From NCBI GenBank assembly GCA_902765305.1, contig CACWZI010000065.1, positions 1 to 55,642 on the forward strand: 55,642 nt of DNA, written 5' to 3'. Positions 1-55,642 of this stretch are shown piece after piece. Position numbers and translations under genes: made by a program. Each line of letters opens with the position of its first letter. Positions within the stretch are counted from its first letter, which is position 1. The stretch comes from an uncultured Eubacteriales bacterium (GTDB lineage: Bacteria > Bacillota > Clostridia > Christensenellales > Aristaeellaceae). The notes beneath the pieces were generated by a model. That model made no database searches, had not been told where the DNA came from, and was given only the letters and a program-made list of their open reading frames with translations.

Positions 1-44
1 CTTTAGGGCCGCTACAACTCGTACAATATCGAAATGTTCGCGGC

Positions 45-98
45 AGCCGCCATTCCTGTTCCCTGTTCCCTGTTCCCTCGTCTCCCCGACAAATCAGA
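45..98. repeat. Heptamer array and half of a palindromic repeat
   Basis: Tandem 7-nt words (TGTTCCC three times) are followed by CCCCGACAAATCAGAA, the right arm of the AAATTCTGATTTGTCG hairpin family seen at 13317, 21271, 23440 and 26587. It looks like the right end of a composite repeat whose left part may lie outside the window. Confidence 0.7.
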
Positions 99-136
99 AG
101 TTGTGCTCCCAAACGAACTTGGAGGGGGGTGACGGC

Positions 137-1534
137 ATGGACGCGGGACCGCGTACCTACATCTGCATCGACCTGAAGAGCTACTACGCCTCGGTGGAGT
201 GCGTGGCCCGGGGGCTGGACCCGCTGACGGCGCGGCTGCTGGTGGCGGACGAGACGCGCTCGGACAACACCATCGTGCTGGCCGTGTCCCCGGCGCTGAA
301 GGCCGTGGGCGTGCGCAGCTGCCCCAGGCTGTTCGAGGCGAAGCAGGCCATCCGGCTGGCAGAGGCCCGGCTGCGCCGGAAGCTGGACTATGTCATCGCG
401 CCGCCGAGGATGGCCGAATACGAGCGGGTGTCCGCCTTCATCTACGGCATCTACCTGAAATACGTGGCCGTGGAGGACATTCATGTATACAGCATCGACG
501 AGGTGTTCATGGACGTGACGGCCTACCTGGGCCTGTACCGGGCCCAGGCCGCCCGCGCGGGCATGGCCCCGGCCCACTTCATGGCCCTCACCATCATACG
601 GGACGTGCTGAAAGCCACCGGCATCACCGCCACGGCGGGCATCGGGCCGAACCTTTACCTGGCCAAGGTGGGCATGGACATCGTGGCGAAGAAGGCCCCC
701 GCCGACCGGGACGGCGTGCGCATCGCGGAGCTGGACGAGGAACAGTACAAGCGGCTGCTGTGGCCCGTCAGGCCGCTGACCGCCTTCTGGCAGATGGGCG
801 AGGGCAAGACCCGGCGGCTGGCGAAGTACGGCATACTCACCATGGGCGACATCGCCAGGGCCTCCATCGCTTCGGAGGAATTCCTGTACCAGCTGTTCGG
901 CATCGACGCGGAGATCCTGATCGACCACGCCTGGGGCATCGAGCCCTGCACGCTGGCCGACATCAAGGCCTACCGGCCCAAGGCCCATTCGCTGTCCGTG
1001 GGCCAGGTGCTGCCCCGCCCCTACGCCTTCGATGAGGCGCGGCTGGTGTTCGCGGAGATGGTGGAGCAGCTGTCGATGGACCTGGTGGCGAAGGGGCTGG
1101 CCACCGGCTGCCTGTCGTTCTGGGTGGCCTTCGACCCGGTCTCGCTGGAAAAGTGCCGCTACGACGGCCCGCTGTCCATCGACTACTACGGCCGGCTGCA
1201 CCCGAAGCACACCGGGGGCACGGTGCGGCTGCGCACCCGCACCGCCAGCGACCGGGCGCTGAGGGAAGCGCTGCTGGCGGCCTTCGACGCCCGGGTGGAC
1301 CGCCAGCTGTTCATCCGCCGGCTGGGGGTCTGCGCCGCCGACACCCACAACGACTGCCTCCAGCTGGACATGTTCACCGACTACGCGGCGCTGGAGGGGG
1401 AGGAGCGGATGCAGCGGGTGATCCTGGGCATACGCCGCAAATACGGCAGCAACGCCATATTGAAGGGCATGAACTACCTGGAGGGCGCCACGGCCCGGGA
1501 GCGGAACACGCAGATCGGCGGACACCGGGCATAG
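137..1534 (+). CDS. Y-family translesion DNA polymerase (UmuC/UvrX type)
   Basis: A 465-residue error-prone polymerase that copies past damaged DNA. The catalytic acidic residues are visible: D12 in CIDLKSYYASVE and D121-E122 in YSIDEVFMD. The little-finger domain follows the palm and thumb. I chose the ATG at 137 because GGAGGGGGG (121-129) sits at a good distance, and an upstream in-frame ATG at 101 has no ribosome site and lies before the conserved start. The SYYASVE motif and the YolD gene 11 bases downstream place it with the UvrX/YqjW branch of Firmicutes rather than with DinB/Pol IV. Family membership is clear; the lesion range is not predictable. Confidence 0.93.
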   Translation: MDAGPRTYICIDLKSYYASVECVARGLDPLTARLLVADETRSDNTIVLAVSPALKAVGVRSCPRLFEAKQAIRLAEARLRRKLDYVIAPPRMAEYERVSAFIYGIYLKYVAVEDIHVYSIDEVFMDVTAYLGLYRAQAARAGMAPAHFMALTIIRDVLKATGITATAGIGPNLYLAKVGMDIVAKKAPADRDGVRIAELDEEQYKRLLWPVRPLTAFWQMGEGKTRRLAKYGILTMGDIARASIASEEFLYQLFGIDAEILIDHAWGIEPCTLADIKAYRPKAHSLSVGQVLPRPYAFDEARLVFAEMVEQLSMDLVAKGLATGCLSFWVAFDPVSLEKCRYDGPLSIDYYGRLHPKHTGGTVRLRTRTASDRALREALLAAFDARVDRQLFIRRLGVCAADTHNDCLQLDMFTDYAALEGEERMQRVILGIRRKYGSNAILKGMNYLEGATARERNTQIGGHRA

Positions 1535-1545
1535 GAGTTAATGAC

Positions 1546-2025
1546 ATGGAATTTGCCTACAACGACATCATCGGCCTGCACCGTCCGGCGCACGACGGCG
1601 ACGCGTTCAGCCGCCGCCATCCGAAGATGGCGCAGCTGAACCGGGCCAAGATCTTCGCGCCCTTCGCGGCGCTGTCGGGCTACGACGAGGCGGTCAGGTC
1701 GAAGCAGGTGCCCTATGTGCCCCGTCGGCAGAGGGACGCGGAGACGCTGCGGGCGCTGAACCGGGCGCTGGCGGCGCTGGAACGGGCCACCCGAACCGGC
1801 GCGCTGGCGCGGCGGAACCGGGTGGTGGCACGGGTGGAATACTTCGAGGTCTGCCGGGACCCCCACCACGCGGCCTTCGGCCGGGACGGGCTGTATCACG
1901 CCCTTACCGGCGTGGTCTGGAGGGTGGATCCGGTGGAAAGGGTGTTGGTCATCGGTGAAAGGGCCCTGCCCTTCGCCGACATCCACGGTATCACATTGTC
2001 CACTGAAAGCAATATTTCAAAATGA
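1546..2025 (+). CDS. YolD-like protein
   Basis: A 159-residue protein carrying the YolD signature: DIIGL near the N-terminus, then RAKIFAPFAALSGYDEA. YolD proteins are encoded next to UvrX/YqjW-type Y-family polymerases in Firmicutes and are thought to assist or control them. The start ATG at 1546 follows AGGAG (1533-1537); an ATG five bases earlier is in another frame. It is 11 bases behind the polymerase stop, so the two are surely co-transcribed. The C-terminal half (VVWRVDPVERVLVIGERALPF) resembles the usual YolD small beta fold. Confidence 0.88.
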   Translation: MEFAYNDIIGLHRPAHDGDAFSRRHPKMAQLNRAKIFAPFAALSGYDEAVRSKQVPYVPRRQRDAETLRALNRALAALERATRTGALARRNRVVARVEYFEVCRDPHHAAFGRDGLYHALTGVVWRVDPVERVLVIGERALPFADIHGITLSTESNISK

Positions 2026-2054
2026 TTAAAACCTCTTGTCATTTCCCGCCAACA

Positions 2055-2084
2055 TTGGACTTGAGCGCCCCAAGGGCGTATAAT
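2055..2084 (+). promoter_or_regulatory. Promoter for the 42-residue peptide gene
   Basis: TTGGAC (2055-2060), an 18-nt spacer and a perfect TATAAT (2079-2084), 38 bases before the ATG at 2122. Confidence 0.8.
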
Positions 2085-2121
2085 GGCATTGTTGCCAACG
2101 AACAGCAAGGAGGATACCGAC

Positions 2122-2250
2122 ATGAACGAGCATGAAACCATCGCAGCACTTGAAGCGACCACAGACCGGGAAGAACCAGAAATCGCCAACATGGACCCCG
2201 TGGACTACATGACGCTGCTGATGGAGTGCAGGATCATACAGGCATCGTGA
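2122..2250 (+). CDS. Small acidic peptide (42 residues), unknown
   Basis: The peptide begins MNEHETIAALEATTDREEPE and ends MTLLMECRIIQAS. It has its own consensus promoter, a perfect AAGGAGG (2107-2113) eight bases before the ATG, and a long hairpin right after the stop, so it is very likely expressed. It is acidic, has no signal peptide and no membrane segment. I do not recognise the family. Its place between the polymerase/YolD pair and the SRAP gene suggests, but does not show, a link to DNA damage. Confidence 0.72.
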   Translation: MNEHETIAALEATTDREEPEIANMDPVDYMTLLMECRIIQAS

Positions 2251-2254
2251 TACA

Positions 2255-2300
2255 ATGACAACCGCCCGCCGGCCAAAAAATGCCGGCGGGCGGTTGTCAT
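2255..2300. terminator. Bidirectional terminator hairpin
   Basis: A 19-bp perfect stem (ATGACAACCGCCCGCCGGC and its complement) with an 8-nt A-rich loop between two converging genes. Confidence 0.8.
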
Positions 2301-2915
2301 TCATGGAAACACCATCTCCAGCTGTCCGTCCACCTGTGCCTTTTCGTGAGTGACAGCCAGCACGGCGTGGCGCAGGAGCGCTCCGGCGTCATATTGGGGA
2401 TTCGTCCAGTCCGCCACCAGCTCCCGGGGCAGGATCACCGGCATCCGGTCGTGGATGAAGGCGATGCTTTGGGCGGGTTCGCGGGTCAGTATGACGAACT
2501 CGGGCCGGCCGTCCGAGATGCGGTAGAGCCCGGCGAAGTAAAACAGACCGCTGCCCTCCGGCCGGATGGCGTACTTTGTCTTTTTGCCGCCGCTTCGCTC
2601 CCACTCGAAGTAGTGGCTCGCCGGCACCGCGCAGCGGCGCTGGCGCATGCCGTCCCGGAACAGGGGCCGGTCGGCGGCGGTTTCGCTGCGGGCGTTGATG
2701 ATCCGCTTGCCGTCCCCCAGCCCGTAGCCCCATCCCATGGCGAAGGCCTCGGGGGCCAGGCGCTTGCTGCTGGCGATCACCGGCACCACGTCCGTGGGAA
2801 AGATCTCGCCCGAGGTCTTGACGGGCCCCGCGGCGGGACGGTGGTTGACCTGCTCGATGATTTCCCCCAGTTCGACATTATCCCGTCCGTCGTCGATCCA
2901 GTATCTGCCGCACAT
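2301..2915 (-). CDS. SRAP-domain protein (YedK/HMCES family), abasic-site crosslinker
   Basis: A 204-residue SRAP protein. The family forms a thiazolidine crosslink with abasic sites in single-stranded DNA through the N-terminal Cys2 after Met1 is removed. All key residues are visible: C2 (MCGRY), N74 (INARSET), E104 (HYFEWE) and H155 (FIHDRMPVIL). Length matches the family. It converges with the polymerase group at a shared terminator, so the whole 137-2915 block looks like a damage-tolerance neighbourhood. An AT-rich site on the minus strand (TATAAT, complement of 2945-2950) could be its -10 box; a good -35 is not seen. Confidence 0.95.
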   Translation of the reverse strand: MCGRYWIDDGRDNVELGEIIEQVNHRPAAGPVKTSGEIFPTDVVPVIASSKRLAPEAFAMGWGYGLGDGKRIINARSETAADRPLFRDGMRQRRCAVPASHYFEWERSGGKKTKYAIRPEGSGLFYFAGLYRISDGRPEFVILTREPAQSIAFIHDRMPVILPRELVADWTNPQYDAGALLRHAVLAVTHEKAQVDGQLEMVFP

Positions 2916-3015
2916 ATCATTTACTCCTTTTTATGGGTCAATCGATTATATTGCAGGCGTCGCCCGAAGATACAGTTTGCATGACGATGATTCGCCTGTC
3001 ATCCTGAGCGGAGCG

Positions 3016-4212
3016 TCAGCGGCGTCGGAGGATCTTTGTTATCCTGCCCGGCTTGATGCCTGCCAGTCGCCGTGCGGCGGGCTTTTCGACGAATTGATGG
3101 ATCAGCACCGCCAGCAGCAGCGCGGCGGCGAAGCACAATAGCGTATAGTGCAGCTGCCAGGGCATCTCCCAGGCCTGGTTGGGATCGGCGGCGGCGCGGT
3201 AGGGGGGGATGCGCCATTGCTTCAGCCGCACGGCCAGCCACTGGTGCCAGATGTAGAAGCTGTAGCTGGCGCCGCCCAGGAAGCGCAGCACGCGGTTGGA
3301 GAGGAGCCTGCGCAGCGGCCCAAAGCCGAGGCTGCCCCCCAGCAGGAAGGCGGCGCCGCAGACGCCCAGCGGCCAGCGGCGTGTGAGCTGGCCCAGCCGC
3401 AGCGCGCTGTAGTCGCCGTAAGCGGTGGCCTGCACCTTGACGGTGTGCAGCACTCCCCAGGCCCCCAGCGCGCACAGCAGCGTGCCCAGCGCGGCGATCA
3501 GGGCGCGGTGGTCCTTCCTGCGGGCCAATTTGGCGTACAGGTGGGCCGCCAGCATGCCGTCGGCATACAGGTCCAGCATGTTGGGCAGGCGGTTGACGAA
3601 CATCGTGGTGTCGGGCATCGGGGCGGTCCATAGCAGCCGGAAGCTCAGCGCAATGCCGGTCATCGCGCCCCAGCACAGCAGCGGGCGGCGGTTGAACAGT
3701 GGCGCCAGCGCCGGCAGCAGCAGGTAGAACTGCACCTCCACCGCCAGGGTCCAGAGCACCGCGTTCAGCCGGGTCTGGGAGTAGCTGAAGCGGAACAGGT
3801 TGTGGATGAAGGCCAGGTGCGCCCCCAGGTCCCTGGCCAGCAGCGCGGGCCGGTCGAAATCCGGCGCAGTGACCGCGAAGGCCAGCATCACCGCCAGGGC
3901 CAGCCAGTAGCCCGGCAGTATGCGCGCCGCCCGGCGGCGCAGGTAGACCCCGGTTTCGGGGGGCTTGCCGTTCGCCCAGGGCAGGTACAGCAAAAAGCCG
4001 CTGAGCAGCAGCATCAGGTCCACGAACATATAGCCTGCCCGCACCCAGGGGTAAAAATCCAGCGTGAGGCCGCCCAGGCGCAGCGTCGGCGTCAGCCACG
4101 ACTGCTGCCAGATGTGGTACCAGCCGATCATGAACGCGCAGAACACCCGCATAAAATCGCCCGCCGCCGCGTATCGGGGGGATGGGGAGGAGGGGAGGTT
4201 GGAGTGGGACAT
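3016..4212 (-). CDS. Acyltransferase family 3 membrane protein (OafA-like)
   Basis: A 398-residue multi-pass membrane protein of the acyltransferase 3 family, which O-acylates cell-surface sugars or other acceptors. The family's conserved R22 and H33 lie in the first membrane helix (DFMRVFCAFMIGWYH). About ten hydrophobic helices follow, ending with a basic tail. The start at 4212 has AGGAG ten bases upstream. It stands alone between repeat-rich spacers; the substrate cannot be guessed from the neighbours. The DNA just downstream (2995-3040) has the TCATCCTGAGCGGAGC...GGAGGATCT look of a dispersed intergenic repeat. Confidence 0.85.
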   Translation of the reverse strand: MSHSNLPSSPSPRYAAAGDFMRVFCAFMIGWYHIWQQSWLTPTLRLGGLTLDFYPWVRAGYMFVDLMLLLSGFLLYLPWANGKPPETGVYLRRRAARILPGYWLALAVMLAFAVTAPDFDRPALLARDLGAHLAFIHNLFRFSYSQTRLNAVLWTLAVEVQFYLLLPALAPLFNRRPLLCWGAMTGIALSFRLLWTAPMPDTTMFVNRLPNMLDLYADGMLAAHLYAKLARRKDHRALIAALGTLLCALGAWGVLHTVKVQATAYGDYSALRLGQLTRRWPLGVCGAAFLLGGSLGFGPLRRLLSNRVLRFLGGASYSFYIWHQWLAVRLKQWRIPPYRAAADPNQAWEMPWQLHYTLLCFAAALLLAVLIHQFVEKPAARRLAGIKPGRITKILRRR

Positions 4213-4239
4213 GGCAGGATTCTCCTGTTGGGTTGTTTT

Positions 4240-4466
4240 GAGTTGACAAATCCTGATTTGTTGCTGCGTTTGAATTAGGAATTAGGAATGAGGAATGAGG
4301 AATGGTGGTGCAAATCCTACGGATTTGTTTTGATTTAAAGTCCATTGAATCGTTGAAACACCGCGTATTTCCATTGAATAAAAGAAATCCGTCAGGATTT
4401 CCTCCTGAATTCCTCATTCTTCATTCCTAATTCCTCATTTAGGGCTTCAGCCCTACAAATCAGTAT
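4240..4466. repeat. Composite heptamer-arm palindromic repeat
   Basis: The left arm has AATTAGG twice and AATGAGG twice (4273-4300). The right arm (about 4408-4440) carries the complement (CCTCATT, CCTAATT words). Just inside the arms are small hairpins, CAAATCCtacGGATTTG and GAAATCCgtcaGGATTTC. The short palindrome AGGGCTtcAGCCCT closes it. The same design recurs at 37694-37921. Confidence 0.8.
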
Positions 4467-5434
4467 TTCTCTACCATCCTCGCGACCTCCCCGAACGCCT
4501 TTTCCGCTTCCGGGATGGGCATCAGGGGCCAGTCGTGGTTCAGGCCGGTTCCCACGCGCAGCGTCGCGTCCACGCCGGCGTCAGTCAGCTTCCCGTAGGC
4601 CAGCCGTATGTCGGGGTAGAGCAGCTCCCGGGTGCCGCAGTAGACGGTCACCGGGGGCAGGCCCGCCATGTCGCCGAACAGGGGGCTGACCTGCCAGTGA
4701 TGGGTGCCGGCAGACCCGGCCCAGTATTGGCCGTGGACCTTCACCAGCTCGAGGTGGAGCATCGGCTCCACGGCCAGGTAGTCGGCGATATCCGGGTTGT
4801 CCATGGACACGTCCACCCAGGGAGAGAACAGGATCAGGCGCTCGGGCAGGGCGTCGCCCGCGCCGGCGAGGGCCTGCGCAAGTCCCAGGGCCAGCCCGCC
4901 CCCGGCGGAATCGCCCATCAGGATCGTGCGTCGGCCGGGGTTTTCCGCCGCCAGCGCCCGGTACAGCGCCGTAAGGTCGTCGTAAGCCCGGGCATAGTCG
5001 GCCCAGGGGGCCAGGTGGTAGGCCGGGGCGATCACGGTGCAGCCGGTTTGGCGGGCCAGCCGGTCCATGAAGCGCCACTGGTGGGCGTTGAAGCCGTTGA
5101 CGTAGGCGCCCCCGTGCAGGTACAGCACCAGGGGGCCGTCCCCGCCGCCGTTCAGCGTGAATACCTGCATGCCGTCGCGGTCGGCTTCCTCCGCGGGAAC
5201 GCCCAGGCCGTCGGGCAGGGCGGCGGCCGGCTCGGGTCCGGTGCGCCTCGCCTCCAGGCGCTCGACTTCTGCCTCGGCGGTGCGGTCGGTGGCGAACTGG
5301 CGGCGCAGCCTATATTCGTATAGTGTCGCCTTCAGCGAGCGTCCGTATACGAGGCGGTTGAGGCCCAGGGCGCAGGCGGACAGGGCCAGCGCGGAAGCGA
5401 CGACGATGACGGTGATTCGAAAAGCCTTGTTCAT
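4460..5434 (-). CDS. Alpha/beta-hydrolase lipoprotein, hormone-sensitive-lipase type esterase
   Basis: A 324-residue esterase/lipase-like protein. It starts with a hydrophobic signal and a lipobox (LSAC, Cys21), so it is probably a membrane-anchored lipoprotein. The oxyanion motif HGGAY (108-112), the nucleophile S176 in GDSAGGG, D275 and H300 (GLNHDW) form the expected catalytic set of the HSL/acetyl-esterase family. I chose the ATG at 5434 because the signal peptide begins there; the frame stays open further upstream but that stretch lies in the preceding gene. It follows the UxaB-like gene by 5 bases on the same strand, suggesting one transcript. Substrate unknown; a carbohydrate acetyl-ester is possible. 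Confidence 0.85.
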   Translation of the reverse strand: MNKAFRITVIVVASALALSACALGLNRLVYGRSLKATLYEYRLRRQFATDRTAEAEVERLEARRTGPEPAAALPDGLGVPAEEADRDGMQVFTLNGGGDGPLVLYLHGGAYVNGFNAHQWRFMDRLARQTGCTVIAPAYHLAPWADYARAYDDLTALYRALAAENPGRRTILMGDSAGGGLALGLAQALAGAGDALPERLILFSPWVDVSMDNPDIADYLAVEPMLHLELVKVHGQYWAGSAGTHHWQVSPLFGDMAGLPPVTVYCGTRELLYPDIRLAYGKLTDAGVDATLRVGTGLNHDWPLMPIPEAEKAFGEVARMVEKY

Positions 5435-5439
5435 GGCGT

Positions 5440-6846
5440 TTACTCCGGCAGATAATCCGGCTTGCGCTGCAAATTGGCGATGTCCAGGGCCACGCGGGCT
5501 TCCAGGCCGTCGATTTGGCGCAGGTCCTCGCCGTGCCACAGCTCCCGGTCGGCCAGTACGGCGTAGGCCAGGGCCTCGGGGGGCATGTCGTGGGACAGCG
5601 TGGCGAACACCGCCAGCGCCCCGGGGTCGTCCTCCAGGGTATGGACCTGGGTGCCTCGATAGATTTCGTAGCGCCCCTGGGCGTTGGGCCGCGCCCCGGC
5701 GTACAGCATGACGGTGGCGGCCAGGGCGAAGCTCAGCAGCCGGGGCGGTTCGAAGTTTTCCGCCGCCCAGGCGCGAAGGATCGACAGCACGGCGCGGCGG
5801 AATCGCGCCAGCAACGGGCGGACCGTGGGCAGCAGGGCGTTGTCGTTCAACGGGTTTTCGAAGCGCTCGAAGGCCTGGATCACTTGGGGGGCGAGGGCGG
5901 CGCGGGCGTCGGGATCGGCGGGCAGAAGCTCCTCTGCGTAGACGCGGCCCACGAAGGCGCGCAGCCGCGCGTGCTTCATGCAGTCCGCGAGGGTGTTGCA
6001 GCCCAGCAGCCAGCCCGGCGCGGCCATGGCGAACAGCCCGGCGTCAAAGGTGCGGCGCTTCTGCGCCAACACCGGCGAAAGATCGTCCACGATCCGAATG
6101 CCTCCGCCGTCGTCCACCGGCAGAATGTCCCGCAGCGCCGCCGGGGCCTGTATCGTCAGCGCCGCGTAGGGCTCGGCCAGGTGCAGCATGCCGTCGGCGT
6201 AGTTCATCTCGGCGCACTGGCGGGCGGCGGACTTCGCGTCGGCCCGGAAAGCCAGTCCGTCGGCCAGGGCGGGGCAGAAGGCGCAGGCGTCGCGGAGCCA
6301 TTGGGCGAAGCCGGGGTCTGGGTTCAGCGCCGCAATGGCATCCCGGACCTCTCCGGCGCAGTCGGTGTCCTCGCCGAGGCAGAGCATCCACAGCCCGTTC
6401 AGCCCCGCTTCATAGCGCGCTGCCAGCAGCCTTGCGGCGCTTTCGAGGTCGGCATGGCTGTCGGGGGCCTCGGTGTCCAGCAGACCCAGAGTGAGCGCGG
6501 GGTCGCGGGCCAGCTCGGCAAGCGCATCCGGGCCCTCGGTCACGCATAGTATGGACTGGACCACGACCTCCTGCTTCACAGGCGTCTCGCCCGTATAGCC
6601 CCGCACCAGCAGCGTATAGAGGCCATCCTGCTCCCTGAGCAGCGCCGCCGGGTCCGCGCCCTCGCCCGTCCAGGGCCCTTCCGAGGGCACGCAGGCGATG
6701 CCGAGGCCCGGGCAGGCGGCGTCCAGCAGCCGGTCCGCTACGCCCAGCAGGGCCTCGCCCAGGCCAAATTGCACGGCGCGCACCCCGCCGGGCGCGTGCT
6801 CGGGAATATCGTAGCGGCGCAGCATGCCGCGATTCAGGCGTTGCAT
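5440..6846 (-). CDS. Mannitol dehydrogenase-superfamily oxidoreductase, tagaturonate reductase (UxaB)-like
   Basis: A 468-residue protein with an N-terminal Rossmann-like segment (VQFGLGEALLGVADRLL, about residue 26) and a C-terminal helical domain with the FERFENPLNDN motif around residue 325, as in UxaB and mannitol dehydrogenases. UxaB reduces tagaturonate to altronate with NADH in galacturonate breakdown. The match is by overall order and motifs and is not close, so a different polyol or aldonate substrate is possible. The hexuronate-related enzymes at 21631-26581 make a uronate role attractive. AAGGAGG precedes the start, and a minus-strand promoter lies at 6874-6902. Confidence 0.68.
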   Translation of the reverse strand: MQRLNRGMLRRYDIPEHAPGGVRAVQFGLGEALLGVADRLLDAACPGLGIACVPSEGPWTGEGADPAALLREQDGLYTLLVRGYTGETPVKQEVVVQSILCVTEGPDALAELARDPALTLGLLDTEAPDSHADLESAARLLAARYEAGLNGLWMLCLGEDTDCAGEVRDAIAALNPDPGFAQWLRDACAFCPALADGLAFRADAKSAARQCAEMNYADGMLHLAEPYAALTIQAPAALRDILPVDDGGGIRIVDDLSPVLAQKRRTFDAGLFAMAAPGWLLGCNTLADCMKHARLRAFVGRVYAEELLPADPDARAALAPQVIQAFERFENPLNDNALLPTVRPLLARFRRAVLSILRAWAAENFEPPRLLSFALAATVMLYAGARPNAQGRYEIYRGTQVHTLEDDPGALAVFATLSHDMPPEALAYAVLADRELWHGEDLRQIDGLEARVALDIANLQRKPDYLPE

Positions 6847-6873
6847 GATGGGGTGCCTCCTTCCTATGCGCCT

Positions 6874-6902
6874 ATTCTATCATATTCCCGCCTTTTACGC
6901 AA
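6874..6902 (-). promoter_or_regulatory. Promoter of the UxaB-like/esterase transcript
   Basis: Read on the minus strand: TTGCGT, a 17-nt spacer and TAGAAT. It lies back to back with the PAP2 promoter. Confidence 0.65.
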
Positions 6903-6918
6903 ATTCACAGGAATGAAG

Positions 6919-6947
6919 TTGTGTTTGCCGTTATATTGTGTTACAAT
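6919..6947 (+). promoter_or_regulatory. Promoter of the PAP2 gene
   Basis: TTGTGT (6919-6924), a 17-nt spacer and TACAAT (6942-6947), 50 bases before the gene. Confidence 0.65.
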
Positions 6948-6996
6948 GAAGCAGCAATGAAACGGAAGGGGCGCATGGCGCCTGTATAAAGGAGAG

Positions 6997-7587
6997 ATGA
7001 CATTGGAAGCGGTATTTCAATCGCAAGGGTTAATTGATTTCGAGGGCTCGATACTGCTGTGGATCCAGAACAACCTGCGTTCAGGCTTCCTGGACCCGAT
7101 CATGAAGGCCATCACGATGCTGGGCGACAAGGGCCTGATCTGGATACTGATCACGCTGGCGCTGCTGATCATGCGCAGGACCCGCAAGCTGGGCGTGATG
7201 TGCGCGGCGTCGATGGTGTTCGGCCTGATCGTCACCAACCTGATCATCAAGAACTGGGCGGCAAGGATACGGCCCTATGAGATGGTACAGGGCTTGAACT
7301 GCATCGTGCCCCTTGCGAAGGATTGGTCCTTCCCCTCGGGGCACACCACCAATTCGCTGGCCTGCGCATGGGTGCTGTTCAGGAAGGCGCCGAAGAAGTT
7401 CGGCGTGCCGGCGCTGATCCTGGCCATACTGATCGCGTTTTCCCGACTGTATGTGGGCATCCACTATCCCACGGACGTGTTGGGCGGCGCCCTGATCGGC
7501 CTTGGCAGCGCGTGCCTGGCCATGCTGCTGGTTCCCAGGCTGGAAAAGCGTTTCCCGAAGCTGGCGGAGACGGTGTACAGGGTATAA
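6997..7587 (+). CDS. PAP2-family membrane phosphatase
   Basis: A 196-residue membrane phosphatase of the PAP2 superfamily (undecaprenyl-pyrophosphate or phosphatidate phosphatase type). The three catalytic motifs are complete: K85-x6-R92-P93, P113-S-G-H116, and S149-R-x5-H156-x3-D160. Five or six hydrophobic helices surround them. GGAG (6991-6994) is only 2 bases from the ATG at 6997 but 8 bases from an in-frame TTG at 7003, so the true start may be that TTG, two codons shorter. It stands as a single-gene unit with its own promoter and terminator. Confidence 0.93.
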   Translation: MTLEAVFQSQGLIDFEGSILLWIQNNLRSGFLDPIMKAITMLGDKGLIWILITLALLIMRRTRKLGVMCAASMVFGLIVTNLIIKNWAARIRPYEMVQGLNCIVPLAKDWSFPSGHTTNSLACAWVLFRKAPKKFGVPALILAILIAFSRLYVGIHYPTDVLGGALIGLGSACLAMLLVPRLEKRFPKLAETVYRV

Positions 7588-7597
7588 TACACAACGA

Positions 7598-7641
7598 ATG
7601 GGCAGGGCCGGTAAATCCTTCGATTTACCGGCCCTGCCCAT
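7598..7641. terminator. Bidirectional terminator hairpin
   Basis: A 20-bp perfect stem starting ATGGGCAGGGCCGGTAAATC with a 4-nt loop, between the converging PAP2 and opp transcripts. Confidence 0.8.
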
Positions 7642-7649
7642 ATTATAAA

Positions 7650-7907
7650 CTATCGGAACCACACGAAGTCGCAGAACGCGATGAACGCCGCGAAGACCGC
7701 GCCGAAGATCAGCGCCACGGCCAGGGCCGCCTTGACGGCGGCCCATTTGTAGGCGCGCTTCTGTTCGTCGGTCAGCTCCCAGTCGCCCTGCGGGGGGCTG
7801 GGCTTTTCCCTTTGGCGGGAATACCAGGGCATGCCCTCCACGTTCATGTCCACGATGGTCCTGCCGTCGTCGCCCTCCGGCAGGCGGGGTCGATTGCGCC
7901 GCGCCAT
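7650..7907 (-). CDS. Small single-span membrane protein, unknown
   Basis: An 85-residue protein: a basic, Pro-rich N-terminal half (MARRNRPRLPEGDDGR), then a charged amphipathic stretch (LTDEQKRAYKW) and one hydrophobic helix near the C-terminus (about residues 59-80). It begins 3 bases after the OppF stop and ends at the operon terminator, so it is the last gene of the oligopeptide importer operon. I do not recognise the family. A role as a small partner of the importer is only an inference from position. Confidence 0.7.
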   Translation of the reverse strand: MARRNRPRLPEGDDGRTIVDMNVEGMPWYSRQREKPSPPQGDWELTDEQKRAYKWAAVKAALAVALIFGAVFAAFIAFCDFVWFR

Positions 7908-7910
7908 GGG

Positions 7911-8996
7911 CTACATGACTTCCTGGCCGCCCACGGCCACGTTTTCCCGCTTCATCCGCTCCATCGTCTCTTCCGCCTTCGCCTTCGCCTCGGGGGTGTC
8001 GTACAGGTGGCAGGCGCAAAAGTGCTCCGGCTCCACCTCCAGCCACTCGGGCACGGCGTACTTGCACACCTCCATGCAGTGGGCGCAGCGGGTGTGGAAC
8101 TTGCAGCCGCTGGGCGGGTTGGCGGGGCTGGGGATGCTGCCCTTGAGGATGATCCGGTTGATGCGGGCGTCCGGGTCCGGTATCGGTATGGCCGAGAACA
8201 GCGCCTGGGTGTAGGGGTTCAGGGGATTGCTGTAGATCTTTTCCGTCGGCGCGTACTCCACCATGTTGCCCAGGTACATCACGCCCACCCCGTCGGAGAT
8301 GTGCTCGACGACGGAAAGGTCGTGGCTGATGAACAGGTAGGTCAGCCCGAAGTCGGCCTGCAGCTTCTTCAGCAGGTTGATGATCTGGGCCTGGATCGAC
8401 ACGTCCAGCGCCGATACCGGCTCGTCGCACACGATGAACTCGGGGGACAGGGCCAGGGCCCGGGCGATGCAGATGCGCTGGCGCTGGCCGCCGGAGAACT
8501 CGTGGGGGTAGCGGTCCTTGTAGTATTCCGGCAGGCCGCAGACCTCCATTACCCGGGTGATGTAGTCGTCGAACTCCGAGGGATCGACGATGTTGTGTTC
8601 CCGCACCGCCTCGCCGATGATCTCGCCCACGGGCAGCCGGGGGGACAGGCTGGAATAGGGGTCCTGGAACACGATCTGCATCCGGGGACGCAGCTTGCGC
8701 AGCTCAGCCTTGTCCAGGGCGAAGATGTCCTGGCCGCCCAGCAGCACCTGGCCGGAGGTCTTTTCCTGCAGGCGCAGTATCGTCCGGCCACAGGTGGACT
8801 TGCCGCAGCCGGATTCGCCCACCAGGCCCATGGTCTGGCCCCGTTTGATTTTAAAGCTGACGCCGTCCACGGCCTTGACGTTGCCGACGGTGCGCTTGAA
8901 CACGCTGGACTTGATGGGGAACCACTTGACCAGGTTGTTCACCTCCAGCAGGCAGTCGCTGCCCGCCGCGGTCCGATTCACGTTTGCCTCAGTCAT
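7911..8996 (-). CDS. oppF: Oligopeptide ABC transporter ATPase, OppF type
   Basis: A 361-residue ATP-binding subunit. Visible are Walker A (GESGCGKST), Q-loop, the LSGGQ-like signature FSGGQRQR, Walker B (FIVCDEPVSALD) and the switch His (FISHDL). The C-terminal extension typical of OppD/OppF has a Cys-rich segment (CKFHTRCAHCMEVC). It starts two bases after the oppD stop and works as a heterodimer with OppD at the inner face of the membrane to power peptide import. The dipeptide paralogue DppF cannot be excluded. Confidence 0.93.
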   Translation of the reverse strand: MTEANVNRTAAGSDCLLEVNNLVKWFPIKSSVFKRTVGNVKAVDGVSFKIKRGQTMGLVGESGCGKSTCGRTILRLQEKTSGQVLLGGQDIFALDKAELRKLRPRMQIVFQDPYSSLSPRLPVGEIIGEAVREHNIVDPSEFDDYITRVMEVCGLPEYYKDRYPHEFSGGQRQRICIARALALSPEFIVCDEPVSALDVSIQAQIINLLKKLQADFGLTYLFISHDLSVVEHISDGVGVMYLGNMVEYAPTEKIYSNPLNPYTQALFSAIPIPDPDARINRIILKGSIPSPANPPSGCKFHTRCAHCMEVCKYAVPEWLEVEPEHFCACHLYDTPEAKAKAEETMERMKRENVAVGGQEVM

Positions 8997-8997
8997 A

Positions 8998-10188
8998 TCA
9001 AAGCGCCTCCACGTCCACAGATTTCGGATAGCCCAGGACCTCGCCCTCGTCCATGAAGCGATAGCAGCTCACCACGTGGGTGTCGCTGATGCGGATCTCC
9101 GGGGGATACTTGCCGGCGCACGCCTCGCAGCGCATCTCGCAGCGGTCCCGGAAGTAGCAGTAATTGGGCATCTCCACCGGGTTCGGCACGCTGCCGGGGA
9201 TGTTGTACAGCGCGTCCACCTTCTTGCCCACCACGGGCTTCGAGCGCATCAGGCCGATGGTGTAGGGGTGGGCGGGGTGGTGGAAGATGTCCTCGGTGGT
9301 GCCCTTTTCCACCACGCGCCCGGCGTACATGACCACCACGTAGTCCGCCATGCCGGCCACCACGCCCAGGTCGTGGGTGATCAGCATGATCGAGGAATTC
9401 AGCTTGTCCTTCAGGCTGCCCAGCAGGTCCAGGATCTGGGCCTGTATGGTCACGTCCAGGGCGGTGGTGGGCTCGTCGGCGATGATCAGCGCGGGCCGGC
9501 AGGCCAGGGCGATGGCGATGCACACCCTCTGGCGCATGCCGCCGGAGAGCTCATGGGGGTACATGTTGTACACACCCTCCTTGTTGGCGATGCCCACCAG
9601 CTCCAGCATTTCGAGCGTCCGGGCCTTGACATCCTCCTTGCTCATCTCCGGAAAGTGGAGCTCGGTGACCTCGTCCACCTGCTGGCCGATGCGGAACACC
9701 GGGTTCAGGGCGGTCATGGGCTCCTGGAAGATCATGGAGATGCGGTTGCCGCGGATCTTCTCCATGATGGAATTGGGGGTGTTGACGATGTTGTAGGCCC
9801 TGCCGTCGCCCTGGCCCAGGTTGAAGCGGATCTCGCCGCCCACGGTCTGGCCGGAGGGCCGCTGCAGCAGCTGCATCAGCGACAGGCTGGTGACCGACTT
9901 GCCGCAGCCGGATTCGCCCACGATGCCCACGGTCTTGCCCACGGGCACCTCGTAGCTGACGCCGTCCACGGCCCGTACCACGCCCACGTCGGAGAAGAAA
10001 TAGGTGCACACGTTGTCAAATTCCACCACGTTGTTCGGGTCCTTCATCCGCGTGGTGTACAGCGATTCGTCCTTCGCCGCGTCCGCCCGGGCCTTTTCCA
10101 GCTTTTTGGTCACCCGGCGGTTGAAGCGGGTGATGCGCCGGGATTCGCTGCCTGAGATATAGGCGCTCTTTTTATTTTCGCTTGACAT
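8998..10188 (-). CDS. oppD: Oligopeptide ABC transporter ATPase, OppD type
   Basis: A 396-residue ATPase with Walker A (GESGCGKSV), signature LSGGMRQR, Walker B (LIIADEPTTALD) and switch His (LITHDL). The C-terminus has the Cys cluster CRDRCEMRCEAC expected for this subfamily. The ATG at 10188 is preferred over the in-frame GTG at 10197, which lies inside the ribosome site itself (AGGAGGTG). That ribosome site overlaps the stop codon of oppC, so translation is probably coupled. The N-terminus carries about 50 extra basic, charged residues ahead of the nucleotide-binding domain. Confidence 0.93.
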   Translation of the reverse strand: MSSENKKSAYISGSESRRITRFNRRVTKKLEKARADAAKDESLYTTRMKDPNNVVEFDNVCTYFFSDVGVVRAVDGVSYEVPVGKTVGIVGESGCGKSVTSLSLMQLLQRPSGQTVGGEIRFNLGQGDGRAYNIVNTPNSIMEKIRGNRISMIFQEPMTALNPVFRIGQQVDEVTELHFPEMSKEDVKARTLEMLELVGIANKEGVYNMYPHELSGGMRQRVCIAIALACRPALIIADEPTTALDVTIQAQILDLLGSLKDKLNSSIMLITHDLGVVAGMADYVVVMYAGRVVEKGTTEDIFHHPAHPYTIGLMRSKPVVGKKVDALYNIPGSVPNPVEMPNYCYFRDRCEMRCEACAGKYPPEIRISDTHVVSCYRFMDEGEVLGYPKSVDVEAL

Positions 10189-10200
10189 GTTCGGCACCTC

Positions 10201-12219
10201 CTATCGCTTGGCCTTCGGGTCATAGGCGTCCCGCAGGCCGTCGCCCACGAAGTTGAACGCGATGACCGTCAGGCAGATCAGCAGGCCCACGGGGATCCAG
10301 ATGAAGGCGTAGTGCTGCATGGCCGAGGCCGACGAGACGGAGTTGATGATGGTGCCCCAGGTGGCCAGCGGGTGCTTGACGCCCAGGCCAAGGAAGGACA
10401 GCGTGGACTCGGTCAGTATGACGCTGCCCATGCCCATCGTGGCCTGCACGATCAGCTGGGGCATGATGTTGGGCACCAGGTGGTGGAATATGCGGTCCTT
10501 CACCTTGATGCCGGTGGCCTCGGTGGCCACCATGAATTCCTGCTCGCGCAGGGTCAGGATCTGGCCGCGCACAAGCCTTGCCACGCTGGCCCAGCCCATG
10601 ATGCCCAGCGCAGCCATCATCACGATCAGGCGGATGTAGGTGTCCATGCGCATGGCGTCCATCAGCGCGCCGATGATGATCATGATGGGCATGTAGGGCA
10701 GGCAGTAGAAGATGTCCACCAGGCGCATGATCAGCATGTCCACCCAGCCGCCGTAGTAGCCGGACAGGCCGCCCATGATGACGCCCAGGAAGGCCCGGCC
10801 GCCGTACATGATGCGGGCGAACACGTCGAAGCCGTCGCCGTCGGTGCCAAGGATGTGTTCGGCGGAGGGGGCGTCGAACATGTTGATGACGTAGATGATC
10901 TGCTGGCACTTCACCACGTACTCGCCGGTCTGGCTGCGGTTGAGGGTCAGCTCGGTCTGCTGGGTGGAGACGTTGCCCGCCTCGTCCGTCACATATTCGC
11001 CGGTCTCGGTCTGCATGGGCAGCTCGTACATCAGGGTTCCGGTTTTGGCGTTGCTGGCGGCCATCTCCAGCGCCTTTTCCGTCAGCGCCTTCTTCAGGCC
11101 GTATTCCATGGTGTCGGCGCCGTCATAGCGGCGCACCGAGAAGGGGGTCATCTCCATGAACTCGTCGCCCGCGGCGTTGCGCACCAGCCAGGCGCCCTCC
11201 TCCTTCGACAGGGTCCAGCTCTGGCCGTCGGCCTCGAAGCTGCCGCCGGTGGCGGTGGCCAGCAGGGCGGCCAGGTTCAGCGCCGGGGATACCGATGCGC
11301 CGGACTCGTAGGTGCTGTTGGTCAGGCGGCTGTACACCTTCGCCCGCTGGGGCTCCACAAGCCGGTAGGCGTGCCAGGCGCCGCCGTCCTTCGCCAGGGC
11401 GTAGTCCTCGCCGTTATAGGCAAAGCCGGTGCCGTCCAGGTGGATCTCGTTATCCAGCGCGGCCTCGAAGTCCGCGTCCAGGGGCTCGCCCACGTACTGC
11501 ACGCCGTCGAAGGACGCGGTGATGGCGTAGGACTTGGCCTTGCCCCGGGTGTAGGTGTAGGTCGTGCCGTTCAGCTCGAAGGTGCCGCCCTTGGCGTCGC
11601 TGGCGATGGCGTCCCTGACGGCGTCCTCCAGGCCCTCCACCGGGTCGTGGATGTAGTCGAGCTTCTTGCCGACCATGCTGTAGGTGCCGATCTCGGCCTC
11701 GCCGCTGCCGTAGAAGCAGACCTCCTGGCTGTCGGCGGCAGAGGCCAGATACACGTCGTCGGCCAGCTTTTCGATGCGATAGGCCTTTTCCTCGCCCTGG
11801 ATGTAGTCCACGTCGGCGCCGGCGGAGAGCATGTTCTTGATGATGGAGTTCATCTTGTTGTTGACGGCGCGCTCCACCGATGCGCCGCCGTCGATGTCGA
11901 AGCCGCTGTAGGCGGTGTTCTCCTTGACCATGCCGTAATCGACATTGCGGGGCTCATATTTATAGAAGATCTGCTTTTGCCCGTAGGGGTAGAACAGCGG
12001 CCCCACGAAGGAGAACAGGAACATTAAAATCAGTGTCACCGAGCCGAACACAGCCAGGCGGTTGCGAATGAACCGCTTGAACACCTGCCGTCCGGGGGAG
12101 AGCACCTTTACGCGGGACAGGTCGTCCAGCTTGACCTCGCCGCTCTGGACCTGCTTGTCCTGGCTGGCGGCCTTGCGGGCCTTCAAGACCTCGTTGAGGC
12201 TGTAGCGATTGTCGCTCAT
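10201..12219 (-). CDS. oppC: Oligopeptide ABC permease OppC with a giant extracytoplasmic insertion
   Basis: A 672-residue permease; the family norm is about 300. After the N-terminal cytoplasmic part and the first membrane helix (about 56-76), about 360 residues are inserted before the usual HILGTDGDGFDVFARI segment (from 453). The ATPase-docking EAA loop (EATGIKVKDRIFHHLVPN) and the C-terminal helices are normal. The insertion holds repeated units of about 40-70 residues with a GxFxxxGxxYxL core (GTFELNGTTYTY, GTGFAYNGEDYAL, GGSFEADGQSWTL). Another oddity: only seven residues separate GGR from GGLSGYYGG where relatives have about 20, so the second membrane helix looks largely missing. The rest of the operon is intact. 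Confidence 0.9.
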   Translation of the reverse strand: MSDNRYSLNEVLKARKAASQDKQVQSGEVKLDDLSRVKVLSPGRQVFKRFIRNRLAVFGSVTLILMFLFSFVGPLFYPYGQKQIFYKYEPRNVDYGMVKENTAYSGFDIDGGASVERAVNNKMNSIIKNMLSAGADVDYIQGEEKAYRIEKLADDVYLASAADSQEVCFYGSGEAEIGTYSMVGKKLDYIHDPVEGLEDAVRDAIASDAKGGTFELNGTTYTYTRGKAKSYAITASFDGVQYVGEPLDADFEAALDNEIHLDGTGFAYNGEDYALAKDGGAWHAYRLVEPQRAKVYSRLTNSTYESGASVSPALNLAALLATATGGSFEADGQSWTLSKEEGAWLVRNAAGDEFMEMTPFSVRRYDGADTMEYGLKKALTEKALEMAASNAKTGTLMYELPMQTETGEYVTDEAGNVSTQQTELTLNRSQTGEYVVKCQQIIYVINMFDAPSAEHILGTDGDGFDVFARIMYGGRAFLGVIMGGLSGYYGGWVDMLIMRLVDIFYCLPYMPIMIIIGALMDAMRMDTYIRLIVMMAALGIMGWASVARLVRGQILTLREQEFMVATEATGIKVKDRIFHHLVPNIMPQLIVQATMGMGSVILTESTLSFLGLGVKHPLATWGTIINSVSSASAMQHYAFIWIPVGLLICLTVIAFNFVGDGLRDAYDPKAKR

Positions 12220-12231
12220 GTCGCCACCTCC

Positions 12232-13221
12232 TCAGCTCAGCCGCACGCGGGGGTCCGCGGCGGCGTACAGCAGGTCGGAAATCAGGTTGCCCAGCAGCGT
12301 CAGTATCGATATGAAGGCCAGGTAGAACATGATAAAGGGGATGTCTGCCTGGGTCATCGACGTATAGGAGGCATAGCCGATGCCCCGGATGGAGAACAGC
12401 GTCTCGGTGATCAGCGCGCCGGAGAACAGGCCCGGCAGCGTGCCGCCCAGCATGGTCACCAGCGGGATGAAGGTGTTGCGGAAGGCGTGGCGGTTGATGA
12501 CCGTGCGCTCAGGCACGCCCTTGGCCCGGGCGGTGCGGATGTAGTCGGCAGAGAGCACCTCCAGCATATTGGTACGGGTGTAGCGCATCAGGCCGCCGAT
12601 GGAGATGATCACCAGCGTGATCAGCGGCAGCACGAAGTGCTTCGCCACATCCAGGAATTTTCCGAAATCAGACAGGGCCATGTAGTTGCGCCCCTGCATG
12701 CCCGACAGGTCGAACCAGCCGAGCTTGACGGAGAAAATGTATTTCAGTACCGTCGCCACGAAGAAGGTGGGCATCGAGATGCACACCATGGCGACCACCG
12801 TGGTAAAGTAATCGGTAAAGCTGTACTGCTTGCGGGCCGCCGTGATGCCCAGCGGTATGGCGATCAGTATTTCAAGTATGAACGAGACGAGGCCCAGCGC
12901 AAAGCTGTACCACACCGTGTTGTGGAATTCCACGGTGACGGGCACGTTCCACACCCAGCTGTCGCCCCAATTGCCCCGCACGGCGTTGCCGAGCCAGATC
13001 AGGTAGCCCCTGACCACGCCCTTGTCCATGCCGTACTGGGCGTTCAGGTCCTCCAGCCACTCGGCATAGCTCTTGGTCGCGCCCGGCCGGGAGGCCAGCT
13101 CCCGCGCCTTGGTTTCCACAAAGCCCGAGGGCATATTGTACATCAGCACGTAGATGATGAACATCACGAAGAACAGTATAAAAACGCTGTAGACCAGGCG
13201 CTTGGCCGTATACTTCAGCAT
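12232..13221 (-). CDS. oppB: Oligopeptide ABC permease, OppB type
   Basis: A 329-residue inner-membrane permease. The first helix is followed by a periplasmic-type loop, then five further helices. The EAA loop is visible (YIRTARAKGVPERTVINRHAFRN). OppB pairs with OppC to form the translocation pore. It is 12 bases upstream of oppC. A short insertion (about residues 37-70) follows helix 1, milder than that of OppC. It is separated from the binding-protein gene by a 440-base spacer full of palindromic repeats, which may set the relative dose of binding protein and permease. Confidence 0.93.
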   Translation of the reverse strand: MLKYTAKRLVYSVFILFFVMFIIYVLMYNMPSGFVETKARELASRPGATKSYAEWLEDLNAQYGMDKGVVRGYLIWLGNAVRGNWGDSWVWNVPVTVEFHNTVWYSFALGLVSFILEILIAIPLGITAARKQYSFTDYFTTVVAMVCISMPTFFVATVLKYIFSVKLGWFDLSGMQGRNYMALSDFGKFLDVAKHFVLPLITLVIISIGGLMRYTRTNMLEVLSADYIRTARAKGVPERTVINRHAFRNTFIPLVTMLGGTLPGLFSGALITETLFSIRGIGYASYTSMTQADIPFIMFYLAFISILTLLGNLISDLLYAAADPRVRLS

Positions 13222-13316
13222 TGTCTTCCCACCTTCTGCCTGGCCCCGCAGCCCGTGGACGCGAAGCCTTGATTGTTGTGAACGGTTAGTCGTGTGAGAT
13301 TGGTTGGGTTTGGTAG

Positions 13317-13576
13317 ATTCTGATTTGTCGGGGAGATACGGTGTCCAAAAGCCTTCCCCAGCGACCGAAGGGAGCGGTTCAGGGGAAGGTGGCGCGGCGC
13401 GAAGCGCCGTGACGGATGAGGTCGTTCTCCTGGGAGGGACCGCGTAAACTGTTGTTACCGCGGGGAACCGACCTCATCCGACCCGCTACGCGGGCCACCT
13501 TCCCCTGAAGGGGAAGGCTTTTGGTTGCGCTATCAGTCATTCCTATTGGCTTGTTATCTCCCCGACAAATCAGAAT
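13317..13576. repeat. Nested palindromic repeat, 260 bp
   Basis: The outermost arms are a perfect 22-bp inverted repeat (13317-13338 and 13555-13576) built on ATTCTGATTTGTCGGGGAG. Inside are further inverted pairs: CCAAAAGCCTTCCCC with GGGGAAGGCTTTTGG, CAGGGGAAGGTGGC with its complement, and GGATGAGGTCG with CGACCTCATCC. The rest of the 13222-13661 spacer shows nothing else. It separates the binding protein from oppB. A related module is at 21340-21470 in the opposite orientation. Confidence 0.85.
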
Positions 13577-13661
13577 TTGTCTTTCAAATCATGAACAGTC
13601 CCCGCACGGGCGGAGGGGGATTCCCTCCGCCAGTGCAGGGCACAGGATCGTTATGGGTTAA

Positions 13662-16040
13662 TTACTTGACGGCCAGGGTCTCGACCTCGGCGTACCAGTT
13701 CCAGTAGGGGGTCATGTCCTGGGGGATGGAGTCGATGTCCACGCGCTGGGTGGAGAAGGTGGTGCAGTCCTTGCGCTGGTACAGCGGCAGCTCGCAGCCC
13801 CAGTCCATGATGATCTCCATGGCGTCCTTGTAGATGCTCTTGCGCTCCTCGGTGTCGGCGCTGGCGCGGCCGGCCTTGATGAGCACGTCGAGATCTGCGT
13901 CATCCACGGAGTAGTGGTTGGAGTTGGTACCTTTGCCGTGGGCGTTCTCGCTGGAGTAGACCTGGGTCATGTCGGGGTCTACGTTGGCCTGCCAGGCGGC
14001 GGCCCACATCATGGCGGTGTTGCCTTCCAGGGCGTTGTTCCACACGGAGGTGCCCACGTCGTTCACCTGCAGGGTGATGCCCAGCTCGGCCAGCACGTTG
14101 CTGGCGGCCACGGCCACGCCGTAGGCGGGGTGGTCCTGGATGCCGGCGCCGGGGATCATGATCTCATAGGTCTGGGGCACGTCGGTGAACTTGCCGGCGG
14201 CCTCGTCATAGGTCAGGCCCGCGGCGATGAAGAAGCCGATGGCGGCCTGCTTCGCGGCCTCGTAGCGCTGCTCCTCGCTCATGGAGGCGTCGTAGATCGG
14301 CATGCCCAGCACGTCCTCAGAATAGGCGTTGTGATAGCCCGGGTCCGCCGGCTTGGGCGCGGCCCAGCTGGTGTTGGAGATGGGATACTGGATGACGGAA
14401 GCGCGATCGTCGTAGTAGGACTTGATGACGGTGTCGCGGTACACGGAGAACAGGGTCATGAAGCCCTTGCGCAGCGCCTTGGATTCCTCGGAGCCGGGTT
14501 CGCCGTTCATGTTCACCAGGTCGGCGTTGATGCCCAGGTAGCCGTAGCCGCGGTAGTCGATCAGCACGGTGGTGATCACGTCGCCGGTCAGTTCGCCGTT
14601 GCTGTTGGCGTCCTTGATGGCCTTCACGGTGTCCTCGCTGATGGAGGGCATGTTCAGGTCAAAGCTGCCGGTGACGATGCCGGGCACGTAGTCGGTGTCC
14701 TGCAGGACCTCCTGCATCTGGATGTACGGAATCTTGGGCTCGCCCTTGAAGTAGTGGGGATTGGCCTTCAGGGTGAGCACGTTGTTGGCGTAGCCCTCGA
14801 AGGTGTAGGGGCCGCAGCCCAGGGGCTCGGTGTTCTTCGCCTTCACGCCGGACAGGTCGCCCTTGGGGAAGCCGAAGCTGTTGCCGGCGTAGTCGTACAG
14901 GGCCTTGTCGCCGTAGTAGTGCAGGGGCGCGACATAGAAGTTCATCTCGTAGATGGCGGTGGCGTCGTATTCGGTCATGTGCACGGTCATGCTGTAGTCG
15001 CCAGTGCGGATGATGCCCTTGATGTTCGGTGCGCCCGCGCCGGTGTTGACGCCCACCTGGTAGTCGGCGCCCAGGTTGGCGATGGTCAGGGCCAGGCGGT
15101 CGGAGCCGGCGGTTTCGGTGGCCTCGGCCTCCTCCACGGTGTCATAGGCGGCCACGATGGCGTTCCAGAAATCCTGGGCGGTGGCGTCCTCGGCCAGGTC
15201 GGTGAAGCCCCATTCCGCAGCGGCCTGGGCCACGGTGGCGTCGGGCGCGGCGTAGCCGTTGGCGATGCAGTAATCCACGATCTCCTGGGCGAAGGCCGCG
15301 CCGGCCTGGTTGTTGTAGTAATCCCAGAAGGCCTTGTACTGATCCTCGGTGTACAGGGCGTTGGCCACGTAGCCTTCGCCTTCGCCGTCGCCGAAGATCT
15401 TGTTGCCGCGGCTCTCCATGCCGCTGCGGTACTCCTCCATGCCCTCGATGGGCAGGGCGTACAGGGTGGAGGACCCGTCATAGGTGGGGTCGCACTCGAC
15501 GTAGATGCTGAAGATCACGTCGTCGATGTTCGCGGGCTCGCCGTCGGAGAACACGATGTCGTCGCGCATGGTGAGCTTGTAATCCACGCTGCCGTCGTCG
15601 TTCTGCACGACCTCGACGTTGCCCATGCCCTTGTATTCATAATCGGTGCCGTTGTAGTTAACGGTTTCACCGTCGATACCGTTGTTGAGGATCGCGCCGC
15701 CGCGGTCAGCCTGCAGCAGCGTTGCCTGGGTCAGGTCTACAACCTCCCGGTCGTAGGCGGTGGTGTTGAAGAAGGGGCTGAACTTCTGGCCAAAGGTGGC
15801 GGTGGAGTAAACCATGCCGCCCTCCATGCGCGCGTCAGCGCTCTCTTCGGCAGCCGCTGCCTCGGTGGTTTCCGCCGCTTCGGTGGCCTCAGCCTCGGCA
15901 GGCTCGGCGGCCTCCACGGCCTCGGTCGCTTCCGCGGCCTCAGGGGCGGCCTCCGTCGTCTCGGCCATCGCGCCGAAGCACAGCCCGCAGGCCATGATCA
16001 GTGCCAGAGCCAGCGCAAGCAGTCTGTTCAGTTTGTTCAT
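13662..16040 (-). CDS. oppA: Oligopeptide-binding protein (SBP family 5), oversized
   Basis: A 792-residue secreted binding protein; family members are usually near 540. A signal peptide (MNKLNRLLALALALIMACG) is followed by a low-complexity Ala/Glu/Thr linker of about 45 residues, rich in EAAEATEA, as often tethers exported domains. The SBP_bac_5 fold begins around MVYSTATFGQKFSPFF. An insertion of roughly 130 residues (about 190-320) contains Glu/Ala-rich helices. The C-terminal part has the usual DMTQVYSSENAHGKGTNSNHYS-type ligand region. It leads the opp operon on the minus strand. AAGGAGG precedes the ATG. Cleavage after AMA is more likely than lipidation. Confidence 0.92.
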   Translation of the reverse strand: MNKLNRLLALALALIMACGLCFGAMAETTEAAPEAAEATEAVEAAEPAEAEATEAAETTEAAAAEESADARMEGGMVYSTATFGQKFSPFFNTTAYDREVVDLTQATLLQADRGGAILNNGIDGETVNYNGTDYEYKGMGNVEVVQNDDGSVDYKLTMRDDIVFSDGEPANIDDVIFSIYVECDPTYDGSSTLYALPIEGMEEYRSGMESRGNKIFGDGEGEGYVANALYTEDQYKAFWDYYNNQAGAAFAQEIVDYCIANGYAAPDATVAQAAAEWGFTDLAEDATAQDFWNAIVAAYDTVEEAEATETAGSDRLALTIANLGADYQVGVNTGAGAPNIKGIIRTGDYSMTVHMTEYDATAIYEMNFYVAPLHYYGDKALYDYAGNSFGFPKGDLSGVKAKNTEPLGCGPYTFEGYANNVLTLKANPHYFKGEPKIPYIQMQEVLQDTDYVPGIVTGSFDLNMPSISEDTVKAIKDANSNGELTGDVITTVLIDYRGYGYLGINADLVNMNGEPGSEESKALRKGFMTLFSVYRDTVIKSYYDDRASVIQYPISNTSWAAPKPADPGYHNAYSEDVLGMPIYDASMSEEQRYEAAKQAAIGFFIAAGLTYDEAAGKFTDVPQTYEIMIPGAGIQDHPAYGVAVAASNVLAELGITLQVNDVGTSVWNNALEGNTAMMWAAAWQANVDPDMTQVYSSENAHGKGTNSNHYSVDDADLDVLIKAGRASADTEERKSIYKDAMEIIMDWGCELPLYQRKDCTTFSTQRVDIDSIPQDMTPYWNWYAEVETLAVK

Positions 16041-16133
16041 GTTGATTCTTCCTCCTTGTGTTATTCATTAAACGCATTGCTGCGAATAATTCGATGATGG
16101 GAAGGGTGACGGCAGGTTGCCGTTACAGCGCCC

Positions 16134-16160
16134 TGTAGCGGCGGCGTCTACGCCGCCACA
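16134..16160. repeat. Palindrome of the TGTAGCGGCGG class
   Basis: TGTAGCGGCGGCGT followed by CTACGCCGCCACA, a single copy of the same palindromic core that is tandemly repeated at 42323-42682. It lies between the 178-residue membrane protein and oppA. Confidence 0.6.
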
Positions 16161-16164
16161 ACCG

Positions 16165-16701
16165 TCATTCCGCCTCGCGGCACCTCAGTCGCTTCCACTG
16201 GCGGTGGCACACGACGGCGCAAGCAACCAGCACCGCCGCGCATGCGGCAAATATCCCGTCGCCGGGCAGCAGCTCCGCCCCGCGCAGGGCGTTCACGGCC
16301 TCGCCGATCAGGGCGACGCCGCCCAGCAGCGCGACGAAGAACGTGCAGGCCGGGGCCCGGTTCTCCAGCCGGTCGGCGTGCCGGTGTTCAAAGGGCGGCT
16401 TTTCCCGGAACAGGCTGACGGCGATGCCCGACGCCAGGGCCAGGGGCAGCGCCGCGAAGGCGAAGGACAGCGCGATGACCAGCGCGCGCATGGCCGCCGA
16501 CACCGGCAGCAGCGCGGCCACCCACGCAAGCCATCCCGCCGCGCAGCAGGCCGCTACACGCATCCTGGCGGCCTTCACCGTCTGGCCGTCCGCCGCATAG
16601 ACCCAGGGCGCGCCGATGTATTCGTAGTCCGATTTCACCCTGCCGCGCCCGTCGATGGATTCGACGATGCGGTAGTCGCCCACATACCGATTCCTCGACA
16701 T
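16165..16701 (-). CDS. Four-helix membrane protein, unknown
   Basis: A 178-residue protein with a short soluble N-terminus (MSRNRYVGDYRIVESIDGRG), then four hydrophobic helices (about 47-70, 72-95, 122-140 and 148-165) and a basic, Cys-containing tail. I do not recognise the family. It lies upstream of oppA on the same strand but is separated by about 120 bases with a palindrome, so co-transcription is uncertain. A minus-strand TATAAT with a weak TAGACT box 17 bases upstream (within about 16728-16765) could serve as its promoter. Confidence 0.7.
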   Translation of the reverse strand: MSRNRYVGDYRIVESIDGRGRVKSDYEYIGAPWVYAADGQTVKAARMRVAACCAAGWLAWVAALLPVSAAMRALVIALSFAFAALPLALASGIAVSLFREKPPFEHRHADRLENRAPACTFFVALLGGVALIGEAVNALRGAELLPGDGIFAACAAVLVACAVVCHRQWKRLRCREAE

Positions 16702-16768
16702 AGCGCCTCCGATTTTATAATCTGCGTTACATTATATCATATAAATTGAATAAAGTCTACAATAATAT

Positions 16769-16817
16769 ATGGAAGGGGGTCCGGAAATCCGAAACGGATT
16801 TCCGGACCCCCTTCCAT
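16769..16817 (-). terminator. Terminator of the LacI-type gene
   Basis: A 22-bp perfect stem (ATGGAAGGGGGTCCGGAAAT and two more pairs) with a 5-nt loop, eight bases after the stop codon of the regulator. Confidence 0.75.
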
Positions 16818-16824
16818 CGAAATA

Positions 16825-17874
16825 TTACAAACTTCTGGCTCCCAGCATGGCCCCGCAGCTCTCCCTCACGATCAGGCTGCACTCCCGGATCTGGGAATAG
16901 GCGCTGCCGCCGTTTTTCAGGGTGCCGATCAGCTCTTCGATGGCGGTGACGCCGTGGTCGAAGGGGTGCAGGTCCACCGTGGTAAGGGCGGGGGTGAGGT
17001 AGGGGGTGAAGAACTGATTGTCGCAGCCGATCAGGGCTACGTCCTCGGGCACCCGCAGGCCCATGCGCTGCAGCTGCCGCAGCGCGCCGAGGGCCACCAG
17101 GTCGTTGATGGCGATGATGGCCGTGGGGCGGTTCTGGGGCGTGGCGGCGCTGAACAGGCGGTTCACGCAGAATTCGCCGGCCTGGGGGGTGAAGCCCGCG
17201 TCGGTGCGCTGCTCCCGGTCGGTGGGCAGGCCCAGGCGCTCCATCTCCTCGTAATAGGCCCGCCGCCGGGCACTGGGGGAGCGCATGCCGCCGGACCCGC
17301 CGATGAAGCAGATGCGCCGGTGACCCAGGGTGACCAAGTGCGCCAGCGACTTGCGCACGCTCAGGGACAGGTCGGAGGTGATGTTCACGCAGCTGACCCC
17401 CTCCACCCTGGGCCCGATGGTGACGATGGGCATGCGCTTCGCGATGCGGTTCAGCCGCCGGCGGATCTCATCCACGCCGCCCTGCTCCACCGCCGAGCCC
17501 ACCAGCACCGCGCCGTCCACCGGCAGGGACATGACCCGCTCGAGGCTGATCTCCTCCGCGCCCGGGGTGAATTCCGGCTGGCACACGATCAGCGACCACC
17601 CGGCCAGCCGCGCCGCCTGCTCGGCCCCGGCGCAGAGCATGCTGTAGTAGGGATTGGTCAGATCCGAGATCACCAGGGCCAGCGCGTGCGCCTCGCCGGT
17701 CTCCTCACGCCGCTCGGCGGGAGGCCTGCGATAGCCCAGGGCCAGGGCCGCCGCCGCCACCCTTTCCCGGGCGGCCGCGCTGGCGCTGCCCCCGGACAGC
17801 ACCCGGGAAACCGTGGCGATGGAAACCCCCGCCTCGCGGGCGACATCGTTGATGGTGACGGTTTTAGTTTCCAT
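16825..17874 (-). CDS. LacI-family transcriptional regulator
   Basis: A 349-residue repressor with the LacI-type helix-turn-helix at the very N-terminus (VTINDVAREAGVSIATVSRV) and a periplasmic-binding-like effector domain (ALVISDLTNPYYSMLCAGAE and onward). The ATG at 17874 fits the HTH and has AGGAGG upstream; a longer frame from 17910 lacks a ribosome site. It is divergent from the sugar-binding protein at 18100, whose promoter is followed by a perfect inverted repeat, so it most likely controls the sugar locus in response to an imported sugar. The inducer is unknown. Confidence 0.93.
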   Translation of the reverse strand: METKTVTINDVAREAGVSIATVSRVLSGGSASAAARERVAAAALALGYRRPPAERREETGEAHALALVISDLTNPYYSMLCAGAEQAARLAGWSLIVCQPEFTPGAEEISLERVMSLPVDGAVLVGSAVEQGGVDEIRRRLNRIAKRMPIVTIGPRVEGVSCVNITSDLSLSVRKSLAHLVTLGHRRICFIGGSGGMRSPSARRRAYYEEMERLGLPTDREQRTDAGFTPQAGEFCVNRLFSAATPQNRPTAIIAINDLVALGALRQLQRMGLRVPEDVALIGCDNQFFTPYLTPALTTVDLHPFDHGVTAIEELIGTLKNGGSAYSQIRECSLIVRESCGAMLGARSL

Positions 17875-17900
17875 GAAAAGGCCTCCTGGCTTTTTCAATA

Positions 17901-17929
17901 AGTATATCACAACGATTGGAAATTTTCAA
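17901..17929 (-). promoter_or_regulatory. Promoter of the LacI-type gene
   Basis: On the minus strand: TTGAAA, a 17-nt spacer and TATACT. An inverted repeat TTGGAAA-N11-TTTCCAA (17916-17940) covers the -35 box and is a candidate autoregulatory operator. Confidence 0.7.
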
Positions 17930-17990
17930 TAGTTTTCCAACTGTATTTTCATCAAATGCTGAAAATTCTGCTTTTTCTTTACGGAAACTA

Positions 17991-18019
17991 TTGACAAACA
18001 GGGCGTTCGGGTCTATAAT
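17991..18019 (+). promoter_or_regulatory. Consensus promoter of the first sugar importer
   Basis: A perfect TTGACA (17991-17996), a 17-nt spacer and a perfect TATAAT (18014-18019). Confidence 0.9.
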
Positions 18020-18030
18020 GAAAGGCAAGA

Positions 18031-18051
18031 TGAAAATGATTTACATTTTCA
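18031..18051 (+). promoter_or_regulatory. Probable LacI-type operator
   Basis: A perfect inverted repeat TGAAAATG-N5-CATTTTCA that starts 12 bases after the -10 box, so a bound repressor would block the promoter above. The divergent LacI-family gene is the obvious binder. Confidence 0.75.
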
Positions 18052-18099
18052 CGAACCCTGCGGGCTCAGCCCGTTGAGAGAATAAAGGAGGAAACATCC

Positions 18100-19341
18100 A
18101 TGAAAAAAGCGCTTGCTCTGATCCTGGCAGCGATCATGCTGCTCTGCACGGCGTCCTTCGCCGTGGCGGATGAGGCCCAGACCCTGACCGTCGTAGCCTG
18201 GGACGCCGGCACCACTCCCTACCTCGTGGCCCAGAAGGAAGCCTTCGAGGCCTCTCATCCCGGCGTGACCATTGAGTACGTCGACGTCGCCTCTCAGGAT
18301 TACGCCGTCAAGTCCACCACGATGCTGGCCGGCGGCGATTCCAGCGATATCTACATGGTCAAGGAGATCACCGACCTGCTGAACTGGCAGGCGGCGGGCT
18401 ATGAAGAGCCTCTGAACAGCTACATCGAGGCCTCCGGCTACGACATGAGCGGCTTCGCCGGCATCGAGAGCAACTACGCCGTGGACGGCGAGCAGTACGC
18501 GCTGCCCTTCCGCTCCGACTTCTGGGTGCTGTTCTACAATAAGGACCTGTTCGACGCCGCGGGCGTTGAGTATCCCACCAACGACATGACCTGGGAGCAG
18601 TACGCCGAGCTGGCCAAGAAGCTGACCGGCGACGGCAACTACGGCACCCACTACCACACCTGGCTGAGCGCCGTGGTGAACTGGGACGTGTGCGACGGCG
18701 TGAACACGCTGATCGACGGCGACTACTCCGACCTGGCTTACTTCTACGAGCTGTACCAGGACTTGGAGGACGCGGGCGCCTGCATGCCCTATGACGAAGT
18801 GAAGGCCGCCGGCCTGCACTACTCCGCCGCCTTCGAGAACGGCAACATCGCCATGCTGCCCATGGGCTACTGGTTCGTGTCCACCATGATCGGCGCCATC
18901 AAGGACGGCACCTGCAACTTCAACTGGGGCATCGTGGCCGTTCCCCACAAGGAAGGCGTCGCCGCCGGGTCCTCCTTCGGCAACCTGACCGGCGCGATGA
19001 TCAACGCCAAGTCCGAGCACAAGGATCTGGCCTGGGAGTACATCTCCTGGCTGGCCGGCGAGGAAGGCTCCCTGGCTACCGCCTCCACCGGCACCCGTCC
19101 GGCGTGGGTCTCCGCGGCTGTCGCCGACGCCATGGCTTCCGCCGACGGCTTCCCAACCGACGAGGCCAGCAAGGCCGCGCTGGTGCCCGTGTACGTGGGC
19201 ATCGAGATGCCCGCCTCCGAGCACTCCTCCGAGATCTCCACGATCCTGAACGAGGAGCACACCCTGATCATGACCCGCGAGAACACCATTGAAGAGGGTA
19301 TCGAAGCGATGAACGAGCGCGTGGCCGAGCTGCTGGGCTGA
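18100..19341 (+). CDS. Extracellular sugar-binding protein (SBP family 1)
   Basis: A 413-residue secreted solute-binding protein of the carbohydrate uptake CUT1 type. The signal peptide is MKKALALILAAIMLLCTASF with cleavage near AVADE, and the mature part follows the SBP_bac_1 pattern (TLTVVAWDAGTTPYLVAQKE, then FYNKDLFDAAGVEYPTNDMT). It is preceded by the consensus promoter and an AAGGAGG site. A terminator hairpin after it (19375-19410) lets the binding protein be made in excess over the permeases. No ATPase lies in the locus, as expected for CUT1 importers that share an MsmK-like ATPase. The ligand is probably an oligosaccharide. Confidence 0.93.
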   Translation: MKKALALILAAIMLLCTASFAVADEAQTLTVVAWDAGTTPYLVAQKEAFEASHPGVTIEYVDVASQDYAVKSTTMLAGGDSSDIYMVKEITDLLNWQAAGYEEPLNSYIEASGYDMSGFAGIESNYAVDGEQYALPFRSDFWVLFYNKDLFDAAGVEYPTNDMTWEQYAELAKKLTGDGNYGTHYHTWLSAVVNWDVCDGVNTLIDGDYSDLAYFYELYQDLEDAGACMPYDEVKAAGLHYSAAFENGNIAMLPMGYWFVSTMIGAIKDGTCNFNWGIVAVPHKEGVAAGSSFGNLTGAMINAKSEHKDLAWEYISWLAGEEGSLATASTGTRPAWVSAAVADAMASADGFPTDEASKAALVPVYVGIEMPASEHSSEISTILNEEHTLIMTRENTIEEGIEAMNERVAELLG

Positions 19342-19374
19342 TAGGCTGCCGCAGGACACGGATACAACCCATCG

Positions 19375-19410
19375 GCGGGGAAGGCGAACGCTCGCCTTCC
19401 CCGCTTTTTT
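19375..19410 (+). terminator. Intrinsic (attenuating) terminator
   Basis: GCGGGGAAGGCGA and its complement around a 4-nt loop, followed by TTTTTT. It sits between the binding protein and its permeases. Confidence 0.85.
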
Positions 19411-19430
19411 AAACGAAAGGAGCAAATCCC

Positions 19431-20390
19431 ATGGCCAAGGCGCCCAAAAGTCGCTACAAGCGGCAGATGACCGGCTATGAGCGCAAGAAGGAGCTGATCG
19501 CCTATTCCTTCATCGCGCCGAATTTCATCGGCTTTGCGGTATTTACGCTGCTGCCGGTGCTGTTTTCCATATTCCTGTCCTTCGTGAAATGGAAGGGCGG
19601 CGCGTTCAACACCATGGAATGGGTGGGCCTGGGCAACTACGCCGAGATCTTCAAGACCGCCAAGGTGGCCGAGAAGGGCATCGGCTACCTGTTCAACAAG
19701 GTGGACCTGGGCATTGCCCTGAAGAACACGCTGTTCTTCACCGTGGTTACGGTGCCGCTGACGCTGGTGTGCGCAGTGGCGCTCGCGCTGGCGCTGAACC
19801 GGGCGGTGAAGGGCGCGGTGGGCTTTCGCACCGTGTTCTTCTTCCCTTACGTGGCGTCGATGGTGGCCATCTGCGTGTGCTGGCGCTTCATGATGATGAA
19901 GGACGGCCCCATCAACCAGATGCTCATGGCCCTGGGCAGCAGCTACAACAAGAGCTGGACGGCGGACAGCACCATGGCCATATGGTCCATCATACTGGTC
20001 AGCGTGTGGCGCAACATGGGCTATTACATGGTAATCTACCTGGCGGCGCTGCAGGGCATTCCCACCGACCTGTACGAGGCGGCCACGGTGGACGGCGCCA
20101 ACAAGTGGCAGCAGTTTTGCCACGTGACGCTGCCCCAGCTGAGGCCCACCACGTTCTTCGCCTCCACGATGCTGATCATATCCTGCTTCAAGATCTACGA
20201 CGTGGTGGCCATCATGACCGAGGGCGGCCCCGGACGCAGCACCAAGATGCTGGTCACCTACATCTACGACGAGGCGTTTTCCAACTTCAACTACGGCGTC
20301 GCCAGCGCCATCGCCATGGTGCTGCTGGTGATCGTGCTGATCTTCACGCTGGCCCAGTTCAGCATGGAAGACCGCTACGCCAACAACTGA
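19431..20390 (+). CDS. Sugar ABC permease, MalF/UgpA type
   Basis: A 319-residue inner-membrane permease with six predicted helices and the docking loop (YEAATVDGANKWQQFCHVTLPQL). It pairs with the next permease to form the sugar channel. The basic N-terminus (KAPKSRYKRQMTGYERKK) precedes helix 1. It has GAAAGGAG upstream and is 15 bases from the second permease. Confidence 0.93.
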   Translation: MAKAPKSRYKRQMTGYERKKELIAYSFIAPNFIGFAVFTLLPVLFSIFLSFVKWKGGAFNTMEWVGLGNYAEIFKTAKVAEKGIGYLFNKVDLGIALKNTLFFTVVTVPLTLVCAVALALALNRAVKGAVGFRTVFFFPYVASMVAICVCWRFMMMKDGPINQMLMALGSSYNKSWTADSTMAIWSIILVSVWRNMGYYMVIYLAALQGIPTDLYEAATVDGANKWQQFCHVTLPQLRPTTFFASTMLIISCFKIYDVVAIMTEGGPGRSTKMLVTYIYDEAFSNFNYGVASAIAMVLLVIVLIFTLAQFSMEDRYANN

Positions 20391-20405
20391 GGGGAGGGGA
20401 CAGAC

Positions 20406-21272
20406 ATGACGCAAATGACCGCGAGCAAGCCGGTGGGCGTCCAGACCCCGCCCATCATGATCGTATTGAAGATACTGCTGTACGTGGTGCTGATCGCCCT
20501 GGCGTTGTTCACGCTGATTCCCTTCGTGTGGATGCTGTCCTCGTCGCTGAAGCTGGACCGGGAGGTATTCAGCTATCCGATCCGCTGGATCCCGGAGACC
20601 TTCCACTGGGAAAACTACAGGCTGATCTGGACGAAGGTACCGCTGCTGACCTACTTCAAGAATACGGCGATCATCGCCATACTGGTCACCTTCATACAGA
20701 CGCTGACCTCCTCCTTCGCCGCCTACGCTTTCGCCAAGCTGCAATTCCGGGGGCGTAACGTGCTGTTCGTCTGCTATGTGGCCACCATCGCGGTGCCGTG
20801 GCAGACCTACATGCTGCCCCAGTTCATACTGATGCGCTCCATGGGCCTGTACGACACGCTGTGGGCCATCGTGGTGCTGCAGTCCTTCAGCGCCTTCGGC
20901 GTGTTCCTGATGCGCCAGTTCTATCAGGGCATCCCCACCGAGCTGTGCGAGGCCGCCCGCATCGACGGCCTGAGCGAGTACGGTATCTGGGCCCGCATCA
21001 TGCTGCCCCTGAGCCGCGCCGCCATCGCCACGCTGGTGATCTTCACCTTCGTGGGCACCTGGAACGACTACATGGGCCCGATGATCTACCTGACCCGGGA
21101 CGTCAACAAGACCGTGCAGGTCGGCCTGCGCCGCTTCATCCAGGAAAACTCCAGCGACTACCACCTGATCATGGCCGTTTCCGTGTGCAGCCTGCTGCCC
21201 GTGTCCATCGTGTTCCTGGCCCTGCAGAAGTACTTCATACAGGGCATTGCGACCACCGGGCTGAAGGGATAA
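20406..21272 (+). CDS. Sugar ABC permease, MalG/UgpE type
   Basis: A 288-residue permease with six helices and the docking loop (CEAARIDGLSEYGIWARIML). It is the partner of the MalF-type subunit. Its TAA stop overlaps the first bases of a perfect 16-bp hairpin (21271-21305), so the mRNA 3' end is probably set by that repeat. The next gene is 358 bases away, beyond a large repeat. Confidence 0.93.
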   Translation: MTQMTASKPVGVQTPPIMIVLKILLYVVLIALALFTLIPFVWMLSSSLKLDREVFSYPIRWIPETFHWENYRLIWTKVPLLTYFKNTAIIAILVTFIQTLTSSFAAYAFAKLQFRGRNVLFVCYVATIAVPWQTYMLPQFILMRSMGLYDTLWAIVVLQSFSAFGVFLMRQFYQGIPTELCEAARIDGLSEYGIWARIMLPLSRAAIATLVIFTFVGTWNDYMGPMIYLTRDVNKTVQVGLRRFIQENSSDYHLIMAVSVCSLLPVSIVFLALQKYFIQGIATTGLKG

Positions 21273-21597
21273 TATTGATTTGTCGCGGAGCGACAAATCA
21301 ATATTAAGGGGTTAGGTTTTAGGGGATAGGGGTTAGGGAAAACGGCGCTTCCAACAGCCTTCCCCTTCAGGGGAAGGTGGGCCGCGTAGCGGGTCGGATG
21401 AGGTCGGTCCCCCCGCGGTAACGATGGTTTACGCGCTTCCTTCCAGGAGAACGACCTCATCCGTCTTGCCGCTTCGCGGCAATCCACCTTCCGCCCAAGG
21501 GCATGGCTACGCACACCCTGAATCGGCAGCTTCGCTGCCTGGGAAGGCTTTTGGAACTGTCGTCATCCCCTCCCCGCCAAATCAGAATTTGCCGATC
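21271..21597. repeat. Composite repeat: hairpin, heptamers and CCTTCCCC module
   Basis: It starts with a perfect hairpin (AATATTGATTTGTCGC, 3-nt loop). Heptamers GGGGTTA, GGTTTTA, GGGGATA, GGGGTTA follow (from about 21307). Then comes a module of about 150 bases (CCTTCCCCTTCAGGGGAAGG ... CGACCTCATCCGTC) that resembles, inverted, the inside of the 13317 element. It ends with GCCAAATCAGAATT, a degenerate copy of the hairpin arm. No gene is seen here. Confidence 0.8.
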
Positions 21598-21630
21598 ATG
21601 CCAAGTGTTTCGCACTGGAAATACAATGCC

Positions 21631-23442
21631 ATGTTTGAAGAAATCATCAGGAACCATTCGATTAGGGGCATGCTTGACGCCTGTCCCGTCCCGCTGTTCC
21701 CACCGGCAGCCGACCGCGCCGCATGGGAGGGGTTTTCTGCCCAGAAGCGATCAGCGCTTTGCCGCCTGGCTGAGTCGTGGCGGGGCGAAGCCTATCCGCC
21801 GCTGCTGGCCAGCCAGTTCATGGCCTTCGGTCGGGCGGGGGATCGGGTACGCTACGAGACACCCTATTTCACCCGCCGGCGGAAGCTGTGCGCGGCGGTG
21901 CTGGGGGCCTGCGCGACGGGCGATGTGGGCGACCTGGACGACGTCATCGACGGCATCTGGCTGATTTGCGAGGAGAGCAGCTGGGTTATCAGCGCCCACA
22001 ACGGCTCCGACCATCCGGGCGTGCCGCCGGCCTCCGAGCGGCTGCTGCCCGATGTGGCCAACCCCTATGTGGACCTGTTTGCCGCCCAGACGGCGATGAT
22101 CCTGTCGCTGGCCTGCCAGCTGTTGGGCGAGGGCCTTGACGCGCTGTCGCCGCTGGTGCGCCGCCGGGTGAGGCTTGAGGTGGAGCGACGGGTGCTGCAT
22201 CCCTTCGAGACCCGGGACGACTTCTGGTGGATGGGCGTCGTTCGCAAGGACCTGAACAACTGGACCCCGTGGATCGTGTCCAACGTGATGCTGGCCGCCT
22301 GCGCCTGGGTGGACGACCGCCTTCGGCTGGCGGCGCTGCTGGAGCGGGGCATGGCGATGCTGGACCGCTACCTGGCCATCATCCCCGCCGACGGCAGCTG
22401 CGACGAGGGCCCCGGCTATTGGAGCATGGCCGGGGGCGCGCTGCTGGACGGCCTGGCCCTGCTGGAGCGGGTCACCGGCGGGCGGCTTTCGCTGTGGAAC
22501 GATGAAAAGCTGGGGAATATTCTGCGTTTCCCCATGCGCATGTGGCTGGGCGGAGACTGGTTCGTCAACTATGCCGACTGCGACGCCAGGCCGGATATCC
22601 CCGGCGAACGGCTGTGCTTCGCGGGGGAAAAGCTGGGGGACGCGACCCTTGCCGCCTTCGGGCGGCGCTTCCGTGGCGATCTGGAGGGACACCTGGCGGA
22701 CACGCCCCAGCTCTGGCGGCTGCTCTCCGACCTGTTCCACGCCGACGCGGGCGGGGCGGAGGCGCTCGCGCCGCCGGCGGACGTCTGGCTGCCGGACCTG
22801 CAGCTTCGGACCGTGCGCCGGGGGAATTACACGCTGGTGTGCAAGGGCGGCGTGAACGAGGGCGGCCACAACCACAACGACTGCGGCAGCTTCATGGTGT
22901 GTGTCGGCGGCGCGCCCCAGGTCGTGGACGCCGGGAACATGACCTATACCGGCAAGACCTTCTCCAGCGCGCGCTATACGCTGTGGAATACCCGGAGCAT
23001 GTACCACAGCGTGCCGCTGATCGGCGGATTCGAGCAAGTGAACGGCTGGGAGCGAAAGGCCCGGAGCGTGGAGCGCCTGCCCGACGGCCTGCGCCTGGAC
23101 CTGGCCCCGGCGTATCCCGATGCGGCGGGCGTGCGGAAATGCGGGCGGACGGCAGTTTGCACGGAAGAAGGCTGCCGGATCGAGGACGTGATACGCCTCG
23201 ACGCGCCACAAGCCGTGACCGAGGTGTTCCTGCTGCGCCATAAGCCCGAGGTCAGGGACGGCGGCGTCTGCGCGGGATCGATACGCATAACCCCCGACGC
23301 GCCGATGATGATTGAAATCGAAGAGATCCCCGTCACCGACTCCCGGATGCAAAAAAGCTTTCCCGGAAGCCTTTGGCGGGTGGAGTTCACCACGCGGGAA
23401 GCGAAGGAACATCGGTTGGGATTTGAGATAACGGAGCGGTAA
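21631..23442 (+). CDS. Heparinase II/III-like polysaccharide lyase family protein
   Basis: About 603 residues. The N-terminal two thirds are an alpha/alpha toroid (EESSWVISAHNGSDHPG, DVANPYVDLFAAQTAMILSL, DDFWWMGVVRKDLNNWTPW). The C-terminal beta-sandwich starts with GGVNEGGHNHNDCGSFMVCV, whose HNHND is the heparinase II/III hallmark. Such enzymes split uronic-acid-containing polysaccharides by elimination. No signal peptide is seen, so it would act on imported oligosaccharides in the cytoplasm. The start is uncertain: ATG at 21598 or 21631, neither with a good ribosome site; 21631 fits relatives better. The TAA stop begins the 23440 hairpin. Confidence 0.85.
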   Translation: MFEEIIRNHSIRGMLDACPVPLFPPAADRAAWEGFSAQKRSALCRLAESWRGEAYPPLLASQFMAFGRAGDRVRYETPYFTRRRKLCAAVLGACATGDVGDLDDVIDGIWLICEESSWVISAHNGSDHPGVPPASERLLPDVANPYVDLFAAQTAMILSLACQLLGEGLDALSPLVRRRVRLEVERRVLHPFETRDDFWWMGVVRKDLNNWTPWIVSNVMLAACAWVDDRLRLAALLERGMAMLDRYLAIIPADGSCDEGPGYWSMAGGALLDGLALLERVTGGRLSLWNDEKLGNILRFPMRMWLGGDWFVNYADCDARPDIPGERLCFAGEKLGDATLAAFGRRFRGDLEGHLADTPQLWRLLSDLFHADAGGAEALAPPADVWLPDLQLRTVRRGNYTLVCKGGVNEGGHNHNDCGSFMVCVGGAPQVVDAGNMTYTGKTFSSARYTLWNTRSMYHSVPLIGGFEQVNGWERKARSVERLPDGLRLDLAPAYPDAAGVRKCGRTAVCTEEGCRIEDVIRLDAPQAVTEVFLLRHKPEVRDGGVCAGSIRITPDAPMMIEIEEIPVTDSRMQKSFPGSLWRVEFTTREAKEHRLGFEITER

Positions 23443-23657
23443 ATTCTGATTTATCGAGCTTTGCTCGATAAATCAGAATTTAGTGGTTAGTGATTAGTGG
23501 CTAGTGGTTAGTGGTGGGTCAAATCCCTTCGGGATTTGTTTGATTCAATGGGAACTGTAGAAGTATCAACGAATCTCAATACTTTTCACTAGCCACTAAT
23601 CACTAACCACTAGCCACTCAAATTCTGATTTGTCGCTCCCCGACAAATCAGAATTTA
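23440..23657. repeat. Composite heptamer-arm repeat flanked by two hairpins
   Basis: The left hairpin is TAAATTCTGATTTATCGAGC with a 3-nt loop; its first three bases are the stop codon of the lyase gene. Heptamers TTAGTGG, TTAGTGA, TTAGTGG, CTAGTGG follow, then a small hairpin (AAATCCCttcGGGATTT), a spacer, and the complementary words CACTAGC, CACTAAT, CACTAAC. The right hairpin is AAATTCTGATTTGTCG with a 5-nt loop. The whole is nearly symmetric. Confidence 0.88.
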
Positions 23658-23685
23658 CAACACTACACGACAAGAGGAACCACCT

Positions 23686-25491
23686 ATGAATAAATATGCA
23701 AACAATCCCCTGAAAACCCGCCGCGACCTCGTCCGCTTGGCGGTGGATCTGATCGCGCCGCTGCTGCCCTGCCTTTCCGAGGGCAAGGCGCGGCTGCACA
23801 TCGGCGACACCGGCGCGGTATACGACGAGGCCATCGCGGGCATGGAGGGCTTTTCCCGGGTGCTGTGGGCGCTGGTGCCGATGCTCGCGGGCAAGTGCCC
23901 GGAGGCGGAGCCCCTGTGGGCGCTGTGGCGGGAGGGCATCGTCAACGGCGTCGATCCCGGCCACCCGGAATACTGGGGCGACATCGGCCCCTTCGACCAG
24001 CGCATGGTGGAGATGGCGGTGATGGGCATGGCCCTGTGCATGATCCCGGACCGCTTCTATTACGGGCTGCCGGAGGATGCTCGCCAGAATCTGTATAAAT
24101 GGCTGAACCAGATCAATCATTATGACATGCCCCAGAACAACTGGCTGTTCTTCCGGGTGCTGGTGAACTGCGGCTTCCTGGCCGTGGGTCTGCCCGCGGA
24201 TGAAAAGCGTCTGGCGAACGACCTGGACAGCCTGGAGACCCACTATTGCGGCGACGGCTGGTATTACGACAAGCCCGCCCAGCGGGACTACTACACCCTG
24301 TGGGCCTTCCACTATTACGGGCTGGTGTACGCCCGGTTCATGGGCAAGCGTGACCCGGAACGCGCCGCGCGGTTCATCGACCGGGCGCGGCAGATCGCCC
24401 CGCGCTTCGCCGCCTGGTTCGACGGCGAGGGCCGGGCGCTGCCCTACGGCCGTAGCCTGACCTACCGCTTCGCCCAGGGGGCCTTCTGGAGCGCCTGCGC
24501 CCTGTCGGGCGTCACCGCGGATGGACTGGGCTGGGGCGCGGTCAAGGGATTGCTGCTCAAAAACCTGCGCTGGTGGATGAAGCAGCCCATATTCGACCGG
24601 GACGGCATATTGACCATCGGCTACGGCTACCCGAACCTGATTTTCGCCGAGGGCTACAATGCGCCGGGCTCGCCCTACTGGGCCATGAAGGTGTTCGCCG
24701 TGTTGGCCCTGCCGGAGGACCATCACTTCTGGCAGGCGGAAGAAGAGGCGTATGCGCCGCCCAGGGTGCTGCTGGATGAGCAGGCCCGGCTGCTTCTGAC
24801 CCGAGACGCAGAAAACCGCTCGGTCATCGCCTACACCGCGGGCAACCACGCCTACGAGCATGCCCACGAGGATGAGAAGTACGAGAAGTTCGCCTATTCC
24901 ACCCGCTTTGCCTTCTCCGTGGCGAAGGAGGCGGGCACGCTGAAAAAGGGCGCCTTCGACAGCATGCTGGCCCTGAAGGGCGAACGGGGGCTGTGGCACG
25001 CCCGCAGCGGTTTCGACCGCTTCGAGCTGTCAGAGGCGGAAGTCTCCTTTGCCTGGCGGCCCATGGACGGGGTCGAGATCGAGACTCGGCTGATTCCCTG
25101 GGAGAACTGGCACCTGCGCTGCCACACCGTGCGCACGGACCGGCCCCTGGAGGCGGCGGAGGGCGGCTTTGCCGTCTGCCGGGATTTCCCGGGCGCGCGT
25201 CCCTGCGACCGGGTGCGCAGCGCGGTCTTCGCCGACGATGCCCAGGCTTCGGTTCGCTGCGATAAGGGCTCCTGCGCCATATTTGCCCTGTCCGGCTATG
25301 ACGGGGGCGAGGTGGTGGAGGCCGAGCCCAACACCAGCCTGATGGTTCCCCGCACGCTGATCCCCACGCTTCGGGCGAAGCTGCTGCCGGGGACCACCTG
25401 CCTGGTGTGCGCCGTCTGCGCCACCGAGGACGGGACGCTGCCCGAGACCATACCCCAGGAGGTGACGCGCCTTGCGCAACAATGCCTGTGA
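23686..25491 (+). CDS. DUF2264 family protein
   Basis: A 601-residue DUF2264 protein. The N-terminal two thirds are helical and rich in aromatic residues (GFSRVLWALVPMLAG, WLNQINHYDMPQNNWLFFRV, GWYYDKPAQRDYYTLWAFHY), as in alpha/alpha-barrel glycosidases and lyases. A beta-rich C-terminal part follows. The function is not established; family members occur with polysaccharide lyases and unsaturated glucuronyl hydrolases, as here. No signal peptide. It overlaps the GH88 start by 20 bases, so the two are translated together. A weak GAGG lies seven bases before the ATG. Confidence 0.88.
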   Translation: MNKYANNPLKTRRDLVRLAVDLIAPLLPCLSEGKARLHIGDTGAVYDEAIAGMEGFSRVLWALVPMLAGKCPEAEPLWALWREGIVNGVDPGHPEYWGDIGPFDQRMVEMAVMGMALCMIPDRFYYGLPEDARQNLYKWLNQINHYDMPQNNWLFFRVLVNCGFLAVGLPADEKRLANDLDSLETHYCGDGWYYDKPAQRDYYTLWAFHYYGLVYARFMGKRDPERAARFIDRARQIAPRFAAWFDGEGRALPYGRSLTYRFAQGAFWSACALSGVTADGLGWGAVKGLLLKNLRWWMKQPIFDRDGILTIGYGYPNLIFAEGYNAPGSPYWAMKVFAVLALPEDHHFWQAEEEAYAPPRVLLDEQARLLLTRDAENRSVIAYTAGNHAYEHAHEDEKYEKFAYSTRFAFSVAKEAGTLKKGAFDSMLALKGERGLWHARSGFDRFELSEAEVSFAWRPMDGVEIETRLIPWENWHLRCHTVRTDRPLEAAEGGFAVCRDFPGARPCDRVRSAVFADDAQASVRCDKGSCAIFALSGYDGGEVVEAEPNTSLMVPRTLIPTLRAKLLPGTTCLVCAVCATEDGTLPETIPQEVTRLAQQCL

Positions 25492-26581
25492 CGCGCTGCG
25501 CCGCGCGATCGACAAATACCGGGCCACCGCCCCGCTGGCGGCGGAGGCCGGGCTGCTGCCCTACCGGGGCGGCGAGCGCTGGCTGGCCTCGCCCTTCGAC
25601 GGCGACAGCTGGTGGACCGGCGGCTTCTGGCCGGGGCTGATGTGGCAGCTGTGGGCCGCATCAAAGGACGATTGGTTCAGGGGCGAGGCCCTGCGCTCAG
25701 AGGCGCGGCTCACCGAGCAGTTTCGGTCCTTCGAGCGCCTGAACCACGACGTGGGCTTCATGTACCTGCTCTCCTGCGGCGCGCATCACAAGCTGCTCGG
25801 GGATGAGCAGGCCCGGGTGGACACCCTGCACGCCGCCAGCCTGCTGATGGGCCGCTTCAACCCCGCGGGCTTCATCCGCGCCTGGAACGAGCCGGAGCGG
25901 GTGGGCTACGCCATCATCGACTGCATGATGAACCTGTCGCTGCTGTTTTGGGCCAGCGCCGAGACCGGGGACCCCCGCTTTGCCCACGTGGCCCGCATCC
26001 ACGCCGATACCACCCTGCGGGATTTCGTGCGGGCGGACGGCTCGGTGTGCCACATCGTGGAGTTCGACCCGGATACCGGCGCGCGGCTGCGGGAGCACGG
26101 GGGCCAGGGCTACGCCGAGGGCACGGCCTGGTCCCGGGGCCAGGCCTGGGGGCTGTACGGCTTCGCGCTGGCCTTTGCCAACACCGGCGAGCGCCGCTAC
26201 CTCGAGGCGGCGGAGCGCATTGCCGCCTTCTTCATGGCACACATCCGCCCCGACGGCCTGACGGACTGCGACTTCTGCCAGCCCCCAGAGCCCGGGCGGA
26301 TCGACAACATCGCCGGGGCCTGCGCCGCCTGCGGGCTGATCGAGCTCAATCGGCTGACCGGCAAGGGGGTTTACCTGGAGGCCGCCGGCAGGCTGCTGGA
26401 TGGGCTGATCGACCGCTGCTGCGACTGGTCGCCGGATACCTGCGGCATACTGACCCACTGCACCGCCAGCTACCACGACGACGCAGCGGGCGTCCATACG
26501 AACATCGTCTACGGCGATTACTTCCTCGTGGAGGCCCTGGCCAGGCTCGCCGGAACGGACCCGGGCCTGTGGCGGGCGTGA
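25472..26581 (+). CDS. Unsaturated glucuronyl hydrolase (GH88)
   Basis: A 369-residue GH88 enzyme. It hydrates the double bond of 4,5-unsaturated uronic acids at the non-reducing end of oligosaccharides made by lyases, releasing them. The two catalytic aspartates are visible: D93 in LNHDVGFMY and D150 in AIIDCMMNL. An alpha6/alpha6 barrel is implied by the repeated aromatic helices (TAWSRGQAWGLYGFALAF). It is cytoplasmic, with no signal. The likely start is TTG at 25472 with AGGAGGT eight bases upstream, inside the end of the DUF2264 gene. Together with the lyase-like gene it forms a logical uronate-polysaccharide pathway. Confidence 0.93.
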   Translation: MRNNACDALRRAIDKYRATAPLAAEAGLLPYRGGERWLASPFDGDSWWTGGFWPGLMWQLWAASKDDWFRGEALRSEARLTEQFRSFERLNHDVGFMYLLSCGAHHKLLGDEQARVDTLHAASLLMGRFNPAGFIRAWNEPERVGYAIIDCMMNLSLLFWASAETGDPRFAHVARIHADTTLRDFVRADGSVCHIVEFDPDTGARLREHGGQGYAEGTAWSRGQAWGLYGFALAFANTGERRYLEAAERIAAFFMAHIRPDGLTDCDFCQPPEPGRIDNIAGACAACGLIELNRLTGKGVYLEAAGRLLDGLIDRCCDWSPDTCGILTHCTASYHDDAAGVHTNIVYGDYFLVEALARLAGTDPGLWRA

Positions 26582-26586
26582 GGGAC

Positions 26587-26626
26587 AAATTCTGATTTAT
26601 CGAGCTGTGCTCGATGAATCAGAATT
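26587..26626. repeat. Hairpin of the AAATTCTGATTT family
   Basis: AAATTCTGATTTATCGAGC, a 3-nt loop and GCTCGATGAATCAGAATT, with one imperfect pair. It starts 5 bases after the GH88 stop. Confidence 0.8.
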
Positions 26627-26755
26627 AAGGAAATACCGCGCAATTAAGGTGGTCAGCTGGCGAGTGAATTTTTCGACAGATGCAATTGCAGATTTCGAAG
26701 GTTTACTGGCGGTAAATCGAGAGATGTGCCGCCGTATTGTGCGGTATTTCCTTAA
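26625..26755. mobile_element. MITE-like element, 131 bp
   Basis: Terminal inverted repeats TTAAGGAAATACCGCrCAAT of 20 bp with one mismatch (26625-26644, complement ending 26755) flank about 90 bases with no coding potential. The element is wedged between a hairpin repeat and a heptamer run (GGGATTA, GGTTTTA, GGGGATA at 26756-26780). Both ends carry TTAA, which could be the duplicated target. Confidence 0.6.
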
Positions 26756-26781
26756 GGGATTAGGTTTTAGGGGATAGGGAA

Positions 26782-26819
26782 AAGCCCGATTTACCGAGCG
26801 GTTCCGGTAAATCGGGCTT
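26782..26819 (+). terminator. Terminator-like hairpin
   Basis: AAGCCCGATTTACCG and its exact complement around an 8-nt loop, followed by CTTGTTG. It probably ends the lyase-DUF2264-GH88 transcript. Confidence 0.65.
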
Positions 26820-26858
26820 CTTGTTGCATCAAAACCGACGGATTACATCAAAAAAGGC

Positions 26859-26888
26859 TTGCCAAATGGCAGCAGCTTGTTATATAAT
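26859..26888 (+). promoter_or_regulatory. Promoter of the second sugar importer
   Basis: TTGCCA (26859-26864), an 18-nt spacer and a perfect TATAAT (26883-26888). Confidence 0.75.
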
Positions 26889-26945
26889 GTAAACAGTCGG
26901 GTCAAACCCGAAGTCAGCCAACATCAAATCAAGGAGGATAACCCA

Positions 26946-28187
26946 ATGAAGAAGCTGCTTTGCCTGCTGCTGGCCGTCGCCACGGTGCTGGCGATGTCCG
27001 TCCTGCCCGCGATGGCGGAGGGCGCTGAGATCAACATGTTCATCTCCAGCCCCGAGTATGCGGACGCCGTGAACGAGCTGATCGCGGCCTACAAGGAGGT
27101 CGCGCCGGACGTGACCATCAACTACGAGACCACCCAGAACGACTATCCCACCCTGCTGAAGACCCGCATCAACGCGGGCATGACCCCGGACATCTTCTCC
27201 ACCACCTCCGGCAAGGAGATTGCGGACTACGCCGAGTATTCCTACAACTTTGCCGGCAGCCCCGCCGCCGAGGCGATGGACCCCGCCGTGTCGGCCATGA
27301 TGGTCTACGGCGACGGCGAGATCCACGGCTTCGCGCTGAAGGGCAATTACTTCGGCATGCTGTACAACAAGGCCATCTTCGAGGAGGTCGGCATCGAATT
27401 CCCCAGGACCCTGGACGCGTTCGAGGCAGCCTGCGAGAAGCTGTCCGAGGCGGGCTACCAGCCCGTGACCACTGGCTTTGCCGAGTGGTGGGTGTTCAAG
27501 CACGTGATGCAGCACTTCCTGGACGCCGCCAGCGACGATCCCGCCGCGCTGGTCGCTGCCTTCCAGAAGGGCGAGGCCCACTTCAAGGACTATCCCGTGC
27601 TGTATGACAACTTCTTCCGCTTCATCGACCTGTGCGTGAAGTACGGCGACAACAAGCCCCTGGAGACCGACCTGGCGGGCGAGGACGCCGCCTTTGGCGC
27701 GGGCAAGGCCGCGATGATGACCGGCCAGGGCGCCTGGGTCGAAGCCGACGTGCTGGCCATTGACGACGCGCTGCAGATCGGCTTTGCGGGCTACCCCGTG
27801 ACCGACGATCCGGCCAAGAGCCAGATCATCGGCGGTTCTGACCAGGCGCTGCGCATCAACAAGGATTCCGCGAACCTGGACGCCGTGATGGACTTCGTGA
27901 ACTGGTGGTACACCAGCGACTACGGCAAGGCCTGGTTCTGCGACGTGGCCGGCGTCATCCCGCCGATCACCGACGCGAAGGTGGCCGACATGCAGATCAT
28001 CCAGCAGGGCTCTGAGCTGAGCGCCACCGACGGCGCGGCTGCGCTGAGCATCTGCTACTCCTCCGACAGCTTCAACCAGGCCATGGGCGAGGCCATCCAG
28101 GCCTACATCGGCGGCACCATCGACAAGGATGCCTGCTGCGCGCAGATCGAGGCCAAGTGGGTCGAGCTGGACGGCGCCGCCCAGTAA
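26946..28187 (+). CDS. Extracellular sugar-binding protein (SBP family 1)
   Basis: A 413-residue secreted binding protein of a second CUT1 sugar importer. The signal peptide is MKKLLCLLLAVATVLAMSVL with likely cleavage after PAMA. The mature sequence shows INMFISSPEYADAVNELI, LLKTRINAGMTPDIF and NKAIFEEVGIEFPRTLDAFE, typical of SBP_bac_1. The ATG at 26946 has AAGGAGG upstream. It is clearly different from the first binding protein, so the two importers should bring in different sugars; the downstream GH31 suggests a xylose-capped oligosaccharide for this one. Confidence 0.93.
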   Translation: MKKLLCLLLAVATVLAMSVLPAMAEGAEINMFISSPEYADAVNELIAAYKEVAPDVTINYETTQNDYPTLLKTRINAGMTPDIFSTTSGKEIADYAEYSYNFAGSPAAEAMDPAVSAMMVYGDGEIHGFALKGNYFGMLYNKAIFEEVGIEFPRTLDAFEAACEKLSEAGYQPVTTGFAEWWVFKHVMQHFLDAASDDPAALVAAFQKGEAHFKDYPVLYDNFFRFIDLCVKYGDNKPLETDLAGEDAAFGAGKAAMMTGQGAWVEADVLAIDDALQIGFAGYPVTDDPAKSQIIGGSDQALRINKDSANLDAVMDFVNWWYTSDYGKAWFCDVAGVIPPITDAKVADMQIIQQGSELSATDGAAALSICYSSDSFNQAMGEAIQAYIGGTIDKDACCAQIEAKWVELDGAAQ

Positions 28188-28217
28188 GGCACAATTCGAC
28201 TTGAACTGACCGGCGTT

Positions 28218-28245
28218 TCAGCCGCGCCGCATACGGCGCGGCTGA
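28218..28245 (+). terminator. Stem-loop between binding protein and permease genes
   Basis: TCAGCCGCGCCG and its complement around CATA, without a T run. It may stabilise the upstream mRNA or reduce read-through into the permease genes. Confidence 0.5.
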
Positions 28246-28279
28246 TCTATTCCATTCCCAACGCAAGGAGGGCGAGAAC

Positions 28280-29179
28280 GTGGACAAGAAATCCATGAGC
28301 CCGATGAACCGCAAGGCGCTGAAGGAGACGCTGCTCTTCACGCTGCCGGCGGTGGTCATGGTGCTCATCGCCATCTACATCCCCTTCGTCATGAGCGGCT
28401 ATTATTCGCTGACGGAGTGGAACGGCATATCCCGGAACCCGGTGTTCATCGGGCTCAACAACTTCAAAACCATCTTCTCCTCGGGCAGCCCGGAATTCGT
28501 GAACGCGCTGGTGTTCACGTTCAAGTATTCCGCGCTGTTCATCGTGTTCAGCAACGTGCTGGCCCTGGCCCTGGCCGTGGCGCTGACGAAGGAATTCAAG
28601 CTCGCCAACTTCCTGCGGGGCATGTTCTTTCTGCCCTACATCATGTCGATGACCATCGTGGGCTTCATCTGGAAGTTCATATTCACCCAGGGCTTTGAAA
28701 AGCTGTACGAGCTGACCGGCTGGGGCATATGGAACCTGAGCTGGCTGGGCGACGGCGGCCTGGCCTTTTGGTCGCTGGTGATCGTGGGCACCTGGCAGTC
28801 GCTGGGCTTCTATATCGTGCTGTACATCGCAGGGCTCCAGGCCATTCCCAAGGAGGTCATGGAGGCGGCGAGCATCGACGGCGCCACCGGCAGCCAGCGC
28901 TTCTTCCGGGTGACGCTGCCCCTGCTGGGCCCGTCCATCACCACCTGCATGTTCATGTCGCTGACCAATTCGCTGAAGGTGTTCGACATCATACTGGCCC
29001 TGACCAAGGGCGGCCCCGGCGGCGCCACCTACTCCGCCACGCTGGACATCTACCGCGAGGCCTTCCAGAACAACAACTACGGCCTGGGCTCGGCCAAGGC
29101 CATCGTGTTCTTCGTGATCGTGCTGGTGCTGACCCAGGTGGTGCTTAAGATCTTTGAGAGCCGGGAGGTGCAGCAGTGA
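28280..29179 (+). CDS. Sugar ABC permease, MalF/UgpA type
   Basis: A 299-residue permease with six helices and the docking loop (MEAASIDGATGSQRFFRVTLPLL). It starts with GTG; AAGGAGGG (28265-28272) is seven bases upstream. The stop overlaps the next start by one base (TGATG), so translation of the two permeases is coupled. Confidence 0.92.
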   Translation: MDKKSMSPMNRKALKETLLFTLPAVVMVLIAIYIPFVMSGYYSLTEWNGISRNPVFIGLNNFKTIFSSGSPEFVNALVFTFKYSALFIVFSNVLALALAVALTKEFKLANFLRGMFFLPYIMSMTIVGFIWKFIFTQGFEKLYELTGWGIWNLSWLGDGGLAFWSLVIVGTWQSLGFYIVLYIAGLQAIPKEVMEAASIDGATGSQRFFRVTLPLLGPSITTCMFMSLTNSLKVFDIILALTKGGPGGATYSATLDIYREAFQNNNYGLGSAKAIVFFVIVLVLTQVVLKIFESREVQQ

Positions 29180-30027
29180 TGGACAAGGTACAATCCCCGG
29201 TTCGGCGCATCGTCACCCACACCCTGTTCCTGGTCGTGATCGTGCTGCTGGCGTGCCTGTACATCTATCCGGTTTTCCTGATGGTGTGCAATTCGCTGAA
29301 GCCCTTCAAGGAGATCCTGACCAACGTGCTGGCGTTGCCCAGCCACCTGGAGTGGGCGAACTATTCCTATGTCATCGAAAAGATGGAATACTTCCGCCTG
29401 TTCTTCAACAATGTGGTGATCACGCTGCTGGGCATCCTCGGCATCGTGGCGTTCTCGTCCATGGCGGCCTATATACTGGACCGCCGCCAGACCCGGGTGA
29501 CGAAGGCGCTGCACACCTTCATCATCACCCCGATGCTGATCCCCTTCCAGACCATCATGATCACCCTCTTGAAGTTCATGAACATCATCCACCTGAACGG
29601 CACCACCTGGGGCCTGGGCATACAGTACTGGGGCTTCGGCATTCCGATGGCTACGTTCATCTACTTCAACTTCATGAAGTCCATCCCCAGCGAAATCGAC
29701 GAGAGCGCCATGATCGACGGGGCGACCACCTTCCAGACCTACGTGCGGATCATCTTCCCGCTGCTCAAGACCGTCACTGCCACCGTTGTGGTGCTGGACG
29801 TGATGTGGATCTGGAACGACTTCCTGTTGCCGCTGTTGATGGTGAACAGCTCCCCGTCCTCCAAGACGCTGGTGCTGGCCGCCTACAACTTCGTCGGCTC
29901 GCTGAACACCAAGTGGCACTACGCCCTGGCCGCCATGGTGCTGGCCATACTGCCCTCGGTGATCGTGTTCGTGTTCCTGCAGCGCTACATCGTCGACGGC
30001 GTGGTCGCGGGGGCGATCAAGGGGTAA
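29179..30027 (+). CDS. Sugar ABC permease, MalG/UgpE type
   Basis: A 282-residue permease with six helices and the docking loop (DESAMIDGATTFQTYVRIIFPLL). I prefer the ATG at 29179 to the GTG at 29176 because GGGAGGTG (29162-29169) is then at ideal distance. The GH31 gene follows after 26 bases in the same operon. Confidence 0.92.
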   Translation: MDKVQSPVRRIVTHTLFLVVIVLLACLYIYPVFLMVCNSLKPFKEILTNVLALPSHLEWANYSYVIEKMEYFRLFFNNVVITLLGILGIVAFSSMAAYILDRRQTRVTKALHTFIITPMLIPFQTIMITLLKFMNIIHLNGTTWGLGIQYWGFGIPMATFIYFNFMKSIPSEIDESAMIDGATTFQTYVRIIFPLLKTVTATVVVLDVMWIWNDFLLPLLMVNSSPSSKTLVLAAYNFVGSLNTKWHYALAAMVLAILPSVIVFVFLQRYIVDGVVAGAIKG

Positions 30028-30053
30028 ATTCAAATTCAACGGAGGTTCCTTCT

Positions 30054-32270
30054 ATGAAATTCACCAACGGCTACTGGCTGAACAAGCCGGAGTACGACCT
30101 GCATTTTGCGATACAGAGCTTTGACGCCACCATCACCGAAAGCGCCCTGCGGATCATCTGCCCCACGGTGCCCGCGGAGGGGCGGGGCGGGGTGATGAAC
30201 CACCCGGCGCTGACCGTCACCTTCACCGCGCCCATGGAGGACGTGATCCGCGTGAAGGTGGAGCATTGGCGGGGCGTGGTGGATCGGGGCCCCCACTTTG
30301 AGATGCACGAAAGCCCGGTCCGGCCCGTCATCACCGAGACCGAAACCGAGTATACCTTCCAAAGCGGCCGGGCGAAGGCCACGGTCAGCAAGGCGCCCAA
30401 AGGCTGGCGGGTCACCTACACCGGCGACGATAAGCTGCTGACCGAGTCGGAATACCACGCCATGGCCCACGCCTTCTGCAGGCCCACCGGGGTGGACTAC
30501 ATGATCGAGTCGCTGAACCTGGACGTGGGGGAGCGGGTGTACGGCCTGGGCGAGCGCTTCACCGCCTACGTGAAGAACGGCCAGGTGGTGGACATCTGGA
30601 ACGGCGACGGTGGCACCGCCAGCGAGCTGGCCTACAAGAACGTGCCCTTCTACATGACCAACCGGGGCTACGGCGTGCTGGTGGAGAGCAGCAGCGACGT
30701 CAGCTTCGAGGTGGCCAGCGAAAAGGTGGAGCGGGTGCAGTTCAGCCAGCAGGGCCAGAGCCTGACCTATGACGTCATCTATGGCGTAAATCCCAAGGGC
30801 GTGCTGGAGAAGTACGCCGCCCTCACCGGCCGGCCGGCGCTGCCCCCGGCCTGGAGCTTCGGGCTGTGGCTGTCCACGTCCTTCACCACCAGCTACGACG
30901 AAAAGACGGTCACGTCCTTCATCGACGGCATGGCCCAGAGGGATATCCCCCTGAGCGTGTTCCACTTCGACTGCTTCTGGATGAAGGACAACCACCTGAC
31001 CGACCTGACCTGGGATCCCGACGTGTTCCCGGACCCGGAGGGCCTTTTGAAGAAGCTGAAGGCCCGGGGGCTGCACATCTGCTGCTGGATCAATTCCTAC
31101 ATCGCCCAGGAGAGCAGCATGTTCGACGAGGGCATGGAGAAGGGGTACTTCATCAAAAAGGAGAACGGCGACGTCTGGCAGACCGACCTGTGGCAGCCGG
31201 GCCTGGCCATCCTGGACGTCACCAACCCCGAGGCCCGGGAGTGGTACTGCGGCAAGCTGCGCGCGCTGATGGACATGGGCGTGGACGCCTTCAAGACCGA
31301 CTTCGGCGAGCGCATTCCGGTGCGGGGCGTCAAATACTTCGACGGCAGCGACCCGCTCAGGATGCACAATTATTACACCTATCTCTACAATAGGATGGTG
31401 TTCGAGTGCATCGAGCAGTACCGCGGGAAGGGCGACGCGGTGGTGTTCGCCCGCAGCGCCACCGTGGGCGGCCAGCAGTTCCCGGTGCACTGGAACGGCG
31501 ACAGCAGCGCGTCCTTCATGAGCATGGCCGAGACCCTGCGCAGCGGCCTGTCCATAGCCCATTCCGGCTTTGCCTTCTGGAGCCACGACATCGCCGGCTT
31601 CGAGCAGACCGCCACCGCCGACGTGTACAAGCGCTGGGCCGCCTTCGGCCTGCTGTCCAGCCACAGCCGCCTGCACGGCTCCAGCAGCTACCGGGTGCCG
31701 TGGCTGTTCGACGAGGAGGCCAACGAGGTCGTGAAGCGCTTCGCTCGCCTGAAGAACCGGTTGATGCCCTACCTGTACGGCGCGGCGGTGGAGGCCCATG
31801 AAAAGGGCGTGCCCGTGCTGCGGCCCATGCTGCTGGAATTCCCGGACAGCATCGCCTGTGAGACCTGCGACACGCAGTATATGCTGGGCGCGAACCTGCT
31901 GGTGGCCCCGGTGATGCATGCGGACGGCCATGTGGACTACTACCTGCCCGCCGGCGAATGGACGAATATTCTCTCGGATGAGGCGGTGACGGGCGACACC
32001 TGGCGCAGGGAGACCCACGGCTACCTGTCCCTGCCGCTGATGGCCCGCCCGAACAGCGTCATCCCCATGGGCGCGAATGAGGAACGGCCCGACTACGACT
32101 ATACCGACGGCCTGGAGTTGCACGTGTTCAGGCCGGAGGACGGCGAGATCACCGTGAAGGTGCCCGATCTGAAGGGGAATGTGGCCGCGACCTACACCGT
32201 GACCGTAAAGGGCGGCGAGGTATCCGTCCGGACGGACAGCAAAAAGCCGTATAGGGTGGTCGTGCACTGA
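30054..32270 (+). CDS. GH31 alpha-xylosidase, YicI type
   Basis: A 738-residue cytoplasmic glycoside hydrolase that removes terminal alpha-xylosyl (or alpha-glucosyl) residues. The nucleophile is D416 in FKTDFGERIP and the acid/base is D483 in HWNGDSSASF, almost the same numbering as the Escherichia coli alpha-xylosidase YicI. The N-terminal beta-sandwich begins MKFTNGYWLNKPEYDLHFA, also YicI-like. The ATG at 30054 has CGGAGG upstream; the open frame extends far into the permease gene but that is a shadow. It is the last gene of the second importer operon, suggesting uptake and trimming of isoprimeverose-like or related oligosaccharides. Confidence 0.93.
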   Translation: MKFTNGYWLNKPEYDLHFAIQSFDATITESALRIICPTVPAEGRGGVMNHPALTVTFTAPMEDVIRVKVEHWRGVVDRGPHFEMHESPVRPVITETETEYTFQSGRAKATVSKAPKGWRVTYTGDDKLLTESEYHAMAHAFCRPTGVDYMIESLNLDVGERVYGLGERFTAYVKNGQVVDIWNGDGGTASELAYKNVPFYMTNRGYGVLVESSSDVSFEVASEKVERVQFSQQGQSLTYDVIYGVNPKGVLEKYAALTGRPALPPAWSFGLWLSTSFTTSYDEKTVTSFIDGMAQRDIPLSVFHFDCFWMKDNHLTDLTWDPDVFPDPEGLLKKLKARGLHICCWINSYIAQESSMFDEGMEKGYFIKKENGDVWQTDLWQPGLAILDVTNPEAREWYCGKLRALMDMGVDAFKTDFGERIPVRGVKYFDGSDPLRMHNYYTYLYNRMVFECIEQYRGKGDAVVFARSATVGGQQFPVHWNGDSSASFMSMAETLRSGLSIAHSGFAFWSHDIAGFEQTATADVYKRWAAFGLLSSHSRLHGSSSYRVPWLFDEEANEVVKRFARLKNRLMPYLYGAAVEAHEKGVPVLRPMLLEFPDSIACETCDTQYMLGANLLVAPVMHADGHVDYYLPAGEWTNILSDEAVTGDTWRRETHGYLSLPLMARPNSVIPMGANEERPDYDYTDGLELHVFRPEDGEITVKVPDLKGNVAATYTVTVKGGEVSVRTDSKKPYRVVVH

Positions 32271-32281
32271 ATTATAGGAAA

Positions 32282-32341
32282 GGGCCCTTTCTCAAATCAG
32301 GCTGTCTGCATCAATGCAAAGCCGGATAAGAGAAAGGGCCC
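32282..32341. terminator. Branched hairpin between converging genes
   Basis: GGGCCCTTTCTC pairs with GAGAAAGGGCCC; inside, GGCT-TGCAT pairs with ATGCA-AGCC. There is no T run. It lies between the GH31 stop and the converging GT2 gene and could terminate both. Confidence 0.65.
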
Positions 32342-32357
32342 ATAATATGTTCAAGCG

Positions 32358-33287
32358 CTATCTATTCTTTTCTCTTGAAATCCTTATAAGGACCATCTCA
32401 AAATCCTGCCTGTTTTTTTGGACCATCGTTTGGAGCATGATGCCGGAAAACAGGGAAATAATGGCGGCCAGCATGGTGAAGCCACAGACGATCAACGTTG
32501 GGAATGACGGCACCAGGCCGGTACGGAGATACTCGATCCAAACCGGGATGAAAAACAATATGGATATCAGCGACAGCAGGGCTGCGAAGATGCCGAAGAA
32601 ACTCAGGGGCTTGTAGTTGCGATAGAGCCTTGCCACAGTAAACAAAACCTTGATGCCGTCAGAAAAAGTATTCAGCTTGGAAACGCTTCCCTCGACCCTG
32701 TCCCGATAGTCAATGACAACGTTGGCAATGGACATGTTTTTATCTATCGCATGGATACTCATCTCGGTCTCTATCTCAAAGCCGCGGGAAAGGACGGGAA
32801 ACGTCTTGACGAATTCATAACTGAAAGCGCGATATCCGGTCATGATGTCCTTGATATCGTTGTGGAACAACAGATTGATGCTTTTGCGCACCAACATGTT
32901 TCCGAAATTATGAAAAGGTCGCTTGTTTTGCGTAAAATAAGTGGAGGACAGCCGGTCGCCCACTACCATGTCAACGTTCCTGTTCAAAACGAGGTCAGCC
33001 ATTTCCCTGGCGTTTTCTGCAGGATAGGTGTCGTCACCGTCGGTCATGATATAACATAGAGCGTCGACTTCCCTGAACATGCGGCGGATGACATTCCCCT
33101 TTCCCTGCATGTACTCATTGCGCACGATCGCCCCGGCCCTCTCTGCCAGCTCGGCGGTTCTGTCTGTGGAATTGTTGTTGTAAACATAGATCGTAGCCTC
33201 CGGAAGTACCTCTTTGAAGTCGCGCACCACCTTTTCCACGGTTTTCTCTTCGTTGTAACAGGGAATCAGCACTGCGATCCTATCCAT
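32358..33287 (-). CDS. GT2 glycosyltransferase, polyprenyl-phosphate sugar synthase type
   Basis: A 309-residue family 2 glycosyltransferase: IAVLIPCYNEEKTVEKVV at the N-terminus, the DGDDTYPAEN metal-binding motif near residue 90, and two C-terminal membrane helices (about 230-250 and 268-292). This layout is that of DPM1/GtrB-like enzymes that load a sugar onto undecaprenyl phosphate. The ATG at 33287 matches the family start; an open frame of 50 more residues upstream is basic and probably untranslated. The promoter is about 170 bases away, so the mRNA has a long leader. Lower GC than its surroundings; probably acquired with its divergent neighbour. Confidence 0.85.
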   Translation of the reverse strand: MDRIAVLIPCYNEEKTVEKVVRDFKEVLPEATIYVYNNNSTDRTAELAERAGAIVRNEYMQGKGNVIRRMFREVDALCYIMTDGDDTYPAENAREMADLVLNRNVDMVVGDRLSSTYFTQNKRPFHNFGNMLVRKSINLLFHNDIKDIMTGYRAFSYEFVKTFPVLSRGFEIETEMSIHAIDKNMSIANVVIDYRDRVEGSVSKLNTFSDGIKVLFTVARLYRNYKPLSFFGIFAALLSLISILFFIPVWIEYLRTGLVPSFPTLIVCGFTMLAAIISLFSGIMLQTMVQKNRQDFEMVLIRISREKNR

Positions 33288-33457
33288 AGTTATGCCCAGC
33301 CTTTCTGCGAAAAGTACCGAAGAGGTTATGAAACGCAGGTGCCTTTTACGGTAGTCATTGACGAAACGCCGGAAGGAATGTAAATTAAACTTTCCTTTCG
33401 CTTGCCTGCCTCTCACCCGACGTCCTTTCGAACACAAATGTTTCGTATTCAGTAGAG

Positions 33458-33486
33458 ATTATATATGGACACATATTACAATTCAA
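33458..33486 (-). promoter_or_regulatory. Promoter of the GT2 gene
   Basis: On the minus strand: TTGAAT, a 17-nt spacer and a perfect TATAAT. It implies a 5' leader of about 165 bases. Confidence 0.7.
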
Positions 33487-33553
33487 TAGTTCTGTAATAA
33501 ATGTAGAACAAAAGCCCAGATTGACAGTTTCGGTCACATGTTACCCCTTACGC

Positions 33554-33582
33554 TTGATAGAAAGACAAGAATATGATAGAAT
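33554..33582 (+). promoter_or_regulatory. Promoter of the scpB remnant and DUF6020 gene
   Basis: TTGATA (33554-33559), a 17-nt spacer and TAGAAT (33577-33582). Confidence 0.65.
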
Positions 33583-33589
33583 AATCGGA

Positions 33590-33742
33590 CACGAGAATGG
33601 GAAGGAATGCTGCACCAAGGAAAACTTGACGACGGTTATCGAAGCATTACTTTTTGTATCGGGCAATCCCGTACGCGTGGACACGCTGGCTCACGCCATG
33701 AACCTGTATCCTGAAATGGGGAGGTATTTACGATGCATGTGA
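33590..33742 (+). pseudogene. Remnant of scpB (chromosome segregation protein B), N-terminal fragment
   Basis: The reading frame holds VIEALLFVSGNPVRVDTLAH, the characteristic first winged-helix segment of ScpB, and then stops after about 38-50 codons. A full ScpB is near 180-200 residues. A possible start is TTG at 33626. The stop TGA (33740-33742) overlaps the start of the DUF6020 gene by 10 bases, so the fragment could still be translated as a leader that couples to it. The match is by recognition of a short segment and is fairly specific. Confidence 0.6.
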
Positions 33743-35697
33743 ACACACGCTTGCGGACAAGAATCGTTATTCTTTCCGTACAAATATTACTGTCATTGGC
33801 AGCGTCGACTGCTCTGGTGGGTTTCTATCCCACGCCGGAATTGTCATCGCCTCAAAGAGCCCTGCCCATTATTGAACTGTGCTACAATTTGCGTTATAGC
33901 TATGCCTATGCCGGAACCACTGCCGTTACGGCAGTATTCCTATTTTTTCTGTTTTTTCATCTGACCATCGACCGAAAAATCCTGAGACGACGCTATTTTG
34001 TCATCGAGCTGATCAGCTTGCTGTTTGCCGTTATTTTTTTAATGGGCAAGAGCTTCGCAGTCGACAACACGCTGCAGTCGATCACAGCCTCCTGGGGTCA
34101 GCGAGTCAAGTCCGTCTTGTTCCTGCTGGGCTTTTATGACATACTCTCATATTCAGGCTATGGTCTGGCTTATCTTTTACAGCGAGGCGCTCCGGCGTCT
34201 GCGGGTGAGGGGGAGGCAGGGACTTCGATCTTTGACCGCCGTTTTTCGGTTGTCATCACCGCGTTGGTCATCATGGCGCTTTGGCTCCCTCATATCGTAT
34301 ACGCCTTCCCTGGGTATTCCAATCAGGATATAGAGTGGCAATTATCCCAGTATTTCGGGTGCTTTCCAATAAACGCCCACAACCCACCGATGCATACCCT
34401 GTTCCTGGGCTTCATAGTCAATATCGGCAATCGACTGTTTGGCGCGAACAGCTGCACTTTTCTGTATATCCTGGTTCAGTATATTTGCTTTGCGTTCCTT
34501 CTGGCCTATGTTCTGAAGGTTATGGCCTCCATGGGTGCGCCGAGGTGGCTGATGGGGTCATACATACTGGCCATTGTCTTTTCTCCTTATTATACAAGCA
34601 GCGTGGCGTCAATCATCAAGGATAACGCATACGCCTATGCGTTCCTGCTGTTCATCGTGGAGGCTATCTGCCTGATTCGCAGGAAGGATTTGTCGCCCAT
34701 ACACTATGTGTTGTTCTGGATTTCCGCTGTGCTGGTCATATGGTTCCGCAATGAGGGTAAGCTCGTCGCAATACCCAGCCTGCTGGTCATTTATCTTCTG
34801 GCGCGGGACAACCTGAAACAGAGATGGAAGAAGGGCCACGACAGAAGGCAGCCCTTCCTGAACGTGCGCATCGCGCTGTTCTTCGTCACGCCGGTGGTGT
34901 TTGCTCTCGGGGTCAATTCAGCGATGATCAATAGCTATTCAATGGAAAAGGGAAGCATCCGGGAGGCGCTGTCCTTTCCATTTCAGCAAACCGCGCGGTT
35001 TGTGCTGGAACACGGCGAAGAGGTGACCGAGGATGAAAGGCGGGCCATAGATGCAATCCTGGATTATGAACATTTGGCAGAATACTACAATCCCCGCATA
35101 TCTGACAATGTCAAAAACACATTCAAGAAGGATTCGACCACCGAGGATCTGATGCACTATCTGCGGGTGTGGTTCAAACAGGGGCTTCGGCATCCGGATA
35201 CTTATGTGTGCGCAACGGTCAATCAGACCTGTTTTCTGTTTTATCCCTTTGAGGAAAACAACATCGCCTATTCACAGCCTTTGAGTGAGAGGGGCAATTC
35301 CGACGATGCATCCCGAAGGTATGCGAAGAGCGTCTGTGAGTATCTCGGTATTGATTATACAGAAGTCTCATTAAGGCGAGCCTCGATGCACGCGTGGTAT
35401 ATGTTCTGCTTTTCCGCGCCGGTTATCGGAGTGCTTTCACACCATTCGATTTATTGCCTGTGTCTGCTGTTCGCTTCCGGCTTGGCTATCGTGCGCAGGC
35501 AGAGGGAATGGCTGGCGGTCTCCCTCCCGCTGCTCTTGTCCGTGGCGATCATACTGTTTGCGCCAACCATCATGGGGCATCCGAGATACTCGTTTCCGAT
35601 CATCTATACGACTCCGGTAATGCTCGCATGGTTGCATGAAAAGCTGATTGTAGCGAACGCTCAAAGGAGGAAATCAAAGCCTGTCCGTCGTCGATAG
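33733..35697 (+). CDS. DUF6020-type polytopic membrane protein, probable GT-C glycosyltransferase
   Basis: A 654-residue protein with about twelve hydrophobic helices. The segment YAFPGYSNQDIEWQLSQYFG...NAHNPPMHTLFLGF resembles the first extracytoplasmic loop of DUF6020 and other GT-C-like enzymes, where acidic and His residues bind a polyprenyl-phosphate sugar. A soluble stretch lies at about 400-520, and a basic tail ends the protein (RRKSKPVRRR). GGGAGG precedes the ATG. Paired with the divergent GT2 gene it makes sense as the transferase that uses the lipid-linked sugar to decorate a surface polymer. Lower GC than the surrounding genes, suggesting transfer. Confidence 0.75.
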   Translation: MHVNTRLRTRIVILSVQILLSLAASTALVGFYPTPELSSPQRALPIIELCYNLRYSYAYAGTTAVTAVFLFFLFFHLTIDRKILRRRYFVIELISLLFAVIFLMGKSFAVDNTLQSITASWGQRVKSVLFLLGFYDILSYSGYGLAYLLQRGAPASAGEGEAGTSIFDRRFSVVITALVIMALWLPHIVYAFPGYSNQDIEWQLSQYFGCFPINAHNPPMHTLFLGFIVNIGNRLFGANSCTFLYILVQYICFAFLLAYVLKVMASMGAPRWLMGSYILAIVFSPYYTSSVASIIKDNAYAYAFLLFIVEAICLIRRKDLSPIHYVLFWISAVLVIWFRNEGKLVAIPSLLVIYLLARDNLKQRWKKGHDRRQPFLNVRIALFFVTPVVFALGVNSAMINSYSMEKGSIREALSFPFQQTARFVLEHGEEVTEDERRAIDAILDYEHLAEYYNPRISDNVKNTFKKDSTTEDLMHYLRVWFKQGLRHPDTYVCATVNQTCFLFYPFEENNIAYSQPLSERGNSDDASRRYAKSVCEYLGIDYTEVSLRRASMHAWYMFCFSAPVIGVLSHHSIYCLCLLFASGLAIVRRQREWLAVSLPLLLSVAIILFAPTIMGHPRYSFPIIYTTPVMLAWLHEKLIVANAQRRKSKPVRRR

Positions 35698-35747
35698 GGA
35701 AAAACGACGCGGTGTGTTAATTTTTTCAGAAACCAATCGCTACTTTC

Positions 35748-35776
35748 TTGCAATAACGGCAGTACCCTGATAGAAT
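35748..35776 (+). promoter_or_regulatory. Promoter of glmS
   Basis: TTGCAA (35748-35753), a 17-nt spacer and TAGAAT (35771-35776), 56 bases before the ATG. No glmS ribozyme is recognisable in the leader. Confidence 0.7.
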
Positions 35777-35832
35777 ACCGAATGAGATTGTTTCAGCAAA
35801 GCCAAACGGCTGACATTGGAGGACTTTGACAT

Positions 35833-37693
<1,861 letters not shown>

Positions 37694-37701
<8 letters not shown>

Positions 37702-37921
37702 GGAACGTAATTGAATGAGGAACGTAATTGAATGAGGAATTAGGAATGAGGAATTAGGAATGGATGAGCCCTAAAGGACTCGCTTCGCTTCGAAAATCCT
37801 GACGGATTTCTTTTGATATACGCTGACGCGAAAACCTTCCGACTTCCACCAATTTAATCAAAGAAATCCCGCCAGGGATTTTAACCACCATTCCTCATTC
37901 CTCATTCCTAATTCCCAATTT
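37694..37921. repeat. Composite heptamer-arm palindromic repeat
   Basis: The left arm starts in the glmS stop codon: GAATGAGGAACGTAATT twice in tandem, then AATGAGG/AATTAGG words. Inside are AAATCCtgacGGATTT and AAATCCCgccaGGGATTT hairpins. The right arm has TTCCTCA, TTCCTCA, TTCCTAA words. Same design as 4240-4466. Confidence 0.85.
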
Positions 37922-37933
37922 AAGGAGGTATCT

Positions 37934-38590
37934 ATGTACACAATAACCGATCTCTACGATCTGAACCATACCCTTGCGGCGGATTATCTGCGCGGGTTTA
38001 CTTACCCCTGGGAGGCACTGAAGGGGATCAAGGATTTCATACTGGCCCTGGGGCCGACGCTGGGGGAGGACTATGAAGAGGTCTCGGAGCACGTCTGGGT
38101 GCATAAGACGGCGAAGGTCTTCCCGTCGGCCTGGCTGGGCGCGCCCTGCATCATAGGGCCCAACACCGAGGTGCGGCACTGCGCTTTCGTGCGCGGCTCG
38201 GCGCTGGTGGGCGCGGACTGCGTGGTGGGCAACAGCTGTGAGCTGAAGAACGTGATACTGTTCGACCACGTACAGACGCCCCATTACAATTATGTGGGCG
38301 ATTCCATACTGGGCTATTACAGCCACATGGGCGCGGGCTCGATCACCAGCAACGTCCGCTCGGACAAGCAGCTGGTGGTAGTGCACGCCCCCGAGGGCGG
38401 CATCGAGACCGGCATCAAGAAGTTCGGCGCGATGCTGGGCGACTACGTGGAGTGCGGCTGCAATTCGGTGCTGAATCCCGGCACCGTGGTGGGCCGCCAC
38501 AGCAACATCTATCCCACCTCCTGCGTCCGCGGCGTCGTGCCGGAAAACAGCATCTATAAGAACACGGGAGAGATCGTAGATAAATTCTGA
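37934..38590 (+). CDS. Left-handed beta-helix acyltransferase, UDP-GlcNAc pyrophosphorylase-related
   Basis: A 218-residue protein with hexapeptide repeats (about residues 60-150: KVFPSAWLGAPCIIGPNTEV, FVRGSALVGADCVVG, ILGYYSHMGAGSI), the left-handed beta-helix of acetyltransferases and of the GlmU C-terminal half. A short helical N-terminus replaces the nucleotidyltransferase domain. Between glmS and nagB/glmM it could acetylate glucosamine-1-phosphate or a related sugar phosphate; this is inference from context. AAGGAGG lies 5 bases before the ATG. Confidence 0.78.
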   Translation: MYTITDLYDLNHTLAADYLRGFTYPWEALKGIKDFILALGPTLGEDYEEVSEHVWVHKTAKVFPSAWLGAPCIIGPNTEVRHCAFVRGSALVGADCVVGNSCELKNVILFDHVQTPHYNYVGDSILGYYSHMGAGSITSNVRSDKQLVVVHAPEGGIETGIKKFGAMLGDYVECGCNSVLNPGTVVGRHSNIYPTSCVRGVVPENSIYKNTGEIVDKF

Positions 38591-38613
38591 TAAAACAAAG
38601 GAGTGAATTCATC

Positions 38614-39402
38614 ATGCGCGTTGTCATTCAGGAGAATTACGAGAAGATGTGCAAGTGGGCCGCAGCCTACATTGCCGCGAAGATCAATGCCCACAGGGGC
38701 GACAGGCCCTTTGTGCTGGGGCTGCCCACCGGCTCCTCGCCCCTGGGCGTGTACGCCGAGCTGGCCCGCATGAACAAGGCCGGCGAGGTCTCCTTCCGGA
38801 ACGTGGTGACCTTCAACATGGACGAATACCTGGGCCTGCCCCGGGAGCACGACCAGAGCTACTGGTACTTCATGTGGTCCAACTTCTTCGATCACATCGA
38901 CATTCCCAAGGCCAACGTGAACATCCTCGACGGCATGGCCAAGGACCCCGAGGCCGAGTGCGCGGCTTATGAGGCGAAGATCGCGTCCCTGGGCGGCATC
39001 GACCTGTTCCTGGGCGGCATCGGCGTGGACGGCCACCTGGCCTTCAACGAGCCCTTCACTTCCCTGACCAGCCGCACCGGCGTGCGCGTGCTGACCAGCG
39101 ACACCCGCATCGTCAACAGCCGCTTCTTCGGCAACGACCCGGAAAAGGTGCCCGCGAAGGCGCTGTCCGTGGGCATCGGCACGGTGATGGACGCCCGCGA
39201 GGTGCTGATCCTGATCAACGGCCACAACAAGGCCCGGGCGCTGGCGGCTTCCGTGGAGGGCGGCGTCAGCCAGAAGTGGACCTGCTCCGCGCTGCAGACC
39301 CATCCCAACGCCATCATCGCCTGCGACGAGCCCGCCTGCGGCGAACTGACGGTGGATACGTATAAGTACTTCCTGGACATCGAGAAGGCGGAGAGGCTGT
39401 AA
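38614..39402 (+). CDS. nagB: Glucosamine-6-phosphate deaminase
   Basis: A 262-residue enzyme that converts glucosamine-6-phosphate back to fructose-6-phosphate and ammonia, the reverse direction of GlmS. Visible are FNMDEYLG (catalytic Asp near 70) and GGIGVDGHLAFNEP (Asp, His and Glu near 133-140). The length is typical. It starts 23 bases after the beta-helix gene and ends two bases before glmM, so it belongs to the same operon. Having nagB beside glmS suggests the operon balances amino-sugar flux. Confidence 0.95.
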   Translation: MRVVIQENYEKMCKWAAAYIAAKINAHRGDRPFVLGLPTGSSPLGVYAELARMNKAGEVSFRNVVTFNMDEYLGLPREHDQSYWYFMWSNFFDHIDIPKANVNILDGMAKDPEAECAAYEAKIASLGGIDLFLGGIGVDGHLAFNEPFTSLTSRTGVRVLTSDTRIVNSRFFGNDPEKVPAKALSVGIGTVMDAREVLILINGHNKARALAASVEGGVSQKWTCSALQTHPNAIIACDEPACGELTVDTYKYFLDIEKAERL

Positions 39403-39404
39403 TT

Positions 39405-40796
39405 ATGGGAAAATATTTCGGCACTGACGGCTTCCGGGGAGAGGCCAACGTCACACTCACGGCGGACCACGCCTATCAGGTGGGGCGCTTCCTGGGCTGG
39501 TACTACAGCCAGCAGCGGCGCTTCGCCGGCAACCGGGAGAACGCGAAGATCGTCATCGGCAAGGACACCCGCCGCTCCTCCTACATGTTCGAATATGCGC
39601 TGATCGCGGGTCTGACGGCCAGCGGCGCGGACGCCTACATGCTCCACGTCACCACCACGCCCAGCGTGGCCTGGGTGACCCATGCCGACGAGTTCGACTG
39701 CGGCATCATGATCTCGGCCTCCCACAACCCGTTCTACGACAACGGCATCAAGCTCCTGGACGGCAACGGCGAGAAGATGGGCGAGGACACCATCAAGCTG
39801 ATCGAGGACTACCTGGACGGCAAGCTGAACGTGTTCGGCCAGCAGGTGAAGGAGCTGCCCTTCGCCCTGAAGGAGCACATCGGCGAGACCGTGGACTATG
39901 TCAGCGGCCGAAACCGCTACGTGGGCTACCTGATCAGCCACGGCCTGTACAGCTTCCGCGGCCTGCGGGTGGGCCTGGACTGCGCCAACGGCGCTTCCTG
40001 GATGATCGCCAAGGCCGTGTTCGAGGCGCTGGGCGCCCGCACCTTCGTGATGGGCGCGGAGCCCAACGGCACCAACATCAACAACGGCGTGGGCTCCACC
40101 CACATCGAAGCCCTCCAGCAGTTCGTGCTGGACAACCACCTGGACGTGGGCTTCGCCTACGACGGCGACGCCGACCGCTGCCTGGTGGTGGACGAGAAGG
40201 GCGACGTGCTCACCGGCGACCACATCATGTACGCCTACGCCTGCTACATGCAGGATCGGGGCAAGCTGGTGGACAAGCCCGTGGTGGCCACGGTGATGAG
40301 TAACTTCGGCCTGTTCAAGGCGCTGAACGAGCGGGGCATTGACGTGGTCAAGACCAAGGTGGGCGACAAGTACGTCTACGAGTACATGACCACCCACGGC
40401 TGCCGCCTGGGCGGCGAGCAGAGCGGCCACATCATCTTCTCCAAGTACGCCACCACCGGCGACGGCATCCTCACGTCCCTCAAGATGATGGAGTGCATGC
40501 TGGCCCGCAAGAAGAAGATGAGCGAGCTGTGCGAGGGCTTCCAGATGTACCCCCAGGAACTGATCAACGTGAAGGTCTACGACAAGGCCGAGGCCCAGGC
40601 CGACCCCGACGTGCAGGCTGCCGTCAAGGCCGTCGCCGACCAGCTGGGCGAGAAGGGCCGCATCCTCGTGCGGGAATCCGGCACCGAGCCGGTGGTCCGC
40701 GTGATGGTGGAGGCCGAGAGCGACGACATGTGCCTGGAGCTGTGTCAGAGGGTCGTGGACGTGATCAAGGCCAAGGGGCACGCGGTGAAGGACTGA
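39405..40796 (+). CDS. glmM: Phosphoglucosamine mutase
   Basis: A 463-residue phosphohexomutase that interconverts glucosamine-6-phosphate and glucosamine-1-phosphate. The phosphoserine loop is IMISASHNPFYDNG (Ser106 before HNP), the Mg site is YDGDADRC, and the substrate loop GGEQSGHII and phosphate-binding RESGTEPVVRVMVE are present. The SGE/GEQSGH pattern and position in the operon favour GlmM over phosphomannomutase. It starts two bases after nagB. Confidence 0.95.
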   Translation: MGKYFGTDGFRGEANVTLTADHAYQVGRFLGWYYSQQRRFAGNRENAKIVIGKDTRRSSYMFEYALIAGLTASGADAYMLHVTTTPSVAWVTHADEFDCGIMISASHNPFYDNGIKLLDGNGEKMGEDTIKLIEDYLDGKLNVFGQQVKELPFALKEHIGETVDYVSGRNRYVGYLISHGLYSFRGLRVGLDCANGASWMIAKAVFEALGARTFVMGAEPNGTNINNGVGSTHIEALQQFVLDNHLDVGFAYDGDADRCLVVDEKGDVLTGDHIMYAYACYMQDRGKLVDKPVVATVMSNFGLFKALNERGIDVVKTKVGDKYVYEYMTTHGCRLGGEQSGHIIFSKYATTGDGILTSLKMMECMLARKKKMSELCEGFQMYPQELINVKVYDKAEAQADPDVQAAVKAVADQLGEKGRILVRESGTEPVVRVMVEAESDDMCLELCQRVVDVIKAKGHAVKD

Positions 40797-40841
40797 CATC
40801 ATCTATAGCCTGAATCTATAACCTACAATATAAATAGAGTA

Positions 40842-40871
40842 TTGGACAAACCACGCCTCCTGCGGTATGCT
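40842..40871 (+). promoter_or_regulatory. Promoter of the metY leader
   Basis: TTGGAC (40842-40847), an 18-nt spacer and TATGCT (40866-40871). The transcript should start near 40878, only about a dozen bases before the leader's ribosome site. Confidence 0.7.
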
Positions 40872-40904
40872 TTATTCAACAAAGCGAGCAAGGAGATGAT
40901 GGCG

Positions 40905-41015
40905 ATGACGAGGCAGCACGGAAGGCTGTTGCTGGTCACGCGGATGGCAACCGACCGAATGTGCCGGTGTCAACGCGGCAAATCACCCATCATCGATACC
41001 GACAGGAGGCTATAA
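40905..41015 (+). CDS. Leader peptide with Cys codons, upstream of metY
   Basis: A 36-codon reading frame (MTRQHGRLLLVTRMATDR, then Met-Cys-Arg-Cys, ending IIDTDRRL). AAGGAG (40890-40895) is nine bases before the ATG at 40905; two in-frame ATGs lie just upstream (40896, 40899). Cys codons 20 (TGC) and 22 (TGT) sit just past the middle. The last codons AGG-AGG-CTA-TAA contain the ribosome site of metY, and the stop is two bases before the metY ATG, so leader translation must affect metY initiation. The layout matches Cys-codon leader peptides known from actinobacteria that sense cysteine supply. The regulatory role is inferred. Confidence 0.75.
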   Translation: MTRQHGRLLLVTRMATDRMCRCQRGKSPIIDTDRRL

Positions 41016-41017
41016 AA

Positions 41018-42322
41018 ATGTCTGATATTCGTTCTTCCAAAAACTGGGCCTTTGAAACCCGCCAGCTGCACATCGGCCAGGAGAGCGCCGATCCCGTCAC
41101 CGACGCCCGGGCAGTGCCAATCTATGCGTCCACTTCCTTCGTGTTCCACAACAGCCAGCACGCCGCCGACCGCTTCGGCCTGCGGGACGCCGGCAACATC
41201 TACGGGCGGTTGACCAACCCCACCAACGACATCTTCGAGCAGCGCATCGCCTCTCTGGAGGGGGGCTCGGCGGCGCTGGCGGTAGCCAGCGGCGCGGCGG
41301 CCATCAGCTATACCTTCCAGGCGCTGGCACGGTCCGGCGAGCACATCGTCGCCTCCAAGACCATCTACGGCGGCACCTATAACCTTCTGGCTCATACGCT
41401 GCCGCTGACCAGCGGCATCACCACAACCTTCGTGGACCCGGAGGTGGACGGCAGCTTCGAGGCGGCCATTACCGACAAGACCAAGGCGCTGTTCGTGGAG
41501 ACCCTGGGCAACCCCAATTCCAACCTGGTGGACATCGAGGCCGTCGCCGCCGTCGCCCATCGTCACGGAATCCCGCTGGTGGTGGACAGCACCTTTGCCA
41601 CGCCGTTCCTTGTGCGGCCCATCGAATGGGGCGCGGACATCGTGGTGCACAGCGCCACCAAATTCATCGGCGGGCACGGCACGGCCATTGGCGGAGTGAT
41701 CGTCGAGGGCGGCAAGTTCGACTGGAAGTCCGGCGGCAAATATTCCTGGATCGCCGAGCCGAATCCCAGCTACCACGGCGTGTCCTTTGCCGACGCGGTG
41801 GGTCCGGCGGCCTTTGTCACCTATATCCGCGCCATACTGCTCAGGGATACCGGCGCGACGCTGTCGCCGTTCCACGCCTTCATCTTCCTGCAGGGGCTGG
41901 AGACCCTGTCGTTGCGGGTGGAGCGCCACGTTTCAAACGCGCTGAAGGTGGTGGATTACCTAGCGAAGCATCCCCAGGTGGAGGCGGTGCACCATCCCTC
42001 GCTGCCCACCGAGCCCAGCCACGCGCTGTACGGCAAGTACCTTCCGGGTGGCGGCGGCAGCATATTCACCTTTGAGATCAAGGGCGATGCGGCGAAGGCG
42101 CAGAAGTTCATCGACAACCTGCCCATCTTCTCGCTGCTGGCCAATGTGGCAGACGTGAAGAGCCTGGTGATCCACCCGGCCAGCACCACCCACAGCCAGG
42201 AGACCGAGGCCGAACTGGCCCAGCAGGGCATCAAACCCAACACCATCCGCCTGTCCATCGGCATCGAGAAGGTCGAGGACCTGATCGCGGCGCTGGATGT
42301 CGCATTCAAGAGCATAGCGTAA
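41018..42322 (+). CDS. metY: O-acetylhomoserine sulfhydrylase (Cys/Met metabolism PLP enzyme)
   Basis: A 434-residue PLP enzyme that joins sulfide and O-acetylhomoserine to make homocysteine. The PLP lysine lies in VVHSATKFIGGHGTAIGG, and the N-terminal part shows YASTSFVF, IYGRLTNPTNDIFEQRIA and GAAAISYTFQALARSGEHIV, typical of the MetY branch (about 430 residues, longer than MetB/MetC). The ATG at 41018 is used; its ribosome site is inside the leader peptide gene. cysK follows in the same direction, so the two probably share sulfur control. Confidence 0.94.
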   Translation: MSDIRSSKNWAFETRQLHIGQESADPVTDARAVPIYASTSFVFHNSQHAADRFGLRDAGNIYGRLTNPTNDIFEQRIASLEGGSAALAVASGAAAISYTFQALARSGEHIVASKTIYGGTYNLLAHTLPLTSGITTTFVDPEVDGSFEAAITDKTKALFVETLGNPNSNLVDIEAVAAVAHRHGIPLVVDSTFATPFLVRPIEWGADIVVHSATKFIGGHGTAIGGVIVEGGKFDWKSGGKYSWIAEPNPSYHGVSFADAVGPAAFVTYIRAILLRDTGATLSPFHAFIFLQGLETLSLRVERHVSNALKVVDYLAKHPQVEAVHHPSLPTEPSHALYGKYLPGGGGSIFTFEIKGDAAKAQKFIDNLPIFSLLANVADVKSLVIHPASTTHSQETEAELAQQGIKPNTIRLSIGIEKVEDLIAALDVAFKSIA

Positions 42323-42707
42323 TGTAGCGGCGGCTACCAGCCGCCACCCAGGCACGACAAACCATGTAGCGGCGGCTATCAGCCGCCACCCAGGCACGAC
42401 AAACCATGTAGCGGCGGCTACCAGCCGCCACCCAGGCACGACATACCATGTAGCGGCGGCTATCAGCCGCCACCCAGGCACGACATACCATGTAGCGGCG
42501 GCTACCAGCCGCCACCCAGACACGGCATGACCCGTAGCGGCGGCTATCAGCCGCCACCCAGGCACGACATACAGCCGCCACCCAGGCACGGCATACCATG
42601 TAGCGGCGGCTACCAGCCGCCACCCAGGCACGGCATACCATGTAGCGGCGGCTACCAGCCGCCACCCAGGCACGATCGCCATGGCGCCTGATAGGCGCCG
42701 CTACAGA
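42323..42707. repeat. 42-bp tandem palindromic repeat array
   Basis: Eight full units and one unit 14 bases short, period 42, each starting TGTAGCGGCGGCTAyCAGCC (unit starts 42323, 42365, 42407, 42449, 42491, 42533, 42599 and 42641; short unit 42571-42598). The y position alternates C,T,C,T,C,T in the first six units, pointing to growth by an 84-bp dimer. Each unit holds a palindromic core GGCGGCTxxCAGCCGCC and a linker ACCCAGGCACGrCATACCA. The array ends with an inverted copy (GGCGCCTGATAGGCGCCGCT). No gene lies in the 417-base spacer. Confidence 0.93.
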
Positions 42708-42739
42708 GAATGTATTGAATATCGAGAGGAGCGACCCAC

Positions 42740-43669
42740 ATGTCCAATATCTATAAGAGCGCGGACCAGCTGATCGGCAAAACGCCGCTGCTGGAGCTGA
42801 CCCACATCGAGGCGGCGGAGGGGCTGAAGGCCCGGGTGCTGGCGAAGCTGGAATACTTCAATCCCGCCGGCAGCGTGAAGGACCGCATCGCCAAGGCCAT
42901 GATCGACGACGCCGAGGCCAAGGGCCTGCTGAAGCCCGGCTCGACCATCATCGAGCCCACCTCCGGCAATACCGGCATCGGCCTGGCGGCGGTGGCTGCG
43001 GCCCGGGGCTACGACATCATCATCGTCATGCCCGAGACCATGTCGGTGGAGCGCCGCCAGCTGATGCTGGCCTACGGGGCGAAGCTGGTGCTCACCGAGG
43101 GCGCGAAGGGCATGAAGGGCGCCATCGCCAAGGCGGACGAGCTGTCGAAGGAGATCGAGAACAGCTTCATTCCCGGCCAGTTCGACAACCCCGCCAATCC
43201 GAAGGCCCATGTGGAGACCACCGGCCCCGAGATCTACGCCGATACCGACGGCGAGGTGGACATCTTCGTGGCCGGCGTGGGCACCGGCGGCACGGTGACC
43301 GGCGTGGGCCAGTACCTGAAGTCGAAGAAGCCCGGGGTGAAGGTGGTGGCCGTGGAGCCGGCGAGCTCCGCCGTGCTGTCCACCGGCGTGGCCGGGGCTC
43401 ACAAGATCCAGGGCATCGGCGCCGGTTTCGTGCCGAAGGTGCTGGATACCGGGGTGTACGACGAGATCATCACCGTCACCAACGAGGACGCCTTTGCCAC
43501 CGGACGGCGGATCGGCCGGCAGGAGGGCGTGCTGGTGGGCATTTCCTCCGGCGCGGCGGCCTGGGCGGCCATCGAGCTGGCCAAGCGCCCCGAGAACGCC
43601 GGCAAGACCATCGTGGCGCTGCTGCCGGATACCGGGGACAGGTACCTGTCGACACCACTGTTTGAATGA
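42740..43669 (+). CDS. cysK: Cysteine synthase
   Basis: A 309-residue PLP enzyme that makes cysteine from O-acetylserine and sulfide. The PLP lysine is K47 in [12 protein letters not shown]; the substrate loop is [11 protein letters not shown], the phosphate-binding loop [10 protein letters not shown], and the C-terminal [10 protein letters not shown] is present. GAGAGGAG precedes the ATG. It follows metY across the 42-bp array. Cysteine and homocysteine synthesis are thus side by side. Confidence 0.96.
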
Positions 43670-43676
43670 CATACGG

Positions 43677-43719
43677 ATGACAACGGCGCCCGTGCCTTAG
43701 GCACGGGCGCCGTTGTCAT
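43677..43719. terminator. Bidirectional terminator hairpin
   Basis: A 20-bp perfect stem (ATGACAACGGCGCCCGTGCC) with a TTA loop between converging cysK and the 96-residue membrane protein gene. Confidence 0.85.
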
Positions 43720-43732
43720 GTCGGTCCGCCGG

Positions 43733-44023
43733 TCAGGCCGGGGGAAGGACGCTCGCCGGGCGGGCGGGGTTTATCGGCTGGCGCATGTATTCCGCCAGCC
43801 TGGTGAAGAAATCCGGGAAGATCATGAAGGCGATGAAGGTCAGCAGCGCGCTGATTACGATCAGCAGTATGCCCGCGATGGCGAAGCTGCGCTTGCTGGT
43901 GGATTTTGCAAATATGGCGGACAGGATCAGGAAGATCAGGTTCACGCCGGGGATGGCATACAATATCAGCGAACCCATCCAGTTCAGCACCGAGGGCTGC
44001 CTTTTGTTACTGCTTCTTGCCAT
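43733..44023 (-). CDS. Small membrane protein, unknown
   Basis: A 96-residue protein with a basic N-terminus (MARSSNKRQPS) and two to three hydrophobic helices (about 14-38 and 46-72), ending in a Pro/Ala-rich tail. No known domain is recognised. It has its own near-perfect minus-strand promoter (44099-44127) and GAGAGGAG before the start, so it is a real, separately expressed gene. Confidence 0.78.
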   Translation of the reverse strand: MARSSNKRQPSVLNWMGSLILYAIPGVNLIFLILSAIFAKSTSKRSFAIAGILLIVISALLTFIAFMIFPDFFTRLAEYMRQPINPARPASVLPPA

Positions 44024-44098
44024 GGTCAGTTACTCCTCTCCTATGGACAGCCGCGTCTTATTTTCGCGGCGATGCGCTCATACCCATATCCAACTTAC

Positions 44099-44127
44099 AT
44101 TATACATGTTCATTTACCCCGCGTCAA
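44099..44127 (-). promoter_or_regulatory. Promoter of the 96-residue membrane protein
   Basis: On the minus strand: TTGACG, a 17-nt spacer and a perfect TATAAT. Confidence 0.8.
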
Positions 44128-44264
44128 ATGAAGTCGGGGGATGTTGAAAAAAAGTCAAAATTGCAGCCGGCACAAAGTTGCGCAAAATTGGATATATTAC
44201 GACTTTGTATCGAAAAAGCAGGCACGATTTAATAGTTTCTATTTATTTTGAAATACTTCTGTAA

Positions 44265-44270
44265 TATAAT
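44265..44270 (+). promoter_or_regulatory. -10 box of the SH3-domain protein gene
   Basis: A perfect TATAAT; the -35 region 17 bases upstream is only TTTATT. AT-rich DNA surrounds it. Confidence 0.5.
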
Positions 44271-44311
44271 GTCAGCATAATTTAAAATCTATCAGAAAGG
44301 TGATATCCAAA

Positions 44312-45043
44312 ATGCTGCATCGTTTACAGAAGATGATTTGCCTGCTGGCAGTTGCGCTGCTGGTTGCCTCCACCATGACGCCTGCGATGGCGAAGACCGT
44401 CACGGCAAAGGTGAATTCGTCCTCGGCCAAGGTGTACAAGAAGGCCACCCACTCCTCAAAGAGCGTAAAGCTGAAGAAGGGTCTGACCCTGAAGGTCACC
44501 GGCGTTTCCGGCAGCTGGGCCAGGGTCAAGCTGAACGGCAGGACCGGCTACATGCCCAAGAAATATCTGTCCACCACCTCGTCCAAATCCAGTTCCTCCT
44601 CCAAGTCGAAGAAGAGCAGCAAATCCTGGAAGTCCAAGGTCGTCAAGATGAACTGGTTCAAGGGCGGCAGCAACGTGCTGAAGAAGGGCCACTACGGCAC
44701 CATCTACGACATCGATACCGGCATCAGCCTGCGCATCAAGCGCATGGGCGGACATTACCACGCCGATGTGGAGCCGGCCACCGCCGCCGACACCGCCAAG
44801 CTGAAGCGCGTGGCGGGCGGGCACTTTTCCTGGGGCTCCGAGGCCGTGATCCTGAAGGCTGGCGGCAAATACGTGGCCTGCGGCATCAATACCCGGCCCC
44901 ATGGCGACCAGACCATCTACAACAACCACTATGACGGTCAGTTCTGCCTGCACATGTCCGGCAGCATGACCCACGCCTCAAGCAAGGAAAACAGCCATCA
45001 CCAGAGCTCCATCGACCGGGCATATCGGTGGGCGCACAGGTAG
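44312..45043 (+). CDS. Secreted SH3b-domain protein with a conserved His/Cys C-terminal domain
   Basis: A 243-residue exported protein. The signal peptide ends near PAMA (about 26). A bacterial SH3 domain follows (TAKVNSSSAKVYKKATHSSK ... GRTGYMPKKYL, about 30-90), which usually binds cell wall. A Ser/Lys-rich linker follows. The C-terminal domain (110-243) has conserved-looking HYHADVEP, NTRPHGDQTI, FCLHMSGSMTH and a final HHQSSIDRAY. I have seen this pattern in clostridial SH3 proteins but know no proven activity; the His, Asp and Cys residues suggest an enzyme. GAAAGGTG precedes the ATG at 44312. Confidence 0.82.
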   Translation: MLHRLQKMICLLAVALLVASTMTPAMAKTVTAKVNSSSAKVYKKATHSSKSVKLKKGLTLKVTGVSGSWARVKLNGRTGYMPKKYLSTTSSKSSSSSKSKKSSKSWKSKVVKMNWFKGGSNVLKKGHYGTIYDIDTGISLRIKRMGGHYHADVEPATAADTAKLKRVAGGHFSWGSEAVILKAGGKYVACGINTRPHGDQTIYNNHYDGQFCLHMSGSMTHASSKENSHHQSSIDRAYRWAHR

Positions 45044-45054
45044 GCCAGAGCCAT

Positions 45055-45118
45055 AAACAGGGTACAGAGCACGAGGGAACAGGAATGGCTGGACAAAGCA
45101 ACGATTCCTGTTCCCTGT
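45055..45118. repeat. Inverted repeat with GTTCCCTG words
   Basis: AACAGG and GGGAACAGGAAT on the left pair with ATTCCTGTTCCCTGTT on the right. The words match the heptamer run at window start (50-78). It could terminate the SH3 gene transcript. Confidence 0.65.
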
Positions 45119-45144
45119 TTTGCACTATGAGAGGAGGGTTGGCG

Positions 45145-46107
45145 TTGAATCGATTTTTCGCGCTGCTGTTGTCTTTGGCCCTGCTGTGTGCCTGTGCAGT
45201 GGCCGGGGCCGAGGATTACGGCTTTTACCGCATGGACCGGGACAGGCGCGAGGCCTGGAAGGGACAGATCGCCAACCTGAGGCTATTGACCAAGGGGCAG
45301 TACAAATTCACAGAGCCCAAGTCCCGCTATCACATCGATCCCGATTATACGCCAAGCACTAAAGGGCTGGATCAATTGAACATATCCGGTAGCGCCCAGT
45401 TTTCCGAGCCGCAGTTTCACCAGCTGGCGAAGACGCTCCGAAAGCTGGCGAAGGGCAAGCGGGTCTACGTGATCGACCTGCGACAGGAGAGCCACGTGTT
45501 TCTCAACGGCAATCCCATCTCCTGGTATTCCGAGCACAACTGGGCCAACGCGGGCCTGACGCTTTCCCAGATCCGGCAGGACGAGGCGGAACGCTTCGGT
45601 ACCCTGGTGGGCCGGACCATCGACGCCTACGGGGTCGCCCACGACATGAAGAACGGGCACACCAAGGTCACCGTGCACAGCTGCGTCATGGAACAGACCG
45701 CAGTCGAGGATGAGGGCTTCAGGTATCTGCGATTGCCTGCGCCGGATCTGAGCTGGCCTCCGGCGGACTTGATCGACGAATTCATTGAATTTGTCAAGAG
45801 CATCGACATGGCTCAGGTCTGGCTGCATTTCCACTGCCATGCGGGAACGGGGCGCACCGGCATATTCATGATGCTGTACGACAAGCTGAAGAACCCGACC
45901 GTGTCCATGGAGGATATCGCCATACGCCATGTCCTGACCGGCAGCGAGTATCCGCTGTACAGCTCCGGCAGGATCAGCTTCCACGGACTGCTGAATGCCG
46001 AAAAGGCCCGCATGATGCCCCTTCTTTTTCAGTATATCGACGAGAACCGGGATTCGGATTATGCGGTGCGCTGGAGCGATTGGCTGGCGTCGCGTACATC
46101 GCAGTGA
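45145..46107 (+). CDS. PTP-like phytase (cysteine phytase), secreted
   Basis: A 320-residue exported phosphatase. The P-loop H230-C231-HAGTG-R237-T238-G239 is the HCxxGxxR motif of protein-tyrosine-phosphatase folds. The DLRQESHVFLNGNPISWYSE stretch followed by NWAN is characteristic of PTP-like inositol phosphatases (phytases) from rumen and gut bacteria, and D201 is a candidate general acid. The start is most likely TTG at 45145, six bases after GAGGAGGG; an ATG at 45127 lies before that site. A signal peptide (NRFFALLLSLALLCACAVAG) fits either secretion or lipidation. It would release phosphate from inositol phosphates. Confidence 0.87.
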   Translation: MNRFFALLLSLALLCACAVAGAEDYGFYRMDRDRREAWKGQIANLRLLTKGQYKFTEPKSRYHIDPDYTPSTKGLDQLNISGSAQFSEPQFHQLAKTLRKLAKGKRVYVIDLRQESHVFLNGNPISWYSEHNWANAGLTLSQIRQDEAERFGTLVGRTIDAYGVAHDMKNGHTKVTVHSCVMEQTAVEDEGFRYLRLPAPDLSWPPADLIDEFIEFVKSIDMAQVWLHFHCHAGTGRTGIFMMLYDKLKNPTVSMEDIAIRHVLTGSEYPLYSSGRISFHGLLNAEKARMMPLLFQYIDENRDSDYAVRWSDWLASRTSQ

Positions 46108-46223
46108 CGCGGAATTGTTTTCGGATTTGTAAAAGAATAGACTTTATTTGTACCACATTCCCGCCCGGGAATGTGGTACAGTATACGTGGCTACAGATCA
46201 TTAATAATAAGGAGATATGCGAT

Positions 46224-47132
46224 ATGAAAGTGACCGTTTGTGCGCTGCTTGCAGTCCTGCTGGCCTGCCTGCCGGTGGCGGCGCTGGCCGGGGCCCCGGT
46301 GGACAAGGCGGTGGTCGATCGCTTCACGGATACCTGGGTTTGCGAAGGCACCGAGGGCTATGCCGCGGAGATCTGGTATGAGGATGGCGCCTTCCGCTGC
46401 AGCGGCACCCGCTTCATCACCGTGAACGAGGGCTACAGCTTCGAATTCGAGCACTGCGATTACGATGCCCAGGCCGATGCACTGGTCTGCGCGGGCGGTG
46501 TGCTGCGCCATGAGGCGTACAATGAAGCCGAAGGCAGGATCACCGCCGAGGAGCTGGCCTCCGGCTTCGGCGCGACGCTGACGGTGGATGAGAACCGTCG
46601 CCTGCATTGGACGGGCTCCGGCAACGCGATTCCCGACCAGCTGTTCGCCAGCCTGGACGAGGTGGGTGAGGAATCCTGGTACGATACCCACGACGACGAT
46701 GAAGATGACGACGATGGCGATGACGACGGCGATACCGATGCTGTCGGCAATGCCGGCGATGTCTTTTTGGGCGATTGGATGTGCGAACGGGCCACGATCT
46801 ACATAGACGAGGATGACGGCGTCTATACCGTGCGCGTCACCTGGGGCGCCAGCGCCTTTGAACGGGTGGTCTGGGATTACAGCTGCGCCTTCGATCCCGC
46901 CACCGGCGCGCTCAGCGGCAGGGGCCGGAAGAGCACCGAGACCTATGACGAAGCGGGCAACCTGACTGCCACCGAGGTGGAATACGCCGACGGCTCGGCT
47001 ACATTTACGATCGAGGGCGACAGGCTGCTGTGGAACGACGCCAAGGAGGACGCGGCCCAAGGCATGCGCTTCGAGCGCATCGTGCCCGAGGGGGACAACT
47101 ACGAGGGCGAGGACGACAGGGACGACGATTGA
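46224..47132 (+). CDS. Secreted acidic protein with a duplicated domain, unknown
   Basis: A 302-residue protein. The signal peptide is MKVTVCALLAVLLACLPVAA. Two related domains follow (about 30-150 and 185-290): each opens with a Trp-Cys-Glu motif (TWVCEG, DWMCER), then W/Y-rich strands, a Cys (HCDYDAQADALVCAGG; YSCAFDPATGALSGRG), a TAEEL/TATEV strand and a closing LHW/LLW turn. A linker of about 20 Asp/Gly residues joins them, possibly binding calcium. The end is again acidic. I do not recognise the family. AAGGAG precedes the ATG, and a short hairpin (47148-47172) follows. Confidence 0.78.
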   Translation: MKVTVCALLAVLLACLPVAALAGAPVDKAVVDRFTDTWVCEGTEGYAAEIWYEDGAFRCSGTRFITVNEGYSFEFEHCDYDAQADALVCAGGVLRHEAYNEAEGRITAEELASGFGATLTVDENRRLHWTGSGNAIPDQLFASLDEVGEESWYDTHDDDEDDDDGDDDGDTDAVGNAGDVFLGDWMCERATIYIDEDDGVYTVRVTWGASAFERVVWDYSCAFDPATGALSGRGRKSTETYDEAGNLTATEVEYADGSATFTIEGDRLLWNDAKEDAAQGMRFERIVPEGDNYEGEDDRDDD

Positions 47133-47147
47133 ATCTGACTGAACGCT

Positions 47148-47172
47148 GGCGGAGGGAAAAAGCCCCTCCGCC
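47148..47172 (+). terminator. Hairpin terminator
   Basis: GGCGGAGGG and its complement around AAAAAGC, ahead of the copper operon promoter. Confidence 0.6.
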
Positions 47173-47184
47173 ATAAATATCCCC

Positions 47185-47239
47185 TTGACAAATAGCCCCA
47201 GGGGGTATATAATACCCGTGAAATACCTGCCAGGGGTAT
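47185..47239 (+). promoter_or_regulatory. Copper operon promoter with two CsoR operators
   Basis: A perfect TTGACA (47185-47190), 17-nt spacer and a perfect TATAAT (47208-47213). A dyad TAGCCCCAGGGGGTA (47193-47207) fills the spacer and ATACC-N5-GGGGTAT (47223-47239) lies just after the start of transcription. Both match the G-tract dyads bound by CsoR. Confidence 0.85.
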
Positions 47240-47257
47240 AGAAGCGAGGTGAATATC

Positions 47258-47587
47258 GTGAGCGACGCGGAGCATCGGGCCGCTGAGGCGGTGGGCTGTC
47301 CGGCCTGTCACCAAAGGCACACCCCCCGCAGCGAGGAGGAGCTGCGCCAGCTGAAGAATCGGTTGAACCGCATGGTGGGCCAGCTGAACGGCATCGGCAG
47401 GATGCTGGATGAAAACCGCTACTGTGGGGATATACTGATACAGATCAGCGCGGTGGAGAAGGCGCTGCAGGGCTTCGGCTACAGCGTGCTGAAGAGCCAT
47501 ATGGAAAACTGCGTGGTCGAGGAGGTCAGGAACGGCAACCCCGACATCATGGATGAGACGCTGGAACTGATGAAGAAGCTCAAATAA
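47258..47587 (+). CDS. csoR: CsoR-type copper-sensing repressor
   Basis: A 109-residue all-helical repressor that leaves DNA on binding Cu(I). The metal ligands are C56 (NRYCGD), H81 and C85 (SHMENC). The N-terminus also has CPACH, whose role is unknown. The GTG at 47258 follows GAGGTG at six bases; an in-frame GTG at 47249 lies within that site. It is the first gene of the operon and represses its own promoter through two dyads. copA follows 14 bases later. Confidence 0.93.
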   Translation: MSDAEHRAAEAVGCPACHQRHTPRSEEELRQLKNRLNRMVGQLNGIGRMLDENRYCGDILIQISAVEKALQGFGYSVLKSHMENCVVEEVRNGNPDIMDETLELMKKLK

Positions 47588-47601
47588 CGGGAGATCAATC
47601 T

Positions 47602-50130
47602 ATGACATTCGATGTAAAGGGCATGACCTGCGCGGCGTGCAGCGCCCACGTGGAGAAGAGCGTGCGCAAGCTGGAGGGCGTCAGCGACGTGGCGGTGAGC
47701 CTGCTGACCAACTCGATGGAGGTCCAGTTCGATCCCGCCGCCGTCACCCCGGACGCCATCTGCAAGGCGGTGGCCTCCGGCGGCTACAGCGCCTCTCCAC
47801 GGGGCGAGGCTGCGGCTACCGCGCAAAAGGCCGAACGGCCCGACCACAGTGCCGAATTGAAGGCCATGCGCAACCGGCTGATCGCCTCCTTCGCGTTGCT
47901 GATCGCGCTGATGTACGTGGCGATGGGCCACATGCTGCATTTGCCGATGCCCGCGGCACTGCACCGGCCCATGTTCAACGGCCTCATACAGCTGCTGCTG
48001 GTGATCCCGGCCATCGTCATCAACCGGCACTACTTTGTAAACGGTTTCAGGGCGCTGTTTCACCTGGCCCCCAACATGAACAGCCTGATCTGCGTGGGCG
48101 CGACGGCGGGCCTGGGCTACAGCCTGGCGGTGCTGCTGGGCGTGGCGCTGAAGCTGGACGCGGGCGAGCGCGTGGCCATGGCCGACTACTACTTCGACGC
48201 CAGCGTGATGATCCCCACGCTGATCTCCGTGGGCAAGTACCTGGAGGCGAAGGCCAAGGGCCGCACCAGCGAGGCCATCTCCCGGCTGGTGGACCTGGCG
48301 CCCCGGAAGGCCAACGTCATCCGGGACGGCGTTGAAATGGAGATTGACGTTAGCGCTCTGGCCGTGGGCGACGTGGTGATCGTTCGGGAGGGCCAGACCG
48401 TGCCCACCGACGGCGTGATCCTGGAAGGCCACGGCAGCCTGGACCAGTCGATGCTCACCGGCGAGAGCGTGCCCGTGGACCTGTCCGTGGGCGACGAGGT
48501 GGTGGGCGCCACCGTCAACCGGGGCGGCAGCTTCACCTTCCGCGCCACCAAGGTGGGCGAGGACACGGCGCTTCAGAAGATCGTGCGGCTGGTGGAGGCG
48601 GCGGCGAACTCAAAGGCCCCCATCTCCCGGCTGGCCGACCGGGTCAGCGGCGTGTTCGTGCCGGTGGTGATGGGCATCGCGCTGGTGACGTTCATCGTGT
48701 GGCTGGCCATCGGCGGCGGCGTGCCCGCGGCGCTGAAGCACGCCATCGCGGTGCTGGTGATCTCCTGCCCCTGCGCGCTGGGCCTGGCGACCCCCACGGC
48801 CATCATGGTGGGCACCGGCAAGGGCGCGGAGCTGGGCATCATGATCCGCTCCGCCGCCTCGCTGGAGATGGCCCATTCCATCGACTGCGTGACCTTCGAC
48901 AAGACCGGCACGCTGACCCAGGGCCAGATGCGGCTGACCGGCGTCAACGCCGGCATCGACAGTGGCGAGGCCCTGCGGCTGGCGGCGGCGGTGGAGAAGC
49001 TGAGCACCCATCCCATCGCGGCGGCCATCGTAGCGGCGGCAGGCGGCGATCTGCCCCCGGCCAGCGACTACGAGACCCTCCCCGGCAGGGGCGTGGCGGC
49101 CACTGTCGAGGGTCGGCGCATACAGGTCGGCAAGGCCGGCTGGATGGCCGAGCTGGGCGTGGACACCGCCCCGATGACCGCCTGGGCCGACGAAATGGCG
49201 GCCTCCGGCGCGACGGTGATGTTCGCCGCCGAGGGGAGGCGGTTGCTGGCGGGCTTTGCGCTGGCGGACACCCTGCGGCCCACCAGCGCCGCCGCGGTTG
49301 CCGACCTGAATGGGCTGGGCGTGCGCACGGTGATGCTCACCGGCGACAATGATCGGGCCGCGAAGGCCATCGGCAATCAGCTGGGGGTCAGCGAGGTGCG
49401 GGCCCAGCTGCTGCCCCAGGACAAGCAGGACGTGATCGCAGACCTCCAAAGCCAGGGCAAAAAGGTGATGATGGTGGGCGACGGCATCAACGACGCCCCG
49501 GCGCTTGTGAAGGCGGACCTGGGCGCGGCGGTGGGCCAGGGCACCGACGTGGCCATCGAGAGCGCCGACGTGGTGCTGATGCGGGACGACCCCCGGCTGG
49601 CAGCCGGCGTCATCCGGCTGGGCCGGGCGGTGATCCGCAACATCAAGCAGAACCTGTTCTGGGCGTTCTTCTACAACCTGATCGGCATCCCCATCGCCGC
49701 CGGCGCGCTGAGCGGCCTGGGCATCGAGCTGAACCCGATGATCGCCGCCGCCGCCATGAGCATGAGCAGCGTGTGCGTGGTCACCAACGCCCTGCGGCTG
49801 CGCGGCTTCCACCTGGACCTGCCCGACGCCGGTCCCGCCGCCTCGGCGGACGGGGCGCAGCCCATGGTCATGGTCCATACCGAACTTTCAACCGTGGATT
49901 CCAATGACAATAAAACCAATATCAAGGAGGATAATACCATGAAGAAGACCGTGAAGATCGAAGGCATGATGTGCCAGATGTGCGTCAAGCACGTGAAGAG
50001 CGCTCTGTCCGCCCTGGACCCCAATGTGGAGGTCTCCCTGGAGAACAAGTGCGCCACCGTCGACGAGAGCGTGGCGGACGATGCGATTGTGGCCGCCGTG
50101 AAAGAGGCGGGGTACGAGGTTGTGGCGTAA
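47602..50130 (+). CDS. copA: Cu(I)-exporting P-type ATPase fused in frame to a CopZ-like domain
   Basis: An 842-residue P1B ATPase that pumps Cu(I) out. In order: an N-terminal HMA domain (GMTCAACS), helices, TGES actuator loop (SMLTGESVP), membrane CPC (ISCPCALGLATP), phosphorylation DKTGT (TFDKTGTLTQG), and GDGINDAP. A normal CopA would end near residue 740-760. Here the frame runs on through STVDSNDNKTNIKEDNT into a complete second metal-binding domain (GMMCQMC) of 63 residues. The linker codes a perfect ribosome site (AAGGAGG) for an internal ATG at 49939, so both the fusion and free CopZ may be made. Confidence 0.93.
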   Translation: MTFDVKGMTCAACSAHVEKSVRKLEGVSDVAVSLLTNSMEVQFDPAAVTPDAICKAVASGGYSASPRGEAAATAQKAERPDHSAELKAMRNRLIASFALLIALMYVAMGHMLHLPMPAALHRPMFNGLIQLLLVIPAIVINRHYFVNGFRALFHLAPNMNSLICVGATAGLGYSLAVLLGVALKLDAGERVAMADYYFDASVMIPTLISVGKYLEAKAKGRTSEAISRLVDLAPRKANVIRDGVEMEIDVSALAVGDVVIVREGQTVPTDGVILEGHGSLDQSMLTGESVPVDLSVGDEVVGATVNRGGSFTFRATKVGEDTALQKIVRLVEAAANSKAPISRLADRVSGVFVPVVMGIALVTFIVWLAIGGGVPAALKHAIAVLVISCPCALGLATPTAIMVGTGKGAELGIMIRSAASLEMAHSIDCVTFDKTGTLTQGQMRLTGVNAGIDSGEALRLAAAVEKLSTHPIAAAIVAAAGGDLPPASDYETLPGRGVAATVEGRRIQVGKAGWMAELGVDTAPMTAWADEMAASGATVMFAAEGRRLLAGFALADTLRPTSAAAVADLNGLGVRTVMLTGDNDRAAKAIGNQLGVSEVRAQLLPQDKQDVIADLQSQGKKVMMVGDGINDAPALVKADLGAAVGQGTDVAIESADVVLMRDDPRLAAGVIRLGRAVIRNIKQNLFWAFFYNLIGIPIAAGALSGLGIELNPMIAAAAMSMSSVCVVTNALRLRGFHLDLPDAGPAASADGAQPMVMVHTELSTVDSNDNKTNIKEDNTMKKTVKIEGMMCQMCVKHVKSALSALDPNVEVSLENKCATVDESVADDAIVAAVKEAGYEVVA
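49939..50130 (+). CDS. copZ: CopZ-like copper chaperone, nested in-frame start inside copA
   Basis: 63 residues beginning MKKTVKIEGMMCQMCVKHVK, a complete heavy-metal-associated domain with the CxxC copper site (Met-Met-Cys-Gln-Met-Cys). AAGGAGG (49924-49930) lies eight bases before the ATG, far better than chance, and the preceding linker is AT-richer and reads like an old intergenic spacer (ACAATAAAACCAATATC). A free chaperone would hand Cu(I) to CopA and CsoR. No stop codon separates it from copA, so it is also the tail of the long protein. The separate product is inferred. Confidence 0.72.
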   Translation: MKKTVKIEGMMCQMCVKHVKSALSALDPNVEVSLENKCATVDESVADDAIVAAVKEAGYEVVA

Positions 50131-50146
50131 ACAGGCACACGCTGAA

Positions 50147-50181
50147 GCATCCCCATGCCCTTCACGGTATGGGGATGTTTT
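50147..50181 (+). terminator. Intrinsic terminator of the copper operon
   Basis: CATCCCCAT pairs with ATGGGGATG around a 12-nt loop, followed by TTTT. Confidence 0.75.
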
Positions 50182-50210
50182 ACTAACAAAGCAAAAAGGC
50201 GGCAAAGCCC

Positions 50211-50240
50211 TTGACAAGCTTGCCGCCAATGCTGTACAAT
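50211..50240 (+). promoter_or_regulatory. Promoter of the antisense (antitoxin) RNA
   Basis: A perfect TTGACA (50211-50216), an 18-nt spacer and TACAAT (50235-50240). Confidence 0.82.
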
Positions 50241-50246
50241 AGAGTT

Positions 50247-50326
50247 GCAGAGGGAAACACCCCCACCATAGTGGAACCTATGGGAAAGCCGCCTCCGAGT
50301 AATTGCAGTTACCCGGAGGCATTTTT
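50247..50326 (+). ncRNA. Probable type I antitoxin RNA, about 80 nt
   Basis: The transcript from the promoter above holds a hairpin CCATAG-N6-CTATGG (50266-50283) and ends in a terminator with a 12-bp stem, one mismatch (GCCTCCGAGTAA, loop TTGCAG, TTACCCGGAGGC at 50291-50320) followed by ATTTTT. TTGCAG occurs both at the 5' end (50245-50250) and in the terminator loop. It has no reading frame. It converges on the small toxin gene and is complementary to the 3' end of that mRNA, the layout of TxpA/RatA and Fst-type systems. Exact ends are estimated. Confidence 0.7.
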
Positions 50327-50329
50327 CAT

Positions 50330-50410
50330 CTAACGCTTAGAGCCGAAGTAAATCGTCAATGCGAGACTTGCAATAGCAATCAGACCGAAGAATAATTCGA
50401 CGTTCGTCAT
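50330..50410 (-). CDS. Holin-like type I toxin peptide, 26 residues
   Basis: A hydrophobic peptide starting MTNVELFFGLIAIASL and ending IYFGSKR: acidic N-terminus, one membrane span, basic C-terminus, as in Fst/TxpA/BsrG-like toxins that damage the cell membrane. It has its own promoter (50473-50502, minus). Its ribosome site GGGGGTG lies in a hairpin (GCGGGGG at 50438-50444 pairs with CCCCCGC at 50419-50425), a common way to delay toxin translation. It is far shorter than usual gene-calling limits. Function is inferred from size, sequence pattern and the antisense RNA beside it. Confidence 0.75.
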   Translation of the reverse strand: MTNVELFFGLIAIASLALTIYFGSKR

Positions 50411-50472
50411 ACTATCACCCCCCGCCTTTTGTAATCAGCGGGGGCGCTTCCGGGCCATTGTCCAGCACGATG

Positions 50473-50502
50473 ATTATATCATAGAATAGGATCCATCGTC
50501 AA
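50473..50502 (-). promoter_or_regulatory. Promoter of the toxin mRNA
   Basis: On the minus strand: TTGACG, an 18-nt spacer and a perfect TATAAT. The leader before the toxin ATG is about 55 nt and carries the hairpin that hides the ribosome site. Confidence 0.8.
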
Positions 50503-50597
50503 TAAAACCATTAAATGACTCCGTGGTAAACTACAGATCAGGACTCTAAGCTGTAACAGTCTGGGACTGAACAGATACCCCCCAATAATGGACGGCA

Positions 50598-50626
50598 TTG
50601 CGCTTGCGATCGAAAAATGGTATAAT
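50598..50626 (+). promoter_or_regulatory. Promoter of the zinc-ribbon protein gene
   Basis: TTGCGC (50598-50603), a 17-nt spacer and a perfect TATAAT (50621-50626). Confidence 0.7.
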
Positions 50627-50681
50627 GCAAGACGAGATGGAATGATGGTTAGGCCGCCTTTTGGCTGGAGGAGGAAACGCC

Positions 50682-51542
50682 ATGGAAAATCGGGACAGGT
50701 GCCCCCATTGCGGGGCGCTGATACTGTCGAACGAGAAGTTTTGCGGCCAGTGCGGCGTGCCGCTGACGGGCTCCGCCGATACTGCGGGCACTGCCAACAC
50801 CGGTGAACAGACCCCGGCGAACGCCGCCCTCGCCGGCTCCTCCGGCTGGCAGCCGGGGACGCGGCCCCGCACCATCGAACAGCTTCAGGACTTCTGCGCC
50901 TACAACGAAATGCCCCTGGAGCGGATGCGCTTCTTCGTGGGCGAGGACTACAGGGAGGCCCGGGCCTTCGGCATCTACGGTGACAGCGGCCGGTTCGTGG
51001 TCTACAAGAACAGGTCCGACGGCAGCCGGGTCGTGCGCTACGACGGCCCGGACGAGGCCTACGCGGTGGGCGAGCTGTACGACAAGCTGCTGGACGAGTG
51101 CCACCGGCGGGACATCTGGCCGGACGGCAAACCCGCGGACCTGGAGAAGCGCCGGAAGTCGGAGAAGCGGCGGCGGATCGCCATCGCGGTGGTGGTCGTG
51201 TTGCTGGTTGGCACCCTGGGCTACATCTTTTACCGGATCGGGGCGAAGATGCACGCCTATGACGGCTACTACCGCTTCGAAAGTCCGGGCATCTACTACT
51301 GCTACGGCGACGATTGGTATTACAGCGACGACAGCGACTGGGTGCGGACGGACGACGTACCCTATGACAATTACGACGACCGGGCCGACTATTACATCGG
51401 CGACACCTACGACAGCAGCTGGGGCTACAGCGACTTCGAGCAATCCCAGGCCTGGGCGCAGATCCAGGAGGAGAGCCGCACCTCCTCCGACGACTATAAC
51501 AGCTGGGATTCTGGCGACACCGACTGGGATTCGGACTGGTAA
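50682..51542 (+). CDS. Zinc-ribbon membrane protein with acidic aromatic tail
   Basis: A 286-residue protein. An N-terminal zinc ribbon (CPHCG...CGQCG, residues 7-25), a Ser/Thr/Ala linker, a soluble domain of about 90 residues (FFVGEDYREARAFGIYGDSG, VVYKNRSDGSRVVRYDG), a very basic stretch (EKRRKSEKRRR), one membrane span (about 163-181) and an extracytoplasmic tail rich in Asp, Tyr, Trp and Ser. The tail is low in complexity and its function is unknown. Such zinc-ribbon/one-span proteins are common in Clostridia with no defined role. GGAGGA precedes the ATG. A strong terminator follows. Confidence 0.8.
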   Translation: MENRDRCPHCGALILSNEKFCGQCGVPLTGSADTAGTANTGEQTPANAALAGSSGWQPGTRPRTIEQLQDFCAYNEMPLERMRFFVGEDYREARAFGIYGDSGRFVVYKNRSDGSRVVRYDGPDEAYAVGELYDKLLDECHRRDIWPDGKPADLEKRRKSEKRRRIAIAVVVVLLVGTLGYIFYRIGAKMHAYDGYYRFESPGIYYCYGDDWYYSDDSDWVRTDDVPYDNYDDRADYYIGDTYDSSWGYSDFEQSQAWAQIQEESRTSSDDYNSWDSGDTDWDSDW

Positions 51543-51552
51543 TCACAACAAA

Positions 51553-51597
51553 ACAGGGACCGGTTCAAAATGGCTTTCATTTTGAACCGGTCCCTGT
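51553..51597. terminator. Bidirectional terminator hairpin
   Basis: A 20-bp perfect stem ACAGGGACCGGTTCAAAATG with a 5-nt loop between converging genes. Confidence 0.8.
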
Positions 51598-51609
51598 CTG
51601 TGCGGAGGC

Positions 51610-52317
51610 TTATTCGGCCTTGGCCACGGCGGTGATGTGGGGGTTGGCACCGTTGTACCAGTACAGGAAGCCCTGCAGGTCCACCACGTCGCCCACGTTC
51701 AGGGCCTCGACGGCCTTGTAGACGTCGGTGTCCTTGCCGCAGAGGTAGAATTCCACGGTGAACTCGAAGGTCTGGCCGTCCTTGCTGACCTTGAAGTACA
51801 GGTCGTCGGTCTTTTCCTCGGCGTTCTTGTAGGCGAAGGCCGCGCCGCTCTCGTCATAGGCCTCGACGGTCATGCCCTTGAAGGCCACCAGCTGGTTCAT
51901 CTTCTCGGCCAGCGCGTCGCTGCCCAGCAGGTCGGTCACGTCCACGGGCTCGGCGATATAGGCGTCGCCCTCGATGAACTCGAAGCTGGACACGTCCACG
52001 ATCTCCACCTCGCCGGACCACTCGCTCTTAAAGCCGGTGGCGCGGAACTTCGCGCCGGGCACCAGCTTGGCGGCGTCCTCCTCGCTCATGGGCACCTCAT
52101 ACAGGAAGTAAGCGCCGTCGGCGTCGGCGGCATAGACGGTCACCTTGCCGTCCCACCAGTCCTGATGGGCCTGCACATAGGCCTCGATGGTCACTTCGTC
52201 GTCCACCGCGGCGGCGGCATAGTCGGCATAGGTCATCACAGCGCCCTCGGCCACGGCCAACGCGAGCATCGACAGCGCCAGGGTCAGCGCCAGAACGGCA
52301 ACCAGGATCTTCTTCAT
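51610..52317 (-). CDS. Secreted OB-fold-like protein, unknown
   Basis: A 235-residue exported protein. The signal peptide is MKKILVAVLALTLALSMLAL with cleavage near AVAEG. Two OB-like beta domains are suggested by the repeated pattern VDDEVTIEAYVQ...KFRATGFKSEWSGEVEIVD and QLVAFKGMTVEAYD...GDVVDLQGFLYWYNG. The ATG at 52317 is chosen because AAGGAGG is eight bases away, while another ATG at 52323 is only two bases from it. It has its own minus-strand promoter (52375-52402). Binding partner unknown. Confidence 0.78.
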   Translation of the reverse strand: MKKILVAVLALTLALSMLALAVAEGAVMTYADYAAAAVDDEVTIEAYVQAHQDWWDGKVTVYAADADGAYFLYEVPMSEEDAAKLVPGAKFRATGFKSEWSGEVEIVDVSSFEFIEGDAYIAEPVDVTDLLGSDALAEKMNQLVAFKGMTVEAYDESGAAFAYKNAEEKTDDLYFKVSKDGQTFEFTVEFYLCGKDTDVYKAVEALNVGDVVDLQGFLYWYNGANPHITAVAKAE

Positions 52318-52374
52318 TGTCATTTCCTCCTTGATGTAGATGGGCGGGCAGTGTATGCCCTGGGGAACGGTTTT

Positions 52375-52402
52375 ATTATACACCTATTTGGGTGGATTGC
52401 AA
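52375..52402 (-). promoter_or_regulatory. Promoter of the OB-fold protein gene
   Basis: On the minus strand: TTGCAA, a 16-nt spacer and a perfect TATAAT. Confidence 0.65.
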
Positions 52403-52487
52403 TGGGGATGATGGATTTAACAGAATGAATGTACCTCTATCTACCTTCTGGCAATTGGTTTAGAGGCCTTGGCGTGAAGATTACACA

Positions 52488-52516
52488 TTGCATTTGTCGA
52501 TGAAAGATGTTATACT
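52488..52516 (+). promoter_or_regulatory. Promoter of the hsdM fragment
   Basis: TTGCAT (52488-52493), a 17-nt spacer and TATACT (52511-52516). Confidence 0.6.
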
Positions 52517-52558
52517 TTAACAAATAGTATTAAAACAGCAAACGGGAGGAACAGCATC

Positions 52559-53296
52559 ATGCCTGACGTGAAGAAGGAACAGGAGCGGGACGAGCTGCAC
52601 CGCGCGATTTGGGCGATTGCCGACGAGCTGCGCGGCAGCGTGGACGGCTGGGATTTCAAGAATTACGTGTTGGGCACGATGTTTTACCGCTATATCAGCG
52701 AAAACCTGTCCACCTACATCAACGACGGCGAGCGCGAATCCGGTGACGCGGATTTTGATTACGCCGCCATGTCCGACGCCGACGCGGAGGAGGCGCGGGA
52801 GGGCCTGATCGAAGAGAAGGGCTTTTTCATCCTGCCCAGCGAGCTGTTCTGCAACGTCTGCGCAAGGGCGGCGCAGGACGAGAACCTGAACGAGACGCTG
52901 GAGACTGTCTTCCGCCACATCGAGGACAGCGCGAAGGGCAGTCCGTCGGAGAACAGCTTCGCGGGCCTTTTCGACGACTTCGACGTGAACAGCAACAAGC
53001 TGGGCGCGACGGTGGCCAAGCGCAACGAACGGCTGTGCAAGCTGCTGTGGGGCGTGCGGGACATGCGCCTGGGTGAGGTCAAGAACCATGACATCGACGC
53101 CTTTGGTGACGCCTACGAATACCTGATGACTATGTATGCCAGCAACGCGGGCAAGAGCGGCGGCGAGTTCTTCACCCCTGCCGACGTCTCCGAACTGCTG
53201 ACCCGCCTGGGCACGGTGAGCAAGACGGAGATCAACAAGGTCTATGAAAGCAAAGTGCAGACTATGATACAATTCAGCGATTGCCTTGCTGCCTGA
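52559..53296 (+). pseudogene. Truncated type I DNA methyltransferase subunit (hsdM), N-terminal part
   Basis: 245 residues. The HsdM N-terminal helical domain is intact (AIWAIADELRGSVDGWDFKN, YVLGTMFYRYISENLS), and the reading continues through GGEFFTPADVSELLTRLGTV and SKTEINKVY. In whole HsdM proteins (about 500 residues) the SAM-binding DPACGSG motif follows there; here the sequence changes to ESKVQTMIQFSDCLAA and stops. All catalytic motifs are therefore lost, and no hsdS or hsdR is nearby. It has a promoter and GGGAGG before the ATG, so the stump may still be expressed. Confidence 0.85.
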
Positions 53297-53314
53297 AAAA
53301 TTGGAGGGTGCAAA

Positions 53315-53354
53315 TCCGACTCAGGGGGTGCATTTGGCACAGGAGGGCGCAAAT
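53315..53354 (+). repeat. Three short imperfect repeats at a recombination junction
   Basis: Related words of the GGGTGCAAAT type occur three times at about 20-base spacing just after the point where hsdM is cut: GGGTGCAAAT, GGGTGCATTT, GGGCGCAAAT. They could be remains of a recombinase site. Confidence 0.35.
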
Positions 53355-53539
53355 GCATTACAAGAAAGGCTGAATTTTATGGTCATATAGCCCTTCGCAA
53401 AGAGCTGGAGGCCGGCAAGGGTGATGCCCTGGCATACGACGACAAGCTCGTCCGGGACTTCATCGAGAAGATCGAGGTCTTCCCGGAGATGATGCGATTC
53501 ACCATGAGGACCGGAATGGTGACAGAAGTGGAGATGTGA
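53354..53539 (+). pseudogene. C-terminal remnant of a serine recombinase
   Basis: An open stretch ending YDDKLVRDFIEKIEVFPEMM and then RFTMRTGMVTEVEM before the stop at 53537. This matches the last 40 or so residues of resolvase/invertase-type large serine recombinases (fxxLVEKVxVyedrixVxFksGxexev). The catalytic N-terminal domain is absent, and there is no obvious start codon. It directly follows the broken hsdM, marking a scar of a lost mobile element. Confidence 0.6.
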
Positions 53540-53656
53540 AAGCGCAGAAGCGGGGCCGTTCCTTTCGGGGAGCGGCTCATTTTTCATTTAACCATAGCAA
53601 ATTAGCGGTTTCAATTTAAGATACAGAAACAAGTCGTAGACGTGAACAATAAAACG

Positions 53657-53697
53657 GTTGACAAGTCAACACAAACAAAATATAATTGACATATCAA
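53657..53697 (+). promoter_or_regulatory. marR promoter with two MarR operators
   Basis: TTGACA (53658-53663), a 17-nt spacer and a perfect TATAAT (53681-53686). The palindrome GTTGACAAGTCAAC (53657-53670) covers the -35 box and TTGACATATCAA (53686-53697) lies just after the -10 box. Confidence 0.85.
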
Positions 53698-53715
53698 CTA
53701 TATAGGAGGCTTAGT

Positions 53716-54138
53716 ATGAATCAGGCAGGAACATACATATCGGTACTAATGCGCCAGCTGAATCTGTTTTTCAGCCACGAACTTTCTGAAGTGGAAATAA
53801 CAGCTTCAGAGCTGATGTATCTTTCCCAGCTTTATACAAGAGACGGGCTGACGCAGGATGAAATGGCAACGAAGATTTCTGTTGATAAGGCCGCTACGAC
53901 GCGAACCATACAGGGTATGGAAAAGAAAGGCCTTATTGTCAGAGATTCAAACGAGAAAGACCATCGCTCCAAGTGTGTTTATCTGACGGATAAGGCAAAA
54001 CAGATGGAAGAACACATACGCGAGATTCAAAAAAAGTGGTCGGATTATATTATGCAGGATATGACAGTATCTGAAGCGGGACTTTTCGCAAAGCAGCTGA
54101 AGCAGATGTCAGTCCGGGCAAGAGAAATAAACGAGTAA
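53716..54138 (+). CDS. MarR-family transcriptional regulator
   Basis: A 140-residue winged-helix repressor (LTQDEMATKISVDKAATTRT as the recognition HTH, then GLIVRDSNEKDHRSKCVYLT as the wing). MarR proteins are relieved by small aromatic or oxidising compounds. AGGAGG precedes the ATG. Its promoter carries two dyads with TTGAC half-sites, and a third copy precedes the hydrolase gene, so it probably represses itself and the whole cluster. GC content drops sharply from about 53600 onward, suggesting acquisition by transfer. Confidence 0.93.
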   Translation: MNQAGTYISVLMRQLNLFFSHELSEVEITASELMYLSQLYTRDGLTQDEMATKISVDKAATTRTIQGMEKKGLIVRDSNEKDHRSKCVYLTDKAKQMEEHIREIQKKWSDYIMQDMTVSEAGLFAKQLKQMSVRAREINE

Positions 54139-54152
54139 TGGAGGTGCCCATT

Positions 54153-54806
54153 ATGGATATGAAACAGGCAATGAAAGAACGGCACATGGTCCGTAAGTAT
54201 ACTGACAAGCCTATCCCTGAGGAAATTGTGGCAAAACTGAATGAACGGGTAAAGAAAAATAATGAACAGTACGGGCTTTCCATTCGTCTGATCACGAATG
54301 ACGGCAGTGCGGTTCCGGGGATAATCAAGCTGATCCTTGCGAAAGGGGTGAATAATTTCTTTATTATGGCAGGTCCGGAAGGTTCTGATGAACTGTGCGG
54401 TTATTGCGGCGCTGATCTGATGCTTTATGCGCAGACACTCGGACTAAATACATGGTGGGTCGGCGGCACCTACAACCGTAAAGGCGCTCAGGAGAAATCC
54501 GGAAACGCAAAGCCGGTCGGAATCATTGCGGTAGGATACGGTCAGACACAGGGTACTCAGCATAAGTCAAAAAAGGCATCCGATGTCAGCTCATATGATG
54601 GCAAGGAGCCTGAATGGTTTAAGGAAGGCGTGAATGCTGCTCTTCTTGCTCCAACGGCTCTTGATAAACAGGCATTCACGATTACCGGAACAGAAAATAA
54701 AGTATCTATCACCTGCGATAACGGCATTTTTACCGGAGTTGACACCGGGCTTGTTAAGTACCATTTCGAGCTTGGAGCAGGAAAAGAAAACTTTGAATGG
54801 AAATGA
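54153..54806 (+). CDS. Nitroreductase family protein
   Basis: A 217-residue FMN-dependent-type oxidoreductase. The N-terminal MKERHMVRKYTDKPIPEEIV motif binds the flavin phosphate in the family; the middle segment CGADLMLYAQTLGLNTWWVG is the usual helix and Gly-rich turn; PVGIIAVGYGQ follows. The division of the sequence resembles the TM1586-like branch. The ATG at 54153 follows GGAGGTG by six bases; the marR stop overlaps an unused ATG at 54138. It is co-transcribed with marR and likely detoxifies nitro or quinone compounds. Confidence 0.88.
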   Translation: MDMKQAMKERHMVRKYTDKPIPEEIVAKLNERVKKNNEQYGLSIRLITNDGSAVPGIIKLILAKGVNNFFIMAGPEGSDELCGYCGADLMLYAQTLGLNTWWVGGTYNRKGAQEKSGNAKPVGIIAVGYGQTQGTQHKSKKASDVSSYDGKEPEWFKEGVNAALLAPTALDKQAFTITGTENKVSITCDNGIFTGVDTGLVKYHFELGAGKENFEWK

Positions 54807-54813
54807 GATAAGG

Positions 54814-54859
54814 CCGGCAGATAGATTACGAGATAGTATGGTGCGACTGCCGGATTTTT
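54814..54859 (+). terminator. Intrinsic terminator
   Basis: CCGGCAG and CTGCCGG enclose 26 bases and are followed by ATTTTTC. Confidence 0.65.
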
Positions 54860-54871
54860 CATAACAATACA

Positions 54872-54885
54872 GTTGACAAGTCAAT
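54872..54885 (+). promoter_or_regulatory. Third MarR operator
   Basis: GTTGACAAGTCAAT differs by one base from the operator at 53657. It contains TTGACA but no good -10 box follows at the right distance, so it may act as a roadblock or the real promoter is unusual. Confidence 0.7.
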
Positions 54886-54904
54886 TGAATAAGGAGGAAT
54901 CATA

Positions 54905-55642
54905 ATGGGTATTTTAAAGAAAAACAACGGTCCAATGTCAAAAGGTCCGAGCATACAGTCTATTTCAGGAGACCATTGGTCTGCGCTTAAGTTTACGGAC
55001 GGTATCATGACGGATGCGATCATGAAGCATGTGATGGGACTCTGCTATCTCGGCATGGCTGACGCGGGAGAAGCCCTGGAAGTGGTAAGTCGTTTGGATG
55101 ACAAGGAGACCGGAAGTTGGGAGAATACGTGGGCTGAACTTGCATCAAGGCTTAATAAAAGGGCGCAGAAGTCTGAGGCCAATGATAAGAAGGTGAGCGC
55201 ATCTACGGCATATCTTCGTGCATCCACATATTACCGGATGGCAACCATGTATATGGAGAACGTACATTCACCAGTGATGGAGAAATATACGAGACAGTGC
55301 TTTGACTGCTATGAGAAATCGCTGGAGCTGTCAGGTTATCCCGGAAAATATGTGGAGATTCCTTACGAGGGAACTTATCTTCCGGGACATTTCTATACAT
55401 CTCCTTATGCGAAAAAGGATAAGGCGCCGGTTCTGATACTTACACCTGGCAGGGATACCTGGGCGGTGGATACAAGGTGGATGTTTGATGCGGCATTGAA
55501 GCGGGGAATACACTGCCTTGCCTACGATGGCCCGGGACAGGGGTATGCCCTTAGATTTCAGGATATGAAGTTCCGCCCGGACTGGGAAAAAGTGATGGGT
55601 CCCGTACTTGACTATGCTGAAACGATAGACTGTGTTGATATG
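54905..55642 (+). CDS. Alpha/beta-hydrolase family protein (partial, runs off the window)
   Basis: 246 residues are visible. An N-terminal helical cap (DGIMTDAIMKHVMGLCYLGM ... ASTAYLRASTYYRMATMYME) is followed by the start of an alpha/beta-hydrolase core (APVLILTPGRDTWAVDTRWM, CLAYDGPGQGYALRF), the layout of FrsA/2,6-dihydropseudooxynicotine hydrolase-like enzymes. The nucleophile region is beyond the window end. AAGGAGG lies seven bases before the ATG. The MarR operator just upstream places it in the same regulon as the nitroreductase. Confidence 0.82.
   Translation, partial: MGILKKNNGPMSKGPSIQSISGDHWSALKFTDGIMTDAIMKHVMGLCYLGMADAGEALEVVSRLDDKETGSWENTWAELASRLNKRAQKSEANDKKVSASTAYLRASTYYRMATMYMENVHSPVMEKYTRQCFDCYEKSLELSGYPGKYVEIPYEGTYLPGHFYTSPYAKKDKAPVLILTPGRDTWAVDTRWMFDAALKRGIHCLAYDGPGQGYALRFQDMKFRPDWEKVMGPVLDYAETIDCVDM

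Follow-up and report, generated by a model that had tools for sequence, protein, structure and literature searches.

In the analysed window (the whole stretch of 55,642 nucleotides) the metY gene is preceded by a small open reading frame (ORF) that is a real and conserved leader, and its conserved heart is an Arg-Met core, encoded as CGA-ATG, rather than the pair of cysteine codons that follows this core. The genomic context of the Arg-Met leader is methionine and sulfur supply. On balance, we favour the view that it is a cis-acting leader peptide, and that a ribosome pause or arrest at CGA-AUG sets the output of metY or metQ through RNA folding. If this is correct, the leader would represent an element controlling methionine supply that is widespread among gut-type Clostridia, for which T-boxes and S-boxes are the expected form of methionine control. 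The locus has the following features (positions of the window):

40804–40820, no strand assigned: TATAG-N7-CTATA dyad 5' of the promoter, operator candidate (by eye)
40843–40871, plus strand: promoter of leader and metY, TGGACA-17-TATGCT (motif search; recurring -35 region by eye)
40890–40895, plus strand: Shine-Dalgarno (SD) sequence of the leader, AAGGAG (from the sequence)
40905–41015, plus strand: leader ORF MTRQHGRLLLVTRMATDRMCRCQRGKSPIIDTDRRL, start ATG 40905, stop TAA 41013–41015 (from the sequence and relatives)
40956–40961, plus strand: constant core, Arg18 (CGA 40956) and Met19 (ATG 40959) (conservation, comparison across order and class)
40962–40970, plus strand: Cys20 (TGC 40962–40964), Arg21 and Cys22 (TGT 40968–40970), immediately 3' of the core (from the sequence; Cys enrichment)
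41004–41009, plus strand: SD sequence of metY, AGGAGG, within the end of the leader frame (from the sequence; likewise in relatives L003 and L004)
41018–42322, plus strand: metY, O-acetylhomoserine sulfhydrylase-type, a Cys/Met metabolism PLP-dependent enzyme (PF01053, E 1.2e-127; orthologues)

The leader comprises 36 codons, with the Cys-Arg-Cys stretch in mid-frame. Its start at ATG 40905 is kept in the two closest relatives, L003 and L004, neither of which keeps the ATG at 40896 or that at 40899; the frame is open back to TTG 40842, but this codon lies within the promoter. The promoter matches the consensus at 9 of 12 positions and is weak by itself, as the search gave one site versus 0.5 in shuffled sequence; by eye, TATTGGACA or TATTTGACA is seen ahead of most metY orthologues of the genus. 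The name O-acetylhomoserine sulfhydrylase for the metY product is our assumption from knowledge of the family. All elements named in the original prediction are present in the sequence, i.e. the promoter, AAGGAG, the 36-codon frame, Cys20 and Cys22, the in-frame AGGAGG, and a TAA that ends two bases before the metY ATG. That prediction had also taken AGG-AGG as the last codons of the leader; the metY ribosome site does lie inside the frame, but a CTA codon comes after AGG-AGG.

The dyad upstream of the promoter is a possible operator, for a LysR-type regulator or another one. Imperfect TATAG-N7-CTAT dyads were seen by eye before the promoter in other members of the genus, including leaderless species (e.g. 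L009, L010). At the other end of metY, a tandem array of 42-base units (GTAGCGGCGGCTACCAGCCGCCACCCAGGCACGACA...) begins at the gene end and extends over positions 42322–42675, each unit appearing by eye as a GC-rich hairpin; the array is the source of weak Rfam matches such as Prion_pknot.

An Rfam search of positions 40600–42800 up to an E-value of 1 gave 12 weak matches, none over the gathering score: ten near the repeats behind metY, one in the upstream gene and one in the leader (CRISPR-DR12, minus strand, E 0.21). The same search in 20 related loci, up to an E-value of 0.5, gave no match. A T-box or SAM riboswitch was absent from both result sets and is rejected, in agreement with the earlier statement that neither occurs here. 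No plus-strand terminator was found between the leader and metY in the window, and a search of the window's own genome for a second copy returned the window itself only. Neither the window leader nor those of two relatives matched any NCBIfam or Pfam family.

A protein-sequence search with the leader was clear for two relatives only, because the leader is short; these share 69 and 67% identity with it and keep the frame. Within the genus, an SD-led small ORF with the CGA-ATG core was found by script at 18 of 26 metY loci (L002–L026 and L126). No core was found at the other eight, which retain metY, and in these the promoter lies, by eye, a few tens of bases 5' of the metY start. The leaders of the genus end in various forms (...LLSRNRM-stop, ...LLSVNRM-stop, ...NVNRMCR, and ...TDRMCRC in the window). 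A genus core pattern, outside which the window leader itself falls, gave 18 matches in 17 of 28 genomes, and its reversed control gave none. Judged from their positions, 17 of these matches belong to metY loci, the exception being G015:C120. Within the genus, the end of the leader overlaps the metY ribosome site in L002–L004 only. The overlap that had been predicted as a design feature is thus present in the window and seen in three close species only.

In the wider order, an SD-led small ORF with the CGA-Met core precedes metY at no fewer than 61 of 97 loci. This number is a lower bound, because some metY starts are misplaced (e.g. L152, L157, L164, L167); the script found no core at the remaining 36, some of which it misread. 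The main leader type has the consensus L[VL]RxNFRFGRM(C). Scanning genome contigs (genome_contigs) for MGNNNNRAYTWYMGNNNNGGNCGAATGTG gave at least 120 stretches, with 80 among those listed, so that the spread seen is again a lower bound. Among these 80 listed loci, the downstream gene is metY in 56 and encodes an NlpA-family lipoprotein (PF03180) in 12, this being the family of MetQ. One of the 12 NlpA proteins is a fusion with a family 3 solute-binding protein, and among five NlpA loci two are cut by the end of the stretch and one breaks off after 81 residues. Other genes follow the leader in three of the 80 (L223, LytTR; L290, URO-D; L300, family 3 solute-binding protein), in a further three (L235, L285, L297) the leader lies at the edge of the stretch, and six were judged to be chance matches (L227, L239, L241, L243, L276, L279). 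By title, the 74 non-chance listed loci belong to Clostridia or other Bacillota in all cases but L283 and L290. As the loci are related, none of these counts represents independent events.

The L290 leader, MKFFFEKLVRENFRNGRMCLCCLFN, is found on a contig titled Treponema, before a URO-D family gene; it may reflect transfer outside the Clostridia, or the contig may be misbinned. A leader of the same Arg-Met type, MTDLLITLNRKNYRFGRMCCRWH, stands ahead of the S component of an ECF-type transporter at L213 (G639:C42), and may hint at the substrate of this transporter.

The Arg-Met element is conserved not only as a peptide but also as a codon. The genome_contigs scan had CGA fixed in its pattern and therefore gives no evidence on codon choice, which was instead assessed in three comparisons with the arginine codon left free. 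SD-led small ORFs upstream of the 97 metY loci of the order contain 70 Arg-Met dipeptides, of which 61 are encoded with CGA, one per locus at 61 loci; of the nine others, three belong to different small ORFs and six precede the CGA core of their own leader. In 381 genomes of the class, a pattern with the arginine codon free gave 30 matches in 28 genomes. All 27 matches with CGA precede metY (25) or a gene for a NlpA/MetQ-type lipoprotein (2, confirmed by Pfam), and none of the three matches with another codon precedes either gene. The backward control of this pattern gave 13 matches (counted by hand), and therefore the class comparison rests on context and CGA bias and not on the number of matches. 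A broader class pattern, TNARYNNNRAYCGNATGTG, gave 41 scattered matches, which were taken to be mostly chance. Finally, 294 genomes of the order gave 69 matches with the arginine codon free: all 24 whose position falls at a metY locus have CGA-ATG, as does the match at L213, and three further CGA matches, among the eight non-metY ones checked, either fall within coding sequence or have no fitting context. None of the other 37 is CGA-ATG. Because all three comparisons give CGA at the core, it is the codon itself that is held, and not the residue alone. At two other conserved arginine positions of the 27 class leaders, CGA is used one and three times, and it accounts for 23 of the 360 arginine codons in 12 long ORFs of the window. 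The N-F-R-F-G residues of the order leaders are constant while their codons vary. A constant, locally rare CGA within a motif conserved at the peptide level is unusual.

The codon after the core methionine is usually UGN, i.e. Cys or the stop UGA. In 60 leaders of the order it is Cys in 29, a stop in 14 (13 TGA, 1 TAA), Leu in 4, Arg in 4, Pro in 3, Trp in 2, Tyr in 2, His in 1 and Phe in 1, so that the bases after AUG are mostly UG whether they specify Cys, stop or Trp. Over the first six positions 3' of the core, cysteine makes up 71 of 238 codons, versus 81 of 6369 codons in the 12 long window ORFs, and the preferred codon differs as well (51 TGT and 20 TGC after the core, versus 7 TGT and 74 TGC in these ORFs). 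By script, 17 of the 60 leaders have no Cys codon at all, and Cys codons as the only sensor are rejected; Cys is a frequent but dispensable companion of the core. A second CGA-TGT (Arg-Cys) was observed in the tail of main-type order leaders with Gly before the core (n = 23), in which CGA encodes the tail Arg at +4 in 10 of 11 cases, and TGT the Cys at +5 in 11 of 11.

The original prediction had placed a cysteine-codon leader before metY and suggested aligning related loci for conservation of its frame and Cys codons. A leader ahead of metY beyond chance stands, as the frame is kept in near relatives and the core recurs before metY in both order and class. The frame is conserved in the two near relatives, but the feature that stays constant is CGA-ATG and not Cys: the Cys codons, thought to be the key, are enriched 3' of the core but missing from a good part of the leaders.

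The RNA downstream of the core was compared in a set of 100 leaders, in both halves of which one locus occurs (L165 = L282, with identical leader). From the scan, 41 loci had a usable metY start after the six chance loci had been dropped; L273 (>260 nt) was left out, as were L148 (same locus as L110) and L121 and L124 (no metY match by script). The word CCCGG occurs 14 times within the 60 nt downstream of the core, and in 11 leaders it stands exactly at +13 from CGA, as part of a CTCCCGGGC-like antiterminator segment. The segment of these 11 leaders can pair over 7–12 nt with an arm starting about 80–137 nt downstream, which is predicted to be able to form a terminator-like hairpin instead. 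In the predicted fold of the full RNA, segment and arm pair in 9 of 11 leaders, and when the first 20 nt are hidden the terminator-like hairpin is formed in 10 of 11; L144 and gL229 have the terminator in both states, and gL258 has it in neither. Terminators are a minority among the relatives, with 7 of 100 leaders found by the automatic terminator finder. Five of these belong to the 11-leader class, to which the other six were added by eye via the shared segment. The class, from which L125 and L292 were excluded, is therefore one chosen through this segment.

In the 82 other leaders, hiding the core as if covered by a ribosome makes the start region of the gene more accessible by prediction, with a rise of 0.083 versus 0.023 when the stretch is shuffled, and the gain exceeds 0.1 in 32% of the 82 leaders versus 12% of 328 controls. 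In the window and its two relatives, the predicted accessibility is unchanged (mean 0.62 and 0.62). Of 111 leaders, 17 have an anti-core 6-mer of CACATTCG in the stretch from the core to the gene, versus a mean of 3.2 for permuted words, the best of which reached 15 (0 of 351 reached 17), and in 13 of these 17 the word stands 22–31 nt before the gene start. Per leader, pairing of the core is weak, with p<=0.05 reached by 10 of 100 leaders versus about 5 expected, and there is no anti-core signal in the window trio and no clear one in most leaders. Pairing between core and anti-core as a universal mechanism is rejected on that account. Outside the window trio, the predicted geometry of the downstream RNA would be compatible with ribosome pausing at the core.

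We propose that ribosomes translating the leader would pause or arrest at a single invariant site, the Arg(CGA)-Met(AUG) core, under the joint effect of a CGA codon read through inosine and of the nascent chain, which is ...L[VL]RxNFRFG in leaders of the main type and ...LLSxN in a large part of the window's genus, and that the position of the ribosome would decide the fold of the downstream RNA and thereby the level of metY or metQ. The analysis establishes that the leader is conserved, that its codon is constrained and in which genomic surroundings it lies, and it predicts the RNA geometry; that the leader is translated and that a pause occurs, as well as the signal for this pause and its direction, we infer. 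In one class the choice would be between terminator and antiterminator, and in the other it would consist in the freeing of the start region of the gene. In the three-species variant of the window, translational coupling probably takes the place of these folds, because only two bases separate the end of the leader from metY. What is sensed is probably the status of sulfur amino acids. Judging from the size of its footprint, a ribosome would cover most of the antiterminator segment when AUG is in its P site, and would leave most of it free when CGA is in its A site. The two RNA classes suggest, by prediction, opposite signs: with AUG in the P site a pause would switch the gene off in the terminator class, and a pause would switch it on in the start-region class. 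Control through slowed ribosomes or the nascent peptide, as originally predicted, is probably at work.

Classical attenuation by starvation would also produce a stalled ribosome, at the core Met or the following Cys codons whenever charged tRNA is short, raising metY and metQ with no part played by the nascent chain. We regard this as possible though rather doubtful. Every core has a Met codon, the Cys enrichment lies just behind it, the targets are methionine biosynthesis and, judged by protein family, methionine uptake, and the freeing of the start region when the core is covered has the right sign; however, a single Met codon offers little to a codon sensor, the leaders lacking Cys are at odds with it, and it leaves both the conserved NFRFG peptide and the CGA codon unexplained. 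At the opposite extreme, CGAAUGUG might be an RNA element that acts by base pairing, its reading frame being incidental. The position-specific anti-core words and the UG that mostly follows AUG, irrespective of its meaning, would suit such an element, but the peptide upstream of the core keeps its residues in frame while codons vary, SD and start are kept, and most leaders, the window's included, have no clear anti-core; we consider it very improbable.

The constant CGA could itself be the sensor. When sulfur is plentiful, C32 of tRNA-Arg(ICG), the sole reader of CGA, would be thiolated, CGA would be read poorly, and the ensuing pause would lower metY and metQ, whereas under sulfur shortage CGA would be read well, a scheme to which we give little credence. 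According to a review, as far as its consulted part goes, the E. coli tRNA-Arg(ICG) is unable to bind CGA once it carries s2C32 (PMC5372741). In the window's genome (assembly 93% complete) the tRNA-Arg anticodons around all 42 tRNA matches are ACG, CCG, TCT and CCT; as there is no TCG among them, CGA would be read through inosine, and C32 is, by eye, present in the ACG tRNA. A TtcA model matches in 60 of 60 relatives, but all of these matches fall short of the curated cut-off, and the model also matches in 11 of 14 control genomes, including B. subtilis, so that the hits may be other relatives of the enzyme. In the consulted part of a study of Vibrio cholerae, s2C32 was found only in tRNA-Ser(GCU) by the method used (PMC12588516), which also speaks against this scheme. 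Moreover, a ribosome that pauses while CGA occupies its A site would cover just the first bases of the antiterminator segment, and the conserved peptide would be left unexplained. Were this scheme, which our analysis makes possible but not likely, to be true, the leader would be a one-codon sensor of sulfur status, its passage reporting tRNA thiolation and setting methionine synthesis and uptake across the Clostridia.

In the open-access literature searched, the string FRFGRM occurs in no paper and no earlier description of the Arg-Met leader was found. The MTO1 arrest sequence of Arabidopsis CGS1 controls a related PLP enzyme, one that serves methionine synthesis, by way of the nascent peptide; it differs in being eukaryotic, in lying inside the coding sequence and in its residues. 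Among bacterial systems, the cysteine leader peptides of actinobacteria (cys operon, cbs; poly-Cys short ORFs of mycobacteria) are similar in that a short ORF with Cys codons precedes sulfur amino acid genes and attenuation-type control has been proposed, according to the consulted sections of both sources (PMC1262725, PMC13236596). These leaders have runs of Cys codons near the stop, in Mycobacterium without conserved terminators (PMC1262725), and translation attenuation of cysteine genes in M. smegmatis is cited in the corresponding section of PMC13236596. A Cys-bearing leader outside the actinobacteria, which the original prediction had called noteworthy, is indeed found here. It belongs to another phylum, however, with a constant CGA-Met, optional Cys, and metY and metQ-type targets, and a Cys run near the stop is not a conserved feature of Arg-Met leaders; the consulted part of PMC1262725 makes no mention of an Arg-Met core. 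The metL leader of metNIQ in Streptomyces lividans, MSTTSDRTPATEATTTPGARCMCRRMCAF, ends in RRMCAF and thus shares a methionine transporter target and Arg-Met-Cys near its end, a likeness that we take as resemblance only (PMC8079986, consulted part).

Arrest peptides such as TnaC and SpeFL resemble the Arg-Met leader in being short, in having conserved residues near the end of the core and in controlling amino acid metabolism. When TnaC stalls, Pro24 occupies the P site and UGA the A site, and the same article also describes SpeFL (PMC8429421, consulted part); a UGA stop stands directly after the core in 13 of 60 Arg-Met leaders. A fixed Arg codon is not mentioned for either in that part of the article, and arrest on the Arg-Met leader is putative, the observation being the conservation of N-F-R-F-G-R-M. 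Classical attenuators with an intrinsic terminator are a poor match, given the absence of a plus-strand terminator between leader and gene in the window and the 7 of 100 relatives with a terminator. As in leader peptide and uORF attenuators in general, a short 5' ORF is conserved together with its downstream gene, at 61 of 97 loci in the order and for 27 of 27 CGA matches in the class.
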